From Acidovorax sp. 107 (lineage in GTDB: Bacteria; Pseudomonadota; Gammaproteobacteria; Burkholderiales; Burkholderiaceae_C), in NCBI RefSeq assembly GCF_003058055.1, contig NZ_QBTZ01000001.1:2622001-2686000 (forward strand): DNA of 64,000 nucleotides, written 5' to 3'. Each line of letters opens with the position of its first letter. The first letter of the stretch is position 1. A model generated the notes under the pieces. The model worked only from the letters and a program-made list of their open reading frames with translations, was not told the DNA's origin and did not search any database. The translations under genes were made by a program, and so were the position numbers. Shown piece after piece: positions 1 to 64,000 of this stretch.

Positions 1-380
1 TGGCCTGGCAGGCCATCAAGCCCGGTGGAGCCGCACCTTTTGAAGCGCGCAACCTGCCGCACGACCGCCCGCGCACGCTGTTCCTCATGGGCTTCATGAC
101 CAACCTTCTGAATCCCAAGGTGGCCATGTTCTACCTGTCGTTCTTCCCCCAGTTCCTGCACCCCGAGCGCGGCCAGTTGCTGCTGCAAAGCCTGACGCTG
201 GGCGCCGTGCAGATCGGCACCAGTGCCGCCGTGAACGCCCTGCTGGTGCTGGGCGCCGCCCGCGTGGCGCTGTTCCTCAACCGCAACGCTGCCTGGATGC
301 GTGCGCAGCGCTACTTCATGGGCACCGTCCTCGGTCTGCTCGCCCTCAAATTGTTGACTGAAAAGAAAGCCGCCGCATGA
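1..380 (+). CDS. LysE/RhtB-family amino-acid exporter, 3' part
   Basis: This is the C-terminal part of an inner-membrane LysE/RhtB-type translocator; the 5' end lies outside the window and the first complete codon is at base 3. The visible 125 residues contain the family's central motif NLLNPKVAMFYLSFFPQF and two later hydrophobic segments ending in LGLLALKLLTEKK. Proteins of this family export basic or small neutral amino acids such as threonine and homoserine. The stop codon overlaps the start of the next gene (ATGA at 377-380), so the exporter and the threonine dehydratase are translationally coupled. The substrate is inferred from this partner only. Confidence 0.85.
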   Translation, partial: AWQAIKPGGAAPFEARNLPHDRPRTLFLMGFMTNLLNPKVAMFYLSFFPQFLHPERGQLLLQSLTLGAVQIGTSAAVNALLVLGAARVALFLNRNAAWMRAQRYFMGTVLGLLALKLLTEKKAAA

Positions 381-1363
381 ACACCCGCCTCGACCCCACC
401 GCCCTGCTGCCCACCCTGGCCGACATCGAAGCCGCTGCCCAGGTGGTGTACCGGGACTTCGCCGCCACGCCCCAGTACCGCTGGGGCCTGCTCAGCCAGC
501 GCCTGGGCACCGACTGCTGGCTTAAACACGAGAACCACACGCCCGTGGGCGCGTTCAAGATCCGGGGCGGCCTGACCTACTTTGACCAGCTCGCGCAACG
601 CGGCGCGCTGCCCAAGGAGGTCATCAGCGCCACCCGCGGCAACCACGGCCAGAGCATGGGCTGGGCTGCGCGCCGCCACGGCGTGGCCTGCACCATCGTC
701 GTGCCGCGTGGCAACTCGGTGGAGAAGAACGCCGCCATGCGCGCTTTGGGCGTCACGCTCATCGAACACGGCGACGACTTTCAGGAAGCGCGCGAACACG
801 CCATCCAGCTGGCGGCCCAGCGCGGCGCCCACATGGTGCCCAGCTTCCATCCCGACCTGCTGCGCGGCGTGAGCACCTACTGGTGGGAGTTCTTGCGCGC
901 CGTGCCGCAGCTCGATGTGGTGTACGTGCCCATCGGCCAGGGCTCAGGCGCGTGCTCGGCCATCGCCGCCAAGCTGGCGCTGCAGCACTCTGTGCGCGTG
1001 GTCGGCGTGGTCAGCAGCCATGCCACCACCTATGCCGATTCGCTGGCCGCCGGCCACGTGGTCGAAGCACCGGTGACCACCCAGCTCGCAGACGGCATGG
1101 CCTGCCGCGTGGCAGACGCCGAGGCGCTGGCCGTTCTGGCCCCGCACATCGACCACATCGTGCAAGTGAGCGACGCCGAAGTGGGCGCCGCCATGCGTGC
1201 GATCTTCACCGACACCCACAACGTGGCCGAGGGTGCGGGCGCCGCCGCGCTGGCGGCAGCCCTGCAAGAGCGCGATGCCCTGAAAGGCCAGCACGTGGGC
1301 CTGGCGTTGACAGGCGGCAACGTCGATGCCCCGATGTTCGCCAACACCCTCGCCAGCCACTGA
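377..1363 (+). CDS. Threonine/serine dehydratase-like PLP enzyme
   Basis: A 328-residue fold-type II PLP enzyme, probably deaminating threonine (and serine) to a 2-oxo acid and ammonia in the cytoplasm. The PLP lysine is K61 in TPVGAFKIRGG, followed by the cofactor-phosphate region (ATRGNHGQS near residue 88) and a C-terminal LTGGNVD. There is no C-terminal ACT-like regulatory domain, so it resembles the short catabolic form or an ectoine-degradation type dehydratase (EutB-like) rather than biosynthetic IlvA. It starts inside the stop codon of the LysE exporter, which suggests joint removal of excess amino acid by breakdown and export. Exact substrate is uncertain. Confidence 0.85.
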   Translation: MNTRLDPTALLPTLADIEAAAQVVYRDFAATPQYRWGLLSQRLGTDCWLKHENHTPVGAFKIRGGLTYFDQLAQRGALPKEVISATRGNHGQSMGWAARRHGVACTIVVPRGNSVEKNAAMRALGVTLIEHGDDFQEAREHAIQLAAQRGAHMVPSFHPDLLRGVSTYWWEFLRAVPQLDVVYVPIGQGSGACSAIAAKLALQHSVRVVGVVSSHATTYADSLAAGHVVEAPVTTQLADGMACRVADAEALAVLAPHIDHIVQVSDAEVGAAMRAIFTDTHNVAEGAGAAALAAALQERDALKGQHVGLALTGGNVDAPMFANTLASH

Positions 1364-1436
1364 CAGTCTGTTGGACAATGCCCTCGCATGGCTCCCACGG
1401 GGGCCGTGACATAACAAAACCGTTGAGGGAGTGTCC

Positions 1437-3200
1437 ATGGCAAGCCAACCACCGTCCGGCTATCGCTGGGGCCTGCGCGCGGTCATCGCGCTGCAGTGCC
1501 TGCTGATTTTCGCGTTCGTGTACCAAGGGCTGTCCGCCCCGGGGCCCTTCGGCCCCCGGCTGCCCGCGGTGCAAGGCGACACCCTCTGGCTTGAAAGCCA
1601 CGGGGCACTCCACCAGTTCGACGCCAATGGTCGGCGGCTGCAGCAGATTCCCCTGAGCGAGCTGAAGATTTCCGACGGCCCGACCAGCCTGCAGTTCACG
1701 CAAGCGCAGGTCTTCTGGGTGCATGACGACAGCCGTGTGCACCGCTGCGACCTGCAGCAGCGCCAGTGCCTGCCCGTGGAACTGGCCGGGCTGGACAGCC
1801 GCCGAAGCTACCGCTGGGTGCGCGTGAGCGACGATGAGTCGGAGATCATCGTGTCGGACGCCTCGCACCACCGGGTGTTGGTGTACCGGCGCGATGCCGT
1901 CACGGCCCGCTACACTCTCGCGCGTACCGAGACCGAAGGCCTGCGCTTCCCCAACCAGACGCTGCAGGTAGGCCCGTCGATGTGGGTGGCCAACACCAAC
2001 CGTCACGAGATCCTGCAGCTGCACACCGGCCCGGACGGCAAGGCGGCACGGCAACCGCACACCATCACCTACCCCGACTTGCGCCCCGGGCGCTCGTTCC
2101 CCTTTGCCATGGCGCAAGACCCGCGCGGGCAGTTGTGGGTGCTGGTGGCGGGCCCCAACATGCAGAACGCCGACCTGCTCATCATGAACCCGCAGTTGCG
2201 GCCCGAGCGGGTGATTCCCCTGGCCCCCAAACAAGACCCCAACGCCATCACCCTGTTCCAGCAGCACATGCTGCTGACCGACATGAGCAATTTCCTGGTG
2301 CGCAGACTGGACCTGTATGGCCGTGTGCTGGGGCCCTTTGGGGATGCCAGCTTCCAGGCCGAGCTGGAAGCCGCACGCAACCAGGCGCAGTGGTCGCGCC
2401 GGTTGCCCACGCTGCTGATGTCCAGCATTGGCGTGCTGCTGCTGGTGGCCTTGTGGCTGGCCTGGAAGGCGGGCGAATTGCGCCAGTTGCGCGGCACCGC
2501 CTGGCGGGCCGATCCGGCAGCAACGGCGGCCGAAGACGAAGACGACGACACCGCCCCCACCGGCCCCTCGGCAGCACCCACCGTCACGGCGACCACCACA
2601 GCGCCCGCCCTGGAGCGCGGCCAGGTCACCATGGTCAAGGCACTGCCCGGCAGCACCCGCACCCGCCGCCGCATGTTGCTCGTCACGGACGCCGTCGTGC
2701 TCCTGGCCATCGGGGCCCTGGTCTACTGGGCTTGGCCCCAGTTCTACCAACACGACTGCGCCCCAGGCAAGGCCTGCGCACCCTGGATGCCCTATGCCTT
2801 TGCGACGCTGGCCCTGCTGCCCTTGATCCCCTCCATTGCCGTGCGGCGCAGGTTGAAGGCGCTGGAGAGCATCCGCATCGGCACCGATGGCGAACAGGTG
2901 CAGGCCCGCGTGGGCAAAAAGCACTACCAGGCCCCGGCCGATCAAGTCACCTGCACGCGCCAGCAGCTGCTGATCGGCCTGGGCACGGTGCCTCTGCGGC
3001 TCAATGGCCAGGCCCTGTTTGACGAAGAGGCGTTGCGCCACAACATCATCAACCGCCTCCCCCAGATGCACATGGCCGACAGCCCCTGGCATCCGGGATG
3101 GCTGGTCCACTACTGGAAACGCGGCGGCTGGCGCGGGCGCGCCATCGTGATCGGCATGGGAGCCCTGTGCGGCCTGTGGCTGGGGCTGATGCTTCGGTGA
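1437..3200 (+). CDS. Membrane-anchored beta-propeller-like protein, function unknown
   Basis: I do not recognise a named family. The 587-residue product has an N-terminal membrane segment (about residues 12-30), then a roughly 280-residue region rich in WL, VWV and QLHT type strands that resembles an NHL/six-bladed propeller, then four further hydrophobic segments (around residues 320-345, 410-430, 445-465 and 565-585) and an Ala/Thr/Asp-rich linker near residue 365. The ATG at 1437 is preferred over a GTG at 1431 because GAGGGA lies 7 bases upstream. It is followed by a histidine phosphatase gene after 118 bases holding a degenerate dispersed repeat. Possibly an envelope sensor or scaffold. 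Confidence 0.7.
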   Translation: MASQPPSGYRWGLRAVIALQCLLIFAFVYQGLSAPGPFGPRLPAVQGDTLWLESHGALHQFDANGRRLQQIPLSELKISDGPTSLQFTQAQVFWVHDDSRVHRCDLQQRQCLPVELAGLDSRRSYRWVRVSDDESEIIVSDASHHRVLVYRRDAVTARYTLARTETEGLRFPNQTLQVGPSMWVANTNRHEILQLHTGPDGKAARQPHTITYPDLRPGRSFPFAMAQDPRGQLWVLVAGPNMQNADLLIMNPQLRPERVIPLAPKQDPNAITLFQQHMLLTDMSNFLVRRLDLYGRVLGPFGDASFQAELEAARNQAQWSRRLPTLLMSSIGVLLLVALWLAWKAGELRQLRGTAWRADPAATAAEDEDDDTAPTGPSAAPTVTATTTAPALERGQVTMVKALPGSTRTRRRMLLVTDAVVLLAIGALVYWAWPQFYQHDCAPGKACAPWMPYAFATLALLPLIPSIAVRRRLKALESIRIGTDGEQVQARVGKKHYQAPADQVTCTRQQLLIGLGTVPLRLNGQALFDEEALRHNIINRLPQMHMADSPWHPGWLVHYWKRGGWRGRAIVIGMGALCGLWLGLMLR

Positions 3201-3254
3201 GCCCCTGGCACCGCACACCCCGGCAACTGCTGCAGCGCAGCATCGAAAACTCCC

Positions 3255-3296
3255 AAATTGATAGCACCGGTCGCAATAGCGACAAGCGCCCTGCGC
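3255..3296 (+). repeat. Dispersed AT-rich repeat, degenerate copy
   Basis: Contains ATTGATAGCACCGG and GCGACAAGCGCC, matching the two blocks of the dispersed repeat seen elsewhere in this window (for example 13597-13650). It fills the gap between the propeller-like gene and the histidine phosphatase gene. The match is partial. Confidence 0.5.
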
Positions 3297-3318
3297 CTTG
3301 CTCATCACAATCCGGTGC

Positions 3319-3990
3319 ATGGGAACCCTCTACCTCGTGCGCCACGGCCAGGCCTCGTTTGGCGCAGATGACTACGACGTGCTCAGCCCCCGCGGCCGCG
3401 AACAGGCCGTGCGCCTGGGCGAATACTGGCGAGCCCGCGGGATGGCGTTTGACGCCGTCCTCACCGGCACGCTGCGCCGCCACACCCAAACGCTGGAAGG
3501 CATTGCCGAAGGCCTGCAGACCACGCCCGATGCGCTGCAGTTGCCGGGTCTCAACGAATACGACAGCCACGCGCTGATCGCTGCCATCCACCCCCAGCCC
3601 CTGGGCCCGGCCGACACGCCCGAGCGCTACCGCGCGCACTTCCGCATCCTGTGCGACGCGCTGGCGCAGTGGATGGCAGGCGTCATCAGCCCCCAGGGCA
3701 TGCCCAGCTGGAACGAATTTTCAGCCGGCGTGCGCAGCGCACTGGACCATGTGCGCCACCACCACGCAGGCCAGAGCGTGCTGCTGGTCAGCAGCGGCGG
3801 CCCCATCTCCACGGCCGTGGGCGAGGTGCTGGGCACGGCGCCCGAAGTGACGATTGCGCTGAACATGCGCATCCGCAACAGCGCGGTGACGGAGTTCTCC
3901 ATCTCGCCCAAGCGATTGATGCTGCAGACCTTCAACACACTGCCGCACCTCAATGAGCTGGAGCATGCGCAGTGGGTCACGCACGCCTGA
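3319..3990 (+). CDS. Histidine phosphatase family protein
   Basis: A 223-residue member of the phosphoglycerate-mutase-like histidine phosphatase superfamily. The catalytic RHGQ motif (LVRHGQAS) begins at about residue 8, where family members carry the phospho-accepting histidine, and the second conserved histidine region may be the later LLVSSGGPI stretch, where the usual SHGG-type motif reads SSGG; that replacement of the second histidine is notable and could lower activity. The ATG at 3319 places RHG at the usual distance from the N-terminus. The substrate cannot be read from sequence. It converges on the creatininase gene, with a dispersed repeat in between. Confidence 0.8.
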   Translation: MGTLYLVRHGQASFGADDYDVLSPRGREQAVRLGEYWRARGMAFDAVLTGTLRRHTQTLEGIAEGLQTTPDALQLPGLNEYDSHALIAAIHPQPLGPADTPERYRAHFRILCDALAQWMAGVISPQGMPSWNEFSAGVRSALDHVRHHHAGQSVLLVSSGGPISTAVGEVLGTAPEVTIALNMRIRNSAVTEFSISPKRLMLQTFNTLPHLNELEHAQWVTHA

Positions 3991-4005
3991 GCGCCGACAT
4001 TTCGG

Positions 4006-4074
4006 TTTTTTGAGCCTTTCAGGCCGCTTGCGCTAGTGGATCATGCGCCAGAAGCTATCAATAAGATAGCAACT
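4006..4074 (-). repeat. Dispersed AT-rich repeat
   Basis: Reading on the minus strand: TTGCTATCTTATTGATAGC, then CATGATCCACTAGCGC and AAGCGGCCTGAAAGGCTC. The GCTATC/GATAGC arms form a hairpin. It lies between two converging genes and could act as a terminator for both. Confidence 0.75.
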
Positions 4075-4078
4075 CGAA

Positions 4079-4930
4079 TCAACCCAGGTCAGGCCCGCTC
4101 GCCAGGGTAGATAGCGGCAGTGCCTGCAGTTCCTGCAGCAGCGCCACCAGTTGCTGCGCTGCAGCGTCCACCACCGCCCGCCCCTTGTCGGCCGTGGCTG
4201 CGGCCGCGTCACCCACGGCACCCGCTGGGTGGTAGTCCTGCATCTGCCAGCCCAGCTTGGCGCTTTTGCCGTTACCCAGGATGGCGTAGCGCTCCGACCG
4301 GTCTTGTGAAGTGGAGCGGAAGTTCTGCGCCTGTTCCATGCGCACCGTGGCGGGCGCCAGGTGCAGCATCATCGATGTCTCGATCTCACCCGCATGGATG
4401 CCAAAGCGGTGCTCCTGGGCGCTGAACTGGCCCGCCACCGCATCGGGCAGCGGCAGGCTGAACCAGCTGGCGCTGTAGACGATGAGGTCGCAGCGCGTGC
4501 GCAGCTCGCGCGCCACGATGTCCATCACGCTCACCTGGCCGCCGTGGCCGTTGAAAAGCAGCAGCTTCTTGATGCCCGCGCGGGCTACGCACTCGCCAAT
4601 CTCGGTCCACAGCGCAATGACTGTAGCGGGCGACAGCGTGAGCGTGCCCGGAAAGCGGATGTGCTCCGGGCTCAGGCCCACGTTCTGCGGCGGCAAGAAC
4701 AGCACAGTCAAATCCGCAGGCAGCTGCGGTAGCGCGGCATCTATCACACCCTGCAGCAGCGTCGCATCGACCGACAAGGGCAGGTGCGGCCCATGCTGCT
4801 CGACGGCCGCCACGGGCAGCACGGCCACCACCTCTTCAGCCCGCCCGCTGGCCTTTAGCGCCGCGAAATCACGGGTGGACAAGTCGGCCCAGAAGCGGGA
4901 GGGCAAGGGAGTCAATGCGGCAGAAGTCAT
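4079..4930 (-). CDS. Creatininase-family amidohydrolase
   Basis: A 283-residue cytosolic member of the creatininase/creatinine amidohydrolase family. Visible metal-ligand motifs are VEQHGPHLPLSVD (about residues 43-55), FNGHGGQ (about 124-130) and HAGEIETS (about 175-182), all in the expected order and spacing for these binuclear metal enzymes. The family includes creatinine amidohydrolase but also mycofactocin- and riboflavin-related amidases, so the substrate is open. It is divergent from the AlaX gene across 64 bases and ends next to a dispersed repeat. Confidence 0.85.
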   Translation of the reverse strand: MTSAALTPLPSRFWADLSTRDFAALKASGRAEEVVAVLPVAAVEQHGPHLPLSVDATLLQGVIDAALPQLPADLTVLFLPPQNVGLSPEHIRFPGTLTLSPATVIALWTEIGECVARAGIKKLLLFNGHGGQVSVMDIVARELRTRCDLIVYSASWFSLPLPDAVAGQFSAQEHRFGIHAGEIETSMMLHLAPATVRMEQAQNFRSTSQDRSERYAILGNGKSAKLGWQMQDYHPAGAVGDAAAATADKGRAVVDAAAQQLVALLQELQALPLSTLASGPDLG

Positions 4931-4994
4931 GCGTGCATGGTAGCGGCGCTGTTGGCGTCTGGGAAACGGCCCGCAGCGCCGCTAACATGCCACC

Positions 4995-5747
4995 ATGACC
5001 CAAGACCTCTTCCGCCAAGACGCCTACCTGCGCGAATGCAGCGCCCACATCACCGCCGTCACCGATGCCGGCATCGTGCTGGACCAGACCGTGTTCTACC
5101 CCCTGGGCGGCGGCCAGGCCGGTGACAGCGGCGTGCTGGTGCTGGCAGATGGCACGCAGATCACCATTGCAGACACCCGCAAGGGCAAGGACGCCGAAGG
5201 CAACCCCACCAGCGACATCGTCCACGTCCCCGCCCCCGGTCAGGAAGACCGCGTGGCGCAGCTCAAGCCCGGTACGGCCGTCACCGCCCGCATCGACTGG
5301 GAGCGCCGCCACCGCATGATGCGCCTGCACACCACCAGCCACCTGCTGTGCCACGTGGTGCCGCAGCTGGTCAACGGCTGCTCGATCACGCCCGACTACG
5401 CGCGGCTGGACTTTGCGATGACCGACCCGCTAGACAAGGAGCAGCTGACCACCGCCATCGCCACCCTGGTGGCCGCTGCGCACCCGCTCACCGTGGCCTC
5501 GATCAGCGACGAAGAACTGGACGCCAACCCCGCACTGGTCAAGAGCATGAGCGTCCAGCCCCCGCGCGGCACCGGGCGCATCCGCACCATCCGCATCGGC
5601 GGAGAAGGCGACGCACCGCTAATCGATCTGCAGCCCTGTGGGGGCACGCATGTGGCCAACACGTCGGAGATCGGCGGCATCGTCGTCACAAAGATTGAAA
5701 AGAAAAGCGCCACCACCCGGCGGGTGGTGCTGGGCTTTGCCCAGTGA
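4995..5747 (+). CDS. Alanyl-tRNA editing protein, AlaX type
   Basis: A 250-residue stand-alone editing domain that hydrolyses mischarged Ser- or Gly-tRNA(Ala). It keeps the zinc-binding HTTSH motif (H112 and H116) and the CGGTHV motif (C215 and H219), the four ligands of AlaRS/AlaX editing domains. The N-terminal FYPLGGGQAGDSG segment indicates the longer AlaX-M type that also carries the beta-barrel domain. The start follows a short divergent gap with the creatininase gene. The 3' end takes part in an odd nested inverted repeat and is partly duplicated 120 bases downstream. Confidence 0.92.
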   Translation: MTQDLFRQDAYLRECSAHITAVTDAGIVLDQTVFYPLGGGQAGDSGVLVLADGTQITIADTRKGKDAEGNPTSDIVHVPAPGQEDRVAQLKPGTAVTARIDWERRHRMMRLHTTSHLLCHVVPQLVNGCSITPDYARLDFAMTDPLDKEQLTTAIATLVAAAHPLTVASISDEELDANPALVKSMSVQPPRGTGRIRTIRIGGEGDAPLIDLQPCGGTHVANTSEIGGIVVTKIEKKSATTRRVVLGFAQ

Positions 5748-5771
5748 GCGGAGCGAAGAGCGCTTTTCTTT
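5699..5771 (+). repeat. Nested inverted repeats across the AlaX stop codon
   Basis: An outer 12-base inverted repeat, AAAGAAAAGCGC at 5699-5710 and GCGCTTTTCTTT at 5760-5771, encloses an inner hairpin CACCACCCG/CGGGTGGTG at about 5711-5729. The right arm ends in a T-rich run, so the structure may serve as a terminator that starts within the coding sequence. Confidence 0.6.
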
Positions 5772-5870
5772 GGGGTGGAATCATTTGCACGCAGTGCAAG
5801 TAAGGCCGCACCAAAAGCCCTGGCATCAACAACCACCCGCAGGGTGGTGCTGGGCTTCGCCCCGTAAGCG
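5712..5870 (+). repeat. 39-base direct repeat of the AlaX 3' end
   Basis: Bases 5712-5750 (end of the AlaX gene with its stop) recur at 5832-5870 with 5 mismatches: both contain GGGTGGTGCTGGGCTT and end with a stop plus GCG. Each copy has an ACCACCC/GGGTGGT hairpin. The rest of 5748-6048 shows no gene that I can support. Confidence 0.65.
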
Positions 5871-6048
5871 GCGCCCGCCCCCACTGTCAACAATCTTGAG
5901 CCACCGCAGCCCCCGGTTGCATTGGCTTACGCAGGCAGGCGGACAACGGGGACAATAGCGCCCGCGCGCAGCACCGGCCCGTCATCCCTCGGGCTGCGGT
6001 GACCGGTTCTTCCTCCCGGGGCTGCGGCGCCTACCCTTGCCTGCCGCC

Positions 6049-9000
6049 ATGCCGATCTCCCTGCGCTCCGTCTCGTTTGCCACCCTGCGCCAGCACCGCT
6101 GGTTCCGCCCCGCCGTCCGCGCGCTGGTGGGTCTGATCGCCCTGTGGCTGGTCACCTGGCTGGCCATTCCACCGCTGGTCAAGGGCCCGCTGGAGCGCAT
6201 CGCGTCCGAGCAACTGGGCCGCGCCGTGACCATTGGCAGCATCGACTTTCAGCCCTGGAGCCTCGAATTGGCCCTGCGTGACGTGGCCGTGGCGGGTGCC
6301 AACGGTGCGCCCCCGCAACTGACCATTGGCCGCGTCTATGCCGATGGCGAGCTGCAATCGCTGTTTCGCCTGGCGCCTGTGGTGGATGCCTTCACCATCG
6401 ACAACCCGGTGCTGCGCATCACCCACCTGGGCGACGGCCGCTACGACGTGGACGACATCATCGCCAAGGTCATCGCGCCCAAGAGCGACCCCGAGCCCGA
6501 CCAAGGCCCCGCGCGCCTGGCGCTGTACAACCTGGCGCTCACAGGCGGCAGCATCGACTTCATCGACAACACCATCAGCGAGACCCACGAGGTGCGCGCG
6601 CTGACGCTGAAAGTGCCCTTCATCAGCACCCTACCCTCGCAGCGCGAGGTGAAGGTGGAGCCCCACTTGGCCTTCACGCTGGACGGCAGCCGGTTTGACT
6701 CGTCCGCCGAGGGCACGCCTTTTGCACAGACCGGCAAAGCCGACGCGCAGATTCGGCTGGATGGGTTGAACCTGGCACCCTACCTGGGCTACCTGCCCGC
6801 CAACCTGCCCGTAAAGGTGCAAAGCGCCACGCTGGATGCGGATGTGAAGGTGGCCTTCGAGCAACACCCGCGCATGGCCGTGAAGCTGAGCGGCACCGTG
6901 CAAGCCAGCGGTGTGCGCATGGCCGACCGCCAAGGGGCCGACCTGCTGAGCTACGAGCGCCTGAAGATCGACATGGCCGATGTGCGCCCGCTGGAGCAGA
7001 TCGTGCGCCTGCAGCATGTGGAGCTGACGGCGCCGGTGGTCACGGCCACGCGCGATGCGGCGGGCCAGATCAACCTGGCACAACTGGCGGCGCCTGCACA
7101 GCCTGCAACACCCGCCAAGGACAGGACCACCGCATCTGCCGACGCTGCATCTGCTCCAGTGGCCAGCGCCAGCACAGCCTACGCCCCTGCATCCTCCGCC
7201 TCTGTGGGTGAAGGCAAAGGCAAAGCCAAGGCCAAAACAGCCGCCCCCGCCTGGGCGGTCGAAGTCGCCACGGCCGCCGTGCGTGGCGGCACCCTGCGCT
7301 GGGCCGACGCCACCACGCGCCCTGCCGCCGCCCTGCAGGCCACCGAATTTGCGCTGGAGGCCGCCGACATCGCCCTGCCGTTTGCCAAAGAGAATGCCAA
7401 GCCGTTCACCTTCAAAGGTGGACTCAACCTGCAAGGCAGCACGCTCAGCTTCACTGGCGAAGCCACGGACCAGAAGGCCCAGGTCAACGCCACCCTGAAC
7501 GCCTTGGCCTTGCAACTGGCCGCGCCCTACCTGGCCCAGGCGCTGGAGCCCACGGTGACCGGCCAACTCAGCGGCGATGTGGGTGTGCTGTGGCAAGCCC
7601 CCACGCCACAGGCCACGCAGACCGGCGCCACGGGCGTCACGCTCAAGGCGGGCCCCCTGGCGCTGGAGCAACTGGCCGTCAAGCAGGGCAAGACCACCTT
7701 GGCCAGCCTGGGCAAGCTGGAGATTGCGGGCGCCGAAGTGCCCCTGGACGCACGCACCGCCACGCTGGAGCGCTTGGCCATCAACCAACCGCAACTGGCA
7801 GTGGAGCGCGGCGCAGATGGCCGCTGGATGTTTGAACGCTGGCTGAAATCGGAGAAGGCCGCCCCCGCCGCGCAAGGCAGCGCCACCGCAGCCGCTGACC
7901 CAGCCCCCACCAGCAATGCCGCGCCCTGGAAGCTGCGCGTGGCCGACTTCTCCGTGCAGGGCGGCACGGTCACCCTGGCCGACAACGCCCAGCCGCGCCC
8001 CGTGGCGCTGGACCTGGCGGCCCTGGGCATCACCGCCCGCAACCTGGCCAGCGACGGCAGCAAGCCCGAGGCCTTCACGCTCACCGCCCGCGCCGCCGCG
8101 CCGGGCAAGGGCAGCAACAAGGCGGCGCCCGGCACGATCGACTACCAGGGCACGCTGGCCCTGCAACCGCTGACCACCCAGGGCAAGCTCGACGCCACCC
8201 GCCTGCCGGTGCACGCACTGGACGGCTACCTGGCCAGTCAGCTGTCGGTGGAGCTGCTGCGCGCCGACGTGGGCTACCGGGGCCAGGTGGCGCTGGCGCA
8301 GACGGACAAGGGAGTCAGCCTGCGCCTGAGCGGCGATGCGGTGGTCGAAGACTTGCGGGCCAACAGCACGGCCGCCTTCACCCCCAAGACCGAGGCCCAG
8401 GTGGGTGAGGAACTGCTGGCCTGGAAGAGCCTGAACCTGCGCGGCCTGGCCGTGGCCACCACCCCCGGCACCGCGCCGCGCGTGGAGGTGAAGGAAACCA
8501 GCCTGGTCGATTTCTTTGCCCGCATCACGATCAATGAGGCGGGCCGCATCAACCTGAGCGACATTGCCAAGACCCCGGCCGAGGCCCAGGCTGCCAATGC
8601 GGCCAGCGCTGCGGCCAGTGCGGCCACCCCTGCCGCATCGGCGCCCGCCGCCACTGCATCGGCAGCGACATCCGCCCCCTCTGCAACCGTGGCCCAGGCC
8701 GACCCGTTGGCCCCCGTGGTCGTGTTTGGCCCGGTGAGCCTGGTCAACGGCAAGGTGCTGTTCTCGGACTTTTTCATCAAGCCCAACTACTCGGCCGACC
8801 TGTCGGAGCTGACCGGCAAGCTCAGCGCGTTCTCGTCCGAAGCGCGCGGCGGCGATCCCGTGCTGGCCGACCTGGAGCTGCGCGGCCGCGCCGAGGGCTC
8901 GGCATCGCTGGAAGTCACCGGCAAGCTCAACCCGCTGGCCAAACCACTGGCGCTCGACATCACCGGCAAGGTGCGCGATCTGGAGCTGCCCCCGCTCACA

Positions 9001-9888
9001 CCGTATTCCGTCAAGTACGCCGGGCACGGCATCGAGCGCGGCAAGCTCAGCATGGACGTGAACTACAAGGTGCTGCCCAATGGCCAGCTCACCGCCAGCA
9101 ACCGTCTGGTGCTCAACCAGCTGACCTTTGGCGAGCCCGTGGAGGGCGCACCCAACAGCCTGCCCGTGAAGCTGGCCGTGGCCCTGCTGGCCGACCGCCA
9201 GGGCGTGATCGACCTGGACCTGCCCATCAGCGGCTCGCTCAACGACCCGCAGTTCCGCATCGGCCCGGTGATCTTCAAGATCATCATCAACCTCATCGGC
9301 AAGGCGCTGACCTCGCCCTTCAGCCTGCTGGCCAGCGCCTTTGGTGGTGGCGAGGAAATGAACCATGTGCCCTTTGCCCCCGGCAGTGCCACCCTGACGC
9401 CCGAGGCGCAGCAGAGCCTGGACAAGGTGGCCAAGGCCCTGGCCGACCGCCCCGCACTCAAGATCACCGTGACCGGCACGGCCAGCCTGCCGGACGAACG
9501 CGAAGGCCTGCAGCGTGAGCACCTGCAGCAGCTGGTGCTGGCTGAAAAACGCCGCGCCAACCCGGCGGATACCGCCCCGGTGTCGGCCACCGAGTACCCC
9601 GCCCTGCTCAAGGAGGTATACCGCCGCGCCGACATCCCCAAGCCGCGCAACCTGGTCGGCCTGGCCAAGGACCTCACCGTGCCCGAGATGGAAGCCCTGC
9701 TGCTGGCCCACCAGCCCGCCACCGAGGCCATGGCCGCCGAGCTGGCCACCCAGCGCGGCCAGGCGATCCGCGCGTACCTGGTGGCGCAAAAGCTGCCGGT
9801 GGAACGCCTCTTTGTGGCGGCCCCCAAGTCGGGCAAACCGCCCGAAAAGTGGACCCCGCGTGCGGATTTGAGCCTGGCGACACAGTGA
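6049..9888 (+). CDS. DUF748 (AsmA-like) envelope protein
   Basis: A 1279-residue protein with one N-terminal membrane segment (about residues 30-48, ALVGLIALWLVTWLAIPPL) and the rest predicted periplasmic. The repeated pattern of SIDF, LRI, DGRYDVDDI and the late block with NYKVLPNGQL and ISGSLNDPQFRIGPVI is typical of DUF748, a branch of the AsmA superfamily whose members (YhdP, TamB-type) form long hydrophobic grooves bridging the membranes for lipid transport. Ala/Ser/Pro-rich linkers occur near residues 345-395 and 845-890. The C-terminal part, from about residue 1100 (VPFAPGSATLTPEAQQ), resembles an OmpA-like peptidoglycan-binding start. ATG 6049 is preferred over TTG 6037. The exact cargo is unknown. 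Confidence 0.85.
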   Translation: MPISLRSVSFATLRQHRWFRPAVRALVGLIALWLVTWLAIPPLVKGPLERIASEQLGRAVTIGSIDFQPWSLELALRDVAVAGANGAPPQLTIGRVYADGELQSLFRLAPVVDAFTIDNPVLRITHLGDGRYDVDDIIAKVIAPKSDPEPDQGPARLALYNLALTGGSIDFIDNTISETHEVRALTLKVPFISTLPSQREVKVEPHLAFTLDGSRFDSSAEGTPFAQTGKADAQIRLDGLNLAPYLGYLPANLPVKVQSATLDADVKVAFEQHPRMAVKLSGTVQASGVRMADRQGADLLSYERLKIDMADVRPLEQIVRLQHVELTAPVVTATRDAAGQINLAQLAAPAQPATPAKDRTTASADAASAPVASASTAYAPASSASVGEGKGKAKAKTAAPAWAVEVATAAVRGGTLRWADATTRPAAALQATEFALEAADIALPFAKENAKPFTFKGGLNLQGSTLSFTGEATDQKAQVNATLNALALQLAAPYLAQALEPTVTGQLSGDVGVLWQAPTPQATQTGATGVTLKAGPLALEQLAVKQGKTTLASLGKLEIAGAEVPLDARTATLERLAINQPQLAVERGADGRWMFERWLKSEKAAPAAQGSATAAADPAPTSNAAPWKLRVADFSVQGGTVTLADNAQPRPVALDLAALGITARNLASDGSKPEAFTLTARAAAPGKGSNKAAPGTIDYQGTLALQPLTTQGKLDATRLPVHALDGYLASQLSVELLRADVGYRGQVALAQTDKGVSLRLSGDAVVEDLRANSTAAFTPKTEAQVGEELLAWKSLNLRGLAVATTPGTAPRVEVKETSLVDFFARITINEAGRINLSDIAKTPAEAQAANAASAAASAATPAASAPAATASAATSAPSATVAQADPLAPVVVFGPVSLVNGKVLFSDFFIKPNYSADLSELTGKLSAFSSEARGGDPVLADLELRGRAEGSASLEVTGKLNPLAKPLALDITGKVRDLELPPLTPYSVKYAGHGIERGKLSMDVNYKVLPNGQLTASNRLVLNQLTFGEPVEGAPNSLPVKLAVALLADRQGVIDLDLPISGSLNDPQFRIGPVIFKIIINLIGKALTSPFSLLASAFGGGEEMNHVPFAPGSATLTPEAQQSLDKVAKALADRPALKITVTGTASLPDEREGLQREHLQQLVLAEKRRANPADTAPVSATEYPALLKEVYRRADIPKPRNLVGLAKDLTVPEMEALLLAHQPATEAMAAELATQRGQAIRAYLVAQKLPVERLFVAAPKSGKPPEKWTPRADLSLATQ

Positions 9889-9894
9889 GCAACA

Positions 9895-10013
9895 CCCCCT
9901 GAGTCGCCTACGGCGCCTTCCCCCTCTCTCGCTACGCGGGAGGGGGACGCCCCCAGCGCGGCGGGGCGGCCCTTGCGCGGGGGCCCTGGTACTGGCCACG
10001 CCAGTTTCCACGG
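9895..10013 (+). repeat. GC-rich dispersed repeat, family 2
   Basis: Begins CCCCCTGAGTCGCC, contains GCGCCTTCCCCCTCTCTCGC, GGAGGGGGACGC and GGGGCGGCCCTTGC, and ends with GCCAGTTTCCACGG. The same order of blocks occurs at 43042-43172, and remnants at 19972-20026 and 29533-29610. Several inverted arms (CCCCCT/AGGGGG) would fold into a long hairpin that can terminate transcription of the upstream gene. Confidence 0.75.
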
Positions 10014-10105
10014 ACATGGACGGCTCCAAGCACAATGGTGGATCGAGAATCGAAACGGCGGCAGCGCCGGAACCAATCCCGCCCCGCCCGCTCCCACATT
10101 GCACC

Positions 10106-12361
10106 ATGCCTTCACGCCTGTTCCACCGCCTTGCAGCCACTCTCTTTTTTATAGCTGCCAGCGCTTTATGGACTAGCGCTACCGCCCAATTGGGCACCAA
10201 AACGACCGGCCAGGGCACCAGCGTGGTCACCACGCCCTATGTGCGGGCCGAGCTGCTGGCCCATGCGCCCCAGGGCGTGGCCCCCGGCCAGCCGCTGTGG
10301 CTGGGCCTGCAGATCACCCACCAGCCGGAGTGGCACACCTACTGGAAGAACCCCGGCGACTCCGGCCTGCCCACCGACCTGGCCTGGACGCTGCCCGCAG
10401 GCCTGGACGCAGGCGAAATCGCCTGGCCGCTGCCCAAGAAGATCCCCATCGGCACGCTGGCCAACTATGGCTACGAAGGCACGGTACTGCTGCCCGTGCC
10501 CGTGACGGTGGCCAGCACCTATGCCCCCGGGCCGCTGGCCAAAGATGCCACCATCAAACTGCGCGCCTCGTGGCTGGTGTGCCGCAAGGAGTGCATCCCT
10601 GAAGAGGGCGAGTTCACGCTGCAGCTGCCCATTCAGAGCACCACGGCGCTGAACGGCGACGCGTTCGAGGCAGCGGCCAAAGCCCAGCCCCGCTCCGTGC
10701 TGGCAGGTACCAACGGCATCGTGCCCCACAGCCAGGCGCAGATTGCAGATGGCAATCTGCTTCAAGTCAGCGTGCAGGGCCTGCCCGTGGCGCTGCGCGG
10801 CAAGACGCTCGACCTGTTCCCCGAAACCGCCGAGGTCATAGACAACGCCGCCGGCTGGAAGCAGGCCTGGAACGGCAGCGTGTGGACCGCGCAGATTCCC
10901 CTGTCTGCCCAGCGCAGCGCCAGCCCCAGCCTGATGCCCGTGGTGCTGGCCGAGCAGGCGGCCGCAGGCCATGGCGCCGGCCCCGACACCCGCACCGGCT
11001 ACCGCGCCGAGCTGAAGGTGCTGGGCACCTGGCCGCAGGGCGCGTCAGCAGCTGCGGTGTCGCCCGCGCTGGAGGCAGCGCTCAAGGCCAACGCGGCGCA
11101 GGCAGGCGGCGCGGCAACGTCGGCCGCAGGCTCTGGCGCCTCGTCCCTCACCCTCACTGCCGCGCTGCTGGGCGCCTTGCTTGGCGGGCTCATCCTCAAC
11201 CTCATGCCCTGCGTGTTCCCGGTGCTGGCGATCAAGGTGGTGGGCTTTACCCAGCACGCGCAAGACCGGCGTGCGCACCGCGTCAGCGGCATCGCCTACA
11301 CGGCGGGCGTGGTGCTGTCGTTCATCGCCCTGGGCGCGCTCATGCTGGGCCTGCGTGCGGCGGGCGAGGCCGTAGGCTGGGGCTTCCAATTGCAGTCCCC
11401 GGCCGTTGTCGCCTCGCTGGCGGCGCTGTTCACGCTGATCGCGCTCAACCTGGCGGGCGTGTTCGAGTTCGGGCATTTCCTGCCGTCCTCGGTGGCCAGC
11501 CTGCAGGCGCGCCACCCGGTGGCCGACAGCTTCCTCACCGGCGTGCTGGCCGTGGCCGTGGCCTCGCCCTGCACCGCGCCGTTCATGGGCGCGTCCATGG
11601 GCCTCACCGCCACGCTGCCCGCGCCCCAGGCGCTGGCCGTGTTTGCGGCGCTGGGCCTGGGGCTGGCGCTGCCGTACCTGGCGGCCAGCTTGGTGCCCGC
11701 CGTGGCGCGCGCCCTGCCCCGCCCCGGCGCGTGGATGGACACCTTCCGCAAGCTCATGGCCTTCCCCATGCTGGCCACCGTGGTCTGGCTGGTGTGGGTG
11801 CTGGGCCAGCAAAGCGGCATCGATGGCGCAGGAGCGCTGCTGATCCTGCTGGTGGGGCTGTCGCTGGTGGTGTGGGCCCTGTCGCTGGCCGGGCGTGCGC
11901 GGGTATGGATGGCCACGGTGTCCATCGCGGCGATGGCGCTGCTGGTCTGGGCGTTTGCGCCGCACGTCACCAACGTGTCCAACGCGCAAGCCGCCAACAC
12001 ACCGTCCGCGCAAGCCTCGGCCACCGGTTGGCAGCCCTGGGCACCCGGCGCGGCCGATCAGATCGTGGCCAGTGGCCGCCCTGTGTTTGTGGACTTCACC
12101 GCCGCCTGGTGCGTGACCTGCCAGTACAACAAGAAGACCACGCTGGCCCACGCTGACGTGCTGGCCGACCTGCAGACCAAGAACGTCGCCCTGCTGCGCG
12201 CCGACTGGACGCGCCGCGACCCCGCCATCACGGCCGCCCTGGCATCGCTGGGCCGCAACGGTGTGCCCGTGTACGTGTTCTACCGCCCTGGCAAACCGCC
12301 GGTGGTGCTGACCGAGGTGCTCAGCGTGGACGAGGTGCGCGCCACCATTGCCCAGTTGTAG
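10106..12361 (+). CDS. DsbD/ScsB-type thiol:disulfide interchange protein
   Basis: A 751-residue inner-membrane electron carrier that passes reducing power from cytoplasmic thioredoxin to the periplasm. Domains in order: signal peptide (cleavage likely after residue 27), periplasmic N-terminal domain with CRKEC near residue 159, an eight-helix membrane domain with NLMPCVFPV near 369 and ASPCTAPFMG near 489, and a thioredoxin-like C-terminal domain with WCVTC near 669. The N-terminal domain looks like the ScsB class rather than classical DsbD. The ATG at 10106 is chosen because it gives a proper signal peptide; a frame open to 10016 gives none. The signal-peptide core is encoded by a dispersed repeat (10144-10182). 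Confidence 0.88.
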   Translation: MPSRLFHRLAATLFFIAASALWTSATAQLGTKTTGQGTSVVTTPYVRAELLAHAPQGVAPGQPLWLGLQITHQPEWHTYWKNPGDSGLPTDLAWTLPAGLDAGEIAWPLPKKIPIGTLANYGYEGTVLLPVPVTVASTYAPGPLAKDATIKLRASWLVCRKECIPEEGEFTLQLPIQSTTALNGDAFEAAAKAQPRSVLAGTNGIVPHSQAQIADGNLLQVSVQGLPVALRGKTLDLFPETAEVIDNAAGWKQAWNGSVWTAQIPLSAQRSASPSLMPVVLAEQAAAGHGAGPDTRTGYRAELKVLGTWPQGASAAAVSPALEAALKANAAQAGGAATSAAGSGASSLTLTAALLGALLGGLILNLMPCVFPVLAIKVVGFTQHAQDRRAHRVSGIAYTAGVVLSFIALGALMLGLRAAGEAVGWGFQLQSPAVVASLAALFTLIALNLAGVFEFGHFLPSSVASLQARHPVADSFLTGVLAVAVASPCTAPFMGASMGLTATLPAPQALAVFAALGLGLALPYLAASLVPAVARALPRPGAWMDTFRKLMAFPMLATVVWLVWVLGQQSGIDGAGALLILLVGLSLVVWALSLAGRARVWMATVSIAAMALLVWAFAPHVTNVSNAQAANTPSAQASATGWQPWAPGAADQIVASGRPVFVDFTAAWCVTCQYNKKTTLAHADVLADLQTKNVALLRADWTRRDPAITAALASLGRNGVPVYVFYRPGKPPVVLTEVLSVDEVRATIAQL
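10144..10182 (+). repeat. Dispersed AT-rich repeat inside the dsbD-like gene
   Basis: TTTTTATAGCTGCCAGCGC followed by ACTAGCGCT matches the dispersed repeat, but lies in frame within the signal peptide of the DsbD-like protein, encoding roughly FFIAASALWTSAT. The same frame is used in the gene at 41297. Confidence 0.7.
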
Positions 12362-12424
12362 GTCGCGCTGCCAGCCCACCTTTCCGCTTTCGACCACCCG
12401 CCAACCCCTTCAGGAGACCCTGCC

Positions 12425-13039
12425 ATGAAGCTGCTTCGCCGTACGTTGATCGCCACCGCCGCCCTCGTCGCCCTGGGCGCCCAGGCCGCTGCCACCGTGG
12501 GCCAGCCCGCGCCCGACTTCACGCTCAAGGACACCAGCGGAAAGACCGTGCGCCTGTCGGACTTCAAGGGCAAACATGTGGTGCTGGAGTGGACCAACCC
12601 CGGCTGCCCCTTTGTGCGCAAGCACTACGACAGCGGCAACATGCCCGCCACACAGAAGGACGCCACCGGCCAAGGCGTGGTGTGGCTGTCCATCAACTCC
12701 ACCGAAAAAGCCAGCAGCGACTACCTGGAGCCCGCCAAGCTCGCAGCCTGGAAGACCGAACGTAAAGCCGCCCCCACCGCCGTGCTGATGGATGAAGAAG
12801 GCACCGTGGGCAAGAACTACGGCGCGCGCACCACGCCGCACATGTACATCGTCAACCCGCAGGGCATGCTGGTGTACGCAGGCGGCATAGATAGCATCCC
12901 CTCGGCCCGCCCGGCCGACATCGAGAAGGCCACCAACTATGTGAAGGTGGGGCTGGCCGAGGCGCTGGCGGGCAAGCCGATCTCGGCAGCGACGACTGCG
13001 CCGTATGGGTGCAGCATCAAGTACAAGTCGCCGGCCTGA
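12425..13039 (+). CDS. Periplasmic redoxin (thioredoxin-like fold) protein
   Basis: A 204-residue exported protein with a signal peptide ending at about residue 22 (VALGAQAAA) and an AhpC/redoxin-type thioredoxin fold. The region that normally carries the peroxidatic or CXXC cysteine reads WTNPGCPFVRKHY, leaving one cysteine (C61) in the position typical of this family of 'thioredoxin family' proteins; a second cysteine lies near the C-terminus (YGCSIKY). AGGAG 8 bases before the start supports it. It follows the DsbD-like gene by 63 bases and is probably reduced by it, so a role in periplasmic thiol homeostasis or peroxide removal is inferred. Confidence 0.82.
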   Translation: MKLLRRTLIATAALVALGAQAAATVGQPAPDFTLKDTSGKTVRLSDFKGKHVVLEWTNPGCPFVRKHYDSGNMPATQKDATGQGVVWLSINSTEKASSDYLEPAKLAAWKTERKAAPTAVLMDEEGTVGKNYGARTTPHMYIVNPQGMLVYAGGIDSIPSARPADIEKATNYVKVGLAEALAGKPISAATTAPYGCSIKYKSPA

Positions 13040-13079
13040 CCCTCCGCTGCGAACCCGAGGGCATGCGTACACTGTTTGC

Positions 13080-13595
13080 ATGCTCCACACCCCCGACACC
13101 ATCAGCACCCTGCGCCACCTGCTCACCGCCTGCCGCACCATTGCGGTGGTGGGCCTCTCGCCGCAGTGGCACCGCCCCAGCTACTTTGCCGCCAAGTACA
13201 TGCAGGCGCATGGCTACCGCATCGTGCCGGTCAACCCGCTGGTGGCGCGTGATGGCGGGCAGATCCTGGGCGAGACGGCCTACGGCAGCGTGACCGAGGC
13301 GGCCGCCGCCCTGGCCGCGCAGGGCCAAAAGATCGACATGGTGGACTGCTTTCGCAAGAGTGAGGACATCCCGCCGCTGGCCGAGGAGGCCGTCGCCATC
13401 GGCGCACAGTGCCTGTGGCTGCAGCTGGGGGTTTTCAACGAGGCCGCAGGCCTCCGTGCTGAAGCGGCCGGGCTGCAAGTCATCCAGAACCGCTGCGTGA
13501 AGATCGAACACGCGCGGCTGTTTGGTGGCCTGGGCTGGATGGGCGTGAACACCAAGGTGATCAGCGCCAAGCGCTTGCGGCAGCTGCCTTACTAG
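13080..13595 (+). CDS. CoA-binding domain protein (YccU type)
   Basis: A 171-residue cytosolic protein of the CoA_binding_2 family, a stand-alone Rossmann domain like that at the N-terminus of succinyl-CoA synthetase alpha subunits. Visible features are IAVVGLSPQWHRPSYFAAKYM, VNPLVA, VDCFRKSEDIP and the late QNRCVKIEHARL, all characteristic. The biochemical role of these proteins is not established. The ATG at 13080 gives the normal family N-terminus; an upstream open frame overlaps the redoxin gene and is not credible. A dispersed repeat follows the stop directly. Confidence 0.85.
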   Translation: MLHTPDTISTLRHLLTACRTIAVVGLSPQWHRPSYFAAKYMQAHGYRIVPVNPLVARDGGQILGETAYGSVTEAAAALAAQGQKIDMVDCFRKSEDIPPLAEEAVAIGAQCLWLQLGVFNEAAGLRAEAAGLQVIQNRCVKIEHARLFGGLGWMGVNTKVISAKRLRQLPY

Positions 13596-13596
13596 C

Positions 13597-13650
13597 AAAT
13601 TGATAGCTATCAGCGCATATTGCACTAGCGCTTGCGGCCAGTTTCATTCA
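13597..13650 (+). repeat. Dispersed AT-rich repeat, well-preserved copy
   Basis: Shows the full order of blocks: AATTGATAGCTATCAGCGCA, TATTGCACTAGCGCTTGCGG and CCAGTTTCATTCAAATT. GATAGCTATC is a perfect palindrome and AGCGCT recurs. It lies between the CoA-binding gene and metY and could be part of the metY leader or a terminator. Confidence 0.8.
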
Positions 13651-13699
13651 AATTCCTTCACCCAACCCTCTGCGCAGCACTGCGGGCTGCGCCACCGCC

Positions 13700-15022
13700 A
13701 TGACCGAGCCCACATCCAACGGCGCCGACCGCCACTTCGGCTTTGGCACCCGCGCCATCCACGCCGGGGCCCAGCCCGACCCTGTGACCGGCGCGCGCGC
13801 CACGCCCATCCACCAGACAACCAGCTTTGTGTTCGACAACGCCGAGCACGCGAGCAGCCTGTTCAACCTGCAGACCTTTGGCAACGTCTACAGCCGCATC
13901 AGCAACCCCACGGTGGCAGTGTTCGAGGAGCGCATCGCCAGCCTCGAAAACGGCCGCGCCGCGCTCGCCTGCGCCAGCGGCATGGCCGCGCAGATGGCGG
14001 CGCTGCTGGCCATTTTGAAAACCGGCGACCACATCGTGGCGGCCAGCACACTCTATGGCGGCACGGTGGGGCAGCTGGGCGTGGGCTTTGGCCGCTTGGG
14101 GCTAGAGACCACGTTTGTGGACCCGGTCGACCCCGAAAACTTTGCGCGCGCCATGCGTCCCAACACCCGCGCCGTGTATGGCGAGACCATCGGCAACCCA
14201 CTGGTCAACGTGCTCGACATCGCAGCCGTGGCCGAGGTGGCGCATGCGCATGGCGTGCCGCTCATCATCGACAACACGGTGGCCAGCCCCTACCTGTGCA
14301 ACCCCTTGCAGTTGGGCGCCGACATCGTGGTGCACAGCGCCACCAAGTACATCGGCGGCCACGGCACGACCATGGGCGGCGTGGTGGTGGAAGGCGGCAA
14401 GTTCCCGTGGGACAACGGCAACTTCCCCGAGATGGTGGAGCCCAGCCGCGCCTACCACGGCGTGAAGTTCTACGAGACCTTTGGCGACTTCGGCTACACC
14501 ATGAAGGCGCGCATGGAGGTCAACCGCACCTTCGGCGGCGTGCTCTCGCCCATGAACGCGTGGCAGCTGCTGCAGGGCGCCGAGACGCTGCACCTGCGCA
14601 TGCGCGAGCACTGCCGCAATGCGCTGGCCGTAGCGAAGTTCTTGCAGAGCCACCAGCAGGTGGCCTGGGTCAACTATCCCGGGTTGGCGGATTCGCCGTA
14701 CTTCGACCTGGCGCAAAAGCAGTTCCGCGCGGTGGACGGCGCGCCGGGGGCCTCGGGCATCCTCACGTTTGGCGTGAAGGGGGGCGCTGCGGCGGGCGAG
14801 AAGTTCATCGACGCCTGCGAGTTTTTGAGCCACCTGGCCAACATCGGCGACGCGAAGACGCTGGTGATTCACCCCGCATCGACCACACACCGGCAGCTGA
14901 ACGAAGAAGAGCTGGCCCGCGCGGGGGTGAGCGCGGACATGGTGCGGTTGTCGGTGGGGATTGAAGACCTAGACGACATCCTGTGGGACACCGACCAGGC
15001 GCTGGGGCGCGCAGCGGGCTGA
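13700..15022 (+). CDS. metY: O-acetylhomoserine sulfhydrylase (aminocarboxypropyltransferase)
   Basis: A 440-residue PLP enzyme of the Cys/Met metabolism family that makes homocysteine directly from O-acetylhomoserine and sulfide. Signature features are GFGTRAIHAG, YSRISNPT, CASGMAAQ, the PLP-lysine block HSATKYIGGHGTT (K216) and the long insertion with KFYETFGDFGYTMKARME that separates MetY from cystathionine gamma-synthases. C-terminal HPASTTHRQL and RLSVGIED are present. No strong ribosome binding site is seen before the ATG. It is convergent with the IclR regulator gene. No S-box or SAM riboswitch is visible upstream. Confidence 0.92.
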   Translation: MTEPTSNGADRHFGFGTRAIHAGAQPDPVTGARATPIHQTTSFVFDNAEHASSLFNLQTFGNVYSRISNPTVAVFEERIASLENGRAALACASGMAAQMAALLAILKTGDHIVAASTLYGGTVGQLGVGFGRLGLETTFVDPVDPENFARAMRPNTRAVYGETIGNPLVNVLDIAAVAEVAHAHGVPLIIDNTVASPYLCNPLQLGADIVVHSATKYIGGHGTTMGGVVVEGGKFPWDNGNFPEMVEPSRAYHGVKFYETFGDFGYTMKARMEVNRTFGGVLSPMNAWQLLQGAETLHLRMREHCRNALAVAKFLQSHQQVAWVNYPGLADSPYFDLAQKQFRAVDGAPGASGILTFGVKGGAAAGEKFIDACEFLSHLANIGDAKTLVIHPASTTHRQLNEEELARAGVSADMVRLSVGIEDLDDILWDTDQALGRAAG

Positions 15023-15034
15023 TCGCCCAACGGC

Positions 15035-15844
15035 CTACACGGGGCCGACCGGCGCCCCCAAGCGCTGCGACAAACTCCGCGCCGCTTCCCGCAGATGCTG
15101 CGCCGCCGGGCTCGCAGGCCCCGTCTGCAGCGTGGCACTCGGCCCGATCACGGCGATGCACAGCACCAGCTGCCCGAACCCGTCGAACACCGGCGTGGCC
15201 AGCGCGCTGATGCCGGGCAGGAGCTGGTCGGTCACCTCGCTGATCTGGTGCTGGCGCACGGCCTCCAGTTCGGCCGCAAATGCGGGCTCATCCAGCGCGC
15301 CTGCAAACCCTTCGGCGGCCAGCGCGGCGGCAGCGCGCTCGCGCGGGCCGAACGCCGCAAACACCTTGCCCGTGGCCGTGTGCCGCACCGAGGCCGTGGT
15401 GCCGTGGCGCATGGCCACATACACGGCGGTGGGCCCCTCTTCCACCCGAATGATGGTGGGGCCGTTGTCGCCCCAGACCGAGGCCGACACGGTGTAGCCG
15501 ATGCGCTGGGCCAGCGCGGGCAGCTCGGCAATGGCCAGGCGCACCGGGTCCACCTGCTGCAGGCTGATCAGGCCCAGTTGCATGGCCAAGGGGCCCAGGC
15601 CGTAGTGGCCGCTCACAGCGTCCTGCTCGATGAGGCCCAGCTTGCCAAAGCTCACCAGGTAGGGGTGGGCCTTGGCGGCCGTCATGTCCGCCGCGCGGGC
15701 CAGGTCCTTGAGCGCCATGCGCCGGCCGGTGCGCGCCAGCACCTTCAGCAGCTGGCCGCCCACCTCCACGCTCTGGATGCCGCGCGGGCTGCGGGGCGTG
15801 TCTTCGTCGTCGGCGGGGGGCAGGTCGGGGATCGTGGTGGGCAT
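15035..15844 (-). CDS. IclR-family transcriptional regulator
   Basis: A 269-residue IclR-type regulator: an N-terminal winged helix (about residues 22-80, GIQSVEVGGQLLKVLARTG then LKDLARAADMTAAKAHPYL) and a C-terminal effector domain with GYTVSASVWGDNGPTIIR. It is divergent from the MBL-fold/FAD monooxygenase group and very likely controls it; the 142-base gap holds an inverted repeat (15902-15965). The ATG at 15844 is preferred over one further upstream because it fits the family N-terminus. The inducer is probably an aromatic acid or related substrate of the divergent genes (inference). Confidence 0.88.
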   Translation of the reverse strand: MPTTIPDLPPADDEDTPRSPRGIQSVEVGGQLLKVLARTGRRMALKDLARAADMTAAKAHPYLVSFGKLGLIEQDAVSGHYGLGPLAMQLGLISLQQVDPVRLAIAELPALAQRIGYTVSASVWGDNGPTIIRVEEGPTAVYVAMRHGTTASVRHTATGKVFAAFGPRERAAAALAAEGFAGALDEPAFAAELEAVRQHQISEVTDQLLPGISALATPVFDGFGQLVLCIAVIGPSATLQTGPASPAAQHLREAARSLSQRLGAPVGPV

Positions 15845-15900
15845 GGGGCGATTGTCCACGCAGCGCAGCATCCACACGCCCTTCGGGTTTACACCTAAAC

Positions 15901-15965
15901 AAATGCGTTAGACATAAACAAATTTCTTGCCTAACATCAACATATTCCGTTTAGATAAACGCATT
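15901..15965. promoter_or_regulatory. Divergent AT-rich promoter with probable IclR operator
   Basis: AATGCGTT (15902-15909) and AACGCATT (15958-15965) form a perfect 8-base inverted repeat, and GTTAGACATAAAC / GTTTAGATAAAC lie inside as near-copies. The stretch is much more AT-rich than its surroundings. Position between the IclR gene and its divergent target supports an operator. Confidence 0.6.
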
Positions 15966-15986
15966 CACTATTAACAAACAATCACC

Positions 15987-16946
15987 ATGAGCACCGTCAA
16001 AACCTTTGCCTCCGCCGCCGACCTCGAAGTGAAGAAGGTGAGCTTCGACAAGCTCTCCGACCACGCCTATGCCTACACGGCCGAGGGCGACCCCAACACC
16101 GGCATCATCATTGGCGACGACGCGGTGATGGTCATCGACACCCAGGCCACGCCCGTGATGGCGCAGGACGTGATCCGCCGCATCCGCGAGGTGACGGACA
16201 AGCCCATCAAGTACGTGCTGCTGAGCCACTACCACGCCGTGCGCGTGCTCGGTGCCAGCGCTTACGGCGCCGAGCACATCATTGCCAGCGAAGACACGCG
16301 CGATTTGATCGTGGAGCGCGGCCAGTTCGACAAGGACAGCGAGATCGGCCGCTTTCCGCGCCTGTTCCAGAACGTGGAGAGCGTGCCCGACGGCCTGACC
16401 TGGCCGACCATGACCTTCAACCAAAAGATGACGCTGTGGCTGGGCAAGCTGGAGGTGCAGATCCTGCAACTGGGCCGGGGCCACACCAAGGGCGACACGG
16501 TGGCCTGGCTGCCGCAAGAAAAGATCCTCTTCAGCGGCGACCTGGTGGAGTTCGACGCCACGCCGTATGCGGGCGATGCGTACTTCCAGGACTGGCCCCA
16601 GACGCTGGACAACATTGCTGCCCTGAAGCCCGAAAAGCTCGTGCCCGGCCGGGGCGCCGCGCTGCAGACGCCCGAGCAGGTGCAGGCCGGCCTGGCGGGC
16701 ACGCGCGCCTTCATCAGCGACCTGTACGACAGCGTGAAGGCCAGTGCGGCCAAAGGCGAAGACCTGCGCAAGGTGTACGAGGCCACGTTTGCCAAGCTGC
16801 AGCCCAAGTACGGCCACTGGGTCATCTTCAACCACTGCATGCCGTTTGACGTGACCCGTGCCTACGACGAGGCCACGCAGTACCCGGACCCACGCATCTG
16901 GACGGCCGAGCGCGACGTGCAGATGTGGAAATCGCTGGAAGGCTGA
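15987..16946 (+). CDS. MBL-fold protein with degenerate metal site
   Basis: A 319-residue metallo-beta-lactamase-fold protein, first gene of an IclR-controlled group. The fold is recognisable from IIIGDDAVMVIDTQATP, the LLSHYH strand end, GRGHTKGDTVAWLP and ILFSGDLVEF. The usual HxHxDH motif reads HYHAVR (about residues 80-85): the first two histidines remain, but the Asp-His pair that binds the second metal is replaced by Val-Arg. The later HTKGDT histidine and the GD aspartate are kept. It may bind a single metal or work differently from classical hydrolases. The next gene starts 27 bases on. Confidence 0.85.
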   Translation: MSTVKTFASAADLEVKKVSFDKLSDHAYAYTAEGDPNTGIIIGDDAVMVIDTQATPVMAQDVIRRIREVTDKPIKYVLLSHYHAVRVLGASAYGAEHIIASEDTRDLIVERGQFDKDSEIGRFPRLFQNVESVPDGLTWPTMTFNQKMTLWLGKLEVQILQLGRGHTKGDTVAWLPQEKILFSGDLVEFDATPYAGDAYFQDWPQTLDNIAALKPEKLVPGRGAALQTPEQVQAGLAGTRAFISDLYDSVKASAAKGEDLRKVYEATFAKLQPKYGHWVIFNHCMPFDVTRAYDEATQYPDPRIWTAERDVQMWKSLEG

Positions 16947-16973
16947 ACCGCCGAGGTTGGAGGAGACGCAACA

Positions 16974-18620
16974 ATGAACCCCAGAGACATTCCCCCCGAG
17001 GCCTTCCACGCCAGCGGTGCCGAGGTGCAGGCCATCGATTTTGGTTATGTGCGCTCGCCCGATCAGGACCGCGCCATGCCTGCGCAGCACCCCATCGTGG
17101 TCATTGGCGCGGGCCCTGTGGGCCTGTCGCTCGCGATTGACCTGGCGCAGCGCGGGCAGCGTGTGGTGGTGCTGGACAACGACCACAAGCTCTCCATCGG
17201 CTCGCGTGCCATCTGTTTTGCCAAGCGCACGCTCGAAATCTGGGACCGCCTGGGCGTGGGCCAGCGCATGGTGGACAAGGGCGTGTCGTGGAACCTGGGC
17301 AAGGTGTTTTTGAAGGAAGAGCAGCTGTATGAATTCAACCTGCTGCCCGAGGAGGGCCACGAGCGCCCCGCCTTCATCAACCTGCAGCAGTACTACGCCG
17401 AGGCCTACCTGGTGGAGCGTGCGCTGCAGTTGCCGGGTATCGACATCCGCTGGCACAACAAGGTCACTGCCGTGGCCGCGCGGGACAACGGTGCACTGCT
17501 GAGCGTTGAGACACCGGATGGCGCGTACCAGATCGATGCGCAGTGGCTGGTGGCCTGCGACGGTTCACGCTCACCCACGCGGCAGATGCTGGGGCTCGAA
17601 AGCAAGGGCCGCATCTTCCAGGACCGGTTCCTGATCGCCGATGTCAAGCTGCAGGGCGACGCGGACTTCCCCACCGAGCGCTGGTTCTGGTTTGACCCGC
17701 CCTTCCACCCCCACCAGAGCGTGCTGCTGCACCGCCAGCCCGACAACGTGTGGCGCATCGACTTCCAGCTGGGCTGGGACGCCGACCCCGAGGAAGAAAA
17801 GAAGCCCGAGAACATCATCCCGCGCGTGCAAGCGCTGCTGGGCGCGGAGGCGCAGTTTGAGCTGGACTGGGCGAGCGTCTACACCTTTGCCTGTCTGCGC
17901 ATGGACCAGTTCGTGCACGGCCGCGTCATCTTTGCGGGTGACAGCGCGCATGGGGTGTCGCCCTTTGGTGCACGCGGTGCCAACAGCGGCGTGCAGGACG
18001 CCGAGAACCTGGCCTGGAAGCTGGACTGGGTGCTCCAGGGCCGCGCCAGTCCCGCGCTGGTAGCCACCTATGGGCCAGAGCGCGAATACGCCGCCGACGA
18101 GAACCTGTGCAACTCCACCCGCGCCACCGACTTCATCACGCCCAAGAGCGAGGTGAGCCGCCTGTTCCGCGACGCCGCGCTGCACCTGGCGCGTGAACAT
18201 GCGTTTGCAAGGCGCATCGTCAACAGCGGGCGTCTGTCGGTGCCCGCGACGCTGCATGCATCGCCATTGAACACGCCCGACACCGATGCGTTTGCGGGCA
18301 CGCAGGTGCCCGGCGCCGTGCTGCTGGATGCGCCCTTGACGAAGCAAGGCCAGCCCACCTGGCTGCTGCGCGAGCTGGGACCGGACTTCACGCTGCTGGT
18401 GTTTGGCCCGGCCCCTGCGTGGGCCCGTGACCTGCCCGGTGTGACGGTACTGCAGATCGGCATCGACGTGATCGACCACCAGGCGCTGGCCGCCCAGCGG
18501 CTGGATGCGCTGCCGCGCACCGTGTACCTGGTGCGGCCCGACCAGCATGTGTGCGCACGCTGGCGCACACCCACCGAAGCGGCCGTGCGGAGCGCACTGG
18601 CGCGTGCCGCAGCCGCCTGA
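16974..18620 (+). CDS. FAD-dependent aromatic monooxygenase, MhpA/PheA type
   Basis: A 548-residue group-A flavoprotein hydroxylase. After a roughly 38-residue lead comes the FAD-binding GAGPVGLSLAIDLAQRG, the second strand end VVVLDND, and the GDSAHGVSPFGARGANSG motif (about residues 322-339) that binds the flavin ribityl chain. The C-terminal third has the thioredoxin-like domain typical of the phenol hydroxylase/MhpA branch. GGAGGAG about 9 bases before the start is a strong ribosome binding site. Together with an MBL-fold protein, DUF2783 and a Bug receptor it suggests hydroxylation of an imported aromatic compound. No ring-cleavage dioxygenase is adjacent, so the pathway cannot be named. 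Confidence 0.88.
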   Translation: MNPRDIPPEAFHASGAEVQAIDFGYVRSPDQDRAMPAQHPIVVIGAGPVGLSLAIDLAQRGQRVVVLDNDHKLSIGSRAICFAKRTLEIWDRLGVGQRMVDKGVSWNLGKVFLKEEQLYEFNLLPEEGHERPAFINLQQYYAEAYLVERALQLPGIDIRWHNKVTAVAARDNGALLSVETPDGAYQIDAQWLVACDGSRSPTRQMLGLESKGRIFQDRFLIADVKLQGDADFPTERWFWFDPPFHPHQSVLLHRQPDNVWRIDFQLGWDADPEEEKKPENIIPRVQALLGAEAQFELDWASVYTFACLRMDQFVHGRVIFAGDSAHGVSPFGARGANSGVQDAENLAWKLDWVLQGRASPALVATYGPEREYAADENLCNSTRATDFITPKSEVSRLFRDAALHLAREHAFARRIVNSGRLSVPATLHASPLNTPDTDAFAGTQVPGAVLLDAPLTKQGQPTWLLRELGPDFTLLVFGPAPAWARDLPGVTVLQIGIDVIDHQALAAQRLDALPRTVYLVRPDQHVCARWRTPTEAAVRSALARAAAA

Positions 18621-18646
18621 CGAGGATGACGACAAGGAACATGCCC

Positions 18647-18904
18647 ATGCTCAACACCCAACCGAATCTGCTGGCCTGCGACGATTTTTATGAAGCGCTG
18701 ATTGCGGCGCATCAGGGCCTGTCCACGCCCGAGAGCCACGCCATGAACGCACGCCTGGTGCTGCTGCTGGCCAACCACATCGGCGACCAGGCCACGCTGC
18801 AGCACGCGCTGCAACTGGCGCGCGGCAGTGTCGTGCCCACGGCCGACCGGCGCACCACCCCGGCCATCACGCCGGTGGTGCCCACCCACGCGGTGGCGGC
18901 CTAG
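18647..18904 (+). CDS. DUF2783 small protein
   Basis: An 85-residue protein of the DUF2783 family, known mainly as a small companion encoded next to FAD monooxygenases in Burkholderiales. The core DDFYEALIAAHQGLS and MNARLVLLLANHIGD is clear, followed by a Thr/Pro-rich tail. Three in-frame ATGs (18626, 18641, 18647) are possible; 18647 is preferred because AAGGA lies 8 bases upstream. It has no signal peptide or membrane segment. The function is unknown; constant pairing with flavin hydroxylases suggests an accessory or regulatory subunit (inference). Confidence 0.75.
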   Translation: MLNTQPNLLACDDFYEALIAAHQGLSTPESHAMNARLVLLLANHIGDQATLQHALQLARGSVVPTADRRTTPAITPVVPTHAVAA

Positions 18905-19002
18905 CCACCCCCATCCCTTCCACCCCCACCGCCCCAGCACCGCGCAGACGGTGCAGGGCCCGACTCGCCTTGAACCTTGACCACCACGGAGACAACACCA
19001 CC

Positions 19003-19971
19003 ATGCAGCGCAAACATTTCCTCGCCACCCTCGCGGGTCTGGCCCTGGCCACCACCCTGCCCCTGGCCCACGCCCAGGACTCCAAGCCGCTCGAATGGGT
19101 GGTGGGCTACGCCGCAGGCGGCGGCTCGGACATCGTGGCGCGCACCATTGCCGAGTCGATGTCGGCCACGCTGGGCCGCACCATCATCATCAACAACAAG
19201 CCTGGCGCGGGCACCAACATTGCCGCCGAGTACAGCGCACGCAACAAGGACTACGGCAACCTGATGTTCTCGGCCGACTTCGCCACGCTGGCGGCCAACC
19301 CGTTTTTGTTCAGCAAGCTGAGCTACAACGCCGAAAAAGACTTCCAGCCCGTGGGCCTGCTGGTGCGCTTTCCGATGTTCCTGGTGGTGTCCAACAGCGT
19401 ACCCGCCAAGAACCTCAAGGAGTTCATGGCCTGGGCCAAGGGCATGCCCGATGGGGTGAACTGGGCATCGGCCGGCCCGGGCAGCCCGCACCACCTGGTG
19501 GGCGAGCTGTTTCGCGAGCAGAGCGGGCTCAAGCTCACGCACGTGCCGTATCGCGGCGCAGCCCCGGCCATTCAGGACGTGATTGGCGGCCAGGTGTCCG
19601 CGATGTGGATCGACAGCGCCACGGTGTACCCGTTCCTCGCGGGCAACAAGGTGCGCGCCATTGGCGTCGCCAGCCCGCAGCGCGTGGCGACCATGCCCGA
19701 TGTGCCCACGATTTCCGAACAAGGCCTGCAGGGGTTTGAAGGCTTTGCGTGGCAAGGCCTGGTGGTGCCCACCGGCGCACCGGCCGATGTGGTGGCCAGC
19801 TTCAGCAAGGCACTGCAGACGGCCCTGGCCGACACGCGCACCAAGGCGCGCCTGCAGGCCCTGGGGGTGGAGCCCATGCCCGGCACCGCTGCCCAGATGG
19901 GCAGCTTTGCACGCACCGAGCGGGAGAAGTGGGGGCGCGTCATCACCAAGGTGGGCGTAAAACTCGACTAA
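19003..19971 (+). CDS. Bug-family (TTT) periplasmic solute receptor
   Basis: A 322-residue extracytoplasmic receptor of the tripartite tricarboxylate transporter family. A signal peptide (cleavage after HAQ near residue 25) is followed by the Bug hallmark VVGYAAGGGSDIVART and NKPGAGTNIAAEYSA, then VPYRGAAPAIQDVIGGQV. These proteins bind carboxylates or aromatic acids; here the ligand is probably the substrate of the FAD monooxygenase just upstream. No membrane subunits (TctA/TctB) are in the window, which is normal for the many orphan Bug receptors of this group. GGAGA precedes the start. Confidence 0.9.
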   Translation: MQRKHFLATLAGLALATTLPLAHAQDSKPLEWVVGYAAGGGSDIVARTIAESMSATLGRTIIINNKPGAGTNIAAEYSARNKDYGNLMFSADFATLAANPFLFSKLSYNAEKDFQPVGLLVRFPMFLVVSNSVPAKNLKEFMAWAKGMPDGVNWASAGPGSPHHLVGELFREQSGLKLTHVPYRGAAPAIQDVIGGQVSAMWIDSATVYPFLAGNKVRAIGVASPQRVATMPDVPTISEQGLQGFEGFAWQGLVVPTGAPADVVASFSKALQTALADTRTKARLQALGVEPMPGTAAQMGSFARTEREKWGRVITKVGVKLD

Positions 19972-20026
19972 CCCCCCAAGCCGCTGCGCCCCGTCCCCCT
20001 GCGGGGGCGCCCACGGTGCGGGCCCA
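19972..20026 (+). repeat. Family 2 GC-rich repeat remnant
   Basis: CCCCCAAGCCGCTGCGCCCC, then GTCCCCCTGCGGGGGCGCC. The CCCC(T)GC/GCGGGG arms form a strong hairpin between two converging genes and may terminate both. It resembles a shortened family 2 element (compare 9895-10013). Confidence 0.5.
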
Positions 20027-20035
20027 ATACAAGGC

Positions 20036-20587
20036 TCAGCGGCTGCGCGCCAGCCTTCGCTTGCGGTGCAAGGCGGGCGCGAGCCACAGCAGCTGCACCG
20101 TCAGATAGCCCAGCACCGCCAGCAGCAGGCCCAGCGTGGGCAGCCCGATCAGCAGCGGCGTGCCCAGCGCCTGCATCCAGGTGCCCAGGGCCTGCACCGT
20201 GAACTCCCCGCCCGGCGCCACGCTGCTCCAGGCGGGCAGCGTCTGCGCGCCAGGCATCACCAGCGCCCCGAGGTAGAAGGCCATCACATACAGCGGCACG
20301 GTGGTGAGCGGGTTGGTATAGAAGGTGGCCACGCCCCCGGCCACCACGTTGCCGCGCAGCCAGGCGCATACCAGCAGCGTGCCCGGGATCTGCAGCGGCC
20401 CGGGGATCAGGCCGCAGAACATGCCTGCCGCCACCCCGCGCGCCAGCGGCTGGCGCTGAAAGCGGAACAGCGCGCGCTGCTCCAGCCAGGGCTGGAACTG
20501 CGCCAGCCAGCTGCGGTCCAGCAGCTGCCGGGCCCGGGGTTCCAGGGCCCGCAGCCAGCGGCGCAGGCGACACAGCGGCTGCATCAT
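20036..20587 (-). CDS. DUF2062 membrane protein
   Basis: A 183-residue protein of the DUF2062 family. The characteristic block GVAAGMFCGLIPGPLQIPGT and later ATFYTNPLTTVPLYVMAFYLGAL are present, together with two to four membrane segments in the second half. The family's function is not known; members often lie near envelope or lipid genes. The ATG at 20587 overlaps the stop of the small upstream gene (ATGA), showing translational coupling. An upstream extension to 20716 would run through that small gene in another frame and is not supported. Confidence 0.85.
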   Translation of the reverse strand: MMQPLCRLRRWLRALEPRARQLLDRSWLAQFQPWLEQRALFRFQRQPLARGVAAGMFCGLIPGPLQIPGTLLVCAWLRGNVVAGGVATFYTNPLTTVPLYVMAFYLGALVMPGAQTLPAWSSVAPGGEFTVQALGTWMQALGTPLLIGLPTLGLLLAVLGYLTVQLLWLAPALHRKRRLARSR

Positions 20588-20742
20588 GCGACGAACGCTA
20601 CTGCGGTGCCAGAGCCCCACAAGGCGGTCAGGCCCACCAGCAGGCGCACGTCGCGCGGCTCGTTCTCCGCGCGGTAGGCCATCGCGGTGGCCCCCACCAG
20701 GCCCAACAACATGCACAGCATCACCGATTCGATCAGATCCAT
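20584..20742 (-). CDS. 52-residue membrane protein coupled to the DUF2062 gene
   Basis: A short reading frame with GGGAGA 8 bases before its ATG. It encodes 52 residues with two hydrophobic stretches (about residues 2-22, rich in Leu, Met and Gly, and 35-52) separated by a charged hinge YRAENEPRD. Its TGA overlaps the ATG of the DUF2062 gene in an ATGATG arrangement. Hydrophobicity pattern, a good ribosome binding site and the overlap argue for a real small protein. I do not recognise a family; it might help insert or assemble the DUF2062 protein. Confidence 0.6.
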   Translation of the reverse strand: MDLIESVMLCMLLGLVGATAMAYRAENEPRDVRLLVGLTALWGSGTAVAFVA

Positions 20743-20769
20743 GGTTCGGGTCTCCCGGTTCGGCAGCGA

Positions 20770-21753
20770 TCAGGCCTTGGGGGGCAGTGCGGGTGGGGCG
20801 CCCTTGGCCGCCTCGCCCGAATTGCGCAGCGACAGGAAGATCGACCCGGCGATCAGCGTGGCCGTGACCAGCAAGGCATAGCCAATCGGAATCTTCACAA
20901 AGTCGATGAGCAACATCTTGCCGCCGATGAAGACCAGGACCAGCGCCAGGCCATAGGCCAGCAGATGGAAGCGGTCGGCCAGGTCTGCCAGCAGGAAGTA
21001 CAGCGCACGCAGGCCCAGGATGGCAAAGATGTTGGCCGTGAGCACGATGAACGGGTCGCTCGTGATCGCGAAGATGGCCGGGATGCTGTCCACCGCAAAG
21101 ATGATGTCGGTCGTGCCGATCAGGATCAGCACCACAAACAAGGGCGTGTAGTGCTTGACGCCGTTGATCATGGTGGAGAGCTTTTCGCCGTCGAACTGGT
21201 CGGTGATGCGGATGCGCTTTTTCAGGAACTTGAGCACCGGGTTGGTGGCGATGTCAGGCTCCTGCCCGGCGGCAAACCACATCTTCACGCCCGTGACGAC
21301 CAGGAACGCACCGAACACATACAGCAGCCAGTGGAAGGTGGCCAGCAGCCACGCGCCTGCCAGGATGAGCAGCGTGCGCAGCACGATGGCGCCAATGATG
21401 CCGATGATGAGCGCGCGCTTCTGGTACTGCGGCGGCACGGCAAAGTAGCTGAACAGCATCAGGAAGACGAAGATGTTGTCCACCGACAGACTCTTCTCCA
21501 CCAGGTAGCCGGTGATGAACTGCATGGACACCGTGTTGGCGACCTCGCGGCCCTGGCTGCTGTCCAGGTACCACCACAGAATGGCCACGAACACAAAGGC
21601 CAGCGAGAACCACAACAGGCTCCAGCGCGCGGCCTCGCCCATGGTGACCTTGTGCGCGCCCTGGCGCTCCATGACCAGCAGGTCCACGCCAATGGCGATG
21701 ACCACGAAGACGGCAAATCCCGCCCACATCCACCACGTTCCGATTGTTTCCAT
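20770..21753 (-). CDS. TerC-family integral membrane protein
   Basis: A 327-residue protein of the TerC/Alx family, with about nine membrane segments. Diagnostic motifs are EKSLSVDNIFVFLMLFSYF (about residues 86-104) and GTTDIIFAVDSIPAIFAIT (about 200-218), whose acidic residues lie in the membrane and are linked to metal-ion (manganese or calcium) export during protein metalation. GGAG precedes the ATG. It is divergent from nhaR with a perfect inverted repeat between them. I looked for a yybP-ykoY manganese riboswitch upstream and did not find one. Confidence 0.93.
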   Translation of the reverse strand: METIGTWWMWAGFAVFVVIAIGVDLLVMERQGAHKVTMGEAARWSLLWFSLAFVFVAILWWYLDSSQGREVANTVSMQFITGYLVEKSLSVDNIFVFLMLFSYFAVPPQYQKRALIIGIIGAIVLRTLLILAGAWLLATFHWLLYVFGAFLVVTGVKMWFAAGQEPDIATNPVLKFLKKRIRITDQFDGEKLSTMINGVKHYTPLFVVLILIGTTDIIFAVDSIPAIFAITSDPFIVLTANIFAILGLRALYFLLADLADRFHLLAYGLALVLVFIGGKMLLIDFVKIPIGYALLVTATLIAGSIFLSLRNSGEAAKGAPPALPPKA

Positions 21754-21857
21754 CGAGTTTCTCCAAAGATGCCCTCACACGCCCAGACCAGCCGGGCGCC
21801 CAAGCCCCGCACTGTAGGGGCTGGTCTACTTCTTTAAAACCTGTGATAGCAGTAGTA

Positions 21858-21880
21858 TTGGTTCGGTTTTTACGAACCAA
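21858..21880. promoter_or_regulatory. Inverted repeat between terC and nhaR
   Basis: TTGGTTCG (21858-21865) and CGAACCAA (21873-21880) form perfect 8-base arms around a 7-base spacer. Located 36 bases before the nhaR start and about 105 bases before the terC start, it fits a LysR-type binding site controlling both genes. The T-rich spacer also makes a hairpin possible. Confidence 0.6.
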
Positions 21881-21915
21881 ACCCCTTCGCTCGACTTCTC
21901 CCCTCGGAAAACCCC

Positions 21916-22818
21916 ATGAGCCAGAGCTTCAACTACCGCCATCTTTTCTACTTCTGGGTGGTGGCCAAGGAGGGCGGCATTGCCCGCGCCGCCGAGCGGC
22001 TGGACATGGCCGTGCAGACCATCAGCGCCCAGGTGCGCGAGCTGGAAAAGTCGCTGGGCGTGAGCCTGCTGCGCACCGAGGGCCGCAACCTGGTGCTGAC
22101 CGACGCAGGCGTGGCCGCGCTGCACGAGGCCGACCACATCTTTGCACTGGGCGAGCTGCTGCCCGTGCGCGTGCGCGAGGCCGCCAGCGGCCAGACGCTG
22201 CGGCTGAACCTGGGCATCTCCGACGGCATTGCGAAGCTGGCCGTGCACCGGCTGCTGACGCCCGTGCTGGACGAGCCCCATCTGCGCCTGCTGTGCCACG
22301 AGGGCGAGTTCCAGCCCCTCTTGGGCGAGCTGGCGCTACACAAGCTGGACGCCGTACTGGCCGACCGCGCCGCGCCCCCCAACCCCGCCCTGCGCACCAC
22401 CAGCCAGCTGCTGGGCACGAGCGCGATTGCCTGGTACGCGCCCCCGCTGTGGGCCGAGGCGGCGGCCAACAACTTCCCGCACAGCCTGGCCGTGGTGCCC
22501 GTGCTGCTGCCCACCGACCACGCCGCCATGCGCGCGCGCATCGACCACTGGCTGGAGCGCGAGCGCATCCGCCCGCACATTGCCGGTGAGTTTGAAGACA
22601 GCGCCCTCTTGAGCACCTTTGCCGCCACCGGCATGGGCGTGATGCCCGCACCGGTCTCGCTGGGCGAGCACCTGGCCCAGACCCACGGGCTGGTGCAGGT
22701 GGGCACCGCGCCCGACGTGCAGGAGCAGTTTCACCTGATCTACAGCGCGCGCAAGGTGATGCACCCGCTGCTCACGCGGCTGCTGGAGGCGGGTCAGGGT
22801 GGAACGCTACTGAATTAA
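21916..22818 (+). CDS. nhaR: NhaR-type LysR regulator
   Basis: A 300-residue LysR-family regulator of the NhaR branch. The N-terminus FNYRHLFYFWVVAKEGGIARAAE and QTISAQVRELEKSLG match NhaR, which in enterobacteria activates the Na+/H+ antiporter gene nhaA in response to sodium and alkaline pH. The effector part keeps the NhaR-like blocks HKLDAVLADRA and GEFEDSALLSTFAATG. No nhaA gene is in the window; here it is divergent from terC, suggesting control of a different ion transporter. The symbol rests on family resemblance, not on proof of the target. Confidence 0.85.
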   Translation: MSQSFNYRHLFYFWVVAKEGGIARAAERLDMAVQTISAQVRELEKSLGVSLLRTEGRNLVLTDAGVAALHEADHIFALGELLPVRVREAASGQTLRLNLGISDGIAKLAVHRLLTPVLDEPHLRLLCHEGEFQPLLGELALHKLDAVLADRAAPPNPALRTTSQLLGTSAIAWYAPPLWAEAAANNFPHSLAVVPVLLPTDHAAMRARIDHWLERERIRPHIAGEFEDSALLSTFAATGMGVMPAPVSLGEHLAQTHGLVQVGTAPDVQEQFHLIYSARKVMHPLLTRLLEAGQGGTLLN

Positions 22819-22871
22819 TAGCTGCTCGCGCATATTCATCTAGCGCTTGGGGCCAAAAACGCTCAAAAACC
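22814..22871 (+). repeat. Dispersed AT-rich repeat
   Basis: AATAGCTGCTCGCGCATATT, CATCTAGCGCTTGGGG and CCAAAAACGCTCAAAAAC, overlapping the nhaR stop codon region. It separates nhaR from the converging hydrolase gene. Confidence 0.75.
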
Positions 22872-22897
22872 GCCGCATACCCCCTCCGCAAGGCCTG

Positions 22898-23626
22898 TCA
22901 GTCGCGCCCGGCCCGCTCGATGTGCAGCGCGGCCGACGCCGGGTCCGAAAAGCACAGCTCGTGGCTGCCCGGGCACTCCACCAGTCGGAACAGGCCCAGC
23001 CGTTCCGACAGGCGCGGGTGCCAGGGCAGGCTGTGGGGCAGCGCGGTGTCTTGCTGCGCATTCAGGTAGCTCTTGCCCACCTCCAGCGCGGCCAGCGGCA
23101 GGGGCAGTTGCGCAGGTTCGGTGAAGGTGCGGTAGGGGTGGGGGTTGAGCAGCGCGTAGGTGCTTTGCGCCAGGGCCTCGTCGGCATCGTTGATGAAAGC
23201 CTCGCGCCAGATGGGGTACGGCAGCATCACGGCATTGCCATTGCTGGCCGCCACCTGATCGAACAGCGCGCGGTAGTGCGGCGGCACCAGGTCGTTCAGG
23301 CATTCACCCGGCTGCGGCACAAAAGCGTTCCAGTACACCAGGCGGCGGATGCGCCCGGGCAAGCGTGCGGGCATGTGGCTGATGACCATGCCGCCGTAGC
23401 TGTGGCCCACCAGGCGCACATCGGTCAGGCCCTGGCCTTCAATGAAGGCCGCCAGCGAATCCACCGCGTCGGCGAGACCCGTGGCCGCGCGGTCGTCGCC
23501 GGGGTTGTTGCCCGCGAGCGTGGGGCAGTGCACCGTGTGGCCGCGCGCCCGCAGGTGCGTGGCGGTGGCTTCCATCTCGGCACCGGTGTGCCAGGCGCCA
23601 TGAACCAGGACATAGGTATCCGGCAT
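22898..23626 (-). CDS. Alpha/beta-fold hydrolase (esterase-like)
   Basis: A 242-residue cytosolic alpha/beta hydrolase. The oxyanion-hole motif VLVHGAWHTG is at residues 6-15 and the nucleophile elbow GHSYGG near residue 74 carries the catalytic serine; the acid is likely in the later strands and the histidine in CPGSHEL near residue 220. The layout resembles the plant methylesterase / pyrethroid-hydrolase-like group often annotated simply as alpha/beta hydrolase. AAGGAG precedes the ATG. The substrate is unknown. It is followed upstream by a 188-base gap in which I see nothing else. Confidence 0.87.
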   Translation of the reverse strand: MPDTYVLVHGAWHTGAEMEATATHLRARGHTVHCPTLAGNNPGDDRAATGLADAVDSLAAFIEGQGLTDVRLVGHSYGGMVISHMPARLPGRIRRLVYWNAFVPQPGECLNDLVPPHYRALFDQVAASNGNAVMLPYPIWREAFINDADEALAQSTYALLNPHPYRTFTEPAQLPLPLAALEVGKSYLNAQQDTALPHSLPWHPRLSERLGLFRLVECPGSHELCFSDPASAALHIERAGRD

Positions 23627-23814
23627 GTGTGTGTCTCCTTGGGGTTGTGTTGCAGGACCGGGCTATTCGCCCTGCCGCTACCTTAGGAACACCGGACGGG
23701 GCTGAATGGCCTGCGCGTGCCAGCCGGCTGTGCTGGGTGTGCCAAAAGCTCCACCGCCGTGCAGCACGGCAAGGCGAAGCAACAACGACACAGAGGATCG
23801 GGAGACGGAATCAA

Positions 23815-24786
23815 TCAGCCGCCGCGCCGCCACTGCGCGGGCGACACACCCATTACGCGCTGAAAAGTGCGCGCGAAATGCGAAGGGTCGGCAAAGCCGC
23901 AGCGCCGCCCGATCTCGCCCACGGCCACATGGGCCAGCTGGGGGCGGCGCAGCAGCTCGGCCGCACGCGCCAAGCGCAGTTCGCGCAAGGTGCCCGCAAA
24001 GGTGTGGCCCTGGGCCGCAAACGCCCGATGCAGGGTGCGCAGCGACACGCCTGCCTCCTGCGCCAGCACTGAGGCCGAGAGGTCGGGCTGGTCGATGCGC
24101 GCCCGCAGCAGCGCGCACAGATGGGCATGCAGGCTGCCTGCCGCCGTAGGGGCGGATGGCTGGGGTGGCTCCAGCGCCGCGCACAGCAGCGCGCCCAGGT
24201 GGTCGGACAGCAACGCGGGCGGCAGGGCCTGCGCCGAGGCCGGGTCGCGCGCCAGCTGCACGGCCAGCGCCCCCAGGCTCTGGCCCCAGCCCTGGTCACG
24301 CCAGGCCACGCGCGGCCCGGGCGCCTCGGCCTGCTGCAGCCACTGCCCCACCCAGGCGCGCGGCAGCTGCAGCGACACACTGTGCACACCTTCAGGAAAG
24401 TGCAGTTCGTACGGCCGGGCCGAGTCCAGCAGCACCACATCGCCCGGCCGCAGGTGGGCCACATGGCCATCCTGGCGCACATGCCATGCGGTCTCGGCCT
24501 GGCCGATCAGGTAGAAGGGCAGCTGGCGGCTGCGCGCAATGCCAGCGGGCGTGCGAAACACGTCCTGGGTGGAGGCCCGCACGCGGTTGATGGACAGCGT
24601 CTCCACCGGCAGGCTTTGCAGCTCGCCGCCAAACAGCGGCGCCTCGCGGGAGCTGCAGTCCATCTCCAGAAACGCCTCGCAGATCGCACCCACCCAATAG
24701 TCCAGGCGTGCGGGCGGCGCCACCACGTCGGTGGTCCACTGGCGCAGAGCAGCGGGGGACGAAGGCGCGGGGGCGGCGGCGGGCAT
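23815..24786 (-). CDS. AraC-family transcriptional regulator
   Basis: A 323-residue regulator with an AraC-binding-like N-terminal domain (FeaR/NphR type, starting around residue 20 and including RLPFYL-like and HLRPGDVVLLD strands) and a C-terminal AraC DNA-binding domain (about residues 220-320, SASVLAQEAGVSLRTLHRAF and VGEIGRRCGFADPSHFARTFQRVMGVSPAQWR). FeaR-like members control aromatic-amine or hydroxylation genes. The ATG at 24786 is chosen over one 45 bases upstream because conservation normally starts near here. Its target may be the alpha/beta hydrolase gene downstream in the same direction. Confidence 0.85.
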   Translation of the reverse strand: MPAAAPAPSSPAALRQWTTDVVAPPARLDYWVGAICEAFLEMDCSSREAPLFGGELQSLPVETLSINRVRASTQDVFRTPAGIARSRQLPFYLIGQAETAWHVRQDGHVAHLRPGDVVLLDSARPYELHFPEGVHSVSLQLPRAWVGQWLQQAEAPGPRVAWRDQGWGQSLGALAVQLARDPASAQALPPALLSDHLGALLCAALEPPQPSAPTAAGSLHAHLCALLRARIDQPDLSASVLAQEAGVSLRTLHRAFAAQGHTFAGTLRELRLARAAELLRRPQLAHVAVGEIGRRCGFADPSHFARTFQRVMGVSPAQWRRGG

Positions 24787-24870
24787 GGCGCCCAATCTAC
24801 CGGCAAGGGTGCCGGGCGGGCAACAGGGCAAGCCCTGCCGTCCGCCCGCTAACTTGCATGCCCGCCGGGT

Positions 24871-26199
24871 TCAGCGCTGCGGCATGTCCTTGGCCGAGTA
24901 CCCCAGGCTCACCGTGGCGTCGTCAGGAATGGCGGGCATCGAGGCGTTCCACGCCTCCCACGCGGCGCGCATGGCCTGCAGGCGGTCGGGCTCCACGGGC
25001 GCACGGTTGGCGCGCTCGCGTTCGTCGTCGGCCAGGTTGAACAGGTAGTCGTTGCCGTCCACCCGCAGGTACTTCCACACGCCCTGGCGCATGGCGCGCT
25101 GGCCCCGGTGGTTCATGCGCCAGAACAGCGGGGGCTCGTCGTGCAGGCTGGCATCGCGCAGCAGCGGCATCAGCGAGCGGCCGTCCAGCGGGTAGTCCGC
25201 ATGCGCGGCGGCCCCGGCAGCGTCGAGCATGGTGGCCGACCAGTCCATGGTCATGCAGGTCTGCGCGCTCACGCCGCCCGGCGCAATCAGCGCAGGCCAG
25301 TGCGCGATCCAGGGCACGCGGATGCCGCCTTCGGTCAGGTCCATCTTGCCGCCCACCAGCGGCCAGTTGTCCGAGAAGCGCTCGCCACCGTTGTCGCTGG
25401 TGAACACCACCAGCGTATCGCGCGCCAGGCCCTTTGCCTCCAGCAGCGCCATGATGCGGCCAATGCCCTCGTCCATGTGGTGGATCATGCGGCGGTAGGT
25501 CTCGATGTTGCCGCCGTGCAGGTGGAACAGGTTCGTCTTCACCTCCTGCGCCAGCGCCTCGTCGTCGCGGGTCTCCCAGGGCCAGTGGGGCGCGGTGTAG
25601 TGCAGGCTCAGGAAGAACGGCGTACCGGCCTGTGCGCCGGGCGCCATGCGCTGCACATAGTCGAGCGCGTGGTCGGTGATGAGGTCGGTGAGGTAGCCGT
25701 CCTGCCGCTTTTCCTCCTCGCCCAGGTACAGGTCGTGGGCGCCATTGGAGCTGCAGTGGGTGAAGTAGTCCACCCCGCCCGACATGGGGCCGAAGAACTC
25801 CTCGTAGCCCGAGCGCAGCGGCCCAAACGCGGGCGGGTAGCCCAGGTGCCACTTGCCCATCAGCGCCGTGCGGTAGCCCGCTGCGCGCAGCAGCGACGGC
25901 AGCGTGGGGTGCTCGGGCGGCAGGCCCAGGGTGGTGCTGCCCCGGCTTTTGCTGTTGATGGGCTCCTCGGCCGCACCGCGCAGGCGGTACTGGTAGCGCG
26001 CCGTCATCAGCGCAAAACGTGTGGGCGAGCAGACGGGCGAATTGGAATAGCCCTGCGTGAGCTTGAGGCCGTTGGCCGCCAGCTGATCGAGCACCGGCGA
26101 CACCGGGCCAAAGGCTGCATCGCGGCCGCCATAGCAGCCCAGGTCGGCATAGCCGAGGTCGTCGGCGACGATGAAGATGATGTTGGGGCGGGTGGTCAT
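24871..26199 (-). CDS. Sulfatase (cysteine-type, formylglycine-dependent)
   Basis: A 442-residue type I sulfatase hydrolysing sulfate esters. The metal-binding VADDLGYADLG lies at residues 11-21 and the active-site CSPTR begins at C57, the cysteine converted to formylglycine by a separate enzyme that is not encoded in the window. GKWHLG, FTSDNGGE and the late blocks complete the family pattern. No convincing signal peptide is visible, so it is probably cytoplasmic, acting on an imported substrate. Its ATG overlaps the stop of the upstream Bug receptor by four bases, showing that uptake and hydrolysis are coupled. Confidence 0.93.
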   Translation of the reverse strand: MTTRPNIIFIVADDLGYADLGCYGGRDAAFGPVSPVLDQLAANGLKLTQGYSNSPVCSPTRFALMTARYQYRLRGAAEEPINSKSRGSTTLGLPPEHPTLPSLLRAAGYRTALMGKWHLGYPPAFGPLRSGYEEFFGPMSGGVDYFTHCSSNGAHDLYLGEEEKRQDGYLTDLITDHALDYVQRMAPGAQAGTPFFLSLHYTAPHWPWETRDDEALAQEVKTNLFHLHGGNIETYRRMIHHMDEGIGRIMALLEAKGLARDTLVVFTSDNGGERFSDNWPLVGGKMDLTEGGIRVPWIAHWPALIAPGGVSAQTCMTMDWSATMLDAAGAAAHADYPLDGRSLMPLLRDASLHDEPPLFWRMNHRGQRAMRQGVWKYLRVDGNDYLFNLADDERERANRAPVEPDRLQAMRAAWEAWNASMPAIPDDATVSLGYSAKDMPQR

Positions 26200-27152
26200 G
26201 GCTTGAAGCCCGAGCGCTGCACCACCGGCGCCCATTGTGCGCGGTAGGCCTTGAGCATGGCTTCGGTCTGCGCCATGGTCGCCACCACGGGCTCCATCTT
26301 GGCGGTTGCGAACTTGCGCTGGGTGTCAGGGTCTTTCATCACCTCATGGATCAGCCCGGCAAGGCGCTCGGCCTGCGCCTTGGGCATGGTCATGGGCGCA
26401 AAGAAGGTGTTCCAGCCGGTGGCGGCCAGGTCCATGCCGGCTTCCTTGAACGTAGGAATCTGGGGCGCCAGCGCGCTGCGCTTGGCGCTCGACACGGCCA
26501 GGATGCGGATCTTGCCGGCTTCGTGCTGGGGAAGCAGGGTGTCAAACGTATCGAACGCCACAGGCACCTGGCCGCCTAGCAGGTCGTTCAGCAGCGGCGC
26601 CGAGCCCCGGTAGCCCACCACCTCGGCGCGCACCTTGGCCGCGTCGCCCACCATCAGGCCAAAAAAGTGCGGCAGACTGCCGGTGGCGGGCACGCCGAAG
26701 TTGGCCTTGTCCGGGTTGGCCTTGAGCCAGGCCATGAGGTGCGGCAGCTCCTTGACCGGCACGGCACTGCCCACAGCCACGCCGAATTCGTAGCTGTTGA
26801 CATGGCTCACGGGGCGGAAGTCGCGTTCGGGGTCGTAGCCCGCGTCAGGGAACACCAGAGGCGCCACCAGCATCACGGCGGGGTTGGCCAGCAGCAGCGT
26901 GGGCTGGTTGGCGGGCGCGGCTTTGACAGCCTGGGCCGACAGGCGGCCGCCCGCGCCGGTCTTGTTCTCCACGATCACAGGCGTGCCAAGCTTGCTGCCC
27001 AGCTTGTCGGCCACGATGCGGGCCACGCGGTCGGTCGCGCCGCCAGGGGCGTAGCCCACCACGATGCGCAGCGGGGTGTCCTGGGCATGCGCCAGGGTGG
27101 CACACAGAGCCAGCACGGCGGTCAGGGCAGAGGTGGCAAGGGGTTTCCACAT
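26196..27152 (-). CDS. Bug-family (TTT) solute receptor coupled to sulfatase
   Basis: A 318-residue periplasmic receptor with a signal peptide ending at about residue 23 (TLAHAQ) and the Bug motif IVVGYAPGGATDRVARIVADKLG followed by ENKTGAGGRLSAQAV and VVGYRGSAPLLNDLLGG. It is the first gene of a two-gene operon with the sulfatase (four-base overlap), so its ligand is likely an organic sulfate ester or a close relative. The divergent MarR regulator and the palindromic site at 27232-27250 suggest repression until substrate is present. The ATG at 27152 gives the normal signal peptide; upstream extension does not. Confidence 0.9.
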   Translation of the reverse strand: MWKPLATSALTAVLALCATLAHAQDTPLRIVVGYAPGGATDRVARIVADKLGSKLGTPVIVENKTGAGGRLSAQAVKAAPANQPTLLLANPAVMLVAPLVFPDAGYDPERDFRPVSHVNSYEFGVAVGSAVPVKELPHLMAWLKANPDKANFGVPATGSLPHFFGLMVGDAAKVRAEVVGYRGSAPLLNDLLGGQVPVAFDTFDTLLPQHEAGKIRILAVSSAKRSALAPQIPTFKEAGMDLAATGWNTFFAPMTMPKAQAERLAGLIHEVMKDPDTQRKFATAKMEPVVATMAQTEAMLKAYRAQWAPVVQRSGFKP

Positions 27153-27231
27153 GATCGGTTTCTCCAGCGTGGGCAGACGGTCCCGGCAGCGGGGCTGCCC
27201 GGATTGATGGGCGCAATGTATTGGCCACACA

Positions 27232-27250
27232 ATCAATTGATCTAATCAAT
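27232..27250. promoter_or_regulatory. Probable MarR operator
   Basis: ATCAATTGAT (27232-27241) is a perfect palindrome, overlapping a second inverted repeat ATTGAT-CTA-ATCAAT (27236-27250). The site lies 21 bases before the MarR start codon and about 80 bases before the divergent Bug gene, well placed to repress both. Confidence 0.65.
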
Positions 27251-27270
27251 CATTGCCCGGAAATACCCTG

Positions 27271-27816
27271 ATGCCTGCCCCGGCCCCCAACCCACCCGCA
27301 GCGCCTGGCCACCGGCTGGCCCACCCGCAGGCCGCCAACGACCTGCTGATGTACCGCCTCAACCGCCTGCTGGCAGTGGCGGGCAGCCTGGTGGTGCGAC
27401 TGTGCGAAGGCGGCTATGGCATCACCCGCCGCGAGTGGGGGCTGATGATGATGCTGGCACAGCACCCCGGCATGCCCCCGGCCGAGTTGGCCCAACGCCT
27501 GGGGCTGGACCGGGCCCGCACCTCGCGCGCCATCACCTCGCTGCTGGCCAAGAAGCTCATCACCCGCGACGCCATGCCTGGCGACCGGCGCCAGGCCCAG
27601 TTGTCGCTCACGGCGGCGGGCCAGGCCGTGCACGACGAGCTGTTTCCTCAGGTCAAGGCGCTCAACCAGGAGCTGCTGGCCGGACTCGGCACCGAGGCGG
27701 TGGCAGGCCTGGACCAGGCCCTGGCCGACATGCAGCAGCGCGCCGAGGCACTGGTCGCTACCCGCACCGATGTGCCTCGCACCTACCGGCTGCGTGGTGG
27801 ACGGCATGTGGATTGA
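27271..27816 (+). CDS. MarR-family transcriptional regulator
   Basis: A 181-residue MarR-type winged-helix regulator. After an Ala/Pro-rich lead, the helices and wing are visible: YGITRREWGLMMMLAQHPGM, AELAQRLGLDRARTSRAITSLLAKKLITRD and GDRRQAQLSLTAAGQAV (about residues 45-125). It is divergent from the Bug-sulfatase operon and has a palindromic site in front of it, so it probably represses both itself and the operon. A TTG at 27253 could extend it by six residues but lies next to the operator; the ATG at 27271 is preferred. An MFS exporter follows. Confidence 0.88.
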   Translation: MPAPAPNPPAAPGHRLAHPQAANDLLMYRLNRLLAVAGSLVVRLCEGGYGITRREWGLMMMLAQHPGMPPAELAQRLGLDRARTSRAITSLLAKKLITRDAMPGDRRQAQLSLTAAGQAVHDELFPQVKALNQELLAGLGTEAVAGLDQALADMQQRAEALVATRTDVPRTYRLRGGRHVD

Positions 27817-27951
27817 GGGGGTTTGCAGAATGGAGTGGCCCCAAAACGGGGAACCGGCGATATCCTCAAACCCGCCCTGAGCCACCCGCCCACGGCACGC
27901 ACGCGCTCCCCTTGTCCCACAACGACCCACGCACACCCTACGCCATCCCTC

Positions 27952-29532
27952 ATGTCCCAGCACTCGACCTCTTTGTGGAGCCCCCTGCGCCAACCCGCGT
28001 TCCGGGGCCTGTGGATTTGTGGCGGCATCTTTTTTGTGGGCAGTGGCATGCAGACCATGGCAGCCGCCTGGCTCATGGTGGAGCTGACGGGCTCGTCCTT
28101 TCTGGCCGCGCTGGTGCAGACCGCTGTGTTCATGCCCATGTTCCTGCTGGCTCTGCCCGCCGGCGTGCTGGCCGACACCACCGACCGGCGGCGCCTGATC
28201 TCTGGCGCACTGCTGGCGCAGGCGGGGGCCAGTGCACTGCTCACGCTGCTGGTGCTGGGCGGCTGGGGCGGGTCGGCCTCGGTGCTGTTTTTGGTGTTCG
28301 TCTGCGGCTGCTGCACAGCGGTGCTCACACCCGCCTGGAACTCCTCAGTCATCGACCCGGTGCCGCGTGACGAATGGCCTCAGGCCATCACCGCCGTGAG
28401 CATTGCCTACAACGCCGCGCGCGCGGTGGGGCCCACGATGGCAGGGCTGGTGTTTGCGCAGCTGGGCGCGGGCTGGGTGTTTGCCGTCACGGTGACCACG
28501 ACGCTGGTGATGTGGGAGTCGATCCGCCGCTGGCCGCCCAAAGCGCACCCGCCCTCCAAGCTGCCCGCCGAGCGGCTGTGGGGCGGCACGCTCAGCGGCC
28601 TGCGGTTTGCATGGCACTCGCGCATGATTCTGGCGCAGCTGGTGCGCGTGATGGCTTTCAGCGCAGCGGGCTCGGCCTTGTGGGCGTTGCTGCCCGTGAT
28701 CGCCCAGCGGTTGGGCACAGGCGCCCAGGGCTTTGGCCTGCTCATGGGCTGCCTGGGCACGGGCGCCGTGGGCGTGGGTCTGGTGCTGGGGCGGCTGCGC
28801 GCACGCTTTGGCATGGAAGTCATCGTAGGCGTGGGCGGCGTCGTGTTTGGCATCGCCATGCTGGTGGCGGCACTCACCCACATTACCTGGGTGGTCTACA
28901 TCGCCATGCTGTTTGCAGGCGCGGCCTGGATGTCGGCCATGTCCACCTTCAACACCGCCACGCAGGCCAGCGCGCCGCAGTGGGTGCGCTCACGCGCCGT
29001 GGCCATGCACATGGTGGCGGCGCTGGGTGCGTTTGCGATGGGCTCGGCGTTCTGGGGCGCTGCGTCGGACATCCTGGGCCTCACGCCCACGCTGTGTGTG
29101 GCCGCCGCGCTCATGGGCGTGGGCCTGCTGCTGGCCCGCCCCATGCCGCTGCGCATGGGTGCGCTGCACGAGGTGACCCAGGCCACGCCCTGGGATGAAC
29201 TGTTCATCGAAGCCGAGCCCCTGCCCGAAGCAGGCCCCGTGGCCGTGGAGGTGGGCTACCGCATCGCCCCCGGCACCGACGCCGCCTTCCTCGACACCAT
29301 CAGCCGCATGAAGGCCCCGCGCCGCCGTGACGGCGCCACCTTCTGGCGCGTGTACAAGGACCTGGGCGAGCCCTCGCGCTATGTGGAGCGCTTCATCGTC
29401 GAATCCTGGGCCGACTACCTGCACCAGCGCGCCCGCGCGACCATGGCCGACCAAGCCCTGGAGACCGAGGTGCGGACGTTTCTGGCGCCGGGCGAGGTGG
29501 TACGCATGTCGCACTACATCGCTGAAAGGTGA
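27952..29532 (+). CDS. MFS exporter, MFS_3 (transmembrane secretion effector) type
   Basis: A 526-residue major-facilitator protein of the MFS_3 family, related to enterobactin exporter EntS. Twelve hydrophobic segments are visible in the first 410 residues, with the loop LADTTDRRRLISGALL between segments 2 and 3. The C-terminal ~110 residues form a soluble domain (EVGYRIAPGTDAAFLDTISRMKAPRRRDGATFW and VERFIVESWADYLHQ) resembling the ferredoxin-like ABM fold that is typical for this family. The ATG at 27952 starts just before the first helix; an upstream frame open to 27823 encodes no credible extension. The substrate is unknown. Confidence 0.87.
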   Translation: MSQHSTSLWSPLRQPAFRGLWICGGIFFVGSGMQTMAAAWLMVELTGSSFLAALVQTAVFMPMFLLALPAGVLADTTDRRRLISGALLAQAGASALLTLLVLGGWGGSASVLFLVFVCGCCTAVLTPAWNSSVIDPVPRDEWPQAITAVSIAYNAARAVGPTMAGLVFAQLGAGWVFAVTVTTTLVMWESIRRWPPKAHPPSKLPAERLWGGTLSGLRFAWHSRMILAQLVRVMAFSAAGSALWALLPVIAQRLGTGAQGFGLLMGCLGTGAVGVGLVLGRLRARFGMEVIVGVGGVVFGIAMLVAALTHITWVVYIAMLFAGAAWMSAMSTFNTATQASAPQWVRSRAVAMHMVAALGAFAMGSAFWGAASDILGLTPTLCVAAALMGVGLLLARPMPLRMGALHEVTQATPWDELFIEAEPLPEAGPVAVEVGYRIAPGTDAAFLDTISRMKAPRRRDGATFWRVYKDLGEPSRYVERFIVESWADYLHQRARATMADQALETEVRTFLAPGEVVRMSHYIAER

Positions 29533-29610
29533 CGCCTCCCTGAGCGGCTGCGCCGCTTTTCCCAAAGGGGATGCATCCGGCGGCCCGGCAAAGCCGGTTC
29601 CGCAGGCGCA
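29533..29610 (+). repeat. Family 2 GC-rich repeat remnant
   Basis: CCTCCCTGAGCGGCTGCGCC then TTTTCCCAAAGGGGATGC and GGCGGCCCGGC keep the order of the family 2 blocks in a degenerate form. It lies directly after the MFS stop. Confidence 0.45.
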
Positions 29611-29684
29611 CCAACTTGATGCGCGTCAATTTCTACCGCCAGGTCGGGTGCCAAGGCTGGCAGTCGGCCTGCGACAATTGCGGA

Positions 29685-30797
29685 ATGACCTTCGCCCCTC
29701 TTGCCAACGACACCTTCCTGCGCGCCTGCCGCCGCCAGGCCACTGACTACACGCCCCTGTGGCTGATGCGCCAGGCGGGGCGCTATCTGCCGGAGTACAA
29801 GGCCACACGCGCCCAGGCGGGCAGCTTCATGGGCCTGGCCACCAATGTGGATTACTCCACCGAAGTGACTCTGCAGCCGCTGGAGCGTTTCCCGCTCGAC
29901 GCGGCCATCCTGTTCAGTGACATCCTCACCGTGCCCGACGCCATGGGCCTGGGCCTGTCGTTTGCCGAGGGCGAGGGCCCGCGCTTTGCCAAAGTGGTGC
30001 GCGACGAGGCTGCGGTGAATGAACTGGCCGTGCCCGACATGGACAAGCTGCGCTACGTGTTCGACGCCGTCACCAGCATCCGCAAGGCACTCAACGGCCG
30101 CGTACCGCTGATCGGCTTTTCGGGCAGCCCCTGGACGCTGGCCTGCTACATGGTCGAGGGCAAGGGCAGCGACGACTACCGCCTGGTCAAGACGCTGATG
30201 TACAGCCGCCCCGACCTGATGCACCGCATCCTGGCCGTGAATGCCGACAGCGTGGCCGCGTACCTCAACGCCCAGATCGACGCGGGCGCCCAGGCGGTGA
30301 TGATTTTTGACAGCTGGGGCGGCGTGCTGGCCGATGGCGCGTTCCAGGAATTCAGCCTGGCGTACACCAAGCGTGTGCTGGCGCAACTCAAGCGCACCGG
30401 CGTGGATGGCACCGACGTGCCGCGCATTGTCTTCACCAAGGGCGGCGGTATCTGGCTGGAAGACATGAAAGACATCGACTGCGAGGTGCTGGGGCTGGAC
30501 TGGACGGCCAACCTGGGCAAGGCGCGCACCATCGTGGGTGGCACGGCGGGCGGCCCCGGCAAGGCCTTGCAAGGCAATATCGACCCCAACGTGCTGTTTG
30601 CGCCCCCCGCGCAGATCATCACGCAGGTGCACGCCGTGCTCGACAGCTTCGGCACGCCGCACACCGACCGAACCACCACGGGTCCCACGCACATCTTCAA
30701 CCTGGGCCACGGCATCAGCCAGTTCACGCCGCCAGAGCATGTGGCAGCCCTTGTGGAAGCAGTGCACAGCCACTCGCGCGCGCAGCGCCAGCGCTGA
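29685..30797 (+). CDS. hemE: Uroporphyrinogen decarboxylase
   Basis: A 370-residue cytosolic enzyme that removes the four acetate carboxyls of uroporphyrinogen III to give coproporphyrinogen III in heme synthesis. Motifs: [27 protein letters not shown] (family signature, residues 11-37), [17 protein letters not shown] with the catalytic aspartate (about 81), [16 protein letters not shown] and [15 protein letters not shown] with a conserved histidine near 343. The length is typical. The ATG at 29685 places the signature at the expected distance; upstream in-frame ATGs are in the repeat remnant. In related genomes hemE also precedes priA. Confidence 0.97.
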
Positions 30798-31040
30798 TCG
30801 CAGGGACCAGACAGCGGTAAGAGCCCGCCATCCTCTCTGGCGGCATGCGCTCCCTTCCCAGGCCCGCCCTGGGTGCAAGCACACTCCGGCCCTGGCAGCC
30901 ACCCGCCGCCCGCCCCCTCTCCCCACCATTGCCCCTGCCCGGTCATCATCCTCTGGCTTGCACCTGGGTAGGGCGCCACAGCGGCCCCTGCGACAATCCG
31001 AGAGCGTTTACCTCCGGCCGAGGCGGCGCGCCAGGCGCAC

Positions 31041-31049
31041 TTATGCACA
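31041..31049 (+). promoter_or_regulatory. DnaA box TTATGCACA
   Basis: Matches the relaxed DnaA-box consensus TTWTNCACA. First site of duplication unit 1. Confidence 0.6.
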
Positions 31050-31227
31050 AAACTGGAGCATCCGCCCGCCCCTTTCGGCTTCAGACCGGGGCTCGCCAAA
31101 TATCCTTGCCCAATCGCTAAGTGGTTGATTTGTATGAATTTAAAGCCCCTGCCTTTTTGATAGGCAATCCAGCCAAAGCACGGATTGACAAAGACTTGCG
31201 GGGCAAACCCAAGGGATATCAACAAAG

Positions 31228-31236
31228 TTATCCACA
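31228..31236 (+). promoter_or_regulatory. DnaA box TTATCCACA (perfect)
   Basis: Perfect match to the strong DnaA box. Embedded in GGATATCAACAAAG and GGAATTC, which recur around the box at 31562. Confidence 0.75.
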
Positions 31237-31373
31237 GGAATTCTGAATTTCTTACAAATACCCTGTCAAATCAATCACTTGCAGCCCATATCGAAGAAAT
31301 GCATGAACATGAAACCACGCCACTAGCACAAAAAGGGGCTACCTGTCCTCTTGACGAAGTCCGGGTGTCCGAC

Positions 31374-31382
31374 TTATGCACA
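31374..31382 (+). promoter_or_regulatory. DnaA box TTATGCACA
   Basis: Equivalent of the 31041 site in duplication unit 2, on the same strand. Confidence 0.6.
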
Positions 31383-31561
31383 CAATTCGTGATGCAGCGC
31401 AACATAAAGCCGCCGGCACGGCATAGCACAAAAATCGGCGGCAAATTTCTTCAGATGATTGATTCATAACGATTTTTTTGGGGTGCCGTATTTCCGGGCA
31501 ATCTGTTCGCAGCCAGTATTCATGCGGCTTGGACGGTGGTCCGGGCAGGATGTCAACAAAG

Positions 31562-31570
31562 TTATCCACA
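31562..31570 (+). promoter_or_regulatory. DnaA box TTATCCACA (perfect)
   Basis: Equivalent of the 31228 site in duplication unit 2, 107 bases before the priA start codon. Confidence 0.75.
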
Positions 31571-31676
31571 GAAATTCGGGATTACTCACACACCCACGGC
31601 AAATCAAGCACTTAGCCGCTAAACCTCCAGATCACATCCACAACCCGCACTAAGCCTTCTTCTTGTCTCATAGCTT

Positions 31677-33815
31677 GTGTCAATCCCTTTCGCCATCGTC
31701 CACGTTGCCCTGCAAACGCCTTCCCACAGTGGCGTCGGCGACCTGCTGAGCTACGCCAGTGAGCACCCGCTCCCTCCAGGTGCGTTGGTGCGTGTGCCCC
31801 TGGGCACACGCGAGGTGCTGGGCGTGGTGTGGGATGCCGACGAGGCCCCTGGCGAGCTGCCCGATGGCGCCACCCTGCGCCCCATTGCCGGCGTGCTGGA
31901 GGGTGTCCCCCCCCTGGATGCGCCGTGGCGCCGGCTGGTGGGGTTTGCGGCGCGCTACTACCAGCGCGCCTTGGGCGAGGTGGCGCTGGCCGCCCTGCCC
32001 CCCCAGTTACGCGACCTGCGCCCCGAGCAGTTGGCGCGGCGGCTGCGGCGCCCGGCCAGGGGCGCTGGAGACGCCTCATTTACTATCGAAAACATAGCAC
32101 TCACCGCAGAACAGGAAAGCGCCAGAGCCCGAATTTCTGCAGAAAGAGGGCCCTTCCTGCTGTTTGGCAGCACGGGCAGCGGCAAGACCGAGGTGTATCT
32201 GCGCTGCGTGCAAGAGATGCTGGAGGCCGATCCCACCGCCCAGGCGCTGGTCATGGTGCCCGAGATCAACCTCACGCCCCAGCTGGAGGAGCGGTTTGCA
32301 GGCCGCTTTGCGCCGCGCTTTGGCCCCGGCGCCGTGGTGTCGCTGCACAGCGGCATGACGAACCCGCAACGCCTGGCCAGCTGGCTGGCCGCCCATGGCG
32401 GCAGCGCGCGCATCGTGCTGGGCACGCGCATGGCGGTGTTCGCCAGCCTGCCGGGGTTGAAGCTCATCGTGGTGGATGAGGAGCACGACCCCAGCTACAA
32501 GCAGCAAGAAGGCGCGCGCTACTCGGCCCGTGACCTGGCCATCTGGCGCGGGCGCGAGCAGGGCGCGAAGGTGGTCCTGGGCTCGGCCACGCCTTCGCTG
32601 GAGAGCTGGCACGCCAGCCGCCCGCCCACGGCCGAAGACCCCGAGGGCGGCCGCTACGTGCGCCTGCACATGCCCAGCCGCATCGGCGCCGGGGCCCTCG
32701 CCCGTGTGCGCCGGGTAGACATGAACCAGCAGCCCCGCCGCACCGTGTTCAGCGCGCCGCTGCTGCAGGCCATTACCGAACGCGTGGCGCGCGGCGAGCA
32801 GAGCATGATCCTGCTGAACCGCCGGGGCTACGCGCCCGTGCTGCACTGCGTGGACTGCGGCTGGAAGAGCGACTGTCCGCACTGCAGCGCGCACCAGGTG
32901 TTCCACAAGACCGACCGCACCCTGCGCTGCCACCACTGCGGCTACACGGTGCGCGTGCCGTTTCACTGCCCGACCTGCGGCAGCCCCGACATCCACCCCA
33001 TGGGCAAGGGCACCGAGCAACTGGAGGAGCAGCTGGGCACCCTGTTGCGGGAGGTGCTGCGGCCCGACCGCACGCCCGCCCGCATCGCCCGCATCGACGC
33101 CGACACCACCAAAGCCAAGGGCGCACTGGAAGCCCAACTGGCACAGGTGCATTCGGGCGAAGTGGATGTGCTGGTGGGCACGCAGATGATTGCCAAGGGG
33201 CACGACTTTCGGCGGATCACGCTGGTGGCTGCGGTGCAGCCCGATGGCGCGCTGTTCAGCAGCGACTTCCGCGCCGCCGAACGACTGTTTGCCCTGCTGA
33301 TGCAGGCGGCGGGCCGCGCCGGGCGCGACGCTGCCTACATGGCCGCCCAAGCGGTGCACGGCACGCAGCCCGAGATGTGGGTGCAGAGCTTTCACCCCCA
33401 GCACGCCGTGTTCGAGGCGCTGCGCAAGCACGACTACGAAGCCTTTGCCGCCCAGCAGCTCAAGGAGCGCGAAGAGGCCGCCATGCCCCCGTTCTCGTAC
33501 CAGGCGCTGGTGCGGGCCGATGCGCGCACGCAGGAGGTGGCCCAGGGCTTTCTGACTGCAGCCACCGCCGCCGCCCACGCCGCGCAGTTGCCGGGTTTGC
33601 CCGATGGCACGGTGATCCTGTTCCCGCCCGTGCCGCTCACGATCCAGCGCGTTGCCAATGTGGAGCGCGCCCAGATGCTGATGGAAAGCAGCAGCCGCGC
33701 CACCCTCCAGCGCTTTCTGGCCGCGTGGCAGCCGATATTGCAAGCCACGCGCAGCCAGCCGGAGCACAAGGGGCTGATCCGCTGGCTGGTGGACGTGGAC
33801 CCGCTGGCCATCTAA
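31677..33815 (+). CDS. priA: Primosomal protein N' (replication restart helicase)
   Basis: A 712-residue PriA, the 3'-5' DNA helicase that recognises stalled forks and reloads the replisome. An N-terminal 3'-DNA-binding domain is followed by the helicase core with Walker A GSTGSGKTE (about residues 162-170) and DEEHDPSYK (about 266). Zinc-binding cysteines occur as CVDCGWKSDCPHC and CHHCGYTV...CPTCG (about residues 391-437), and LVGTQMIAKGHDF and AAGRAGRD follow. The frame starts at GTG 31677, since no ATG gives the normal N-terminus IPFAIVHVAL. The DnaA-box duplication lies directly upstream, so DnaA may influence its expression. Confidence 0.96.
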   Translation: MSIPFAIVHVALQTPSHSGVGDLLSYASEHPLPPGALVRVPLGTREVLGVVWDADEAPGELPDGATLRPIAGVLEGVPPLDAPWRRLVGFAARYYQRALGEVALAALPPQLRDLRPEQLARRLRRPARGAGDASFTIENIALTAEQESARARISAERGPFLLFGSTGSGKTEVYLRCVQEMLEADPTAQALVMVPEINLTPQLEERFAGRFAPRFGPGAVVSLHSGMTNPQRLASWLAAHGGSARIVLGTRMAVFASLPGLKLIVVDEEHDPSYKQQEGARYSARDLAIWRGREQGAKVVLGSATPSLESWHASRPPTAEDPEGGRYVRLHMPSRIGAGALARVRRVDMNQQPRRTVFSAPLLQAITERVARGEQSMILLNRRGYAPVLHCVDCGWKSDCPHCSAHQVFHKTDRTLRCHHCGYTVRVPFHCPTCGSPDIHPMGKGTEQLEEQLGTLLREVLRPDRTPARIARIDADTTKAKGALEAQLAQVHSGEVDVLVGTQMIAKGHDFRRITLVAAVQPDGALFSSDFRAAERLFALLMQAAGRAGRDAAYMAAQAVHGTQPEMWVQSFHPQHAVFEALRKHDYEAFAAQQLKEREEAAMPPFSYQALVRADARTQEVAQGFLTAATAAAHAAQLPGLPDGTVILFPPVPLTIQRVANVERAQMLMESSSRATLQRFLAAWQPILQATRSQPEHKGLIRWLVDVDPLAI

Positions 33816-33856
33816 GTCCGACCGGCAGGCCCACGCAGCGGCCTCAATACACAACG

Positions 33857-33882
33857 GGGGCTGCGCTTTTCAACGCAGCCCC
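33857..33882. terminator. Bidirectional hairpin between priA and ggt
   Basis: GGGGCTGCG (33857-33865) and CGCAGCCCC (33874-33882) form a perfect 9-base stem with an 8-base loop. It lies between two converging genes; T-tracts are weak on both sides. Confidence 0.6.
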
Positions 33883-33907
33883 GTCTCGTCAGAGCGTGGT
33901 TCGCCGG

Positions 33908-35869
33908 TTACAGCGCGCCGTCACCCAGCACGATGCCTTCACGGCGGGGGTCCACCCCACCCTCCAGCCGGGTCTGGCCGTTGCGGTTGACCCGCATGAT
34001 GGTAGACACGCCGCTCGACTGCGCGGCGTTGTTCACGGTGTGGCCCTTGGCCTTGAGGCCGTCGATCAGGCCGGTGAGGTCCAGCGCCGTGTTGGCACCA
34101 TCCACGTTGGTGGTGGGGCTGTTGGTGGCGCCAAAGTTCACCAACGATGTGGCCTGCTGGGCATCGAGGTTCCAGTCCACCGCACCGACCACGGTCTTGA
34201 GCACGTACTGGATGATGGTGCCGCCGCCGGGCGAGCCCGTGGCCATCACGAAATCACCCGGCTCCGAGCCCTTGAACACCAGAGTGGGCGCCATGGTGCT
34301 GCGGGGGCGTTTGCCGGGCGCCACGCGGTTGGCAATGGGCACACCGGCGCCGTCAGCCGGCTGGGCCGAGAAGTCGGTGAGCTGGTTAGTCAGCAGAAAG
34401 CCGCCCACCATGTGGAACGAGCCCATGCTGGACTCGACCGTGGAGGTCATCGACACCACGTTGCCGTAGGCATCCACGATGGAGAAGTGCGTCGTGCCGC
34501 GCTCCACCGTCTTGTCCACGCCCAGAGGCACATCGCCCAGCGCCCCTGCCGAGGCCGTTCCCAGCGACTTGCCGTCCGGCTGAATCAGTGCCGCGCGCTG
34601 CTTGAGGTAGGCCTTGTCCAGCATGGTGGACACGCCCTTGCCGGGCAGGGGGATGAAGTCAGTGTCGGCCACGTACTTGTCGCGGTCGGCATAGGCCAGG
34701 CGCTCTGCCTCAGACACCAGGTGCACGCCCATCACGCTGGGTACGCCGCCTTCGTTGGTGGGGTTGGTGGGGCCGTATTTGGAAAGGTCGAAGTTCTCCA
34801 GAATGCCTAGCGCCTGCGCAATGGCGATACCGCCCGACGACGGTGGCGACATGGTGCAGACGTAGTAGCTTGCGCGGTAGGTGGTGCACACGGGCTCGCG
34901 TTTTTTGGCCTGGTAGTTCTTGAGGTCGGCCACCGTCATCAGGCTGGGGGTGATGGGCGTCTTGGCCGCATCGTCACCCACCGCCTGGGCTGCCTTGGCT
35001 ACGATGGCTTCGGCCAGGGGGCCGGAGTACAGGGCATTGGCGCCGCCGCTGGCCAGCGTGCGCAGCGTCTGTGCATAGGGCAGGTTGGTCGTCACGGTGC
35101 CGGTGGCCTTGGGTGTGCCGTCGGCGTTGAAGAAGGCGGCGACCGCATTGGCGTCCAGCGCCAGGCTGGCAGCGTTGCCCTTGATGGCGTCGCCCATGCG
35201 GCCCGGAATGCGGTAGCCGTTGGTGGCCAGCTGGATGCCTTCGTCGAACAGCTTGTCCCAGCCCAGCTTGCCGTGTTCCTTGTGGGCCATGTCCAGCATG
35301 CGCATCACACCGGGCACGCCGATGGAGCGGCCGCTGCGCCGGGCGCTGGGCACGGGCGCGGCGGAAGAGGCATCGCCCTGGTCCTGGCGCACCAGGTAGT
35401 AGCCATTGGCGGCAGCAGGCGCGGTCTCGCGGCCGTCGTAAGCCACGACCTTCTTGGTGTTGGCGTCGTAATACATCATGAAGGCGCTGCCCGCCAGCGT
35501 GCTGGACTGCGGCTCCACCAGGCCCAGCACGGCCTGCACGGCCACGGCAGCGTCCACCGCCGTGCCGCCCGCCTTGAGCACGTCACAGCCGGCCTTGGTG
35601 GCCAGCGGGGTGTTGGCCACCACCATGTACTTGCTCGACTGCTTGGCCTTGTAGCCCAGGCGGTAGCCCGATGCCGCCTCGGGCGCTGCCGGGTCGCCCG
35701 CCACGCCAGAGCCCACCACCACGGCCGAGCCGGAGCTGGACACCACCGAGCAGCTCTGGGCATTGTTGTCCACGGCCAGGTCGTTGTCCGAGCCACTGCC
35801 GCAGCCCGAAAGCACCAGCGCAACGGCCACGGGCGTGAGTGCCCACAGCGCAATATTCCTCTTCCTCAT
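33908..35869 (-). CDS. ggt: Gamma-glutamyltransferase, lipoprotein form
   Basis: A 653-residue gamma-glutamyltranspeptidase that cleaves the gamma-glutamyl bond of glutathione and related peptides outside the cytoplasm. The N-terminus is a lipoprotein signal with lipobox LSGC (cysteine near residue 21), followed by a Ser/Val/Gly linker. The proenzyme autocleaves before the nucleophilic threonine in ERGTTHFSIVD (about residue 430); downstream ST-VESSMGS and PGKRPRSTMAP with GSPGGGTIIQ are substrate-binding blocks. Lipid anchoring is unusual compared with the soluble periplasmic enzyme of E. coli. GGAG precedes the ATG at 35869. Confidence 0.92.
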   Translation of the reverse strand: MRKRNIALWALTPVAVALVLSGCGSGSDNDLAVDNNAQSCSVVSSSGSAVVVGSGVAGDPAAPEAASGYRLGYKAKQSSKYMVVANTPLATKAGCDVLKAGGTAVDAAVAVQAVLGLVEPQSSTLAGSAFMMYYDANTKKVVAYDGRETAPAAANGYYLVRQDQGDASSAAPVPSARRSGRSIGVPGVMRMLDMAHKEHGKLGWDKLFDEGIQLATNGYRIPGRMGDAIKGNAASLALDANAVAAFFNADGTPKATGTVTTNLPYAQTLRTLASGGANALYSGPLAEAIVAKAAQAVGDDAAKTPITPSLMTVADLKNYQAKKREPVCTTYRASYYVCTMSPPSSGGIAIAQALGILENFDLSKYGPTNPTNEGGVPSVMGVHLVSEAERLAYADRDKYVADTDFIPLPGKGVSTMLDKAYLKQRAALIQPDGKSLGTASAGALGDVPLGVDKTVERGTTHFSIVDAYGNVVSMTSTVESSMGSFHMVGGFLLTNQLTDFSAQPADGAGVPIANRVAPGKRPRSTMAPTLVFKGSEPGDFVMATGSPGGGTIIQYVLKTVVGAVDWNLDAQQATSLVNFGATNSPTTNVDGANTALDLTGLIDGLKAKGHTVNNAAQSSGVSTIMRVNRNGQTRLEGGVDPRREGIVLGDGAL

Positions 35870-36090
35870 AGTGAATCTCCTGTTGTTGTCCGTTCGTGGG
35901 CATGGATTGACCACGTGGCATCGTCGGCGCAAAAAGCATGCCGTGTCGAATGTTTTTTCGTATCGTTTTCTCAAGGCTGCCATCTAAGGAAGGCAACGAC
36001 AGGCAGGCCAAGGCAGCGGCAACACAGCGGCACGGCCACATTGTCTGGACAACGCCGGCGCGCGAGCCCCGCATGAAAAATGAAGCAAAT

Positions 36091-36140
36091 CCGGCTGTAG
36101 CGCTCGTACATCATGCGCTGGTAGCTATCATTTTTGAGAG
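36091..36140 (-). repeat. Dispersed AT-rich repeat
   Basis: Minus-strand reading AAAAATGATAGCTACCAGCG, CATGATGTACGAGCGCTACA. It sits between the divergent ggt and cupin genes and thus overlaps the likely promoter region. Confidence 0.65.
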
Positions 36141-36204
36141 TCCGAGCCCCCACCCTGGCTTTGAGCCCGCACCTACACTGCCCCGTACCGCAGCAGGAGA
36201 CCCC

Positions 36205-36486
36205 ATGACCCCCGAACAATTTGCAGACGAACTGGCCCGCGAGGGCTTTGAGCCCGCCGTCACCGTGACCCGCGAGGCCGGGGGCATGCTGGGCGATCAC
36301 ACGCACCCGTTCGAGGCCAAGGCGCTGATCCTGTCGGGCGATATCCGCATCGCCACGGCTACGTCAGAACGCGTGTACCAGGCGGGTGATGTCTTTCACC
36401 TAGCGGCCGAAGAGCCGCACTCGGAGTTCTACGGAATGCTGGGCGTGCAATACCTGGTGGGGCGCAAGACGCCTGCAGCGGCCTGA
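36205..36486 (+). CDS. Small cupin-domain protein
   Basis: A 93-residue single-domain cupin. The two half-motifs are visible: GDHTHPFEAKALILSGDIRI (residues 32-51) and AGDVFHLAAEEPHSEFYG (residues 62-79), giving histidines for one metal ion. AGGAGA before the ATG at 36205 supports this start; longer upstream frames run through a dispersed repeat. Possible role as a small dioxygenase-like or sugar/ligand-binding protein, which cannot be decided. It converges on the AEC carrier gene. Confidence 0.82.
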   Translation: MTPEQFADELAREGFEPAVTVTREAGGMLGDHTHPFEAKALILSGDIRIATATSERVYQAGDVFHLAAEEPHSEFYGMLGVQYLVGRKTPAAA

Positions 36487-36514
36487 GCCCACCGCACCGC
36501 AGCAGCCTGGCGGC

Positions 36515-37468
36515 TCAGGTCAGCAGCGCGACGGCGGCAGAGAAGCTCAGAAACGCCAGCGCGGTGGACACCAGGATGATGCGCGCCACCCGCCCGTTGT
36601 TGGCGCCAAACTTCTCGGCCAGCAGCGACACGTTGCTGGCGCTGGGCAGCGCCGCCAGCAGCACCATCACCGTGAGCGCAAACGGCGTGAGCGGCACCCC
36701 CAGCGCCATGGCCGCGGTACCTGCGCCCCACACCAGCAGCGGGTGCACCAGCAACTTGGCCAGCGCCACCGGCACATAGTCCCGCGCGGGGACCTGCTCG
36801 TGCTGGTTCATCTGCGAGCGGGCCAGCACCGCGCCGATGGTGAACAACGCGACCGGCGAGGCCGCGTCGGCCAGCATGGCGATGGTCTTGTCCACCGGAC
36901 CGGGCAGCTTGAACTGCAGCGCCGACGCCAGCGCGCCCAGCGCAATCGACCAGGGCATGGGGTTGGTGGCCATGCCCCTGAAGGCGTTCCTCAGCGCCAC
37001 GCCCACGCCATGGGTGCCTGCGCCATCCAGGCGCGAGAGCGCAATGCACAGCGAGCTGGTGATGACCATGTCCACCACGATGGTGACGATGGCCGGGCCC
37101 GCGCTCTGCGCGCCCAAGAGGGCCACCAGCAGCGGCACGCCCATGAAGCCGGTGTTGGGGAAGGCCGCCACCAGCGCACCAAAGGCCGCGTCGTTCCAGC
37201 CGATGCGCGCGTTGCGCGTGAGCGCCACCGTGGCTCCCACCATGACCAGCGCGCACAGCAGATAGACGCCCGCCACGGCCGGGTCCAGCAGTTGCCCGAT
37301 GGGCGTGCTGGCGCCAAAGCGGTACAGCATGCAGGGCAGCGCAAAGTACAGCACGAAGGCGTTGAGCCCCGGGATTGCCGGTTGCGGCAGCACGCCGCGC
37401 CGTGCGGCAAGGTAGCCGCAGAGCACCAGCGCAAAGAAGGGGAAGGTGATGAGCAGGACGGACAGCAC
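36515..37468 (-). CDS. AEC-family auxin efflux carrier-like permease
   Basis: A 317-residue inner-membrane protein of the auxin efflux carrier family (Mem_trans), with about ten hydrophobic segments. Typical motifs are PFFALVLCGYLAARRGVL at the N-terminus, LPCMLYRFGA, FPNTGFMGVPLL (about residues 105-116) and LAALPSASNVSLLAEKFG near the C-terminus. Bacterial members export or exchange malonate, malate or similar carboxylates; the substrate here is unknown. No ribosome binding site of note. Confidence 0.9.
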   Translation of the reverse strand: MLSVLLITFPFFALVLCGYLAARRGVLPQPAIPGLNAFVLYFALPCMLYRFGASTPIGQLLDPAVAGVYLLCALVMVGATVALTRNARIGWNDAAFGALVAAFPNTGFMGVPLLVALLGAQSAGPAIVTIVVDMVITSSLCIALSRLDGAGTHGVGVALRNAFRGMATNPMPWSIALGALASALQFKLPGPVDKTIAMLADAASPVALFTIGAVLARSQMNQHEQVPARDYVPVALAKLLVHPLLVWGAGTAAMALGVPLTPFALTVMVLLAALPSASNVSLLAEKFGANNGRVARIILVSTALAFLSFSAAVALLT

Positions 37469-37544
37469 AGCCCGATTGTCCTTGTTGCGCCTGCGGCCAG
37501 GGCCTGCAGCGCCCGGGGTGGTCAGCGCAAAGTCAGGTGGGTGG

Positions 37545-37561
37545 GCTCGCGGGTGGCGAGC
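37545..37561 (-). terminator. Candidate hairpin terminator of the binding-protein gene
   Basis: GCTCGC (37545-37550) and GCGAGC (37556-37561) form a 6-base stem with a 5-base loop, 18 bases after the stop of the minus-strand gene ending at 37579. No T-tract follows on that strand, so the call is weak. Confidence 0.35.
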
Positions 37562-37578
37562 GCAGGCACCGTTTTTTG

Positions 37579-38859
37579 TTATTGCTTGCGCTGGATGATG
37601 AGGTTGCGCTTGGCATCCTCGGGGTAGGCAAAAGTGATGGCGCCGTTCTTCACCTGCCCGATCACCAGCATGTTGCGGGTGATGGCGTCCTTGTCCTGCA
37701 CGCTGAACGGCTTTTCGTAGGTGGAGACCACACCGTAGTAAGTCTTCATCTTGCCTTCCAGCGACTCCTTGATGGCCTTGCCGTTCAGGTTGCCGTCACG
37801 GATGCCTAGGAACGAATACATCAGCAGATAGGTGGCGTCGTAGGCGTTGGCCGCAGCCATGGGCACGGCCACCTTGCCCTGGTACTTGCGGGTGTAGCTC
37901 GACAGGAAGGACGCGCGGCGCTCGTTGCTGGGCTCGGCGATGAAGGTCTGCACCATGAGCGCGCCCTCGGCCGCATCCTTGGCGCCTTCGAGGAAAAACG
38001 GGAACGACAGCGGCCAGGCGCCCACCTGGGGCACCTTCCAGCCCAGCGCCTTCTTGCCGTTGGCGATGACCGCGTTCTCCGGACCCACGGTGTAGCTGTA
38101 GACCACATTGGCGCCCGCGTTGCGCGCCGCTGCGAGTTCGGCCGTGAGGTCCTTCACGCCCAGGTCGAAGCGGGCCACGTGCACAGGCTTGAGGTTCTTG
38201 GCCGCCAGTGCCGCCACCACATCGGTATAGCCACCTTCGCCATAGCCGGTCTTGTCGGCAAAGATGGCCACCTTGTCCCAGCCCCGCTTGACGATGTCAT
38301 CCACCATAAAAGGGGCCTGCAGCGCGTCGCGGGCCTGCACGCGGAAGATGTAGCTGTCGGCAGAGGGGTATTTGGTGGTGACCGCCGTGCCCGTGGCGCA
38401 GGGCACGATGAGCGGACTCTTGGCGTCCTGGAACAGGTCGATGGCCTTCATCGCCACGCCGGTGTTGCAAAAGCCGATGGTGGCGACGACCTTCTCGGCC
38501 AGCAGCTCCTGCGACACCTTGCGGCCCTGGTCCGGGTTGGCCGCGTCGTCCTTGACCACCAGCTCCAGCGGCCGACCCAGGTAGCCGCCCACGGCGTTGA
38601 TTTCGTCCACCGCCAGCTTGATGCCGTTGAGCATGGGCACACCAAAGTCGGCCGACGGCCCGGTGAAAGGCCCCACCACGCCGACGCGCACGGGGGTGTT
38701 GCCGCCGATCTGTGCCTGCGCCAGCCCCGGCAGCACCGCCGCGCCCGCTATCGCACCAGCAGCCACCAGCGCCGTCCACACGGGCGGCGGCAACAGACGG
38801 CAGCGCGGCCGGGTAGCTGCGGCGGGCAAGGCGGCGGGAGGCAGATCAACAGGGTTCAT
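37579..38859 (-). CDS. Branched-chain amino acid ABC transporter binding protein (LivJ-like)
   Basis: A 426-residue periplasmic binding protein of the LivJ/type 1 family. A long N-region (about 28 residues) precedes a hydrophobic signal core VWTALVAAGAIAGAAVLPGLAQAQ, then RVGVVGPFTGPSADFGVPMLNGIKLAVDEINAVGG, SPLIVPCATGTAV and the second lobe. Ligands of such proteins include branched-chain amino acids, amides, urea and aromatic acids. No permease or ATPase genes are adjacent, so it is an orphan receptor. The ATG at 38859 is preferred; the Pro/Ala-rich N-region may hide a later true start. Confidence 0.87.
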   Translation of the reverse strand: MNPVDLPPAALPAAATRPRCRLLPPPVWTALVAAGAIAGAAVLPGLAQAQIGGNTPVRVGVVGPFTGPSADFGVPMLNGIKLAVDEINAVGGYLGRPLELVVKDDAANPDQGRKVSQELLAEKVVATIGFCNTGVAMKAIDLFQDAKSPLIVPCATGTAVTTKYPSADSYIFRVQARDALQAPFMVDDIVKRGWDKVAIFADKTGYGEGGYTDVVAALAAKNLKPVHVARFDLGVKDLTAELAAARNAGANVVYSYTVGPENAVIANGKKALGWKVPQVGAWPLSFPFFLEGAKDAAEGALMVQTFIAEPSNERRASFLSSYTRKYQGKVAVPMAAANAYDATYLLMYSFLGIRDGNLNGKAIKESLEGKMKTYYGVVSTYEKPFSVQDKDAITRNMLVIGQVKNGAITFAYPEDAKRNLIIQRKQ

Positions 38860-39182
38860 GGCGGTGCTCGGTTCACAACACACCCCGCCCGACAACGGGA
38901 GGGACTCGCCAACCAGTATCAAATTGTGAAAACAAAGCCCCTAGCGGGGTTACCCGGAGCACGGGGGCCACACCCTGCTCCGGCGGCGGGCCCGTCAGCA
39001 GGCCGTCAGGCGTCGCGCGCATGGGCGACGGCCGATGCCCCGCGCCGCCGCCAGGGGCGCGCCGGTATCATTGCGCCCTTGCGCTGCACACCCCCGGTGT
39101 ACCAACTGCGCCGTGGCAAGCATCTGCCCCGGCCCTGCCCCGCTCCGGCCCTTCGCCTCTTTATTCCCCCCGCCCCATTCCC
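38860..39182. other. Divergent spacer between binding-protein and rep genes
   Basis: A 323-base GC-rich spacer, presumably with both promoters. The AT-richer part at 38915-38940 (CAAATTGTGAAAACAAAG) is the most promoter-like. A small CCCC/GGGG hairpin lies at 38938-38949. I see no gene, repeat family member or clear operator in the rest. Confidence 0.5.
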
Positions 39183-41282
39183 ATGTCCGCCGGTCTCAAT
39201 CTCGCCCAGCTCCAGGCTGTCCACTACACCGACGGGGCCTGCCTCGTTCTGGCGGGTGCGGGCTCAGGCAAGACGCGGGTGATCACCCAAAAGATCGCCC
39301 ACATGATCGAAAAAGGCATGGACCCCAAGCGCATTGCGGCCATCACCTTCACCAACAAGGCGGCCGCCGAAATGCGCGAGCGCGCCAAGGGCCTGATCGG
39401 GCGCCGCGCCAAGGATGTGCTGGTCTGCACCTTCCACGCCCTGGGTGTGCGCATGGTGCGCGAGGACGGCGCGGTGCTCGGCCTCAAGCCGCAGTTCAGC
39501 ATCCTCGACGCCGACGATGTGACGGGCATCCTGAAGGAAGCCTCGGGCGGCACCACCGACATGGCCACCGCGCGCCAGTGGCAGTGGGTCATCAGCAAGT
39601 GGAAGAACATGGGCCTGACCTCCGAAGAGGCCCTGGCCCAGGCGGCGGACGACAACGAACGCATCATCGCCACGCTGATGGCGCGCTACGAAGAGCGCCT
39701 GGCGGCCTACCAGAGCGTGGACTTTGACGACCTGATCGGCATGCCGCTGCGCCTGCTGCGCGACTTCCCGGAAGTGCGCGCCAAGTGGCAGGCGTCGCTG
39801 GGCCATGTGCTGGTGGACGAATACCAGGACACCAATGCCACGCAGTACGAGCTGCTCAAGCTGCTGGTGGGGGAGAACGGCCACTTCACCGCCGTGGGCG
39901 ATGATGACCAGAGCATTTATGGCTGGCGAGGCGCGACGCTCGACAACCTGAAAAAGCTGCCCATCGACTTCCCGCACCTCAAGGTCATCAAGCTGGAGCA
40001 GAACTACCGTTCCACCAGCGCCATCCTGCGCGCGGCCAACAACGTGATCGGGCCCAACCCCAAGCTGTTTCCCAAGACGCTGTTCAGCGAGCTGGGCGAA
40101 GGCGAGCCCGTGCGCGTGGTCGATGCCGACAACGAGGAGCACGAGGCCGAGCGCGCCGTGGCCCGCATCCAGAGCCTGCGCGCGGCCAGCAACCCGCCAC
40201 CGGACTGGAAGAGCTTTGCCATCCTGTACCGCGCCAACCACCAGGCCAAGCCCTTCGAGAAAGCGCTGCGCAAAGCCAACGTGCCGTACAAGGTGTCAGG
40301 CGGCACCAGCTTTTTTGACCGCGCCGAAATCAAGGACCTGTGCGCGTGGTTCCGCCTGTGGATCAACAACGACGATGACCCGGCGTTTTTGCGTGCCATC
40401 ACCACGCCCAAGCGCGGCATCGGTCACACCACGCTGGCGTCGCTGGGGGCGTTTGCCACCCAGCACAAGCAGAGCATGTTCGGCGCGCTGTTCAACGGCA
40501 TGCTGCCGGCCGCGGTGCCTAAGCGCGCCATGGACGGGCTGCACGAGTTTGGCCGCTACATCAACTACCTGGAGTACAGCGCGCGCCGCACCCACGGCGC
40601 CGAAGAGGCCCGTACCTTCTTGAACGAATGGCTCAAGGAAATCGGCTACGAGCAGCACCTGTACGACAACGAGGACAGCGAGAAGGTGGCTGCCGCCCGC
40701 TGGAGCAACGTGATGGAGTTCTGCGACTGGATGGCCCAGCGCGCGGGCGGGCAAATCGACGACACCGCAGGCGCCGTGGTGGCCAAGGAGACCAAGAGCC
40801 TGCTGGAGGTGTCGCAGACCATTGCGCTGCTCTCCACCATCAGCGAGCGCGAGCAAGAGCAGGACATGGTCACGCTCTCGACCCTGCACGCCAGCAAGGG
40901 GCTGGAGTGGCCGCATGTGGTGCTGGTGGGTGTGACCGAGGGCATGCTGCCCTTCAAGCTGGACGACGACGAAGGCCGCCAGCAGAAGGTGACCGACGAC
41001 GTGCTGCAGCGCCTGCAGGAAGAGCGCCGCCTGATGTACGTGGGCATCACACGCGCCCAGCGCACCCTCGCCGTGAGCTGGACCAAGCGCCGCAAGAAGG
41101 GCCGCGAAATGGTGGCCGCACAGCCCAGCCGCTTCATCGCCGAAATGGGCCTGGACAAGACCACTGCCCGCGAAGACCCGCGCGAAAAGCTCAAGGCCCT
41201 GCGCGCCGAGTTTGCGGCCAAAGCCCAGGCCACCACGGCGGCCAACGCCGCTGCGGCCGCCAACCCGGCGCCGACTGCTTGA
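39183..41282 (+). CDS. rep: ATP-dependent DNA helicase Rep
   Basis: A 699-residue superfamily 1A helicase that helps forks pass protein-bound DNA. Motifs: LAGAGSGKTRVI (Walker A, residues 25-36), TFTNKAAAEMRER (Ia), VDEYQDTN (II, about 214), VGDDDQSIYGWRGA (III), EQNYRS (IV), VTLSTLHASKGLEWPHV (V) and EERRLMYVGITRA (VI). Length and motif spacing fit Rep better than UvrD or PcrA, but the separation is not absolute. An Ala/Thr-rich tail of about 25 residues ends the protein. The ATG at 39183 lies close to the conserved LNLAQLQAV start. Confidence 0.9.
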   Translation: MSAGLNLAQLQAVHYTDGACLVLAGAGSGKTRVITQKIAHMIEKGMDPKRIAAITFTNKAAAEMRERAKGLIGRRAKDVLVCTFHALGVRMVREDGAVLGLKPQFSILDADDVTGILKEASGGTTDMATARQWQWVISKWKNMGLTSEEALAQAADDNERIIATLMARYEERLAAYQSVDFDDLIGMPLRLLRDFPEVRAKWQASLGHVLVDEYQDTNATQYELLKLLVGENGHFTAVGDDDQSIYGWRGATLDNLKKLPIDFPHLKVIKLEQNYRSTSAILRAANNVIGPNPKLFPKTLFSELGEGEPVRVVDADNEEHEAERAVARIQSLRAASNPPPDWKSFAILYRANHQAKPFEKALRKANVPYKVSGGTSFFDRAEIKDLCAWFRLWINNDDDPAFLRAITTPKRGIGHTTLASLGAFATQHKQSMFGALFNGMLPAAVPKRAMDGLHEFGRYINYLEYSARRTHGAEEARTFLNEWLKEIGYEQHLYDNEDSEKVAAARWSNVMEFCDWMAQRAGGQIDDTAGAVVAKETKSLLEVSQTIALLSTISEREQEQDMVTLSTLHASKGLEWPHVVLVGVTEGMLPFKLDDDEGRQQKVTDDVLQRLQEERRLMYVGITRAQRTLAVSWTKRRKKGREMVAAQPSRFIAEMGLDKTTAREDPREKLKALRAEFAAKAQATTAANAAAAANPAPTA

Positions 41283-41296
41283 GAGGGCGTACGCAC

Positions 41297-41815
41297 ATGG
41301 CACAACACCCCGCCACTGATACCACCCCACGCCCCGCCCTGCCCCGTGGCCGCAGCGCCTGGGGCATTGCTGCGCTTTTGATAGCTATAAGCGCTTGTCC
41401 TACAAGCGCCATCGGCCAAAAAGGCCCACAATCCACCGCGGCATGCCCGACGGCGGCAGACATGGACCACCAACACCTGCAGGGCCAGTGGCGCGCCGAG
41501 CTGCCGGCCCCGGCACCGGGAGACAAGCCCACGACGGCCACGCTGCAACTGGGCCCGCACCCCGAGCTGGCACAGAGCGTGCGCGGCACCGTGGTGCGCG
41601 GCGGCACCACCGCCCAGGTCAGTGGTGACGTCGATGGCGGCGACCTGACCCTGGAAGAATCGATCAACGGCACCAACATCAGCGCCACCTGGACAGGCCA
41701 GGTGGTCGATGGAAGTTGCGGCAAGGAAATACGCGGAACATGGAACAACGCCCACCCCACCCCCACCACGCCGTCAGCACCGTTTGTGCTGCGCAAACAG
41801 GCGGCCTGGCAATGA
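41297..41815 (+). CDS. Small exported protein, function unknown
   Basis: A 172-residue protein with no family that I recognise. A charged N-region is followed by a hydrophobic stretch GIAALLIAISACPTSAIG (about residues 23-40) that looks like a signal peptide or lipoprotein signal; the ISAC segment resembles a lipobox. The mature part is rich in short beta-like segments (LQGQWRAELPAP, RGTVVRGGTTAQVSGDVDGGDLTLEES, SATWTGQVVDGSCGKEIRGTW), suggesting a small beta-barrel or jelly-roll fold. The signal core is encoded by a dispersed repeat. Its stop overlaps the start of pldA (ATGA), so the two are co-translated. Confidence 0.7.
   Translation: MAQHPATDTTPRPALPRGRSAWGIAALLIAISACPTSAIGQKGPQSTAACPTAADMDHQHLQGQWRAELPAPAPGDKPTTATLQLGPHPELAQSVRGTVVRGGTTAQVSGDVDGGDLTLEESINGTNISATWTGQVVDGSCGKEIRGTWNNAHPTPTTPSAPFVLRKQAAWQ
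41375..41424 (+). repeat. Dispersed AT-rich repeat inside a coding sequence
   Basis: TTTTGATAGCTATAAGCGCT, TGTCCTACAAGCGCC and GGCCAAAAAGGCC match the dispersed repeat. Read in frame, it encodes LLIAISACPTSAIGQK of the exported protein, the same frame as in the dsbD-like gene. Confidence 0.75.
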
Positions 41816-43032
41816 GCGCCGTGACGCGCGTCCCCGCAGCACCCCATCGGCACCGCTCGCTGGCCTTGCTGCTGGTGGCAGCCCTCGCACCGGCTGGCGC
41901 GGCGCTGGCGCAATCAGCCCCTGCCGCAGCCACCGGCGCCGCAGCCCTGCGCCGCTGCACCGCCCTGTCCAGCGACAACCAGGCGCGCCTGGCCTGCTTT
42001 GATGCCTGGGCGGCCGAGCAGGCGCAGGCGGCTCCTGCGGGTGGGCAGGCGTGGCAAGCCCCGGCGGCATCGGCCAACGCCAGCGGCGCAACATCTTCGT
42101 CGGCAGTGCCGCCGCCGGTGGACGCCACGCTGCCCGCCACGCGCATCATCGACGTGGCGCGCACCGAAGGCTGCCGCGACCCGCAGTACAGCGACCTCTC
42201 CCGCTTCTGGGAGCTGGAGACGGGCACCGACTGCGGCACGTTCAGCTTCCGCGGCTACCGCCCGATCACGGTGTCAGTGGTAGCATCGAGCAGCGTGAAC
42301 CGCCAGCCCACGTCGGATGCCGACGGCAACTCGGCCACCGACTCCACGCCGTACCGCCGCACTGAAAACCGCATCCAGCTGTCCGTGCGCACCAAGATCG
42401 CCCAGGGCATGCTGACCCAGGGCCACCCCACGCTCAAGGACTCGCTGTGGTTTGGCTACACGCAGCAGTCGTACTGGCAGCTGTTCACCCCCGAGATCTC
42501 GCGCCCCTTCCGCGCCACCGACCACGAGCCCGAGCTGATGTACGTGTACCCCACCACGGCGCAACTGCCGTTTGGCTGGAAGTGGCGCTACAGCGGCATC
42601 GGCCTGGTGCACCAGTCCAACGGCCAGAGCAAACCCTTGTCGCGCAGCTGGAACCGCGCCTACCTGATGACCGGCGTGGAGCTGGACAACCGCTTCAGCG
42701 TGAACGCCCGCCTCTGGAAGCGCATCCCCGAAAGCGCGGGCAGCGACGACAACCCCGGCATCAGCGACTACATCGGCCGGGGCGAGTTGTCACTGCTGTG
42801 GAACGTGAACAAGGACAACACCCTGGGCGCCACCGTGCGCCACACCCTGGCCAGCAGCGATCGGGGCTCGGTGCGCGTGGAGTGGCTGCAGGCCCTGGGC
42901 ACCGGCCTGTTTGGCAGCAAGAGCAACCTGCGCCTGCACACCTCGCTGTTCAGCGGCTACGGCGACAGCATGATCGACTACAACCGCAAGCGCACGGTGT
43001 TCAGCGTGGGGTTGAGTCTGGTGGATTTTTAG
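41812..43032 (+). CDS. pldA: Outer-membrane phospholipase A
   Basis: A 406-residue exported protein with a signal peptide (LALLLVAALAPAGAALAQ, ending near residue 33), a low-complexity Ala-rich N-terminal region carrying RCTALSSDNQARLACFDAWA (a pattern also found in other envelope proteins), and the 12-strand OMPLA barrel. The active-site block HQSNGQSKPLSRSWNR supplies H267 and S269, with N270 nearby, as in OMPLA. The enzyme hydrolyses phospholipids that reach the outer leaflet and helps keep membrane asymmetry. It is coupled to the small upstream exported protein by a four-base overlap. Confidence 0.92.
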   Translation: MSAVTRVPAAPHRHRSLALLLVAALAPAGAALAQSAPAAATGAAALRRCTALSSDNQARLACFDAWAAEQAQAAPAGGQAWQAPAASANASGATSSSAVPPPVDATLPATRIIDVARTEGCRDPQYSDLSRFWELETGTDCGTFSFRGYRPITVSVVASSSVNRQPTSDADGNSATDSTPYRRTENRIQLSVRTKIAQGMLTQGHPTLKDSLWFGYTQQSYWQLFTPEISRPFRATDHEPELMYVYPTTAQLPFGWKWRYSGIGLVHQSNGQSKPLSRSWNRAYLMTGVELDNRFSVNARLWKRIPESAGSDDNPGISDYIGRGELSLLWNVNKDNTLGATVRHTLASSDRGSVRVEWLQALGTGLFGSKSNLRLHTSLFSGYGDSMIDYNRKRTVFSVGLSLVDF

Positions 43033-43041
43033 CAGAGACAT

Positions 43042-43172
43042 CCCCCTGAGGCGCTGCGCGCCTTCCCCCTTCTCTCGAATGGCTGCGCCATTCGGGAAGG
43101 GGGACGCAGCCCTCGCTGCGGGGCGGCCCTTGCTTGGCTGCCCTCGCCTGGTGCGTGCCAGTTTCGACGGCC
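43042..43172 (+). repeat. GC-rich dispersed repeat, family 2
   Basis: Begins CCCCCTGAGGCGCTGCGCGC, contains GAATGGCTGCGCCATTC (a hairpin), GGGAAGGGGGACGCAGCC and GGGGCGGCCCTTGC, and ends with GTGCCAGTTTCGACGG. The blocks follow the same order as at 9895-10013. The rest of 43033-43404 shows nothing else that I can name. Confidence 0.75.
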
Positions 43173-43404
43173 ACGTGCCTTGCCAGGCAATGCCAATAGT
43201 GGGCACCCGACATTGCTCACAACTCGTTACGACATCGTCCTCAAGTTTCTCCGGATGGCGCCGACGCGCGGCCACAATGGCACGCGCACAGAAACCGGCG
43301 TGGCCTTCTGCGGAAGGCGTTCAAAAAGAGCCCCTTTCCCACCGTTTTACCTGCCATCGCCTGCAGCGTGCCCCTCGACAATGCCCCGAGAGAGGAACAC
43401 ACCC

Positions 43405-43791
43405 ATGGACATGCAATACCAGCTCAAGGCAGGCAGCTACTACCTGTATGACATGCGCGAGGCGCCCAGCGCCGTCACGGGTGAACGCCGCTTCAAGCTC
43501 AAGACCGACACCGTGGCCATTGCGTTCGACAAGCACACGGGCGAGGTGCACCAGCATGGCAGCCCCACGCGCATCCAGTCGTGGGCCAACAACACGCGCC
43601 GCCGCCTGCGCGCCGCCGGGGCGCAGGACGTGGCCAACGACATCGTGGTGGTGTCGGGCCCGCTACCCGTGGACGAGCTCAACAAATGCCTGTGGGTGCG
43701 CGGTTATGTGCGCCGCATGTTCTCGCGCCTGGCCACCTTGCCCCATGGCAAGCTGCAGCGCCCTGCGGAGCCGTTTCGCAAGGCCGCCTGA
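43405..43791 (+). CDS. Conserved-looking cytosolic protein, function unknown
   Basis: A 128-residue protein that I cannot assign. It is basic, has no signal peptide, and starts at an ATG with GAGG 11 bases upstream. A regular alternation (YQLKAGSYYLYDMREAP, TDTVAIAFDKHTGEVHQHGS) suggests a beta-rich N-terminal half, followed by the helical, Arg-rich WANNTRRRLRAAG and a late segment VRGYVRRMFSRLA. A strong terminator follows at 43822-43850. It could be a nucleic-acid-binding protein, but this is speculative. Confidence 0.7.
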   Translation: MDMQYQLKAGSYYLYDMREAPSAVTGERRFKLKTDTVAIAFDKHTGEVHQHGSPTRIQSWANNTRRRLRAAGAQDVANDIVVVSGPLPVDELNKCLWVRGYVRRMFSRLATLPHGKLQRPAEPFRKAA

Positions 43792-43821
43792 ACCCGGCAC
43801 ATTTTTTCCAATATTTCGATC

Positions 43822-43850
43822 AGGGCCGCGCACAGCGGCCCTTTTCTTTT
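43822..43850 (+). terminator. Rho-independent terminator
   Basis: AGGGCCGC (43822-43829), a 5-base loop, GCGGCCCT (43835-43842) and then TTTCTTTT. A textbook stem and T-tract for the gene at 43405; on the other strand it could also serve the universal stress protein gene. Confidence 0.85.
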
Positions 43851-43872
43851 CAGACGCGTGCACTGAAAAGGC

Positions 43873-44352
43873 TCAGGCCTCCGTATCCTCAGCCACATCA
43901 CTTCCCTGGGTCTCCAGCACCTCCGCATGCTTGACGATGGTCACGGGCACCGGGCTCGCGTGCGCCACCTCCTGCGACACCGAGCCCAGCAGCGCGCTGG
44001 TGATGGCGCCTTGCCCCTTGGCGCCGATGATGACCATGTCGCAGCCCGAGCGCTCGATCATGTCCACCAGCGTGTGCGCCACGTCGCCCACGCCCACATC
44101 GGTTTCGTAGGCCACCCCGGCGGCATCGAGCAGCGCTCGGGCAGGTGCCATTAGGTGCTCGCCCGCCTCCAGGCTGGCGGCGGCGATCAGGTCGGGGTCG
44201 CGGGTGGTGACCAGCTCGTACAGCGTGGCGGGCTCTTGCACATTGGCCAGCACCATCGTGGCCTGGAGCCCCTGGCGCACCAGCGCCAGCGCGTGGTGCA
44301 CGCCGTCCAGGGAGAGTTCAGAGCCGTCCACGGCGATGAGGATCTTGAGCAT
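43873..44352 (-). CDS. Universal stress protein (UspA family)
   Basis: A 159-residue single-domain UspA protein. The N-terminal ILIAVDGSELS and the nucleotide-binding block IIGAKGQGAITSALLGSVS (G-x2-G-x9-G-S pattern, about residues 108-126) suggest the ATP-binding subclass. A short acidic tail (SDVAEDTEA) follows. AAGGAG precedes the ATG. Such proteins aid survival under stress or growth arrest; the specific role is unknown. It is divergent from tgt. Confidence 0.92.
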   Translation of the reverse strand: MLKILIAVDGSELSLDGVHHALALVRQGLQATMVLANVQEPATLYELVTTRDPDLIAAASLEAGEHLMAPARALLDAAGVAYETDVGVGDVAHTLVDMIERSGCDMVIIGAKGQGAITSALLGSVSQEVAHASPVPVTIVKHAEVLETQGSDVAEDTEA

Positions 44353-44386
44353 GGGGTTCTCCTTGAGTCAGTGAAGACCAGTGTAG

Positions 44387-45634
<1,248 letters not shown>

Positions 45635-45660
45635 GCGGCAGATTCGCCCTCCGCCAGATT

Positions 45661-45710
45661 GCTATGTTTTGTATAGCATTTCAGGCATGATCCACTAGCG
45701 CATCGGGCCC
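45661..45710 (+). repeat. Dispersed AT-rich repeat before the FEEWGW gene
   Basis: GCTATGTTTTGTATAGCATT is a hairpin (GCTAT/ATAGC); CATGATCCACTAGCGCATCG continues the repeat. It ends at or inside the 5' part of the next gene, which lacks an obvious start codon. Confidence 0.65.
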
Positions 45711-45715
45711 CCATC

Positions 45716-46225
45716 ATTCCAAAACTCCTGCGTCACCTGCTGCATTGGCCCCTGCGGGCCCTCACGGGCCTGGGCAGCGGCCTGCTGGCGCTGCTGATCC
45801 TGTTCGAGGAATGGGGCTGGGAGCCATTGCAGCGCCTGCTGGCGCGCATCGGCCGCTGGCCGGGGCTGCGCTGGATCGAAGGCTGGGTGCGCTCCCTGCC
45901 GCCCTGGGCGGCGGTGGCCCTGTTTGCGCTGCCCACGGCCCTGCTGCTGCCCATCAAGCTGCTGGCGCTCTGGGCCATCGGGCGCGGGCATGTGGTGCTG
46001 GGCATGCTGGTGATCGTGCTGGCCAAGGTGGTGGGCACGGCGGTGGTGGCGCGGCTGTTCACCCTCACCCAGCCTGCGCTCATGCAATTGCGCTGGTTTG
46101 CCTGGACCCACGCGCACTGGATGCAACTCAAGCACGCCGTGCTGGAGCGCGCCCGCGCGTCGTGGGCCTGGCGCGTGGCGCGGGTGATCCGGCGGCAGTG
46201 GCGGCTGCGCTGGCGCAGGCGCTGA
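45716..46225 (+). CDS. Membrane protein with FEEWGW motif, start unclear
   Basis: About 169 residues if read from ATT 45716. The protein has an N-terminal segment (LLRHLLHWPLRALTGLGSGLLALLILFEEWGWEPL), then hydrophobic spans around residues 65-85 and 95-115 (VVLGMLVIVLAKVVGTAVVA), and a basic tail. The FEEWGW segment looks functional and continues upstream of the first TTG (45827), but no in-frame ATG, GTG or TTG exists between the stop at 45674 and 45827. The dispersed repeat abuts this point. It may use ATT/CTG, or may have lost its start. Family function unknown to me. Confidence 0.6.
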   Translation: MPKLLRHLLHWPLRALTGLGSGLLALLILFEEWGWEPLQRLLARIGRWPGLRWIEGWVRSLPPWAAVALFALPTALLLPIKLLALWAIGRGHVVLGMLVIVLAKVVGTAVVARLFTLTQPALMQLRWFAWTHAHWMQLKHAVLERARASWAWRVARVIRRQWRLRWRRR

Positions 46226-46276
46226 CCACCTGGCCCTGCCCCGGTGGCCCGCAGGGGCTGCTGCAAAATCCGCCCC

Positions 46277-46846
46277 ATGCCTGCGACCCCGCCCGCTCCC
46301 CTGAATGAAGCGCTGGAACTGGCCTTCAACCTCGCCCCCGTGGGCATGTGCGTCACGCGCGAGCGCCGCATCGAAATCTGCAACGACGCTTTTGCACGCA
46401 TGTTTGGCTATGAGCAGGCCGAGCTGCTGGGCCAGCCGCTGGCGCCGCTGTACCCATCTCTGGACGAGTTCACCCACACCGGCAACCTGGGCCTTCCGGC
46501 CATGATGGACACCGGCAGCTACGGCGACGAGCGCGTCATGCGACGCCGCGACGGCACTCTGTTCTGGTGCCATGTGGTGGGCCGCACGCTGGACCGTGCC
46601 GACCCATTTGCGCGCGCGGTGTGGATGTTCGAGGACATCTCGCACCGCCGCGTGGTCAGCACGCCGCTCACGGTCCGCGAGCGCGAGGTCGCCCAGCACA
46701 TCGTGACCGGCGCCACCAGCAAGCAGATCGCGCGCCACCTGAACATCAGCCACCGCACGGTGGAGGCCCACCGGGGGCGGATCATGCGCAAGCTGGGTGC
46801 CACCAGCACGGGCGAGTTGGTAGCCCTGCTGCTGGGCACGCCCTGA
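46277..46846 (+). CDS. PAS-LuxR response-type regulator
   Basis: A 189-residue regulator with a PAS domain (about residues 15-118, including NLAPVGMCVTRERRIEICNDAFARMFGYEQAELLG) followed by a LuxR-type helix-turn-helix (about residues 125-180, LTVREREVAQHIVTGATSKQIARHLNISHRTVEAHRGRIMRKLGA). No receiver domain is present, so input is probably sensed by PAS directly. It is followed by a diguanylate cyclase gene after 48 bases and may control cyclic-di-GMP related genes (inference). Confidence 0.87.
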   Translation: MPATPPAPLNEALELAFNLAPVGMCVTRERRIEICNDAFARMFGYEQAELLGQPLAPLYPSLDEFTHTGNLGLPAMMDTGSYGDERVMRRRDGTLFWCHVVGRTLDRADPFARAVWMFEDISHRRVVSTPLTVREREVAQHIVTGATSKQIARHLNISHRTVEAHRGRIMRKLGATSTGELVALLLGTP

Positions 46847-46894
46847 CACCACGGACAATCGGGACCCGCCCGCCCCCTCGCCCCTGTCACTGAC

Positions 46895-48304
46895 ATGCCG
46901 CCCACCCTGCCCCGCCTCTTTGCCCCCACCCGGACCGTTCCTCCGGCCGTGGCCTGGGCCGCCCTGGCACTGCTGATCTTTGCCGCCTGCCTGGTGGGCA
47001 TCTTTGCGCGGCCCATCGGCTTTTTGTCGGCGTTCTGGCCTGCCAACGCGCTGCTGCTGGGGCTGCTGGTGCGCTACCCCTCACTGGCGCGGCCGCCCGC
47101 CTGGGTGGCGGCCGCAGTGGGCTATGTGGCGGCCGACCTGGTGACTGGCAGTGCCTGGGGCATGGCCCTGTGGCTCAATGCCGCCAACCTGCTGGGCGCC
47201 ACGGCCGGCTGGCTGGTGCTGCGGGGGCTGGACGAACGCATCCTGCGGCTGCAAAGCACGGCAGCGGCGCTGTACCTGCTGCTGGCAGCCTTGGTCGCCA
47301 GCGCGGTGGGCGCACTGGTGGGTTGTGGCGCGGCGCCGGTGTATTTCGACTCCCCGTGGACGGACCTGTTGTCCCTGTGGTTCAGCACCGAGCTGATGAA
47401 CTACATGCTCATCGTGCCTGTGGTGCTGGCGGCACCGCGGGCGGCAGATCCCCCCTCGCACACCCAGGACACCCCCCTATTCTGGCGCCTCGCACCCGTC
47501 AGTTCGCTGGTGCTGGCCGAGGGCATCCGCACGCTCATCGGCGGGCCCGGCATGCTGGCTTTTGTCGTGCCGGGGCTGCTGTGGTGTGCGCTGAGCTACA
47601 GCGCCTTCACCTCCGGCCTGCTGTCCCTGGTGGTGTGCCTGTGGACCATGGCGGGTGTGGCCACCGGTGTCCTCAATTTCACACCGGCCCATGCGGGCGA
47701 CGTGTTCTCGCTGCGCGTGGGGGTCACGCTGCTGGCGCTGGGGCCGCTGGCCGTGGCCTGCGCCAGCGCGGCACGCGCCGAGGCGCTGCGCCGCCTGCAC
47801 CATGCCGTGCGCCATGACGACCTGACGGGTGTGCTGGCCCGCCGCGCACTGCTCAAACAGGGCGATCGCCTGCTGGAGCGCTACCAGCGCGAATCCACCG
47901 GGCTGGCGGTGATGATGGTGGACGTGGACCACTTCAAACAGGTGAACGACCAGCACGGACACGGCGCGGGGGACCGGCTGCTGGTCAGCATTGCGCAGAC
48001 CATGGCGCGCGCGCTGCGCGCCGACGACGTGCTGGGCCGCATGGGGGGCGAAGAGTTTGCCGCCGTGTTGCCCGGCGTGTCCCCCACCGAGGCCCAGGCC
48101 ATTGCCGAGCGGGTGCGCGGCGCCGTGGAACGACAGGCGCTGGATGCGACGCAGGGCGGCCCCCAGCGGGCCACCGTCAGCATTGGCCTGGTGCACAGCG
48201 CCACCCTGGGCGCAGATGCCGACATGGACACCCTGCTGCTGGCCGCCGACACAGCCCTGTACCGCGCGAAGGCCGAGGGGCGCAACCGGGTGATGGTGGG
48301 CTAG
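46895..48304 (+). CDS. Diguanylate cyclase with MASE1-like membrane sensor
   Basis: A 469-residue inner-membrane enzyme making cyclic di-GMP. The N-terminal ~290 residues hold eight or so membrane segments of MASE1 type (including GFLSAFWPANALLLGLL and a WPA-like motif). The GGDEF domain (about residues 305-468) has the active-site motif GGEEF preceded by the inhibitory site RADD five residues upstream, and VDVDHFKQVNDQHGHGAGD before it. So the enzyme should be active and product-inhibited. It follows a PAS-LuxR gene in the same direction. Confidence 0.92.
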   Translation: MPPTLPRLFAPTRTVPPAVAWAALALLIFAACLVGIFARPIGFLSAFWPANALLLGLLVRYPSLARPPAWVAAAVGYVAADLVTGSAWGMALWLNAANLLGATAGWLVLRGLDERILRLQSTAAALYLLLAALVASAVGALVGCGAAPVYFDSPWTDLLSLWFSTELMNYMLIVPVVLAAPRAADPPSHTQDTPLFWRLAPVSSLVLAEGIRTLIGGPGMLAFVVPGLLWCALSYSAFTSGLLSLVVCLWTMAGVATGVLNFTPAHAGDVFSLRVGVTLLALGPLAVACASAARAEALRRLHHAVRHDDLTGVLARRALLKQGDRLLERYQRESTGLAVMMVDVDHFKQVNDQHGHGAGDRLLVSIAQTMARALRADDVLGRMGGEEFAAVLPGVSPTEAQAIAERVRGAVERQALDATQGGPQRATVSIGLVHSATLGADADMDTLLLAADTALYRAKAEGRNRVMVG

Positions 48305-48338
48305 GCCAAGCCCCGCATTGGCCCCAGCGCAGCCTGCC

Positions 48339-49391
48339 TCACTCCTGCGCCAGCTTCACACCCGCCCCGGTGCCGCAGGCGTGGCAAAACCGTGCGAACG
48401 CGCTCTTGCGGGTGTTGCAGTGGCCGCAGTGGTCGAACAGGCCGATGCCGCAGTGCGGGCAAAAGTCGATCTTCTCGTTCTTCAGGTCCACGGGCCGCTC
48501 GCAGCCGGGGCACACGCTCTTGGCCAGACGGGCCAGGGCCACGTCATAGCTCAGCTCCTTGCGGCGCTCCTGGTCGGGCAGGGCCTCGGCCAGCTTCTGG
48601 CGCTCCAGGTAGCGGTTGAGCGCCTGAATGGCATAGCGCCCCACCACAGCGGTCACGGCAATGCCCACCACGTAGCGCACGTAGCCGCCGTAGCTGGGCA
48701 GGTAGGGCACCAGCTCCACAAAGAAGGCAAACAGCGCAAAGAAGATGAAGCCCCACACAAACGGCCAGTAGGTGCTCTTGCGCTTCTTGACGAACAGCCA
48801 GCCGGCGGCGGCCAGCAGCGGCAGCGTGAGGGCCAGGCGGTACAGGAACACGCGCAGCTCGACCTTGCGGCGCTCGGCGGCGAGCTTCACATAGCCGTCA
48901 GACTCCATCTGGTTGAGCTGCTCCTGCCGGGCGGCTGCCGCCTGGCGGGCATCGAGGGCGGCCTGCTGCTGCGTCTCCACCGCCTGCTGGGCTTTGCGCT
49001 CCACCAGCTTGAGGGCATCGAGCGCCTGGGTGCGCGCGATCACCTCGGGGTCCTGGTCCGCCCGCTGCGTGGCGCTGCGCGTGGACAGCCAGTTGTTGAA
49101 GCTCTCCCGCTCGGCCTGCACCTCGCTGCGCACCTTGCTGCGCTGCAGCTGGGCCTGCTCCAGCGCGGTCTGCGCGTCCTGCTCGGCCTGGCGTGCTGTT
49201 TTGACCTCGGCGCGCAGCTTGTCGGCTGCGGTTTTGTCCAGAAAGTCGTCCACCCGCAGCGGGGTCTCGACCTTGGGCAGATCGCCCACGATGGTGCCGC
49301 CCAGCCCGATGAGGAAGCTGGCAAACACCAGCGCTACCAGCCACAGGCCACGACGGAACCATTTTTCGGACAGTCTCAGGGACTTGCTCAT
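48339..49391 (-). CDS. Membrane protein with coiled coil and zinc ribbons
   Basis: A 350-residue protein that I do not recognise beyond its parts. One membrane segment at about residues 15-35, then a long Ala/Gln/Glu-rich region (about 50-170) that should form a coiled coil, three more hydrophobic spans (about 190-270), and a C-terminal domain with paired cysteines CPGC, CPHC, CGHC and CHAC, which form two zinc ribbons. GAGGAG precedes the ATG at 49391. It could be an envelope scaffold or a membrane-bound regulator. It follows the DUF2145 gene across a dispersed repeat. Confidence 0.75.
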   Translation of the reverse strand: MSKSLRLSEKWFRRGLWLVALVFASFLIGLGGTIVGDLPKVETPLRVDDFLDKTAADKLRAEVKTARQAEQDAQTALEQAQLQRSKVRSEVQAERESFNNWLSTRSATQRADQDPEVIARTQALDALKLVERKAQQAVETQQQAALDARQAAAARQEQLNQMESDGYVKLAAERRKVELRVFLYRLALTLPLLAAAGWLFVKKRKSTYWPFVWGFIFFALFAFFVELVPYLPSYGGYVRYVVGIAVTAVVGRYAIQALNRYLERQKLAEALPDQERRKELSYDVALARLAKSVCPGCERPVDLKNEKIDFCPHCGIGLFDHCGHCNTRKSAFARFCHACGTGAGVKLAQE

Positions 49392-49460
49392 GTTCTTCTC
49401 CTCGGTGGCGCTGTGCGCCGGGTTTGGGTGCGCGCGGTAGCGCACCGGCAAATGCTCTTC

Positions 49461-49518
49461 TTTTTATAGCTACTAGCGCATATATTGATTGCGCCTGCTG
49501 GCATTTTGATTCAATTTT
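49461..49518 (+). repeat. Dispersed AT-rich repeat
   Basis: TTTTTATAGCTACTAGCGCA, TATATTGATTGCGCCTGCTG and GCATTTTGATTCAATTTT follow the element order. The end of the element overlaps the last codons and stop of the DUF2145 gene (ending at 49511), so part of that C-terminus may derive from the repeat. Confidence 0.75.
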
Positions 49519-50365
49519 TGATCGCCAGCACCACCGGTGCGGCTGCCAGCTGGGTGCGCTGCATCCAGGCCAGCACCGAGTCGACGGTCACAGTCTCGAT
49601 GCGGTCCGAGAACCGTTTTTCGTTCGGATGGTCGTCAAACGCAATGTTGGCCGACCCGACCCGCCCGCCCATGCGCGTGAGCGGGCCCAGCCTGAGCGTG
49701 GTGGGCTCATACCCCTTGAACTGCAGCCAAGCCTGCGCTTGGTCGCGCGAGCGCACGGTGGCGGGCTCCATGGCCATCGCCAGGGTCTCCAGCGCCCATT
49801 GGTTGGACTGCTGGTATTTGCGGCCCCACGCGTAGCTGACCATGCTATAGGGCGGGTGCTGCAGCGTCTTGGTGCGGCCCTTGTCCTGCAGCACCGCCAG
49901 CAGTCGCTGCTGCACCTCGGGCGTGGGCACGGCGTACACGGCCTCGTAGCGCCACAGGTCGTCCAGAAAGAATTCGCCCAGGCCCTGGCGGTACAAGTGG
50001 CCCACCGCAGTGCCACATTCGTTGAGCTTGTGCGCCACGCGCCACGGGCCTTCGGCTGTCTTGTAGGCCCAGCCAAAGTGTGAATAGCGCAGGCCGTACT
50101 TGGAGAGGTCCTGCCCCGCACGGGCCAGGGCCACCACTTGCACACCCGACTTGGCGTGCTCGGCATCGAGCGCTGCCGAGGTTTGCTCGGCCAGCTTCAT
50201 GCCGCGCTCGATCACCTGTGGCGGTACAGGCTTGCGCGATTCGCAAGAGCGGCCCGCATGGGCCGGGGTGGCTGCCAGCAGCGCGGCCCCAGCGAAGAAC
50301 ACCATGCCCACCACGGCAGGGATGCGCTGTGCGGGGTCGCGGCCAAGGTTCAGGGCTTTCATCAT
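49511..50365 (-). CDS. DUF2145 exported protein
   Basis: A 284-residue exported protein of the DUF2145 family. A signal peptide (about residues 18-37, GMVFFAGAALLAATPAHAG) is followed by CESRKPVPPQVIERGMKLAEQTSAALDAE and the conserved VVALARAGQDLSKYGLRYSHFGWAYKT. Members occur mainly in Burkholderiales and have no known function; the block resembles a papain-like hydrolase fold, which is uncertain. GAGGAG overlaps the stop of the upstream gene, so the two form an operon. The ATGATG at 50365 leaves the exact start open by one residue. Confidence 0.82.
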   Translation of the reverse strand: MMKALNLGRDPAQRIPAVVGMVFFAGAALLAATPAHAGRSCESRKPVPPQVIERGMKLAEQTSAALDAEHAKSGVQVVALARAGQDLSKYGLRYSHFGWAYKTAEGPWRVAHKLNECGTAVGHLYRQGLGEFFLDDLWRYEAVYAVPTPEVQQRLLAVLQDKGRTKTLQHPPYSMVSYAWGRKYQQSNQWALETLAMAMEPATVRSRDQAQAWLQFKGYEPTTLRLGPLTRMGGRVGSANIAFDDHPNEKRFSDRIETVTVDSVLAWMQRTQLAAAPVVLAIKN

Positions 50366-50376
50366 CGCGCTGCTCC

Positions 50377-50865
50377 TCACAGGCGCTCGTTGTGCAGCAG
50401 CGCACGGCCGATGGCATTGGGTACGAAGGCAATGGCCTCACCCGCTGCCGACAGGATCACGCCCGTACCGATCACACTGCAGGTGACCACCGTGCCCACC
50501 GCGTAGGTCGAGCCCGCCACACCGCGGCCGATCACCTCCACACTGACCTGCGCACCGTCCGAGGCGCGCTCCAGCAAGTACACCGTGCCCACGGCCGAGG
50601 CCTCCACCGCCCGCACCGTCAGCACCGCGCCGCCCACCGACAACGCCGCCGGCACCGTCACGACCGCACCGGCGGCCGCCGAGGCCACCGACGCCGTGCC
50701 CACCACCGAGGCCACGGGCAACATCGACAGCACGGCAGAAGCCTCGCTCTGCGCACGGGCCGGTGCAGCGGCCACCAGGGCCACACACACCACCCCAGCC
50801 GCCAGCAGGGCGCGGGGCAGGCGGGCGGCAGAGCCCCACGAAGAAAACACGGCATTCATCATCAT
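50377..50865 (-). CDS. Exported Val/Ala-rich protein, partner of DUF2145
   Basis: A 162-residue exported protein with signal peptide ending near residue 39 (VALVAAAPARAQ). The mature part is very rich in Val, Ala, Gly and Ser with short repeats (SVVGTASVASAAAGAVVTVP, VSVEVIGRGVAGSTYAVGTVV), resembling an outer-surface or beta-helical segment. I recognise no family. GAGGAG precedes three consecutive ATG codons (50865, 50862, 50859). Its stop overlaps the ribosome binding site of the DUF2145 gene, so they are probably made together. Confidence 0.72.
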   Translation of the reverse strand: MMMNAVFSSWGSAARLPRALLAAGVVCVALVAAAPARAQSEASAVLSMLPVASVVGTASVASAAAGAVVTVPAALSVGGAVLTVRAVEASAVGTVYLLERASDGAQVSVEVIGRGVAGSTYAVGTVVTCSVIGTGVILSAAGEAIAFVPNAIGRALLHNERL

Positions 50866-50959
50866 TCACTCCTCGGGGTACGGCCCGCCCACACCCCCAA
50901 GGTGCGGACCAGACCGGGTCGAAAGACCAGAAAGAACCAGAAAGAAATTCGTCCAGAAG

Positions 50960-50976
50960 GGCGGCGGATTGCCGCC
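50960..50976 (-). terminator. Candidate terminator after the YiaA-like gene
   Basis: GGCGGC (50960-50965), 5-base loop, GCCGCC (50971-50976); on the minus strand it follows the stop of the gene ending at 50995 and is trailed by a moderately T-rich run. Confidence 0.45.
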
Positions 50977-50994
50977 TGCGCACACCGGGTGCGA

Positions 50995-51483
50995 TCAGTT
51001 CACGTTGCTGCTCTGGGCGGCAGCGTGGGCCGCTTCGCGGCGGCCTTGCAGGCGGGCTTCGAGCAGGTCGGCCTCGTGGTGGTCGCGCAGCATCTTGGCG
51101 AGCGTAAAGGCGGTGGTGATGAGGTACAGCCAGCTCACGCCCAGAAACGCCTTGTAGGTCACGTTGATGTCCATGCTCAGCAGGCCCCAGCCCGTCAGGC
51201 CCATGGCCACCGCAAATCCACCCCACACCACCAGCTTCCACATGGGGGTGTCACCACCGCCACGGCGCGAGGCGCTTTCGCTGTCTCGCACAAACTTGGC
51301 CAGCACAAACGCGGCCGAGAGGCAGAACACATATCCCATCACCATGAACGCCTGCTCCAGCTGCTCGCCCGGCAGCCATGCCAGGCCCACGGCGCACAGA
51401 AAAACCGCGATGCCGAACGAGACCCACACCTGCAGCTGCCAGGCCTTGGTGTCACGCTGAACAACGATGGGAGAAGAAGACAT
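50995..51483 (-). CDS. YiaA/YiaB-type inner membrane protein
   Basis: A 162-residue inner-membrane protein with two copies of the YiaA/B two-helix domain: VWVSFGIAVFLCAVGL...GYVFCLSAAFVLAKFVRD and VVWGGFAVAMGLTGWGLL...WLYLITTAFTLAKMLRD. Each ends with the family hallmark xxAKxxRD. The family's function is unknown. A C-terminal soluble helix of about 35 residues (EADLLEARLQGRREAAH) is rich in charges. The ATG at 51483 is preferred; upstream extension lacks a ribosome binding site. Confidence 0.82.
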   Translation of the reverse strand: MSSSPIVVQRDTKAWQLQVWVSFGIAVFLCAVGLAWLPGEQLEQAFMVMGYVFCLSAAFVLAKFVRDSESASRRGGGDTPMWKLVVWGGFAVAMGLTGWGLLSMDINVTYKAFLGVSWLYLITTAFTLAKMLRDHHEADLLEARLQGRREAAHAAAQSSNVN

Positions 51484-51589
51484 TGCTGTGGTGCCCGGAG
51501 GGCGTTGGTTGAACACGGAACGAATGGTGCCCAGACGTAACTTGCGTGTCTGCATTGAACCGTAACAGTGGCCACCTGCAGGCCATCCG

Positions 51590-51611
51590 GTATCGTTTTA
51601 CGATACTTTTT
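51590..51611 (+). promoter_or_regulatory. GTATCG/CGATAC palindrome with T-tract
   Basis: GTATCG (51590-51595) and CGATAC (51601-51606) flank TTTTA and are followed by TTTTTCTT. It could be a repressor site or a short terminator upstream of the saccharopine dehydrogenase-like gene. The remainder of the 292-base gap 51484-51775 holds nothing else I can support. Confidence 0.45.
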
Positions 51612-51775
51612 CTTAGAAAATGGGGTGCAAACCGTTGTTCATGCCCTACGCGGCCCTCGCCATGCACCTGCGCGACAGAGGCAGCAGGCACGGCCACAGA
51701 GAATGGCGGCCTCTCCGGGCAAGGCAACTTCTGCCTGCCCCCGGACCTTGCACTTTTGACGGACGGAACCCCACC

Positions 51776-52969
51776 ATGACCAAACCTTTTGACCTCGTCG
51801 TCCACGGCGCCACCGGCTTCACCGGCCGCCTGGTGGTCGAGTACTTGCTGCAACGCTACCCCGCCGGCAGCGGCCTGCGCTGGGCCATGGGGGGCCGCAA
51901 TGCCGACAAACTCGCCGCCGTGCGCGACGAAGTGGGCGCCCCGGCCGACACCCCGCTGGTCGTGACCGACACCAGCAACCCCGCCAGCCTGCAGGCGCTG
52001 ATGGACGCCACGCGTCTGGTGCTGACCACCGTGGGCCCCTACCAGCTGTATGGCAACGAACTGGTGGCCGCCTGCGCCAAGGCCGGCGTGGACTATGTGG
52101 ACCTGTGCGGCGAGCCTGCCTGGATGCGCCAGATGATCGACGCGCACGAAGCCGCCGCCAAGGCCAGCGGCGCGCGCATCGTGTTCTCGTGCGGGTTTGA
52201 CTCCATTCCGTTCGACCTGGGCGTGTTCCTGCTGCAGAAGGAATTCCGCCACCGCTTCGGTCACCCCGCACCCCGCGTGCGCGGCCGGGTGCGCAAGATG
52301 AAGGGCACCTTCTCGGGCGGCACCGCCGCCAGCCTCAAGGCCACCATGGCGGCTGCCGCCAGTCAGCCCGGCGTGCTGGACCTGCTGAAAAACCCCTTCT
52401 CGCTGACCCCCGGTTTTGAAGGCCCGCGCCAGCCCTCGGGCAACAAGCCCATGGTGGACGAGGCCCTCGGCACCATGGGTGGCGATAGCGTCTGGGTCGC
52501 CCCGTTCGTGATGGCCGCCATCAACACCCGCAACGTGCACCGCTCCAACTTCCTGCTGCAGCACGCCTACGGCACCGACTTTGTCTACGACGAAATGCTC
52601 ATCACCGGCCCCGGCGAAAAGGGCGAGGCCATCGCCAACGCGGTGGCGGGCGACAAGTCGCTGGGCTCGGACAAAGGCCCCAAGCCAGGCGAAGGCCCTT
52701 CGCGCGAAGAACGCGAGAACGGCTTTTACGACGTGCTGTTTTTGGGCACCGATGACGCAGGCCACACCCTGCGCGTGGGCGTGAAGGGCGACCGCGACCC
52801 GGGCTACGGCTCTACCTCCAAGATGATCACCGAGGCGGCCGTGTGCCTGCTGCAGGAAGCCACGGAAACGCCTGGCGGCATCTGGACCACCGCCCCGGCG
52901 ATGGGCGACCGGTTGATCGCACGCCTGCAAGCCAATGCAGGGCTGAGCTTCGCGGTCGAGTCGGCGTAA
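51776..52969 (+). CDS. Saccharopine dehydrogenase-like oxidoreductase
   Basis: A 397-residue protein of the saccharopine dehydrogenase-like family. The NAD(P)-binding VVHGATGFTGRLVVEYLLQRY (residues 8-28) and GGRNADKLAAV are clear, as are VGPYQLYGNELVAACAKAGVDYVDLCGEP and FSCGFDSIPFDLG. These proteins in bacteria and as trans-acting enoyl reductases in mycobacteria differ in substrates, and here the reaction cannot be read out. The ATG at 51776 follows GACGGAA. It is followed by an EamA exporter after 97 bases. Confidence 0.87.
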   Translation: MTKPFDLVVHGATGFTGRLVVEYLLQRYPAGSGLRWAMGGRNADKLAAVRDEVGAPADTPLVVTDTSNPASLQALMDATRLVLTTVGPYQLYGNELVAACAKAGVDYVDLCGEPAWMRQMIDAHEAAAKASGARIVFSCGFDSIPFDLGVFLLQKEFRHRFGHPAPRVRGRVRKMKGTFSGGTAASLKATMAAAASQPGVLDLLKNPFSLTPGFEGPRQPSGNKPMVDEALGTMGGDSVWVAPFVMAAINTRNVHRSNFLLQHAYGTDFVYDEMLITGPGEKGEAIANAVAGDKSLGSDKGPKPGEGPSREERENGFYDVLFLGTDDAGHTLRVGVKGDRDPGYGSTSKMITEAAVCLLQEATETPGGIWTTAPAMGDRLIARLQANAGLSFAVESA

Positions 52970-53066
52970 CGCTCTCAGAACTTCTTCACGGTCTGGTCCG
53001 TTTTCGCACCTTGCTGGTCCTGAAACGACCGGCTGGCGGCCTCCCCGATCCCAGAGAATGCAGGGC

Positions 53067-53981
53067 ATGAACAATTCCCTGCGCCCCCGCGACCTCGCCC
53101 TGGCCCTGCTCGTCATCGTGGTCTGGGGCCTCAACTTTGCTGTCATCAAGGTGGGTGTGGCCGGGGTGCCCCCCCTGCTGCTGGGGGCGCTGCGCTACCT
53201 GCTGGCAGCCTTTCCGGCGCTCCTGTTTGTCAAGCCGCCCAAGGTGCCGCTGCGGCTGTACCTGCTGTACGGCATGACCATGGCCGTGGGCCAGTTTGCG
53301 CTGCTGTTCACCGCCATTCACATCGGCATGCCCTCGGGCCTGGCGTCGCTGGTGCTGCAGTCGCAGTCGTTCTTCACCCTGCTGCTGGCCGCGTGGTGGC
53401 TCCGCGAGAAGTGGCTGGGCAACCAGGTGGCAGGCCTCGCGCTGGCGGGCTGCGGGCTGGTGCTGATCGGCAGCGCGCATGGCGCCTCCATGCCGCTGGC
53501 AGGCTTTGCGCTCACGGTGGCAGCAGCGGCGATGTGGGGCTGCGGCAATATCGTCACCCGTGCGGTGGGACGGTATGGGCCGATGAACCAGTTTGCCTTC
53601 ATCGTCTGGTCCAGCGTGGTGGCGCCGCTGCCGTTTGTGGCACTGTCAATGTGGCTGGACGGTCCTGCCACGGTGTGGGCCGCCGTGCAGCATCTGTCCT
53701 TCCAATCCATCGCCGCCGTCGCTTACATCGCGTGGATCTCGACCCTGCTGGGCTTCGGGCTGTGGACCTATCTGATGTCACGCTACCCCGTGAACCGCGT
53801 GGCGCCCTTCACGCTGCTGGTGCCGGTGGTGGGCCTGACCACGGGGTGGGTGGCGTTTGGCGAGCAGTTGCTGCCCGTGCACTTTGCGGGCGCTGGGCTC
53901 TTGATGGCAGGGCTGGTGGTCAACGTGTTTGGCGGCCCGGCCTGGGCGGCCATGATGGGGCGGCTGCGCGGCGCGCAGTAA
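53067..53981 (+). CDS. EamA-family exporter (DMT superfamily)
   Basis: A 304-residue inner-membrane permease with two EamA repeats of five helices each: the first begins LALALLVIVVWGLNFAVIKVG, the second ALTVAAAAMWGCGNIVTRAVG. The overall sequence resembles EamA/YdeD, which exports O-acetylserine and cysteine; the exact substrate here is an inference. An ATG at 53058 would add three residues. It converges on the Lrp-type regulator gene. Confidence 0.88.
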   Translation: MNNSLRPRDLALALLVIVVWGLNFAVIKVGVAGVPPLLLGALRYLLAAFPALLFVKPPKVPLRLYLLYGMTMAVGQFALLFTAIHIGMPSGLASLVLQSQSFFTLLLAAWWLREKWLGNQVAGLALAGCGLVLIGSAHGASMPLAGFALTVAAAAMWGCGNIVTRAVGRYGPMNQFAFIVWSSVVAPLPFVALSMWLDGPATVWAAVQHLSFQSIAAVAYIAWISTLLGFGLWTYLMSRYPVNRVAPFTLLVPVVGLTTGWVAFGEQLLPVHFAGAGLLMAGLVVNVFGGPAWAAMMGRLRGAQ

Positions 53982-53999
53982 ACGGGCAGAGGCCGACCG

Positions 54000-54515
54000 C
54001 TACACCGCCAGCGGCAGCTCGGTGGTCGAGAGCACGTTGCGCAACACCATGAACGAGCGCACCTGGCGCACCCCGGGCAGGTAGAGCAGTTGCTCGGCGT
54101 GCAGCCGGTTGAAGCTGTCGTTGTCGCGCGTGCGCACCAGCATGAAGTAGTCGAACTCGCCGGTGACCACATGGCATTCCATGCAGCCGGACACCTTGGC
54201 GGCCGCCTTCTCGAACTCGGCAAACGACTCGGGCGTGGAGCGGTCCAGCACCACGCCAATCATCACCAGCATGCCCGCCCCCACGGCCTGGGGGTTGAGC
54301 AGCGCCACCACCTTGTCGATGAGCCCCAGGCGCCGCAGGCGCTCCACGCGGCGCAAGCAAGCGGGGGGACTCAGATGCACCTTCTCGGCCAGTGCGACGT
54401 TGGACAGCGACGCATCTCGTTGCAACTGCCGCAGGATGGCTTTGTCGGTGCGGTCCAGCTCGGCAGAGACATCGGCCTGTGGTGCATTCTTGGCACGAAC
54501 TTTTGTTGCGCACAT
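54000..54515 (-). CDS. acdR: Lrp/AsnC-type regulator, probable AcdR
   Basis: A 171-residue Lrp-family regulator: N-terminal helix-turn-helix (DRTDKAILRQLQRDASLSNVALAEKVHLSPPACLRRVERLRRLG, about residues 21-64) and C-terminal RAM ligand domain (CHVVTGEFDYFMLVRTRD). It is divergent from acdS, the arrangement known for AcdR, which activates ACC deaminase in several proteobacteria. The 160-base gap is very AT-rich with a GAAATATTTTC palindrome. The symbol is inferred from position and family. Confidence 0.82.
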   Translation of the reverse strand: MCATKVRAKNAPQADVSAELDRTDKAILRQLQRDASLSNVALAEKVHLSPPACLRRVERLRRLGLIDKVVALLNPQAVGAGMLVMIGVVLDRSTPESFAEFEKAAAKVSGCMECHVVTGEFDYFMLVRTRDNDSFNRLHAEQLLYLPGVRQVRSFMVLRNVLSTTELPLAV

Positions 54516-54677
54516 AAACAATCTAAAGAAATATTTTCGGCTTGCATTCTCTTTCAGAAAACTGAAACGCCGAAATTTTGACAATTTTTGCAACCACTTG
54601 ATGCGCGTGTTTTTCTACGATGAAGGCACTGCAAGCCCCCCCGCTTGCGCCCCTTCTTCATCGACCGGAACACCGCC
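54516..54677. promoter_or_regulatory. AT-rich divergent acdR-acdS control region
   Basis: GAAATATTTTC (54528-54538) is a near-perfect palindrome and CCGAAATTTTGAC (about 54571-54583) a second AT-rich Lrp-like motif. The region differs sharply from the GC-rich flanks, as expected for an Lrp-controlled promoter. Confidence 0.55.
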
Positions 54678-55694
54678 ATGAACCTGCAGAAATTTGCTCG
54701 CCACCCGCTCACCTTTGGCCCCTCGCCCATCACGCCCCTCAACCGCCTGTCGGCGCACCTGGGCGGCAAGGTGCACCTGTATGCCAAGCGCGAGGACTGC
54801 AACTCGGGCCTGGCCTTTGGCGGCAACAAGACGCGCAAGCTCGAATACCTGATCCCCGAGGCGATTGCGGGCGGCTACGACACGCTGGTGTCGATTGGCG
54901 GCATCCAGTCCAACCAGACGCGCCAGGTGGCCGCCGTGGCCGCGCACCTGGGCATGAAGTGCGTGCTGGTGCAGGAGAACTGGGTGAACTACTCCGACGC
55001 GGTGTACGACCGCGTGGGCAACATCGAGATGAGCCGCATCATGGGCGCCGATGTGCGCCTGGACGCTGCGGGCTTTGACATCGGCATCCGCCCCAGCTGG
55101 GAGCAGGCCATGGACGACGTGAAGAAGGCGGGTGGCAAGCCCTTCCCCATTCCTGCCGGCTGCTCCGAGCACCCGTACGGCGGCCTGGGCTTCGTGGGCT
55201 TTGCCGAAGAAGTACGCCAGCAGGAAAAGGAGCTGGGCTTCCAGTTCGACTACATCGTCGTGTGCTCGGTCACGGGCAGCACGCAGGCGGGCATGGTGGT
55301 GGGCTTTGCGGCCGACGGCCGCGCGCGCAAGGTGATTGGCATCGACGCCTCGGCCAAGCCCGAGAAGACGCACGCGCAGATCCTGCGCATTGCCCAGAAC
55401 ACCGCCCAACTCGTCGAGCTGGGCCAGGAGCTGACCGCCGAGGACGTGATCCTGGACACCCGCTACGGCGGCCCCGAGTACGGTCTGCCCAACGAAGGCA
55501 CGCTCGAAGCCATCCGCCTGTGCGCACGCCAGGAAGGCATGCTGACCGACCCGGTGTACGAAGGCAAGTCCATGCACGGCATGATCGACATGGTGCGCAA
55601 GGGCGAATTCCCCGAAGGCTCCCGCGTGCTGTATGCGCACCTGGGAGGGGTGCCGGCGTTGAACGCCTACAGCTTTCTTTTTCGCAACGGCTAA
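54678..55694 (+). CDS. acdS: 1-Aminocyclopropane-1-carboxylate (ACC) deaminase
   Basis: A 338-residue PLP enzyme that opens the ring of ACC, the ethylene precursor of plants, to 2-oxobutyrate and ammonia, lowering ethylene and helping root growth. Long stretches match my memory of the well-studied Pseudomonas enzyme very closely. The PLP lysine is K51 in [24 protein letters not shown] and the [11 protein letters not shown] block (Tyr and Glu of the active site) are intact. These residues favour ACC deaminase over D-cysteine desulfhydrase. It points to a plant-associated lifestyle. An hairpin-rich segment follows the stop. Confidence 0.95.
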
Positions 55695-55961
55695 GCGCAA
55701 TTCATTCATAGCCGAGCACTTCACAGACCTTGTAGGTCTTTCAGTGATTTGAGGAGGGGTAAGACCGTCGCGACGGGCCCATGTGGCTCTCTTCAAGCCC
55801 CCGAAGGGGTGGGCATATCAATACGATGCATCGGCTACGACCCCACTCCGGGTTACAGCCGGTAGCTTCGAGGGGTCTCAAGCGCTCAAGTGACGAAGTC
55901 TTGAAAGACCCGGGTGCTGCAAGATTGAGCAGGATCCGGCGTGACTGCCGGTCCCGGTAGA
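55695..55961. other. Hairpin-rich segment of unknown nature
   Basis: The 267 bases between acdS and the IPT/TIG gene carry many inverted repeats: AGACCT/AGGTCT (55725-55739), GGTCTTTCA (55735) with TGAAAGACC (55902), TAGCCGA (55709) with TCGGCTA (55831), the palindrome CCGTCGCGACGG (55765-55776), CCCCGAAGGGG (55799-55809), GACCCC (55839) with GGGGTC (55872) enclosing CCGG/CCGG, and CCGGC/GCCGG (55936-55951). Composition differs from the neighbours. An 83-codon open frame on the minus strand is unconvincing. Options are a structured RNA, the remnant end of a mobile element, or stacked terminators. Confidence 0.5.
55936..55951 (-). terminator. Hairpin downstream of the IPT/TIG gene
   Basis: CCGGC (55936-55940), a 6-base loop and GCCGG (55947-55951), 10 bases after the stop of the minus-strand gene. 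No T-tract; part of the hairpin-rich segment. Confidence 0.4.
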
Positions 55962-58900
55962 TCAAACCCACCGAGCACGCCTGACGCCCCAAAAGCCGAA
56001 CAGCATAAGCCCCGCAAGCACTGCCAGCGCCCAGTTGCTCAAAGTTGGAATGCCTTGCGCCGAGGAAAGAATGAGTGGCACTACTGGGTCGTTGATAACG
56101 CCATCCGCTCCAGTGAAGGTATCGTCACCCAACCCGTTATCGGTTATGTCGTAACTCACCGTATTGCCAGCGATCACCATATTGTTCGGCGTGTACCAGA
56201 CTGTCGCGCCAGAAGACGTCGGCGTCTTTCCATACTTGCGTGCTGTGCGCCCCGCTAAATCTGGCCAAGTAACCGCAACGCGAACAGTTTCACCTGCGGT
56301 ACAACCCGTGAGTCTGATTTTGAGACCGCCATATGGAGCAACACCTCCGTCAAATAAAGGAGGGGTAAACGCAACCGTATTGGTCGTATCAATAGCGCAG
56401 CTCGCACTCCCGCTCACGATTTGAGCGGATACCGTGCCACCGCCAACCGCTGTTGTGATTGCCCCTGTTTGCCGGACCACATAGGTGAATTGGTCTGACG
56501 CGCTCGTGGCGCTGGTGCCGCCGGTGGTCGTCACGCGCACATCCACCGTGCCCGTCCCTGCAGGGGCTGTGGCGGTGATCTGCGTGGCTGAGTTCACAGT
56601 AAAGCCCGTGGCTGGTGCCGCACCAAAACTCACCGCCGTCGCACCCGTGAAGTTCGTGCCCGTGATGGTCACTGACGTGCCGCCTCCTGTTGGACCTGCT
56701 GTCGGCGAGATCGACGTGACCGCAGGCGCTGCGACATAGGTGAACTGGTCCGCTGCGCTGGTCGCGCTGGTACCACCAACTGTTGTCACGCGCACATCCA
56801 CCGTGCCCGTCCCCGCAGGGACTGTGGCGGTGATCTGCGTGGCTGAGTTCACAGTAAAGCCCGTGGCTGGTGCCGCACCAAAACTCACCGCCGTCGCACC
56901 CGTGAAGTTCGTGCCCATGACGGTCACCGACGTGCCGCCTCCTGTTGGACCTGCTGTCGGCGAGATCGACGTGACCGTAGGCGCTGCGACATAGGTGTAC
57001 TGGTCCGCTGCGCTGGTCGCGCTGGTACCACCAACTGTTGTCACCCGCACGTCCACCGTGCCCGCACTGCCTGCCGGCGCCGTGGCCGTAATCTGCGTGG
57101 CCGAGTTGACGGTGAAGCCTGTGGCCGCCGTCGCGCCAAAGGTCACCGCCGTTGTCCCAGCGAGGTTTGTCCCCGTGACAATCACCGACGTCCCACCTGT
57201 GATTGGCCCCGCCGTAGGCGAGATCGACGTGACCGTGGGCGCTGCCACGTAAGTGAACTGATCCGCTGCGCTGGTCGCGCTGGTACCACCAACTGTTGTC
57301 ACTCGCACGTCCACCGTGCCCGCACTGCCTGCCGGCGCCGTGGCCGTAATCTGCGTGGCCGAGTTGACGGTGAAGCCCGTGGCCGCCGTCGCGCCAAAGG
57401 TCACCGCCGTCGTACCACTCAGGTTCGTGCCCGTGATCGTGACCGTGGTCCCGCCCACGCTCAGGCCACTCGTCGGCGAGATCGACGTGACCGTGGGCGC
57501 AGGCACGTAAGTGAACTGGTCCGCTGCACTGGTCGCGCTGGTGCCACCAACTGTTGTCACGCGCACGTCCACCGTGCCCGTTCCCGCCGGCGCTGTCGCA
57601 GTCACTTGCGTGGCCGAGTTGACGGTGAAGCCCGTGGCCGCCGTCGCGCCAAAGGTCACTGCCGTCGCAGCACTCAGGTTCGTGCCCGTGATCGTGACCG
57701 TGGTTCCGCCAATTGCGGGACCCGCCGTGGGTGATATCGATGTCACTGTGGGCGCTGCCACGTAAGTGAACTGGTCCGCTGCACTGGTCGCGCTGGTACC
57801 ACCAACTGTTGTTACCCGCACGTCCACTGTGCCCGTTCCCGCTGGCGCCGTGGCCGTAATCTGCGTGGCCGAGTTGATGGTGAAGCCCGTGGCCGCCGTC
57901 GCGCCAAAGGTCACCGCCGTCGCACCCGTGAAGTTCGTGCCCGTGATGGTCACCGACGTGCCGCCTCCTGTTGGACCTGCTGTCGGCGAGATCGACGTGA
58001 CCGTGGGCGCTGGCACGTAAGTGAATTGATCCGCTGCGCTGGTCGCGCTGGTGCCGCCCGTGGTCGTCACGCGCACATCCACCGTGCCCGTCCCTGCGGG
58101 GGCAGTGGCGGCGATCGAGGTGGCTGAGTTCACAGTAAAGCCCGTGGCTGCTGCCGCACCAAAACTCACCGCCGTCGCACCCGTGAAGCTCGTGCCCGTG
58201 ATGGTCACTGACGTGCCGCCTCCTGTTGGACCTGCTGTCGGCGAGATCGACGTGACCGCAGGCGCTGCGACATAGGTGTACTGGTCCGCTGCGCTGGTCG
58301 CACTGGTACCCCCAGCTGTTGTCACGCGCACGTCCACCGTGCCCGCACTGCCTGCCGGCGCCGTGGCCGTAATCTGCGTGGCCGAGTTGACGGTGAAGCC
58401 CGTGGCCGCCGCACCACCAAAGACCACGGATGTCGTGCCCGAGAAGCCACTCCCAGTGATAACCACAGTGGTCCCGCCAGCTACTGGGCCCGCCGTAGGC
58501 GAAATGGATGTCACTGTGGGCGCTGCCACGTAAGTGAACTGGTCCGCTGCACTGGTCGCGCTGGTACCACCAGCTGTTGTCACGCGCACGTCCACCGTGC
58601 CCGCACTGCCTGCCGGCGCCGTGGCCGTAATCTGTGTGGCCGAGTTGACGGTGAAGCTCGCTGCCGCGGCACCAAAAGTCACAGCGGTTACCCCAGTGAA
58701 GTTCGTTCCGGTAAGGACTACCGGAGTTCCGCCAGAAGTTGGTCCACTCGTCGGTGAGATGGACGTAATCGTCGGTCCAGGCAACGCAATTGTGATGGCG
58801 AAAGAAGTATTCGTTGTTCCAGAAGAAGTGCAACTCCCTAGAGAACTACTGCAATCGCTCGCATACCAGAGCGTGATGGTGTCGCTTCCCGGACTTGTCT

Positions 58901-59333
58901 GGGAATCAAGGCGGATGGTGTACTCAGGGAAGTCAACCCCACTGCCAACTGGAAGTAGGGTGTATGTTGCCTTGCTAGTGGAAATGCTCAGATTCGTCGG
59001 CGACGCAGCAGATGTTCCTGCTATTGGGAAGTAAGTGGAGGCAATGACATTCGGATTGCCTCCCCCTGCCGCCTGTCCGTATAGGCCCCAGCGGACTACA
59101 TCATTTGTCAGACAGAGGCCAACCGCGTTAGGGGCCCCGGTTCCCGCAATGGCAACGCTAGTACCAGTGGTGGAACCCGACGTGTAGTTGCAAGCGGCTT
59201 GTGCACCAGCGATGCATCCCAAGCCCAACCCCAACACGGCTAACCACCGCAAAGCCGCCTGCGAACGCCGTGCCCATGAGATACCGCACACAAGAAAGAC
59301 TAAACCTACTGCGCCAAAGAATGAAATCGCCAT
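55962..59333 (-). CDS. IPT/TIG-repeat surface protein with IPTL-CTERM anchor
   Basis: A 1123-residue exported protein. After two N-terminal hydrophobic stretches (second ends at about residue 46, CIAGAQA) comes a unique domain of ~140 residues, then nine IPT/TIG immunoglobulin-like repeats of 84-86 residues (each about SISPTAGPTGGGTSVTITG through QFTYVAA), then a choice-of-anchor U type domain (KIRLTGCTAGETVRVAVTWPD, ITDNGLGDDTFTGADG) and a C-terminal IPTLSNWALAVLAG followed by a helix and RRARW, the IPTL-CTERM sorting signal. It is probably a surface adhesin-like protein. The repeats are almost identical in DNA. No sortase-like enzyme is nearby. Confidence 0.9.
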   Translation of the reverse strand: MAISFFGAVGLVFLVCGISWARRSQAALRWLAVLGLGLGCIAGAQAACNYTSGSTTGTSVAIAGTGAPNAVGLCLTNDVVRWGLYGQAAGGGNPNVIASTYFPIAGTSAASPTNLSISTSKATYTLLPVGSGVDFPEYTIRLDSQTSPGSDTITLWYASDCSSSLGSCTSSGTTNTSFAITIALPGPTITSISPTSGPTSGGTPVVLTGTNFTGVTAVTFGAAAASFTVNSATQITATAPAGSAGTVDVRVTTAGGTSATSAADQFTYVAAPTVTSISPTAGPVAGGTTVVITGSGFSGTTSVVFGGAAATGFTVNSATQITATAPAGSAGTVDVRVTTAGGTSATSAADQYTYVAAPAVTSISPTAGPTGGGTSVTITGTSFTGATAVSFGAAAATGFTVNSATSIAATAPAGTGTVDVRVTTTGGTSATSAADQFTYVPAPTVTSISPTAGPTGGGTSVTITGTNFTGATAVTFGATAATGFTINSATQITATAPAGTGTVDVRVTTVGGTSATSAADQFTYVAAPTVTSISPTAGPAIGGTTVTITGTNLSAATAVTFGATAATGFTVNSATQVTATAPAGTGTVDVRVTTVGGTSATSAADQFTYVPAPTVTSISPTSGLSVGGTTVTITGTNLSGTTAVTFGATAATGFTVNSATQITATAPAGSAGTVDVRVTTVGGTSATSAADQFTYVAAPTVTSISPTAGPITGGTSVIVTGTNLAGTTAVTFGATAATGFTVNSATQITATAPAGSAGTVDVRVTTVGGTSATSAADQYTYVAAPTVTSISPTAGPTGGGTSVTVMGTNFTGATAVSFGAAPATGFTVNSATQITATVPAGTGTVDVRVTTVGGTSATSAADQFTYVAAPAVTSISPTAGPTGGGTSVTITGTNFTGATAVSFGAAPATGFTVNSATQITATAPAGTGTVDVRVTTTGGTSATSASDQFTYVVRQTGAITTAVGGGTVSAQIVSGSASCAIDTTNTVAFTPPLFDGGVAPYGGLKIRLTGCTAGETVRVAVTWPDLAGRTARKYGKTPTSSGATVWYTPNNMVIAGNTVSYDITDNGLGDDTFTGADGVINDPVVPLILSSAQGIPTLSNWALAVLAGLMLFGFWGVRRARWV
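56485..58790 (-). repeat. Nine tandem 255/258-base units within the gene
   Basis: Units of 255 or 258 bases repeat through this stretch with high DNA identity (unit borders near 56485, 56740, 56995, 57253, 57511, 57766, 58021, 58276, 58534). The 3-base difference reflects GSAG versus G(T)G in APAGSAGTVDV versus APAGTGTVDV. Such units readily change number by recombination. Confidence 0.85.
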
Positions 59334-59372
59334 AGCCCCCCCGAACTGCCTACCGGCTGTTGAAAGAATTTT

Positions 59373-61328
59373 TTATGCGCATGATATGTCCTGTTGCAGC
59401 AGTCCAGCGACTCGACCATGCAAGCTCTCCGGGGTGACGAGGAGTGACTGAACAGGCGCCCCCACATTCAGCCCCACGCGGCTGTAGAAGCCCCGGCGGA
59501 ACGGCCGCACCATCGCGCCGCCTTTTTCAATGCGGCTGAAGTACGAGCCCCACAGGTTGGTCAACGCCATGGGGATCACCGGCGCCTCGACACCCTCGGC
59601 CTTCGCCCGTTCGATGATCTTCATGATGCCGCCCTTGAACTCCTGCAGCTGCCCGTCCTTGGTGATTCCACCCTCGGGGAAGATGGCAAGCAAGTCGCCC
59701 TCGCGCAGCACCTGGGCAGCACGGTCGAAAGCCGCTTCATAGGTCTTCGGGTCTTCCTTGTACGGCGCAATCGGGATGGCCTTGGCCAGGCGGAAGAGCC
59801 AGCCCAGCACCGGCACGCGGAAGATGCGGTGATCCATCACGAAGTAGATGGGGCGCGGGCTGGCGGCCATGAGCAGCACGGCATCCACAAAGCTCACGTG
59901 GTTGCACGCCAGGATGGCCGCGCCGGTGGACGGCAGGTTTTCATCGCCCTGCACCTTGAAGCGGTACACGAACCGGGAAGACACCCACGCGATGAAGCGC
60001 AGCAGGTATTCAGGCACCAGCATGAAGATGTAGAACGCCACCACGGCGTTGGCCAGGCCGGTGAACAGGAAGATCTGCGGCACCGTGAAGCCCGCGCCCA
60101 GCAAGGCGCCGGCGATGAGCGAGCTGCCGATCATGAACAGCGCGTTCAGAATATTGTTGGCCGCGATGATGCGTGCGCGGTGTGTGGGCTGGCTGCGCAT
60201 CTGGATCAGCGCGTACATGGGTACGCTGTACAGGCCCGCGAACAGGCTGAGCAGCGCTAGGTCCAGCATCACGCGCCAGTGGGCGCCCTGGGCCACGAAG
60301 GCGGCCAGGCCCATGATCTCGGACGGCGGCAGGCTGCGCGACGCGAAATACAGGTCGATGGAGAACACGCTCATGCCGATGGCGCCCAGCGGCACCAGGC
60401 CGATCTCGACATGGCGGCGCGACAGCACCTCGCACAGCAGCGAGCCCACACCAATGCCGATGGAGAACACCACCAGCAGCAGCGAGGCCACCTGCTCGTT
60501 GCCATGCAGCACGTTCTTGGCCAGGCTGGGGAACTGGCTCAGGAACACCGCGCCAAAGAACCACATCCAGCTGATGCCCAGCAGCGAGCGGAACACCACC
60601 ACGTTCTCGTGTGCCAGCTTGAGGTTGCGCCAGGTTTCGGTGAAGGGATTCCAGTTGATGGTGAGGCCTGGATCAGTGGCGGGCACGGACGGAATGAACT
60701 GCGCCACGGCGCGCCCAATCAGTGCAGCCACCACACAGGCCACGGCCACGGTGGTGTGACCGATACCCGGGATGGCCACCAGCAAACCACCGGCCACATT
60801 GCCCAGCAAGATGGCCACAAACGTGCCCATCTCGACCATGCCATTGCCGCCTGTGAGCTCGCGCTCGTTGAGCACCTGGGGCATGTACGCAAACTTGACG
60901 GGGCCGAATAGCGTGGAGTGCACGCCCATCAAGAAGGTGCACAGCAGCAAGATGGGAATGTTGCCTGCGATGAAGCCCACGGCCGCCACCAGCATGATGG
61001 CGATCTCCAGGTTCTTCACGAAGCGGATCATCTTCGTCTTGTCGTACTTGTCGGTGAGCTGGCCCGATGTGGCCGAGAACAGCAGGAACGGCAGGATGAA
61101 CAGCGCGCCGATCACCAGCCCCGCCATCGCGGGCGGCAGCCAGTCCACACTGAGCTGGTAGGTCACCATCACCGTGAAGGCGAACTTGAAGAGGTTGTCG
61201 TTGGCCGCACCCGAAAACTGCGTCCAGAAAAACGGTGCAAAGCGCCGCTGGCGCAGGAGGGCAAACTGGTTCGGGTCCTCGTGCGTGGGTGCGGGGGCCA
61301 CGCTGGTGGAGGCGGTGTCGGGGCTCAT
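59373..61328 (-). CDS. MFS flippase-acyltransferase fusion (LplT-PlsC type)
   Basis: A 651-residue fusion. Residues ~20-430 form a 12-helix MFS domain like LplT, the lysophospholipid flippase (TQFSGAANDNLFKFAF, LTDKYDKTKMIR). Residues ~440-640 form a PlsC-type acyltransferase with the NHVSFVD catalytic motif (NHx4D), FPEGGITKDG and PMALTNLWGS. This is the same logic as LplT plus Aas: uptake of lysophospholipid and re-acylation in one polypeptide, here without the Aas acyl-ACP synthetase domain. GAGGAG precedes the ATG at 61328. Confidence 0.92.
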   Translation of the reverse strand: MSPDTASTSVAPAPTHEDPNQFALLRQRRFAPFFWTQFSGAANDNLFKFAFTVMVTYQLSVDWLPPAMAGLVIGALFILPFLLFSATSGQLTDKYDKTKMIRFVKNLEIAIMLVAAVGFIAGNIPILLLCTFLMGVHSTLFGPVKFAYMPQVLNERELTGGNGMVEMGTFVAILLGNVAGGLLVAIPGIGHTTVAVACVVAALIGRAVAQFIPSVPATDPGLTINWNPFTETWRNLKLAHENVVVFRSLLGISWMWFFGAVFLSQFPSLAKNVLHGNEQVASLLLVVFSIGIGVGSLLCEVLSRRHVEIGLVPLGAIGMSVFSIDLYFASRSLPPSEIMGLAAFVAQGAHWRVMLDLALLSLFAGLYSVPMYALIQMRSQPTHRARIIAANNILNALFMIGSSLIAGALLGAGFTVPQIFLFTGLANAVVAFYIFMLVPEYLLRFIAWVSSRFVYRFKVQGDENLPSTGAAILACNHVSFVDAVLLMAASPRPIYFVMDHRIFRVPVLGWLFRLAKAIPIAPYKEDPKTYEAAFDRAAQVLREGDLLAIFPEGGITKDGQLQEFKGGIMKIIERAKAEGVEAPVIPMALTNLWGSYFSRIEKGGAMVRPFRRGFYSRVGLNVGAPVQSLLVTPESLHGRVAGLLQQDISCA

Positions 61329-61383
61329 GCGTTTCTCCTCGTTTCCGATGGGTTGGCTTGTTGGAATTTTCCGGACCTGCGCT

Positions 61384-62283
61384 TCATGCGCCGGATCTGC
61401 GGGCGACACCCACGGCGTGGGCGCCATTCTGCCCGGACGGCATGACCCGCGGCATCACCGCCGCGTCACTGTGGCGCAAAGCCACCAGCGAGCCCAATGC
61501 CGCCATCACGGGCCAAGCCGCGCCTGCCGCCAGCACATGCTTGAGGCTGTGGCCCGACACCCATCCACCTGTGGCCTCGAACACCGAGTGGTCTGCCGCC
61601 TCCAGCAGCTTGGCCAGGGCATACAGCACCACCACCACGCCCAGGTGCAGAGCCAGCCCGCCGACGCGGCGCGGCAGGCATGCCAGCACCAGTACCACCA
61701 GCAGACCACCCAGTTGCACCACGGCCCACGGCAGCAGGTTGCCGTTGTGCATCCACGCCCATACGGCCAGTGGCCCCGCCAGCAGCACGGCGCCTGCGGC
61801 GGCCACGCCTGCCCGCGCGCTCACCCGGCTGGCCGCCGCCAGGCCCAGCAGTCCCGCAAAGGGCAGCACCATGCCCAGGCGGTCCCACAGCAGGCCCGCA
61901 TCCTGTGGTTGCCAGTGGTAGAGCACCGAACCTGCAGCGGTGCACAGCAGCCCGCCAAAGAACAGGGCCGCCAGTGCACGGGAGGTGGCGTCCAGCGTGG
62001 CCGACGGCACACGGCGCAGCACCCACCAACCCCATGCACCCGCGAAGGCAAAGGCCAGGTTGCTCAACACATCCAGCGCACAGGGAATGCCCCACAACGT
62101 GCGCTGGTCGGCAAAGTCATGCTGGTGCGCACTGGCGGGCAGCACCGGGCCGAACAGCGCCAGGGCGAGCAGCGCGGCCGCGCCCAGCAGCAAGCCGGTT
62201 TCGGCACCCGACAGGCGCGGCAGCCCTGCCAGGGCGCGCGAACGAAGGAGAGTCACAGGGGAAGAAGACATCACACACACCAT
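61384..62283 (-). CDS. Ceramidase-like (CREST superfamily) membrane protein
   Basis: A 299-residue membrane protein with seven or so hydrophobic spans. Conserved polar blocks at membrane borders fit the CREST hydrolase superfamily, which includes alkaline ceramidases: HQHDFADQRTLWGIPCALDVLSN (His, Asp near residues 53-60), SVLYHWQPQDAGLLWDRLG (about 119-137) and GHSLKHVLAA (about 243-252, GHxxKH). These would hold one zinc. The substrate is unknown. An ATG at 62271 is an alternative start. It is divergent from an XRE regulator gene with an operator-like palindrome between. Confidence 0.75.
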   Translation of the reverse strand: MVCVMSSSPVTLLRSRALAGLPRLSGAETGLLLGAAALLALALFGPVLPASAHQHDFADQRTLWGIPCALDVLSNLAFAFAGAWGWWVLRRVPSATLDATSRALAALFFGGLLCTAAGSVLYHWQPQDAGLLWDRLGMVLPFAGLLGLAAASRVSARAGVAAAGAVLLAGPLAVWAWMHNGNLLPWAVVQLGGLLVVLVLACLPRRVGGLALHLGVVVVLYALAKLLEAADHSVFEATGGWVSGHSLKHVLAAGAAWPVMAALGSLVALRHSDAAVMPRVMPSGQNGAHAVGVARRSGA

Positions 62284-62368
62284 GGAAAGTGAACGATGCC
62301 GCGCAGTGTGGGCAGCGGCCCCATCGGCCGCCCCAAGAAGTCGCGCAAGGGGCTACCCACGCACCTTC

Positions 62369-62389
62369 GGGTATTGATAATCGATACCC
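62369..62389. promoter_or_regulatory. Operator-like palindrome before the XRE gene
   Basis: GGGTATTGAT (62369-62378) and ATCGATACCC (62380-62389) form 10-base arms with one mismatch around a single base. The ribosome binding site AGGAG (62390-62394) follows at once, so a bound repressor would block translation and transcription of the regulator and possibly the divergent gene. Confidence 0.7.
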
Positions 62390-62404
62390 AGGAGCCCCGT
62401 CACC

Positions 62405-63136
62405 ATGAGCACGACCGCCGACCTCGTCACCGCCCTCAAAAAAGAACTCAAGACCGCACAGATGACCTACGCCGACCTGGCGCTGGCACTGGGGATGGCC
62501 GAGTCCAGCGTCAAGCGCATGCTGGCCAAGGGCGACATGCCGCTGTCGCGCATCGACGCCATCTGCCGCGCGCTGGCGCTGGACTTTGCCGACCTGGCGC
62601 GGCGCGTGGCCGACGAACAGCCCTTGCTGAAAGAGCTGACCCACGAGCAGGAAAAGGCCGTGGTGGCCGACAAGAAGCTGCTGCTGATGGCGATCTGTGT
62701 GCTGAGCCAGTGGACGCTGGAGCAGGTGACAGGCTACTACCGCCTGACCGAGGCCGAGGGCATCAAGTACCTGGCGCAGCTGGACCGCATCGGCATCATC
62801 GAGCTGCGGCCGCTCAACCGCTACCGCCTCAAGCTGGCCAAGACCTTCCGCTGGCGCCCACATGGCCCGGTGATGAACTACTTCCGCGAGCACGCGCTGC
62901 TGGACTACTTTGCGGGCGGCTTTGATGGCCCAGGCGAAGGCGTGCTGCTGGTGCACGGCAACATCAGCCGCAGCCTGGCGCCCGCGTTCATGGAGCGCAT
63001 GCAGCGCGTGGCGCAGGACTTTGCCCAGCAGCACCTGGCCGACCAGAAGCTGCCCGACCGCGAGCGCGAGGGCTACACCCTGCTGCTGGCCATGCGCAGC
63101 TGGGAGTTCGAGGCGTTTGCCAGCATGCGGCGGTAA
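62405..63136 (+). CDS. XRE-family transcriptional regulator
   Basis: A 243-residue regulator with an N-terminal XRE helix-turn-helix (about residues 5-60, LKKELKTAQMTYADLALALGMAESSVKRMLAKGDMPLSRIDAICRAL) and a C-terminal part (LTAEGIKYLAQLDRIGIIELRPLNRYRL resembles a winged helix) without a named domain. AGGAG lies 10 bases before the ATG. It is divergent from the ceramidase-like gene and has a 21-base palindrome in front, so it probably regulates both. Confidence 0.85.
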   Translation: MSTTADLVTALKKELKTAQMTYADLALALGMAESSVKRMLAKGDMPLSRIDAICRALALDFADLARRVADEQPLLKELTHEQEKAVVADKKLLLMAICVLSQWTLEQVTGYYRLTEAEGIKYLAQLDRIGIIELRPLNRYRLKLAKTFRWRPHGPVMNYFREHALLDYFAGGFDGPGEGVLLVHGNISRSLAPAFMERMQRVAQDFAQQHLADQKLPDREREGYTLLLAMRSWEFEAFASMRR

Positions 63137-63271
63137 GCCTCACGCCGATTTCGCGGGCCCCTGCAAGCGGCAGCCGTCGCTGCAAGCCAACTTCTGCCCT
63201 TGGTTGAGCGCAGCGGCCGCCTCACAGGTGCGGGAGCAGGCCGCAGTGCCCTGGCCCCGCATTCAATCACT

Positions 63272-63340
63272 ATCTTTTTGATAGCTATCAGCGCATGAAT
63301 TACCTGCGCTTGAGGCTAAAAACGCCTCAAAACCCCTGCT
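63272..63340 (+). repeat. Dispersed AT-rich repeat, full-length copy
   Basis: ATCTTTTTGATAGCTATCAG, CGCATGAATTACCTGCGCTT and GAGGCTAAAAACGCCTCAAA. GAGGC/GCCTC forms a terminal hairpin. The surrounding 289-base gap 63137-63425 otherwise holds only the TetR operator at its end. Confidence 0.8.
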
Positions 63341-63381
63341 TGCGCCTGCCAAGAGGTGGCTTGACGCGACAAAGAGAAATA

Positions 63382-63422
63382 ACTATTCTTTAAATTGAAA
63401 ATTTACTCTATTTAAGAATAGT
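63382..63422. promoter_or_regulatory. Probable TetR autoregulatory operator
   Basis: ACTATTCTT (63382-63390) and AAGAATAGT (63414-63422) are perfect 9-base inverted repeats, with AT-rich sequence between and the start codon at 63426. The position suggests autorepression by the TetR-family protein. Confidence 0.65.
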
Positions 63423-63425
63423 CAA

Positions 63426-64000
63426 ATGAAAACCACCCGCCAGCAGCAAGACGCCACGCGCCGCCAGATCGTGGCCAGCGCGGTGGACCTCATGACCCGC
63501 CAGGGCTTTGACGGCACGACGATGAAAGACATCGCACGCGCCGCCGGCATTGGCGACGCCACAATCTACAAATACTTTCCGACCAAGGACCGCATCGTGC
63601 TGGGCTACCTGGACGACGTGGCCCACCAGGCGCTGGCCGACACGCTGCAGACGCCGGGCTTTGCGGGCTACGCCCTGCAAGAAAAGCTGCAGCGCCTGAC
63701 CGATGCCGTGCTGGAGCGCCTGCTGGCCGACCGCGAGTTTGTGGCTCAGGTACGCGGCCTGGCGCGACGCTCGCCGCTGTCGATGCTGGCCGAGCCGCTG
63801 GCCGCGCGCCAGAGCCTGCGCGAGGCGGTGGCAAGCTTTCTGGAAGCGGCCGAGGCCAGCGGCGAGATAGAGCCCTGCGACTTCAAGGGCCTGGCGGGCG
63901 GGCTGTACACCGACTACCTGGCCGGGGTGGTGACGTATTGGCTGGCCGACACCTCCGACGAATTTGCCGACACCACGCAGCTGGTGGACCTGTCGCTGGG
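63426..64000 (+). CDS. TetR-family transcriptional regulator, 5' part
   Basis: The frame runs open to the window end (191 codons visible). The N-terminal helix-turn-helix is typical of TetR: ATRRQIVASAVDLMTRQGFDGTTMKDIARAAGIGDATIYKYFPTKDRI (about residues 10-58). The ligand-binding part follows and is incomplete. The operator-like repeat directly in front of the ATG suggests autoregulation; the target gene is likely outside the window. Confidence 0.88.
   Translation, partial: MKTTRQQQDATRRQIVASAVDLMTRQGFDGTTMKDIARAAGIGDATIYKYFPTKDRIVLGYLDDVAHQALADTLQTPGFAGYALQEKLQRLTDAVLERLLADREFVAQVRGLARRSPLSMLAEPLAARQSLREAVASFLEAAEASGEIEPCDFKGLAGGLYTDYLAGVVTYWLADTSDEFADTTQLVDLSL

Follow-up and report, generated by a model that had tools for sequence, protein, structure and literature searches.

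The locus described here lies in a window of 64 kb (C1:2622001-2686000) on the 4.92-Mb contig of the 5.11 Mb genome of Acidovorax sp. 107; coordinates given without a contig refer to this window. The gene hemE (29571..30797, + strand, with a URO-D domain match) is followed on the same strand by priA (31677..33815, with PriA domain matches), and the intergenic region bounded by the two gene ends (30798..31676, + strand) is 879 bp long and sits at 2.653 Mb on the chromosome. It had been described in an initial annotation as an 880-base gene-free region upstream of priA, and this description holds: a Pfam match was sought for two of the small ORFs, lying partly or wholly inside the gap, and none was found, so a coding role for them was dropped. 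An RNA feature in the gap was dropped as well, since an Rfam scan of the window returned a single match, at 60.5 kb (60507-60628, - strand), to the Burkholderia sRNA family Bcj11 with 89.4 bits. The G+C content of the gap is 0.55, against 0.669 for the window.

Four exact DnaA boxes had been reported in this gap, and they are indeed present at 31041, 31228, 31374 and 31562, two of them reading TTATGCACA and two TTATCCACA. No other exact TTATNCACA site occurs in the 64-kb window. When one mismatch is allowed, the window holds 11 sites (the 4 exact ones included) against 12.05 expected, which is chance level, and the excess is confined to the exact boxes of the hemE-priA gap. The whole 5.11 Mb contains 36 exact boxes; at the density of the remaining 32, the gap would be expected to hold 0.0055, and the probability of finding at least four is ~4e-11. 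A first-order Markov model with the composition of the gap gave a mean of 0.019 boxes and a maximum of 2 over 20,000 trials. The worry that four boxes might be no more than DNA of this size and composition would carry was raised with the initial annotation; their number is far above that expectation.

The boxes are part of a diverged tandem duplication, for which a unit of ~334 bases had been proposed. The repeat blocks agree with this spacing (43 nt at 86% identity, spaced 334; 14 nt at 93%, spaced 333), and the alignment of unit 1 (31036..31292, + strand) with unit 2 (31368..31621, + strand, adjoining priA) has 163 identical columns out of 274, or 59% over the whole unit, with a score of 35.5 against -21 or less across 200 shuffles. 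Both units are recognized by two profiles, neither of which contains E. coli sequence: R1, for which 39 single units were taken from hemE-priA gaps in Comamonadaceae and their close kin, and R2, built from 28 loci of the same class outside the order. Unit 1 scores 112.2 bits with R1 and 58.5 bits with R2 (at 31041-31280), and unit 2 scores 122.7 and 70.6 bits (the latter at 31374-31617).

Each unit follows the same order, with positions counted from box II: a distal DnaA box at about -187, an IHF site on the other strand at -110, a weak box III, 3 bp, box II, 5 bp, a degenerate inverted box I, and a further IHF site at about +40. The distal box of unit 1 (TTATGCACA, 31041..31049, + strand) is exact and found at the same place in relatives. 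It is followed by an exact IHF-consensus site (AATCAACCACTTA, 31118..31130, - strand) at -110 from box II, an offset shared by 24 of the 28 class loci, and by box III (ATATCAACA, 31216..31224, + strand), which has two mismatches and lies in a conserved block 3 bp ahead of the exact box II (TTATCCACA, 31228..31236, + strand). The place of the inverted box I (31242..31250, - strand) reads TCTGAATTT on the + strand, with three mismatches to TGTGNATAA and without GGAT, at an offset where the family as a whole carries a signal. An exact IHF-consensus site (AATCAATCACTTG, 31269..31281, + strand) follows at +41. Unit 2 repeats this plan, with an exact distal box (TTATGCACA, 31374..31382, + strand), an IHF-like site with one mismatch (AATCAATCATCTG, 31452..31464, - strand) again at the -110 of the class loci, a box III with three mismatches (ATGTCAACA, 31550..31558, + strand), an exact box II (TTATCCACA, 31562..31570, + strand), a place for box I (31576..31584, - strand) that reads TCGGGATTA on the + strand with three mismatches to TGTGNATAA and the same family-wide signal at its offset, and an exact IHF-consensus site (AATCAAGCACTTA, 31602..31614, + strand) at +40. 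As sequence matches, the two units therefore hold three exact IHF sites and one with a single mismatch. With boxes I and III weak in both, the two units may rely on the distal box together with box II, or be of unequal strength.

The arrangement recurs in relatives. From the contigs of related genomes we took 80 hemE loci and extracted 75 hemE-priA gaps; the other five were left out since priA was not found in the stored piece (L073, L094 and L104, which carry boxes, L082, which stops at hemE, and L135, which has no boxes). An exact box pair spaced 180-202 bp is present in 65 of the 75 gaps and the block ACAAAGTTATCCACA in 71, with an IHF-consensus site between the boxes in 58 and after box II in 51. 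A single unit occupies 40 of the gaps, where the boxes are 185-189 bp apart and exactly 187 bp apart in 23, and 18 gaps contain two full spaced pairs, further ones having two units with one box changed. Alignment of 39 single units left 42 invariant columns, 36 of them in the four box places (distal, III, II and inverted) or in the two IHF sites. The other six make up two triplets, TGC and GCA, which lie after the IHF site and ahead of box III, separated by 11 bases and flanking a T-rich tract (alignment positions 120-122 and 134-136). Across 96 family cores, the inverted box I at 5 bp matches in 4.92 of 9 bases on average, against at most 3.29 at 31 other offsets. The element is absent from two of the 75 gaps, those of L097 and L099, which measure 18 and 8 bp, and it is eroded in Comamonas (L084-L087), where box II is kept, box I is lost and only 0-2 IHF-consensus sites are present. 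At the other extreme, the 1454-bp gap of L088 carries six exact boxes, as if a pair of units had doubled again. The initial annotation had taken the kept boxes as a sign of selection for DnaA binding and proposed this very comparison; in the relatives the boxes are conserved as most else drifts, a pattern that argues for such selection. Its picture stands as regards the boxes and the repeat, and was incomplete in missing the IHF sites, box III, the inverted box I and the single-unit state of 40 of the 75 relatives.

A quick tree of 84 units, in which 36 of the 81 inner branches are weak, gives an indication of the age of the duplication. The first units of nine Acidovorax loci and of the window cluster together (SH-aLRT 98), and a second cluster (SH-aLRT 90) of 15 rows gathers 14 second units, including that of the window, with the first unit of L088. 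In one Hydrogenophaga, the two units are each other's nearest neighbours (SH-aLRT 99). Because first and second units cluster apart in Acidovorax and pair together in this Hydrogenophaga, the pair in the window appears to predate the divergence of these Acidovorax species, and on this tree the duplication has recurred elsewhere.

Genome samples of the order, the class and the phylum were scored with stricter filters (E up to 0.01 for R1), using as background for false positives 450 kb of E. coli, 847 kb sampled from the own genome and the whole own genome. In the order, R1 matched 358 of 399 genomes and 156 of 159 genera, leaving 41 genomes without a match. The class, which we take to be Gammaproteobacteria in the GTDB sense, gave matches in 314 of 369 genomes (55 without) and in 240 of 272 genera, and R2 matched 159 of 200 genomes of the phylum (41 without), about a quarter of the 200 being from the same class. 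Neighbouring genes were checked at 58 loci, which are high-scoring returns of the order and class searches and not a random draw: priA lies directly downstream on the same strand in 39, in 34 of them within 180 bp of its estimated start, and was not found in the stored stretch of the other 19, one of which (L186) ends 185 bp behind the element. Among the 28 class loci outside the order, 26 have the distal box between -180 and -202, and 24 have an IHF-like site (one mismatch at most, other strand) between -108 and -112. The inverted box TGTGGATAA stands at +14 from box II with 7-9 of its 9 bases in all 28. This agreement in spacing is partly built in, as R1 chose the loci on which R2 was trained; the exact inverted box pair, found in 20 of the 28 and in only 3 of 20 order loci outside the family, and the place before priA are not.

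Within the own genome, R2 found one further locus (C1:1998714-1998852, E 6.3e-15), the next match having E 0.399. This second, DARS-like locus (C1:1998706-1998855; L153 1411-1559) adjoins genes for the exonuclease VII large subunit and an ExbD/TolR-type protein. Copies away from priA in other genomes adjoin genes for a UvrD/Rep-type helicase, a 5'-3' exonuclease, an rRNA adenine dimethylase and others, as judged from one or two ORFs scanned at 18 of 20 loci (L186 and L202 were left out), with 8 of the 30 proteins having no Pfam match at the cut-off. A dispersed repeat was considered and dropped, given that a similarity search returned, besides the locus itself, two matches at E 0.46, and R2 the one further locus.

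Two other groups of sites came to light in the same genome. At C1:848660-849030 (L036 8620-9050) a diverged unit occurs three times in tandem, and in each copy an IHF-consensus-like site is followed ~35 bp on by TTATCCACA. With R2 scores of 5-10 bits only, this triple locus was set aside as a close relative of the module and is probably a separate thing, possibly a datA-like site; similar DNA occurs in 9 of 60 family genomes, the own included. Moreover, exact TTATCCACA sites at C1:1438607, 1601015 and 1852928 and at C2:23833 and 77458 lie ~180 bp behind matches in ORFs, matches that we take to be IstB-like. Because these ORFs are of equal length and the box follows at the same distance in each, the five sites are probably carried by copies of one insertion sequence.

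The core of a DARS is described as a set of three DnaA boxes in which boxes I and II face each other (PMC8682772). The class loci as a group have this arrangement; the two window units combine an exact box II with a box III of 2 and 3 mismatches, respectively, and a box I of 3 mismatches in each. The search in E. coli K-12 covered 450 kb of its 4.64 Mb as nine pieces of 50 kb, picked so as to hold DARS1, DARS2, datA, oriC and priA, four of the nine being arbitrary background. R1 gave four matches up to E 10, namely DARS2 (5.8e-6), a second place in DARS2 (8.5e-4), DARS1 (0.0019) and datA (0.02). R2 gave eight, with DARS1 first (9.9e-10, 35.8 bits) and DARS2 second (2.1e-8), followed by further matches in the DARS2 region (2.3e-4, 0.023 and 0.061), datA (0.003), a site ahead of nudE (0.006) and another close to DARS1 (0.56). 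In these pieces, E. coli oriC and the region before E. coli priA had no match to R1 or R2. The match before nudE (L225 26242-26362) is weak and is the sole one in E. coli away from known DnaA loci. Since neither uvrB nor mutH was found in the stored flanks of the 58 loci, the orthologues of the E. coli sites themselves lie outside the R2 training.

DARS elements speed the release of ADP from DnaA and promote initiation. On balance, we favour the view that an ancient DARS-type DnaA/IHF element, duplicated in Acidovorax-type genomes, is present as a tandem pair in the hemE-priA gap. This view draws on what the sequence shows: on the anatomy of the units, on their conservation and spacing, on their relation to DARS1 and DARS2, on the frequent place before priA and on the distance from the likely oriC. 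The initial annotation had preferred, over oriC, a locus that titrates or reactivates DnaA, or else a priA promoter under DnaA control; this choice is borne out, and the reactivating type fits best because profiles made without E. coli sequence pick out DARS1 and DARS2. By analogy with these two, ADP-DnaA would assemble on boxes III and II and the inverted box I of each unit, and head-to-head contact between the DnaA molecules at boxes II and I would loosen the ADP, so that it would be released and ATP-DnaA regenerated in time for the following round of initiation at oriC. Bending of the DNA by IHF at -110 and near +40 would shape the complex, the distal box TTATGCACA near -187 would be drawn into it, and the duplication of the unit would raise dosage. 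We infer the binding of DnaA and IHF in this host, the nucleotide exchange, its timing in the cell cycle and the effect of the duplication on dosage. The genome encodes DnaA, Hda (217.3 bits, cut-off 194.8) and the IHF-alpha subunit (himA family, 120.5 bits, cut-off 120.25), and Hda and IHF-alpha would be the parts that switch DnaA off again and bend the site.

The main rival is that the module is a promoter region through which DnaA and IHF control priA, with DnaA repressing or activating it so that this fork-restart helicase would be produced in step with initiation, nucleotide exchange not being the role of the module. We regard this as rather unlikely when taken alone, and it is compatible with a DARS role. 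The element is on the priA strand and directly upstream in all 39 loci in which priA was found, mostly within 180 bp of the estimated start, a location that suits a promoter equally well. DARS1 itself lies upstream of uvrB, a gene described as negatively regulated by DnaA, and DnaA sites occur before several replication and repair genes (PMC11317965). Similarly, the UvrD/Rep-type helicase, 5'-3' exonuclease and exonuclease VII genes that adjoin other copies fit such a role. However, the module is kept without priA, because 19 of the 58 loci have no priA in the stored stretch and the second copy of the own genome as well as DARS1 and DARS2 are away from it. In addition, a geometry of ~240 bp with an inverted box pair exceeds the needs of a simple repressor site.

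A datA-like site, which would bind much DnaA with the help of IHF and either titrate it or speed the hydrolysis of its ATP, is in our estimate improbable. Like the window units, datA combines an IHF site with two boxes set 3 bp apart, and it matches both profiles weakly. In each window unit an IHF site lies between the distal box and box II. Yet the datA match is short, extending over no more than 57-62 bp about a single box (E 0.02 and 0.003), the scan saw no inverted box 5 bp behind it, and both profiles give DARS1 and DARS2 higher scores.

That the gap is a replication origin, be it the main one or a reserve, is very improbable. The DnaA boxes, the IHF sites, the drop in G+C and the adjacent replication gene would all be at home in one, and the initial annotation had already thought oriC the less likely choice. 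GC skew was sampled in the window and 39 further stretches, 40 in all. Negative values prevail between 2.0 and 3.15 Mb and positive ones beyond 3.16 Mb, apart from 2.9, 3.18 and 3.22 Mb, where the skew is weak or contrary, so that the sign turns at ~3.16-3.25 Mb; dnaA lies at 3.19 Mb, ~540 kb from the element, and a palindrome that we assume to be a parS-like motif at 3.284 Mb. At C1:3253700-3254520 (L046 8660-9520), 62 kb from dnaA, two tandem AT-rich tracts are each followed by TAG repeats, presumably DnaA-trio-like, with DnaA boxes. This cluster at 3.2537-3.2545 Mb is likely oriC and is ~600 kb from the element. In two complete relatives, dnaA is found at 1.1-1.5 kb, and the hemE loci are at 332-341 kb in one (4.14 Mb) and at 536-545 kb in the other (3.76 Mb). 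The gap at 2.653 Mb is thus not at the skew switch, no AT-rich tract with TAG repeats was seen in it by eye, and E. coli oriC, which shares DnaA boxes and IHF with the gap, is matched by neither profile and has its counterpart at another chromosomal place. Finally, chance or a functionless mobile repeat, which the tandem units and the recurrent duplication might bring to mind, is hardly credible given a four-box chance of ~4e-11, one geometry, often in one place, across the class sample and only two loci below E 0.39 in the 5.1-Mb genome.

If the elements described here are DARS, a DnaA cycle with reactivation sites would be general across a very large clade, could be tested in many organisms at once and would have a recurrent partner gene in priA. 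It is also possible, and we offer it tentatively as a bolder and less probable idea, that DARS, rather than having arisen in the E. coli group, is an ancient proteobacterial module of fixed geometry with its commonest and perhaps original home in the priA promoter. There it would both recharge DnaA and place the restart helicase under DnaA control, so that the firing of origins and the rescue of forks would be coupled; E. coli would keep its copies at uvrB and mutH instead, DARS2 itself being a tandem duplication like that of the hemE-priA gap. In a 2014 study, conservation of the DARS2 core is described as specific to gamma-proteobacteria related to E. coli (PMC4245941), and relative to that study, what is new is a DARS-type element outside this group, its recurrent place before priA and its duplication here. 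Among the open-licence matches listed, no title or abstract opening mentioned DARS in beta-proteobacteria or DnaA boxes before priA, and a literature search for DARS linked with priA, or for a second origin in Pseudomonas, gave nothing relevant among the open-licence texts listed.

Of the known systems, DARS1 and DARS2 are the closest to the window element. DARS1, upstream of uvrB, has the same three-box core and spacing and is the best R2 match in the 450 kb. Its boxes I and III are better than those of the window (box I has one mismatch against three), whereas it has no clear IHF site, the best one lying at -111 with two mismatches among the seven loose sites of the DARS1 gap, loose sites being frequent. 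It also differs in its neighbour gene and in having no second unit beyond the weak match at E 0.56. DARS2 requires sites for both IHF and Fis, and DARS1 requires no Fis. DARS2, upstream of mutH, shares with the window a box II and an inverted box I 5 bp apart with a weak box III ahead, and box I of its main core has three mismatches, the same as in each window unit. An IHF-like site with one mismatch lies at -109, against -110 in the window, which is weak evidence as loose sites (up to two mismatches) are frequent, with 16 in the DARS2 gap. DARS2 differs from the window element in its neighbour gene, mutH, and in its known Fis sites.

DARS2 may also share the tandem arrangement. The two DARS2 matches (L221 29131-29287 and 29433-29590) are ~300 bp apart, the second scoring 31.5 bits, and the window units are 333 bp apart. 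The second match covers the box pair TTCTTCACA-CTATCCACA, with an inverted box with one mismatch 5 bp behind. This pair is a DnaA site in E. coli ChIP-seq data, in which DnaA favours box pairs 2-3 bp apart and DARS1, DARS2 and datA are among the bound sites (PMC11317965). Upstream of the pair there are two IHF-like sites 3 bp apart, a distance that fits the spacing reported for IBS1 and IBS2 (PMC4245941). It appears to us that IBS1-2 belong to a second E. coli unit, and the one profile match together with the IHF and box sites suggests that DARS2 consists of two tandem units. If this is true, E. coli DARS2 gains a simple internal structure, that of two units in tandem, as in the hemE-priA gap of Acidovorax.
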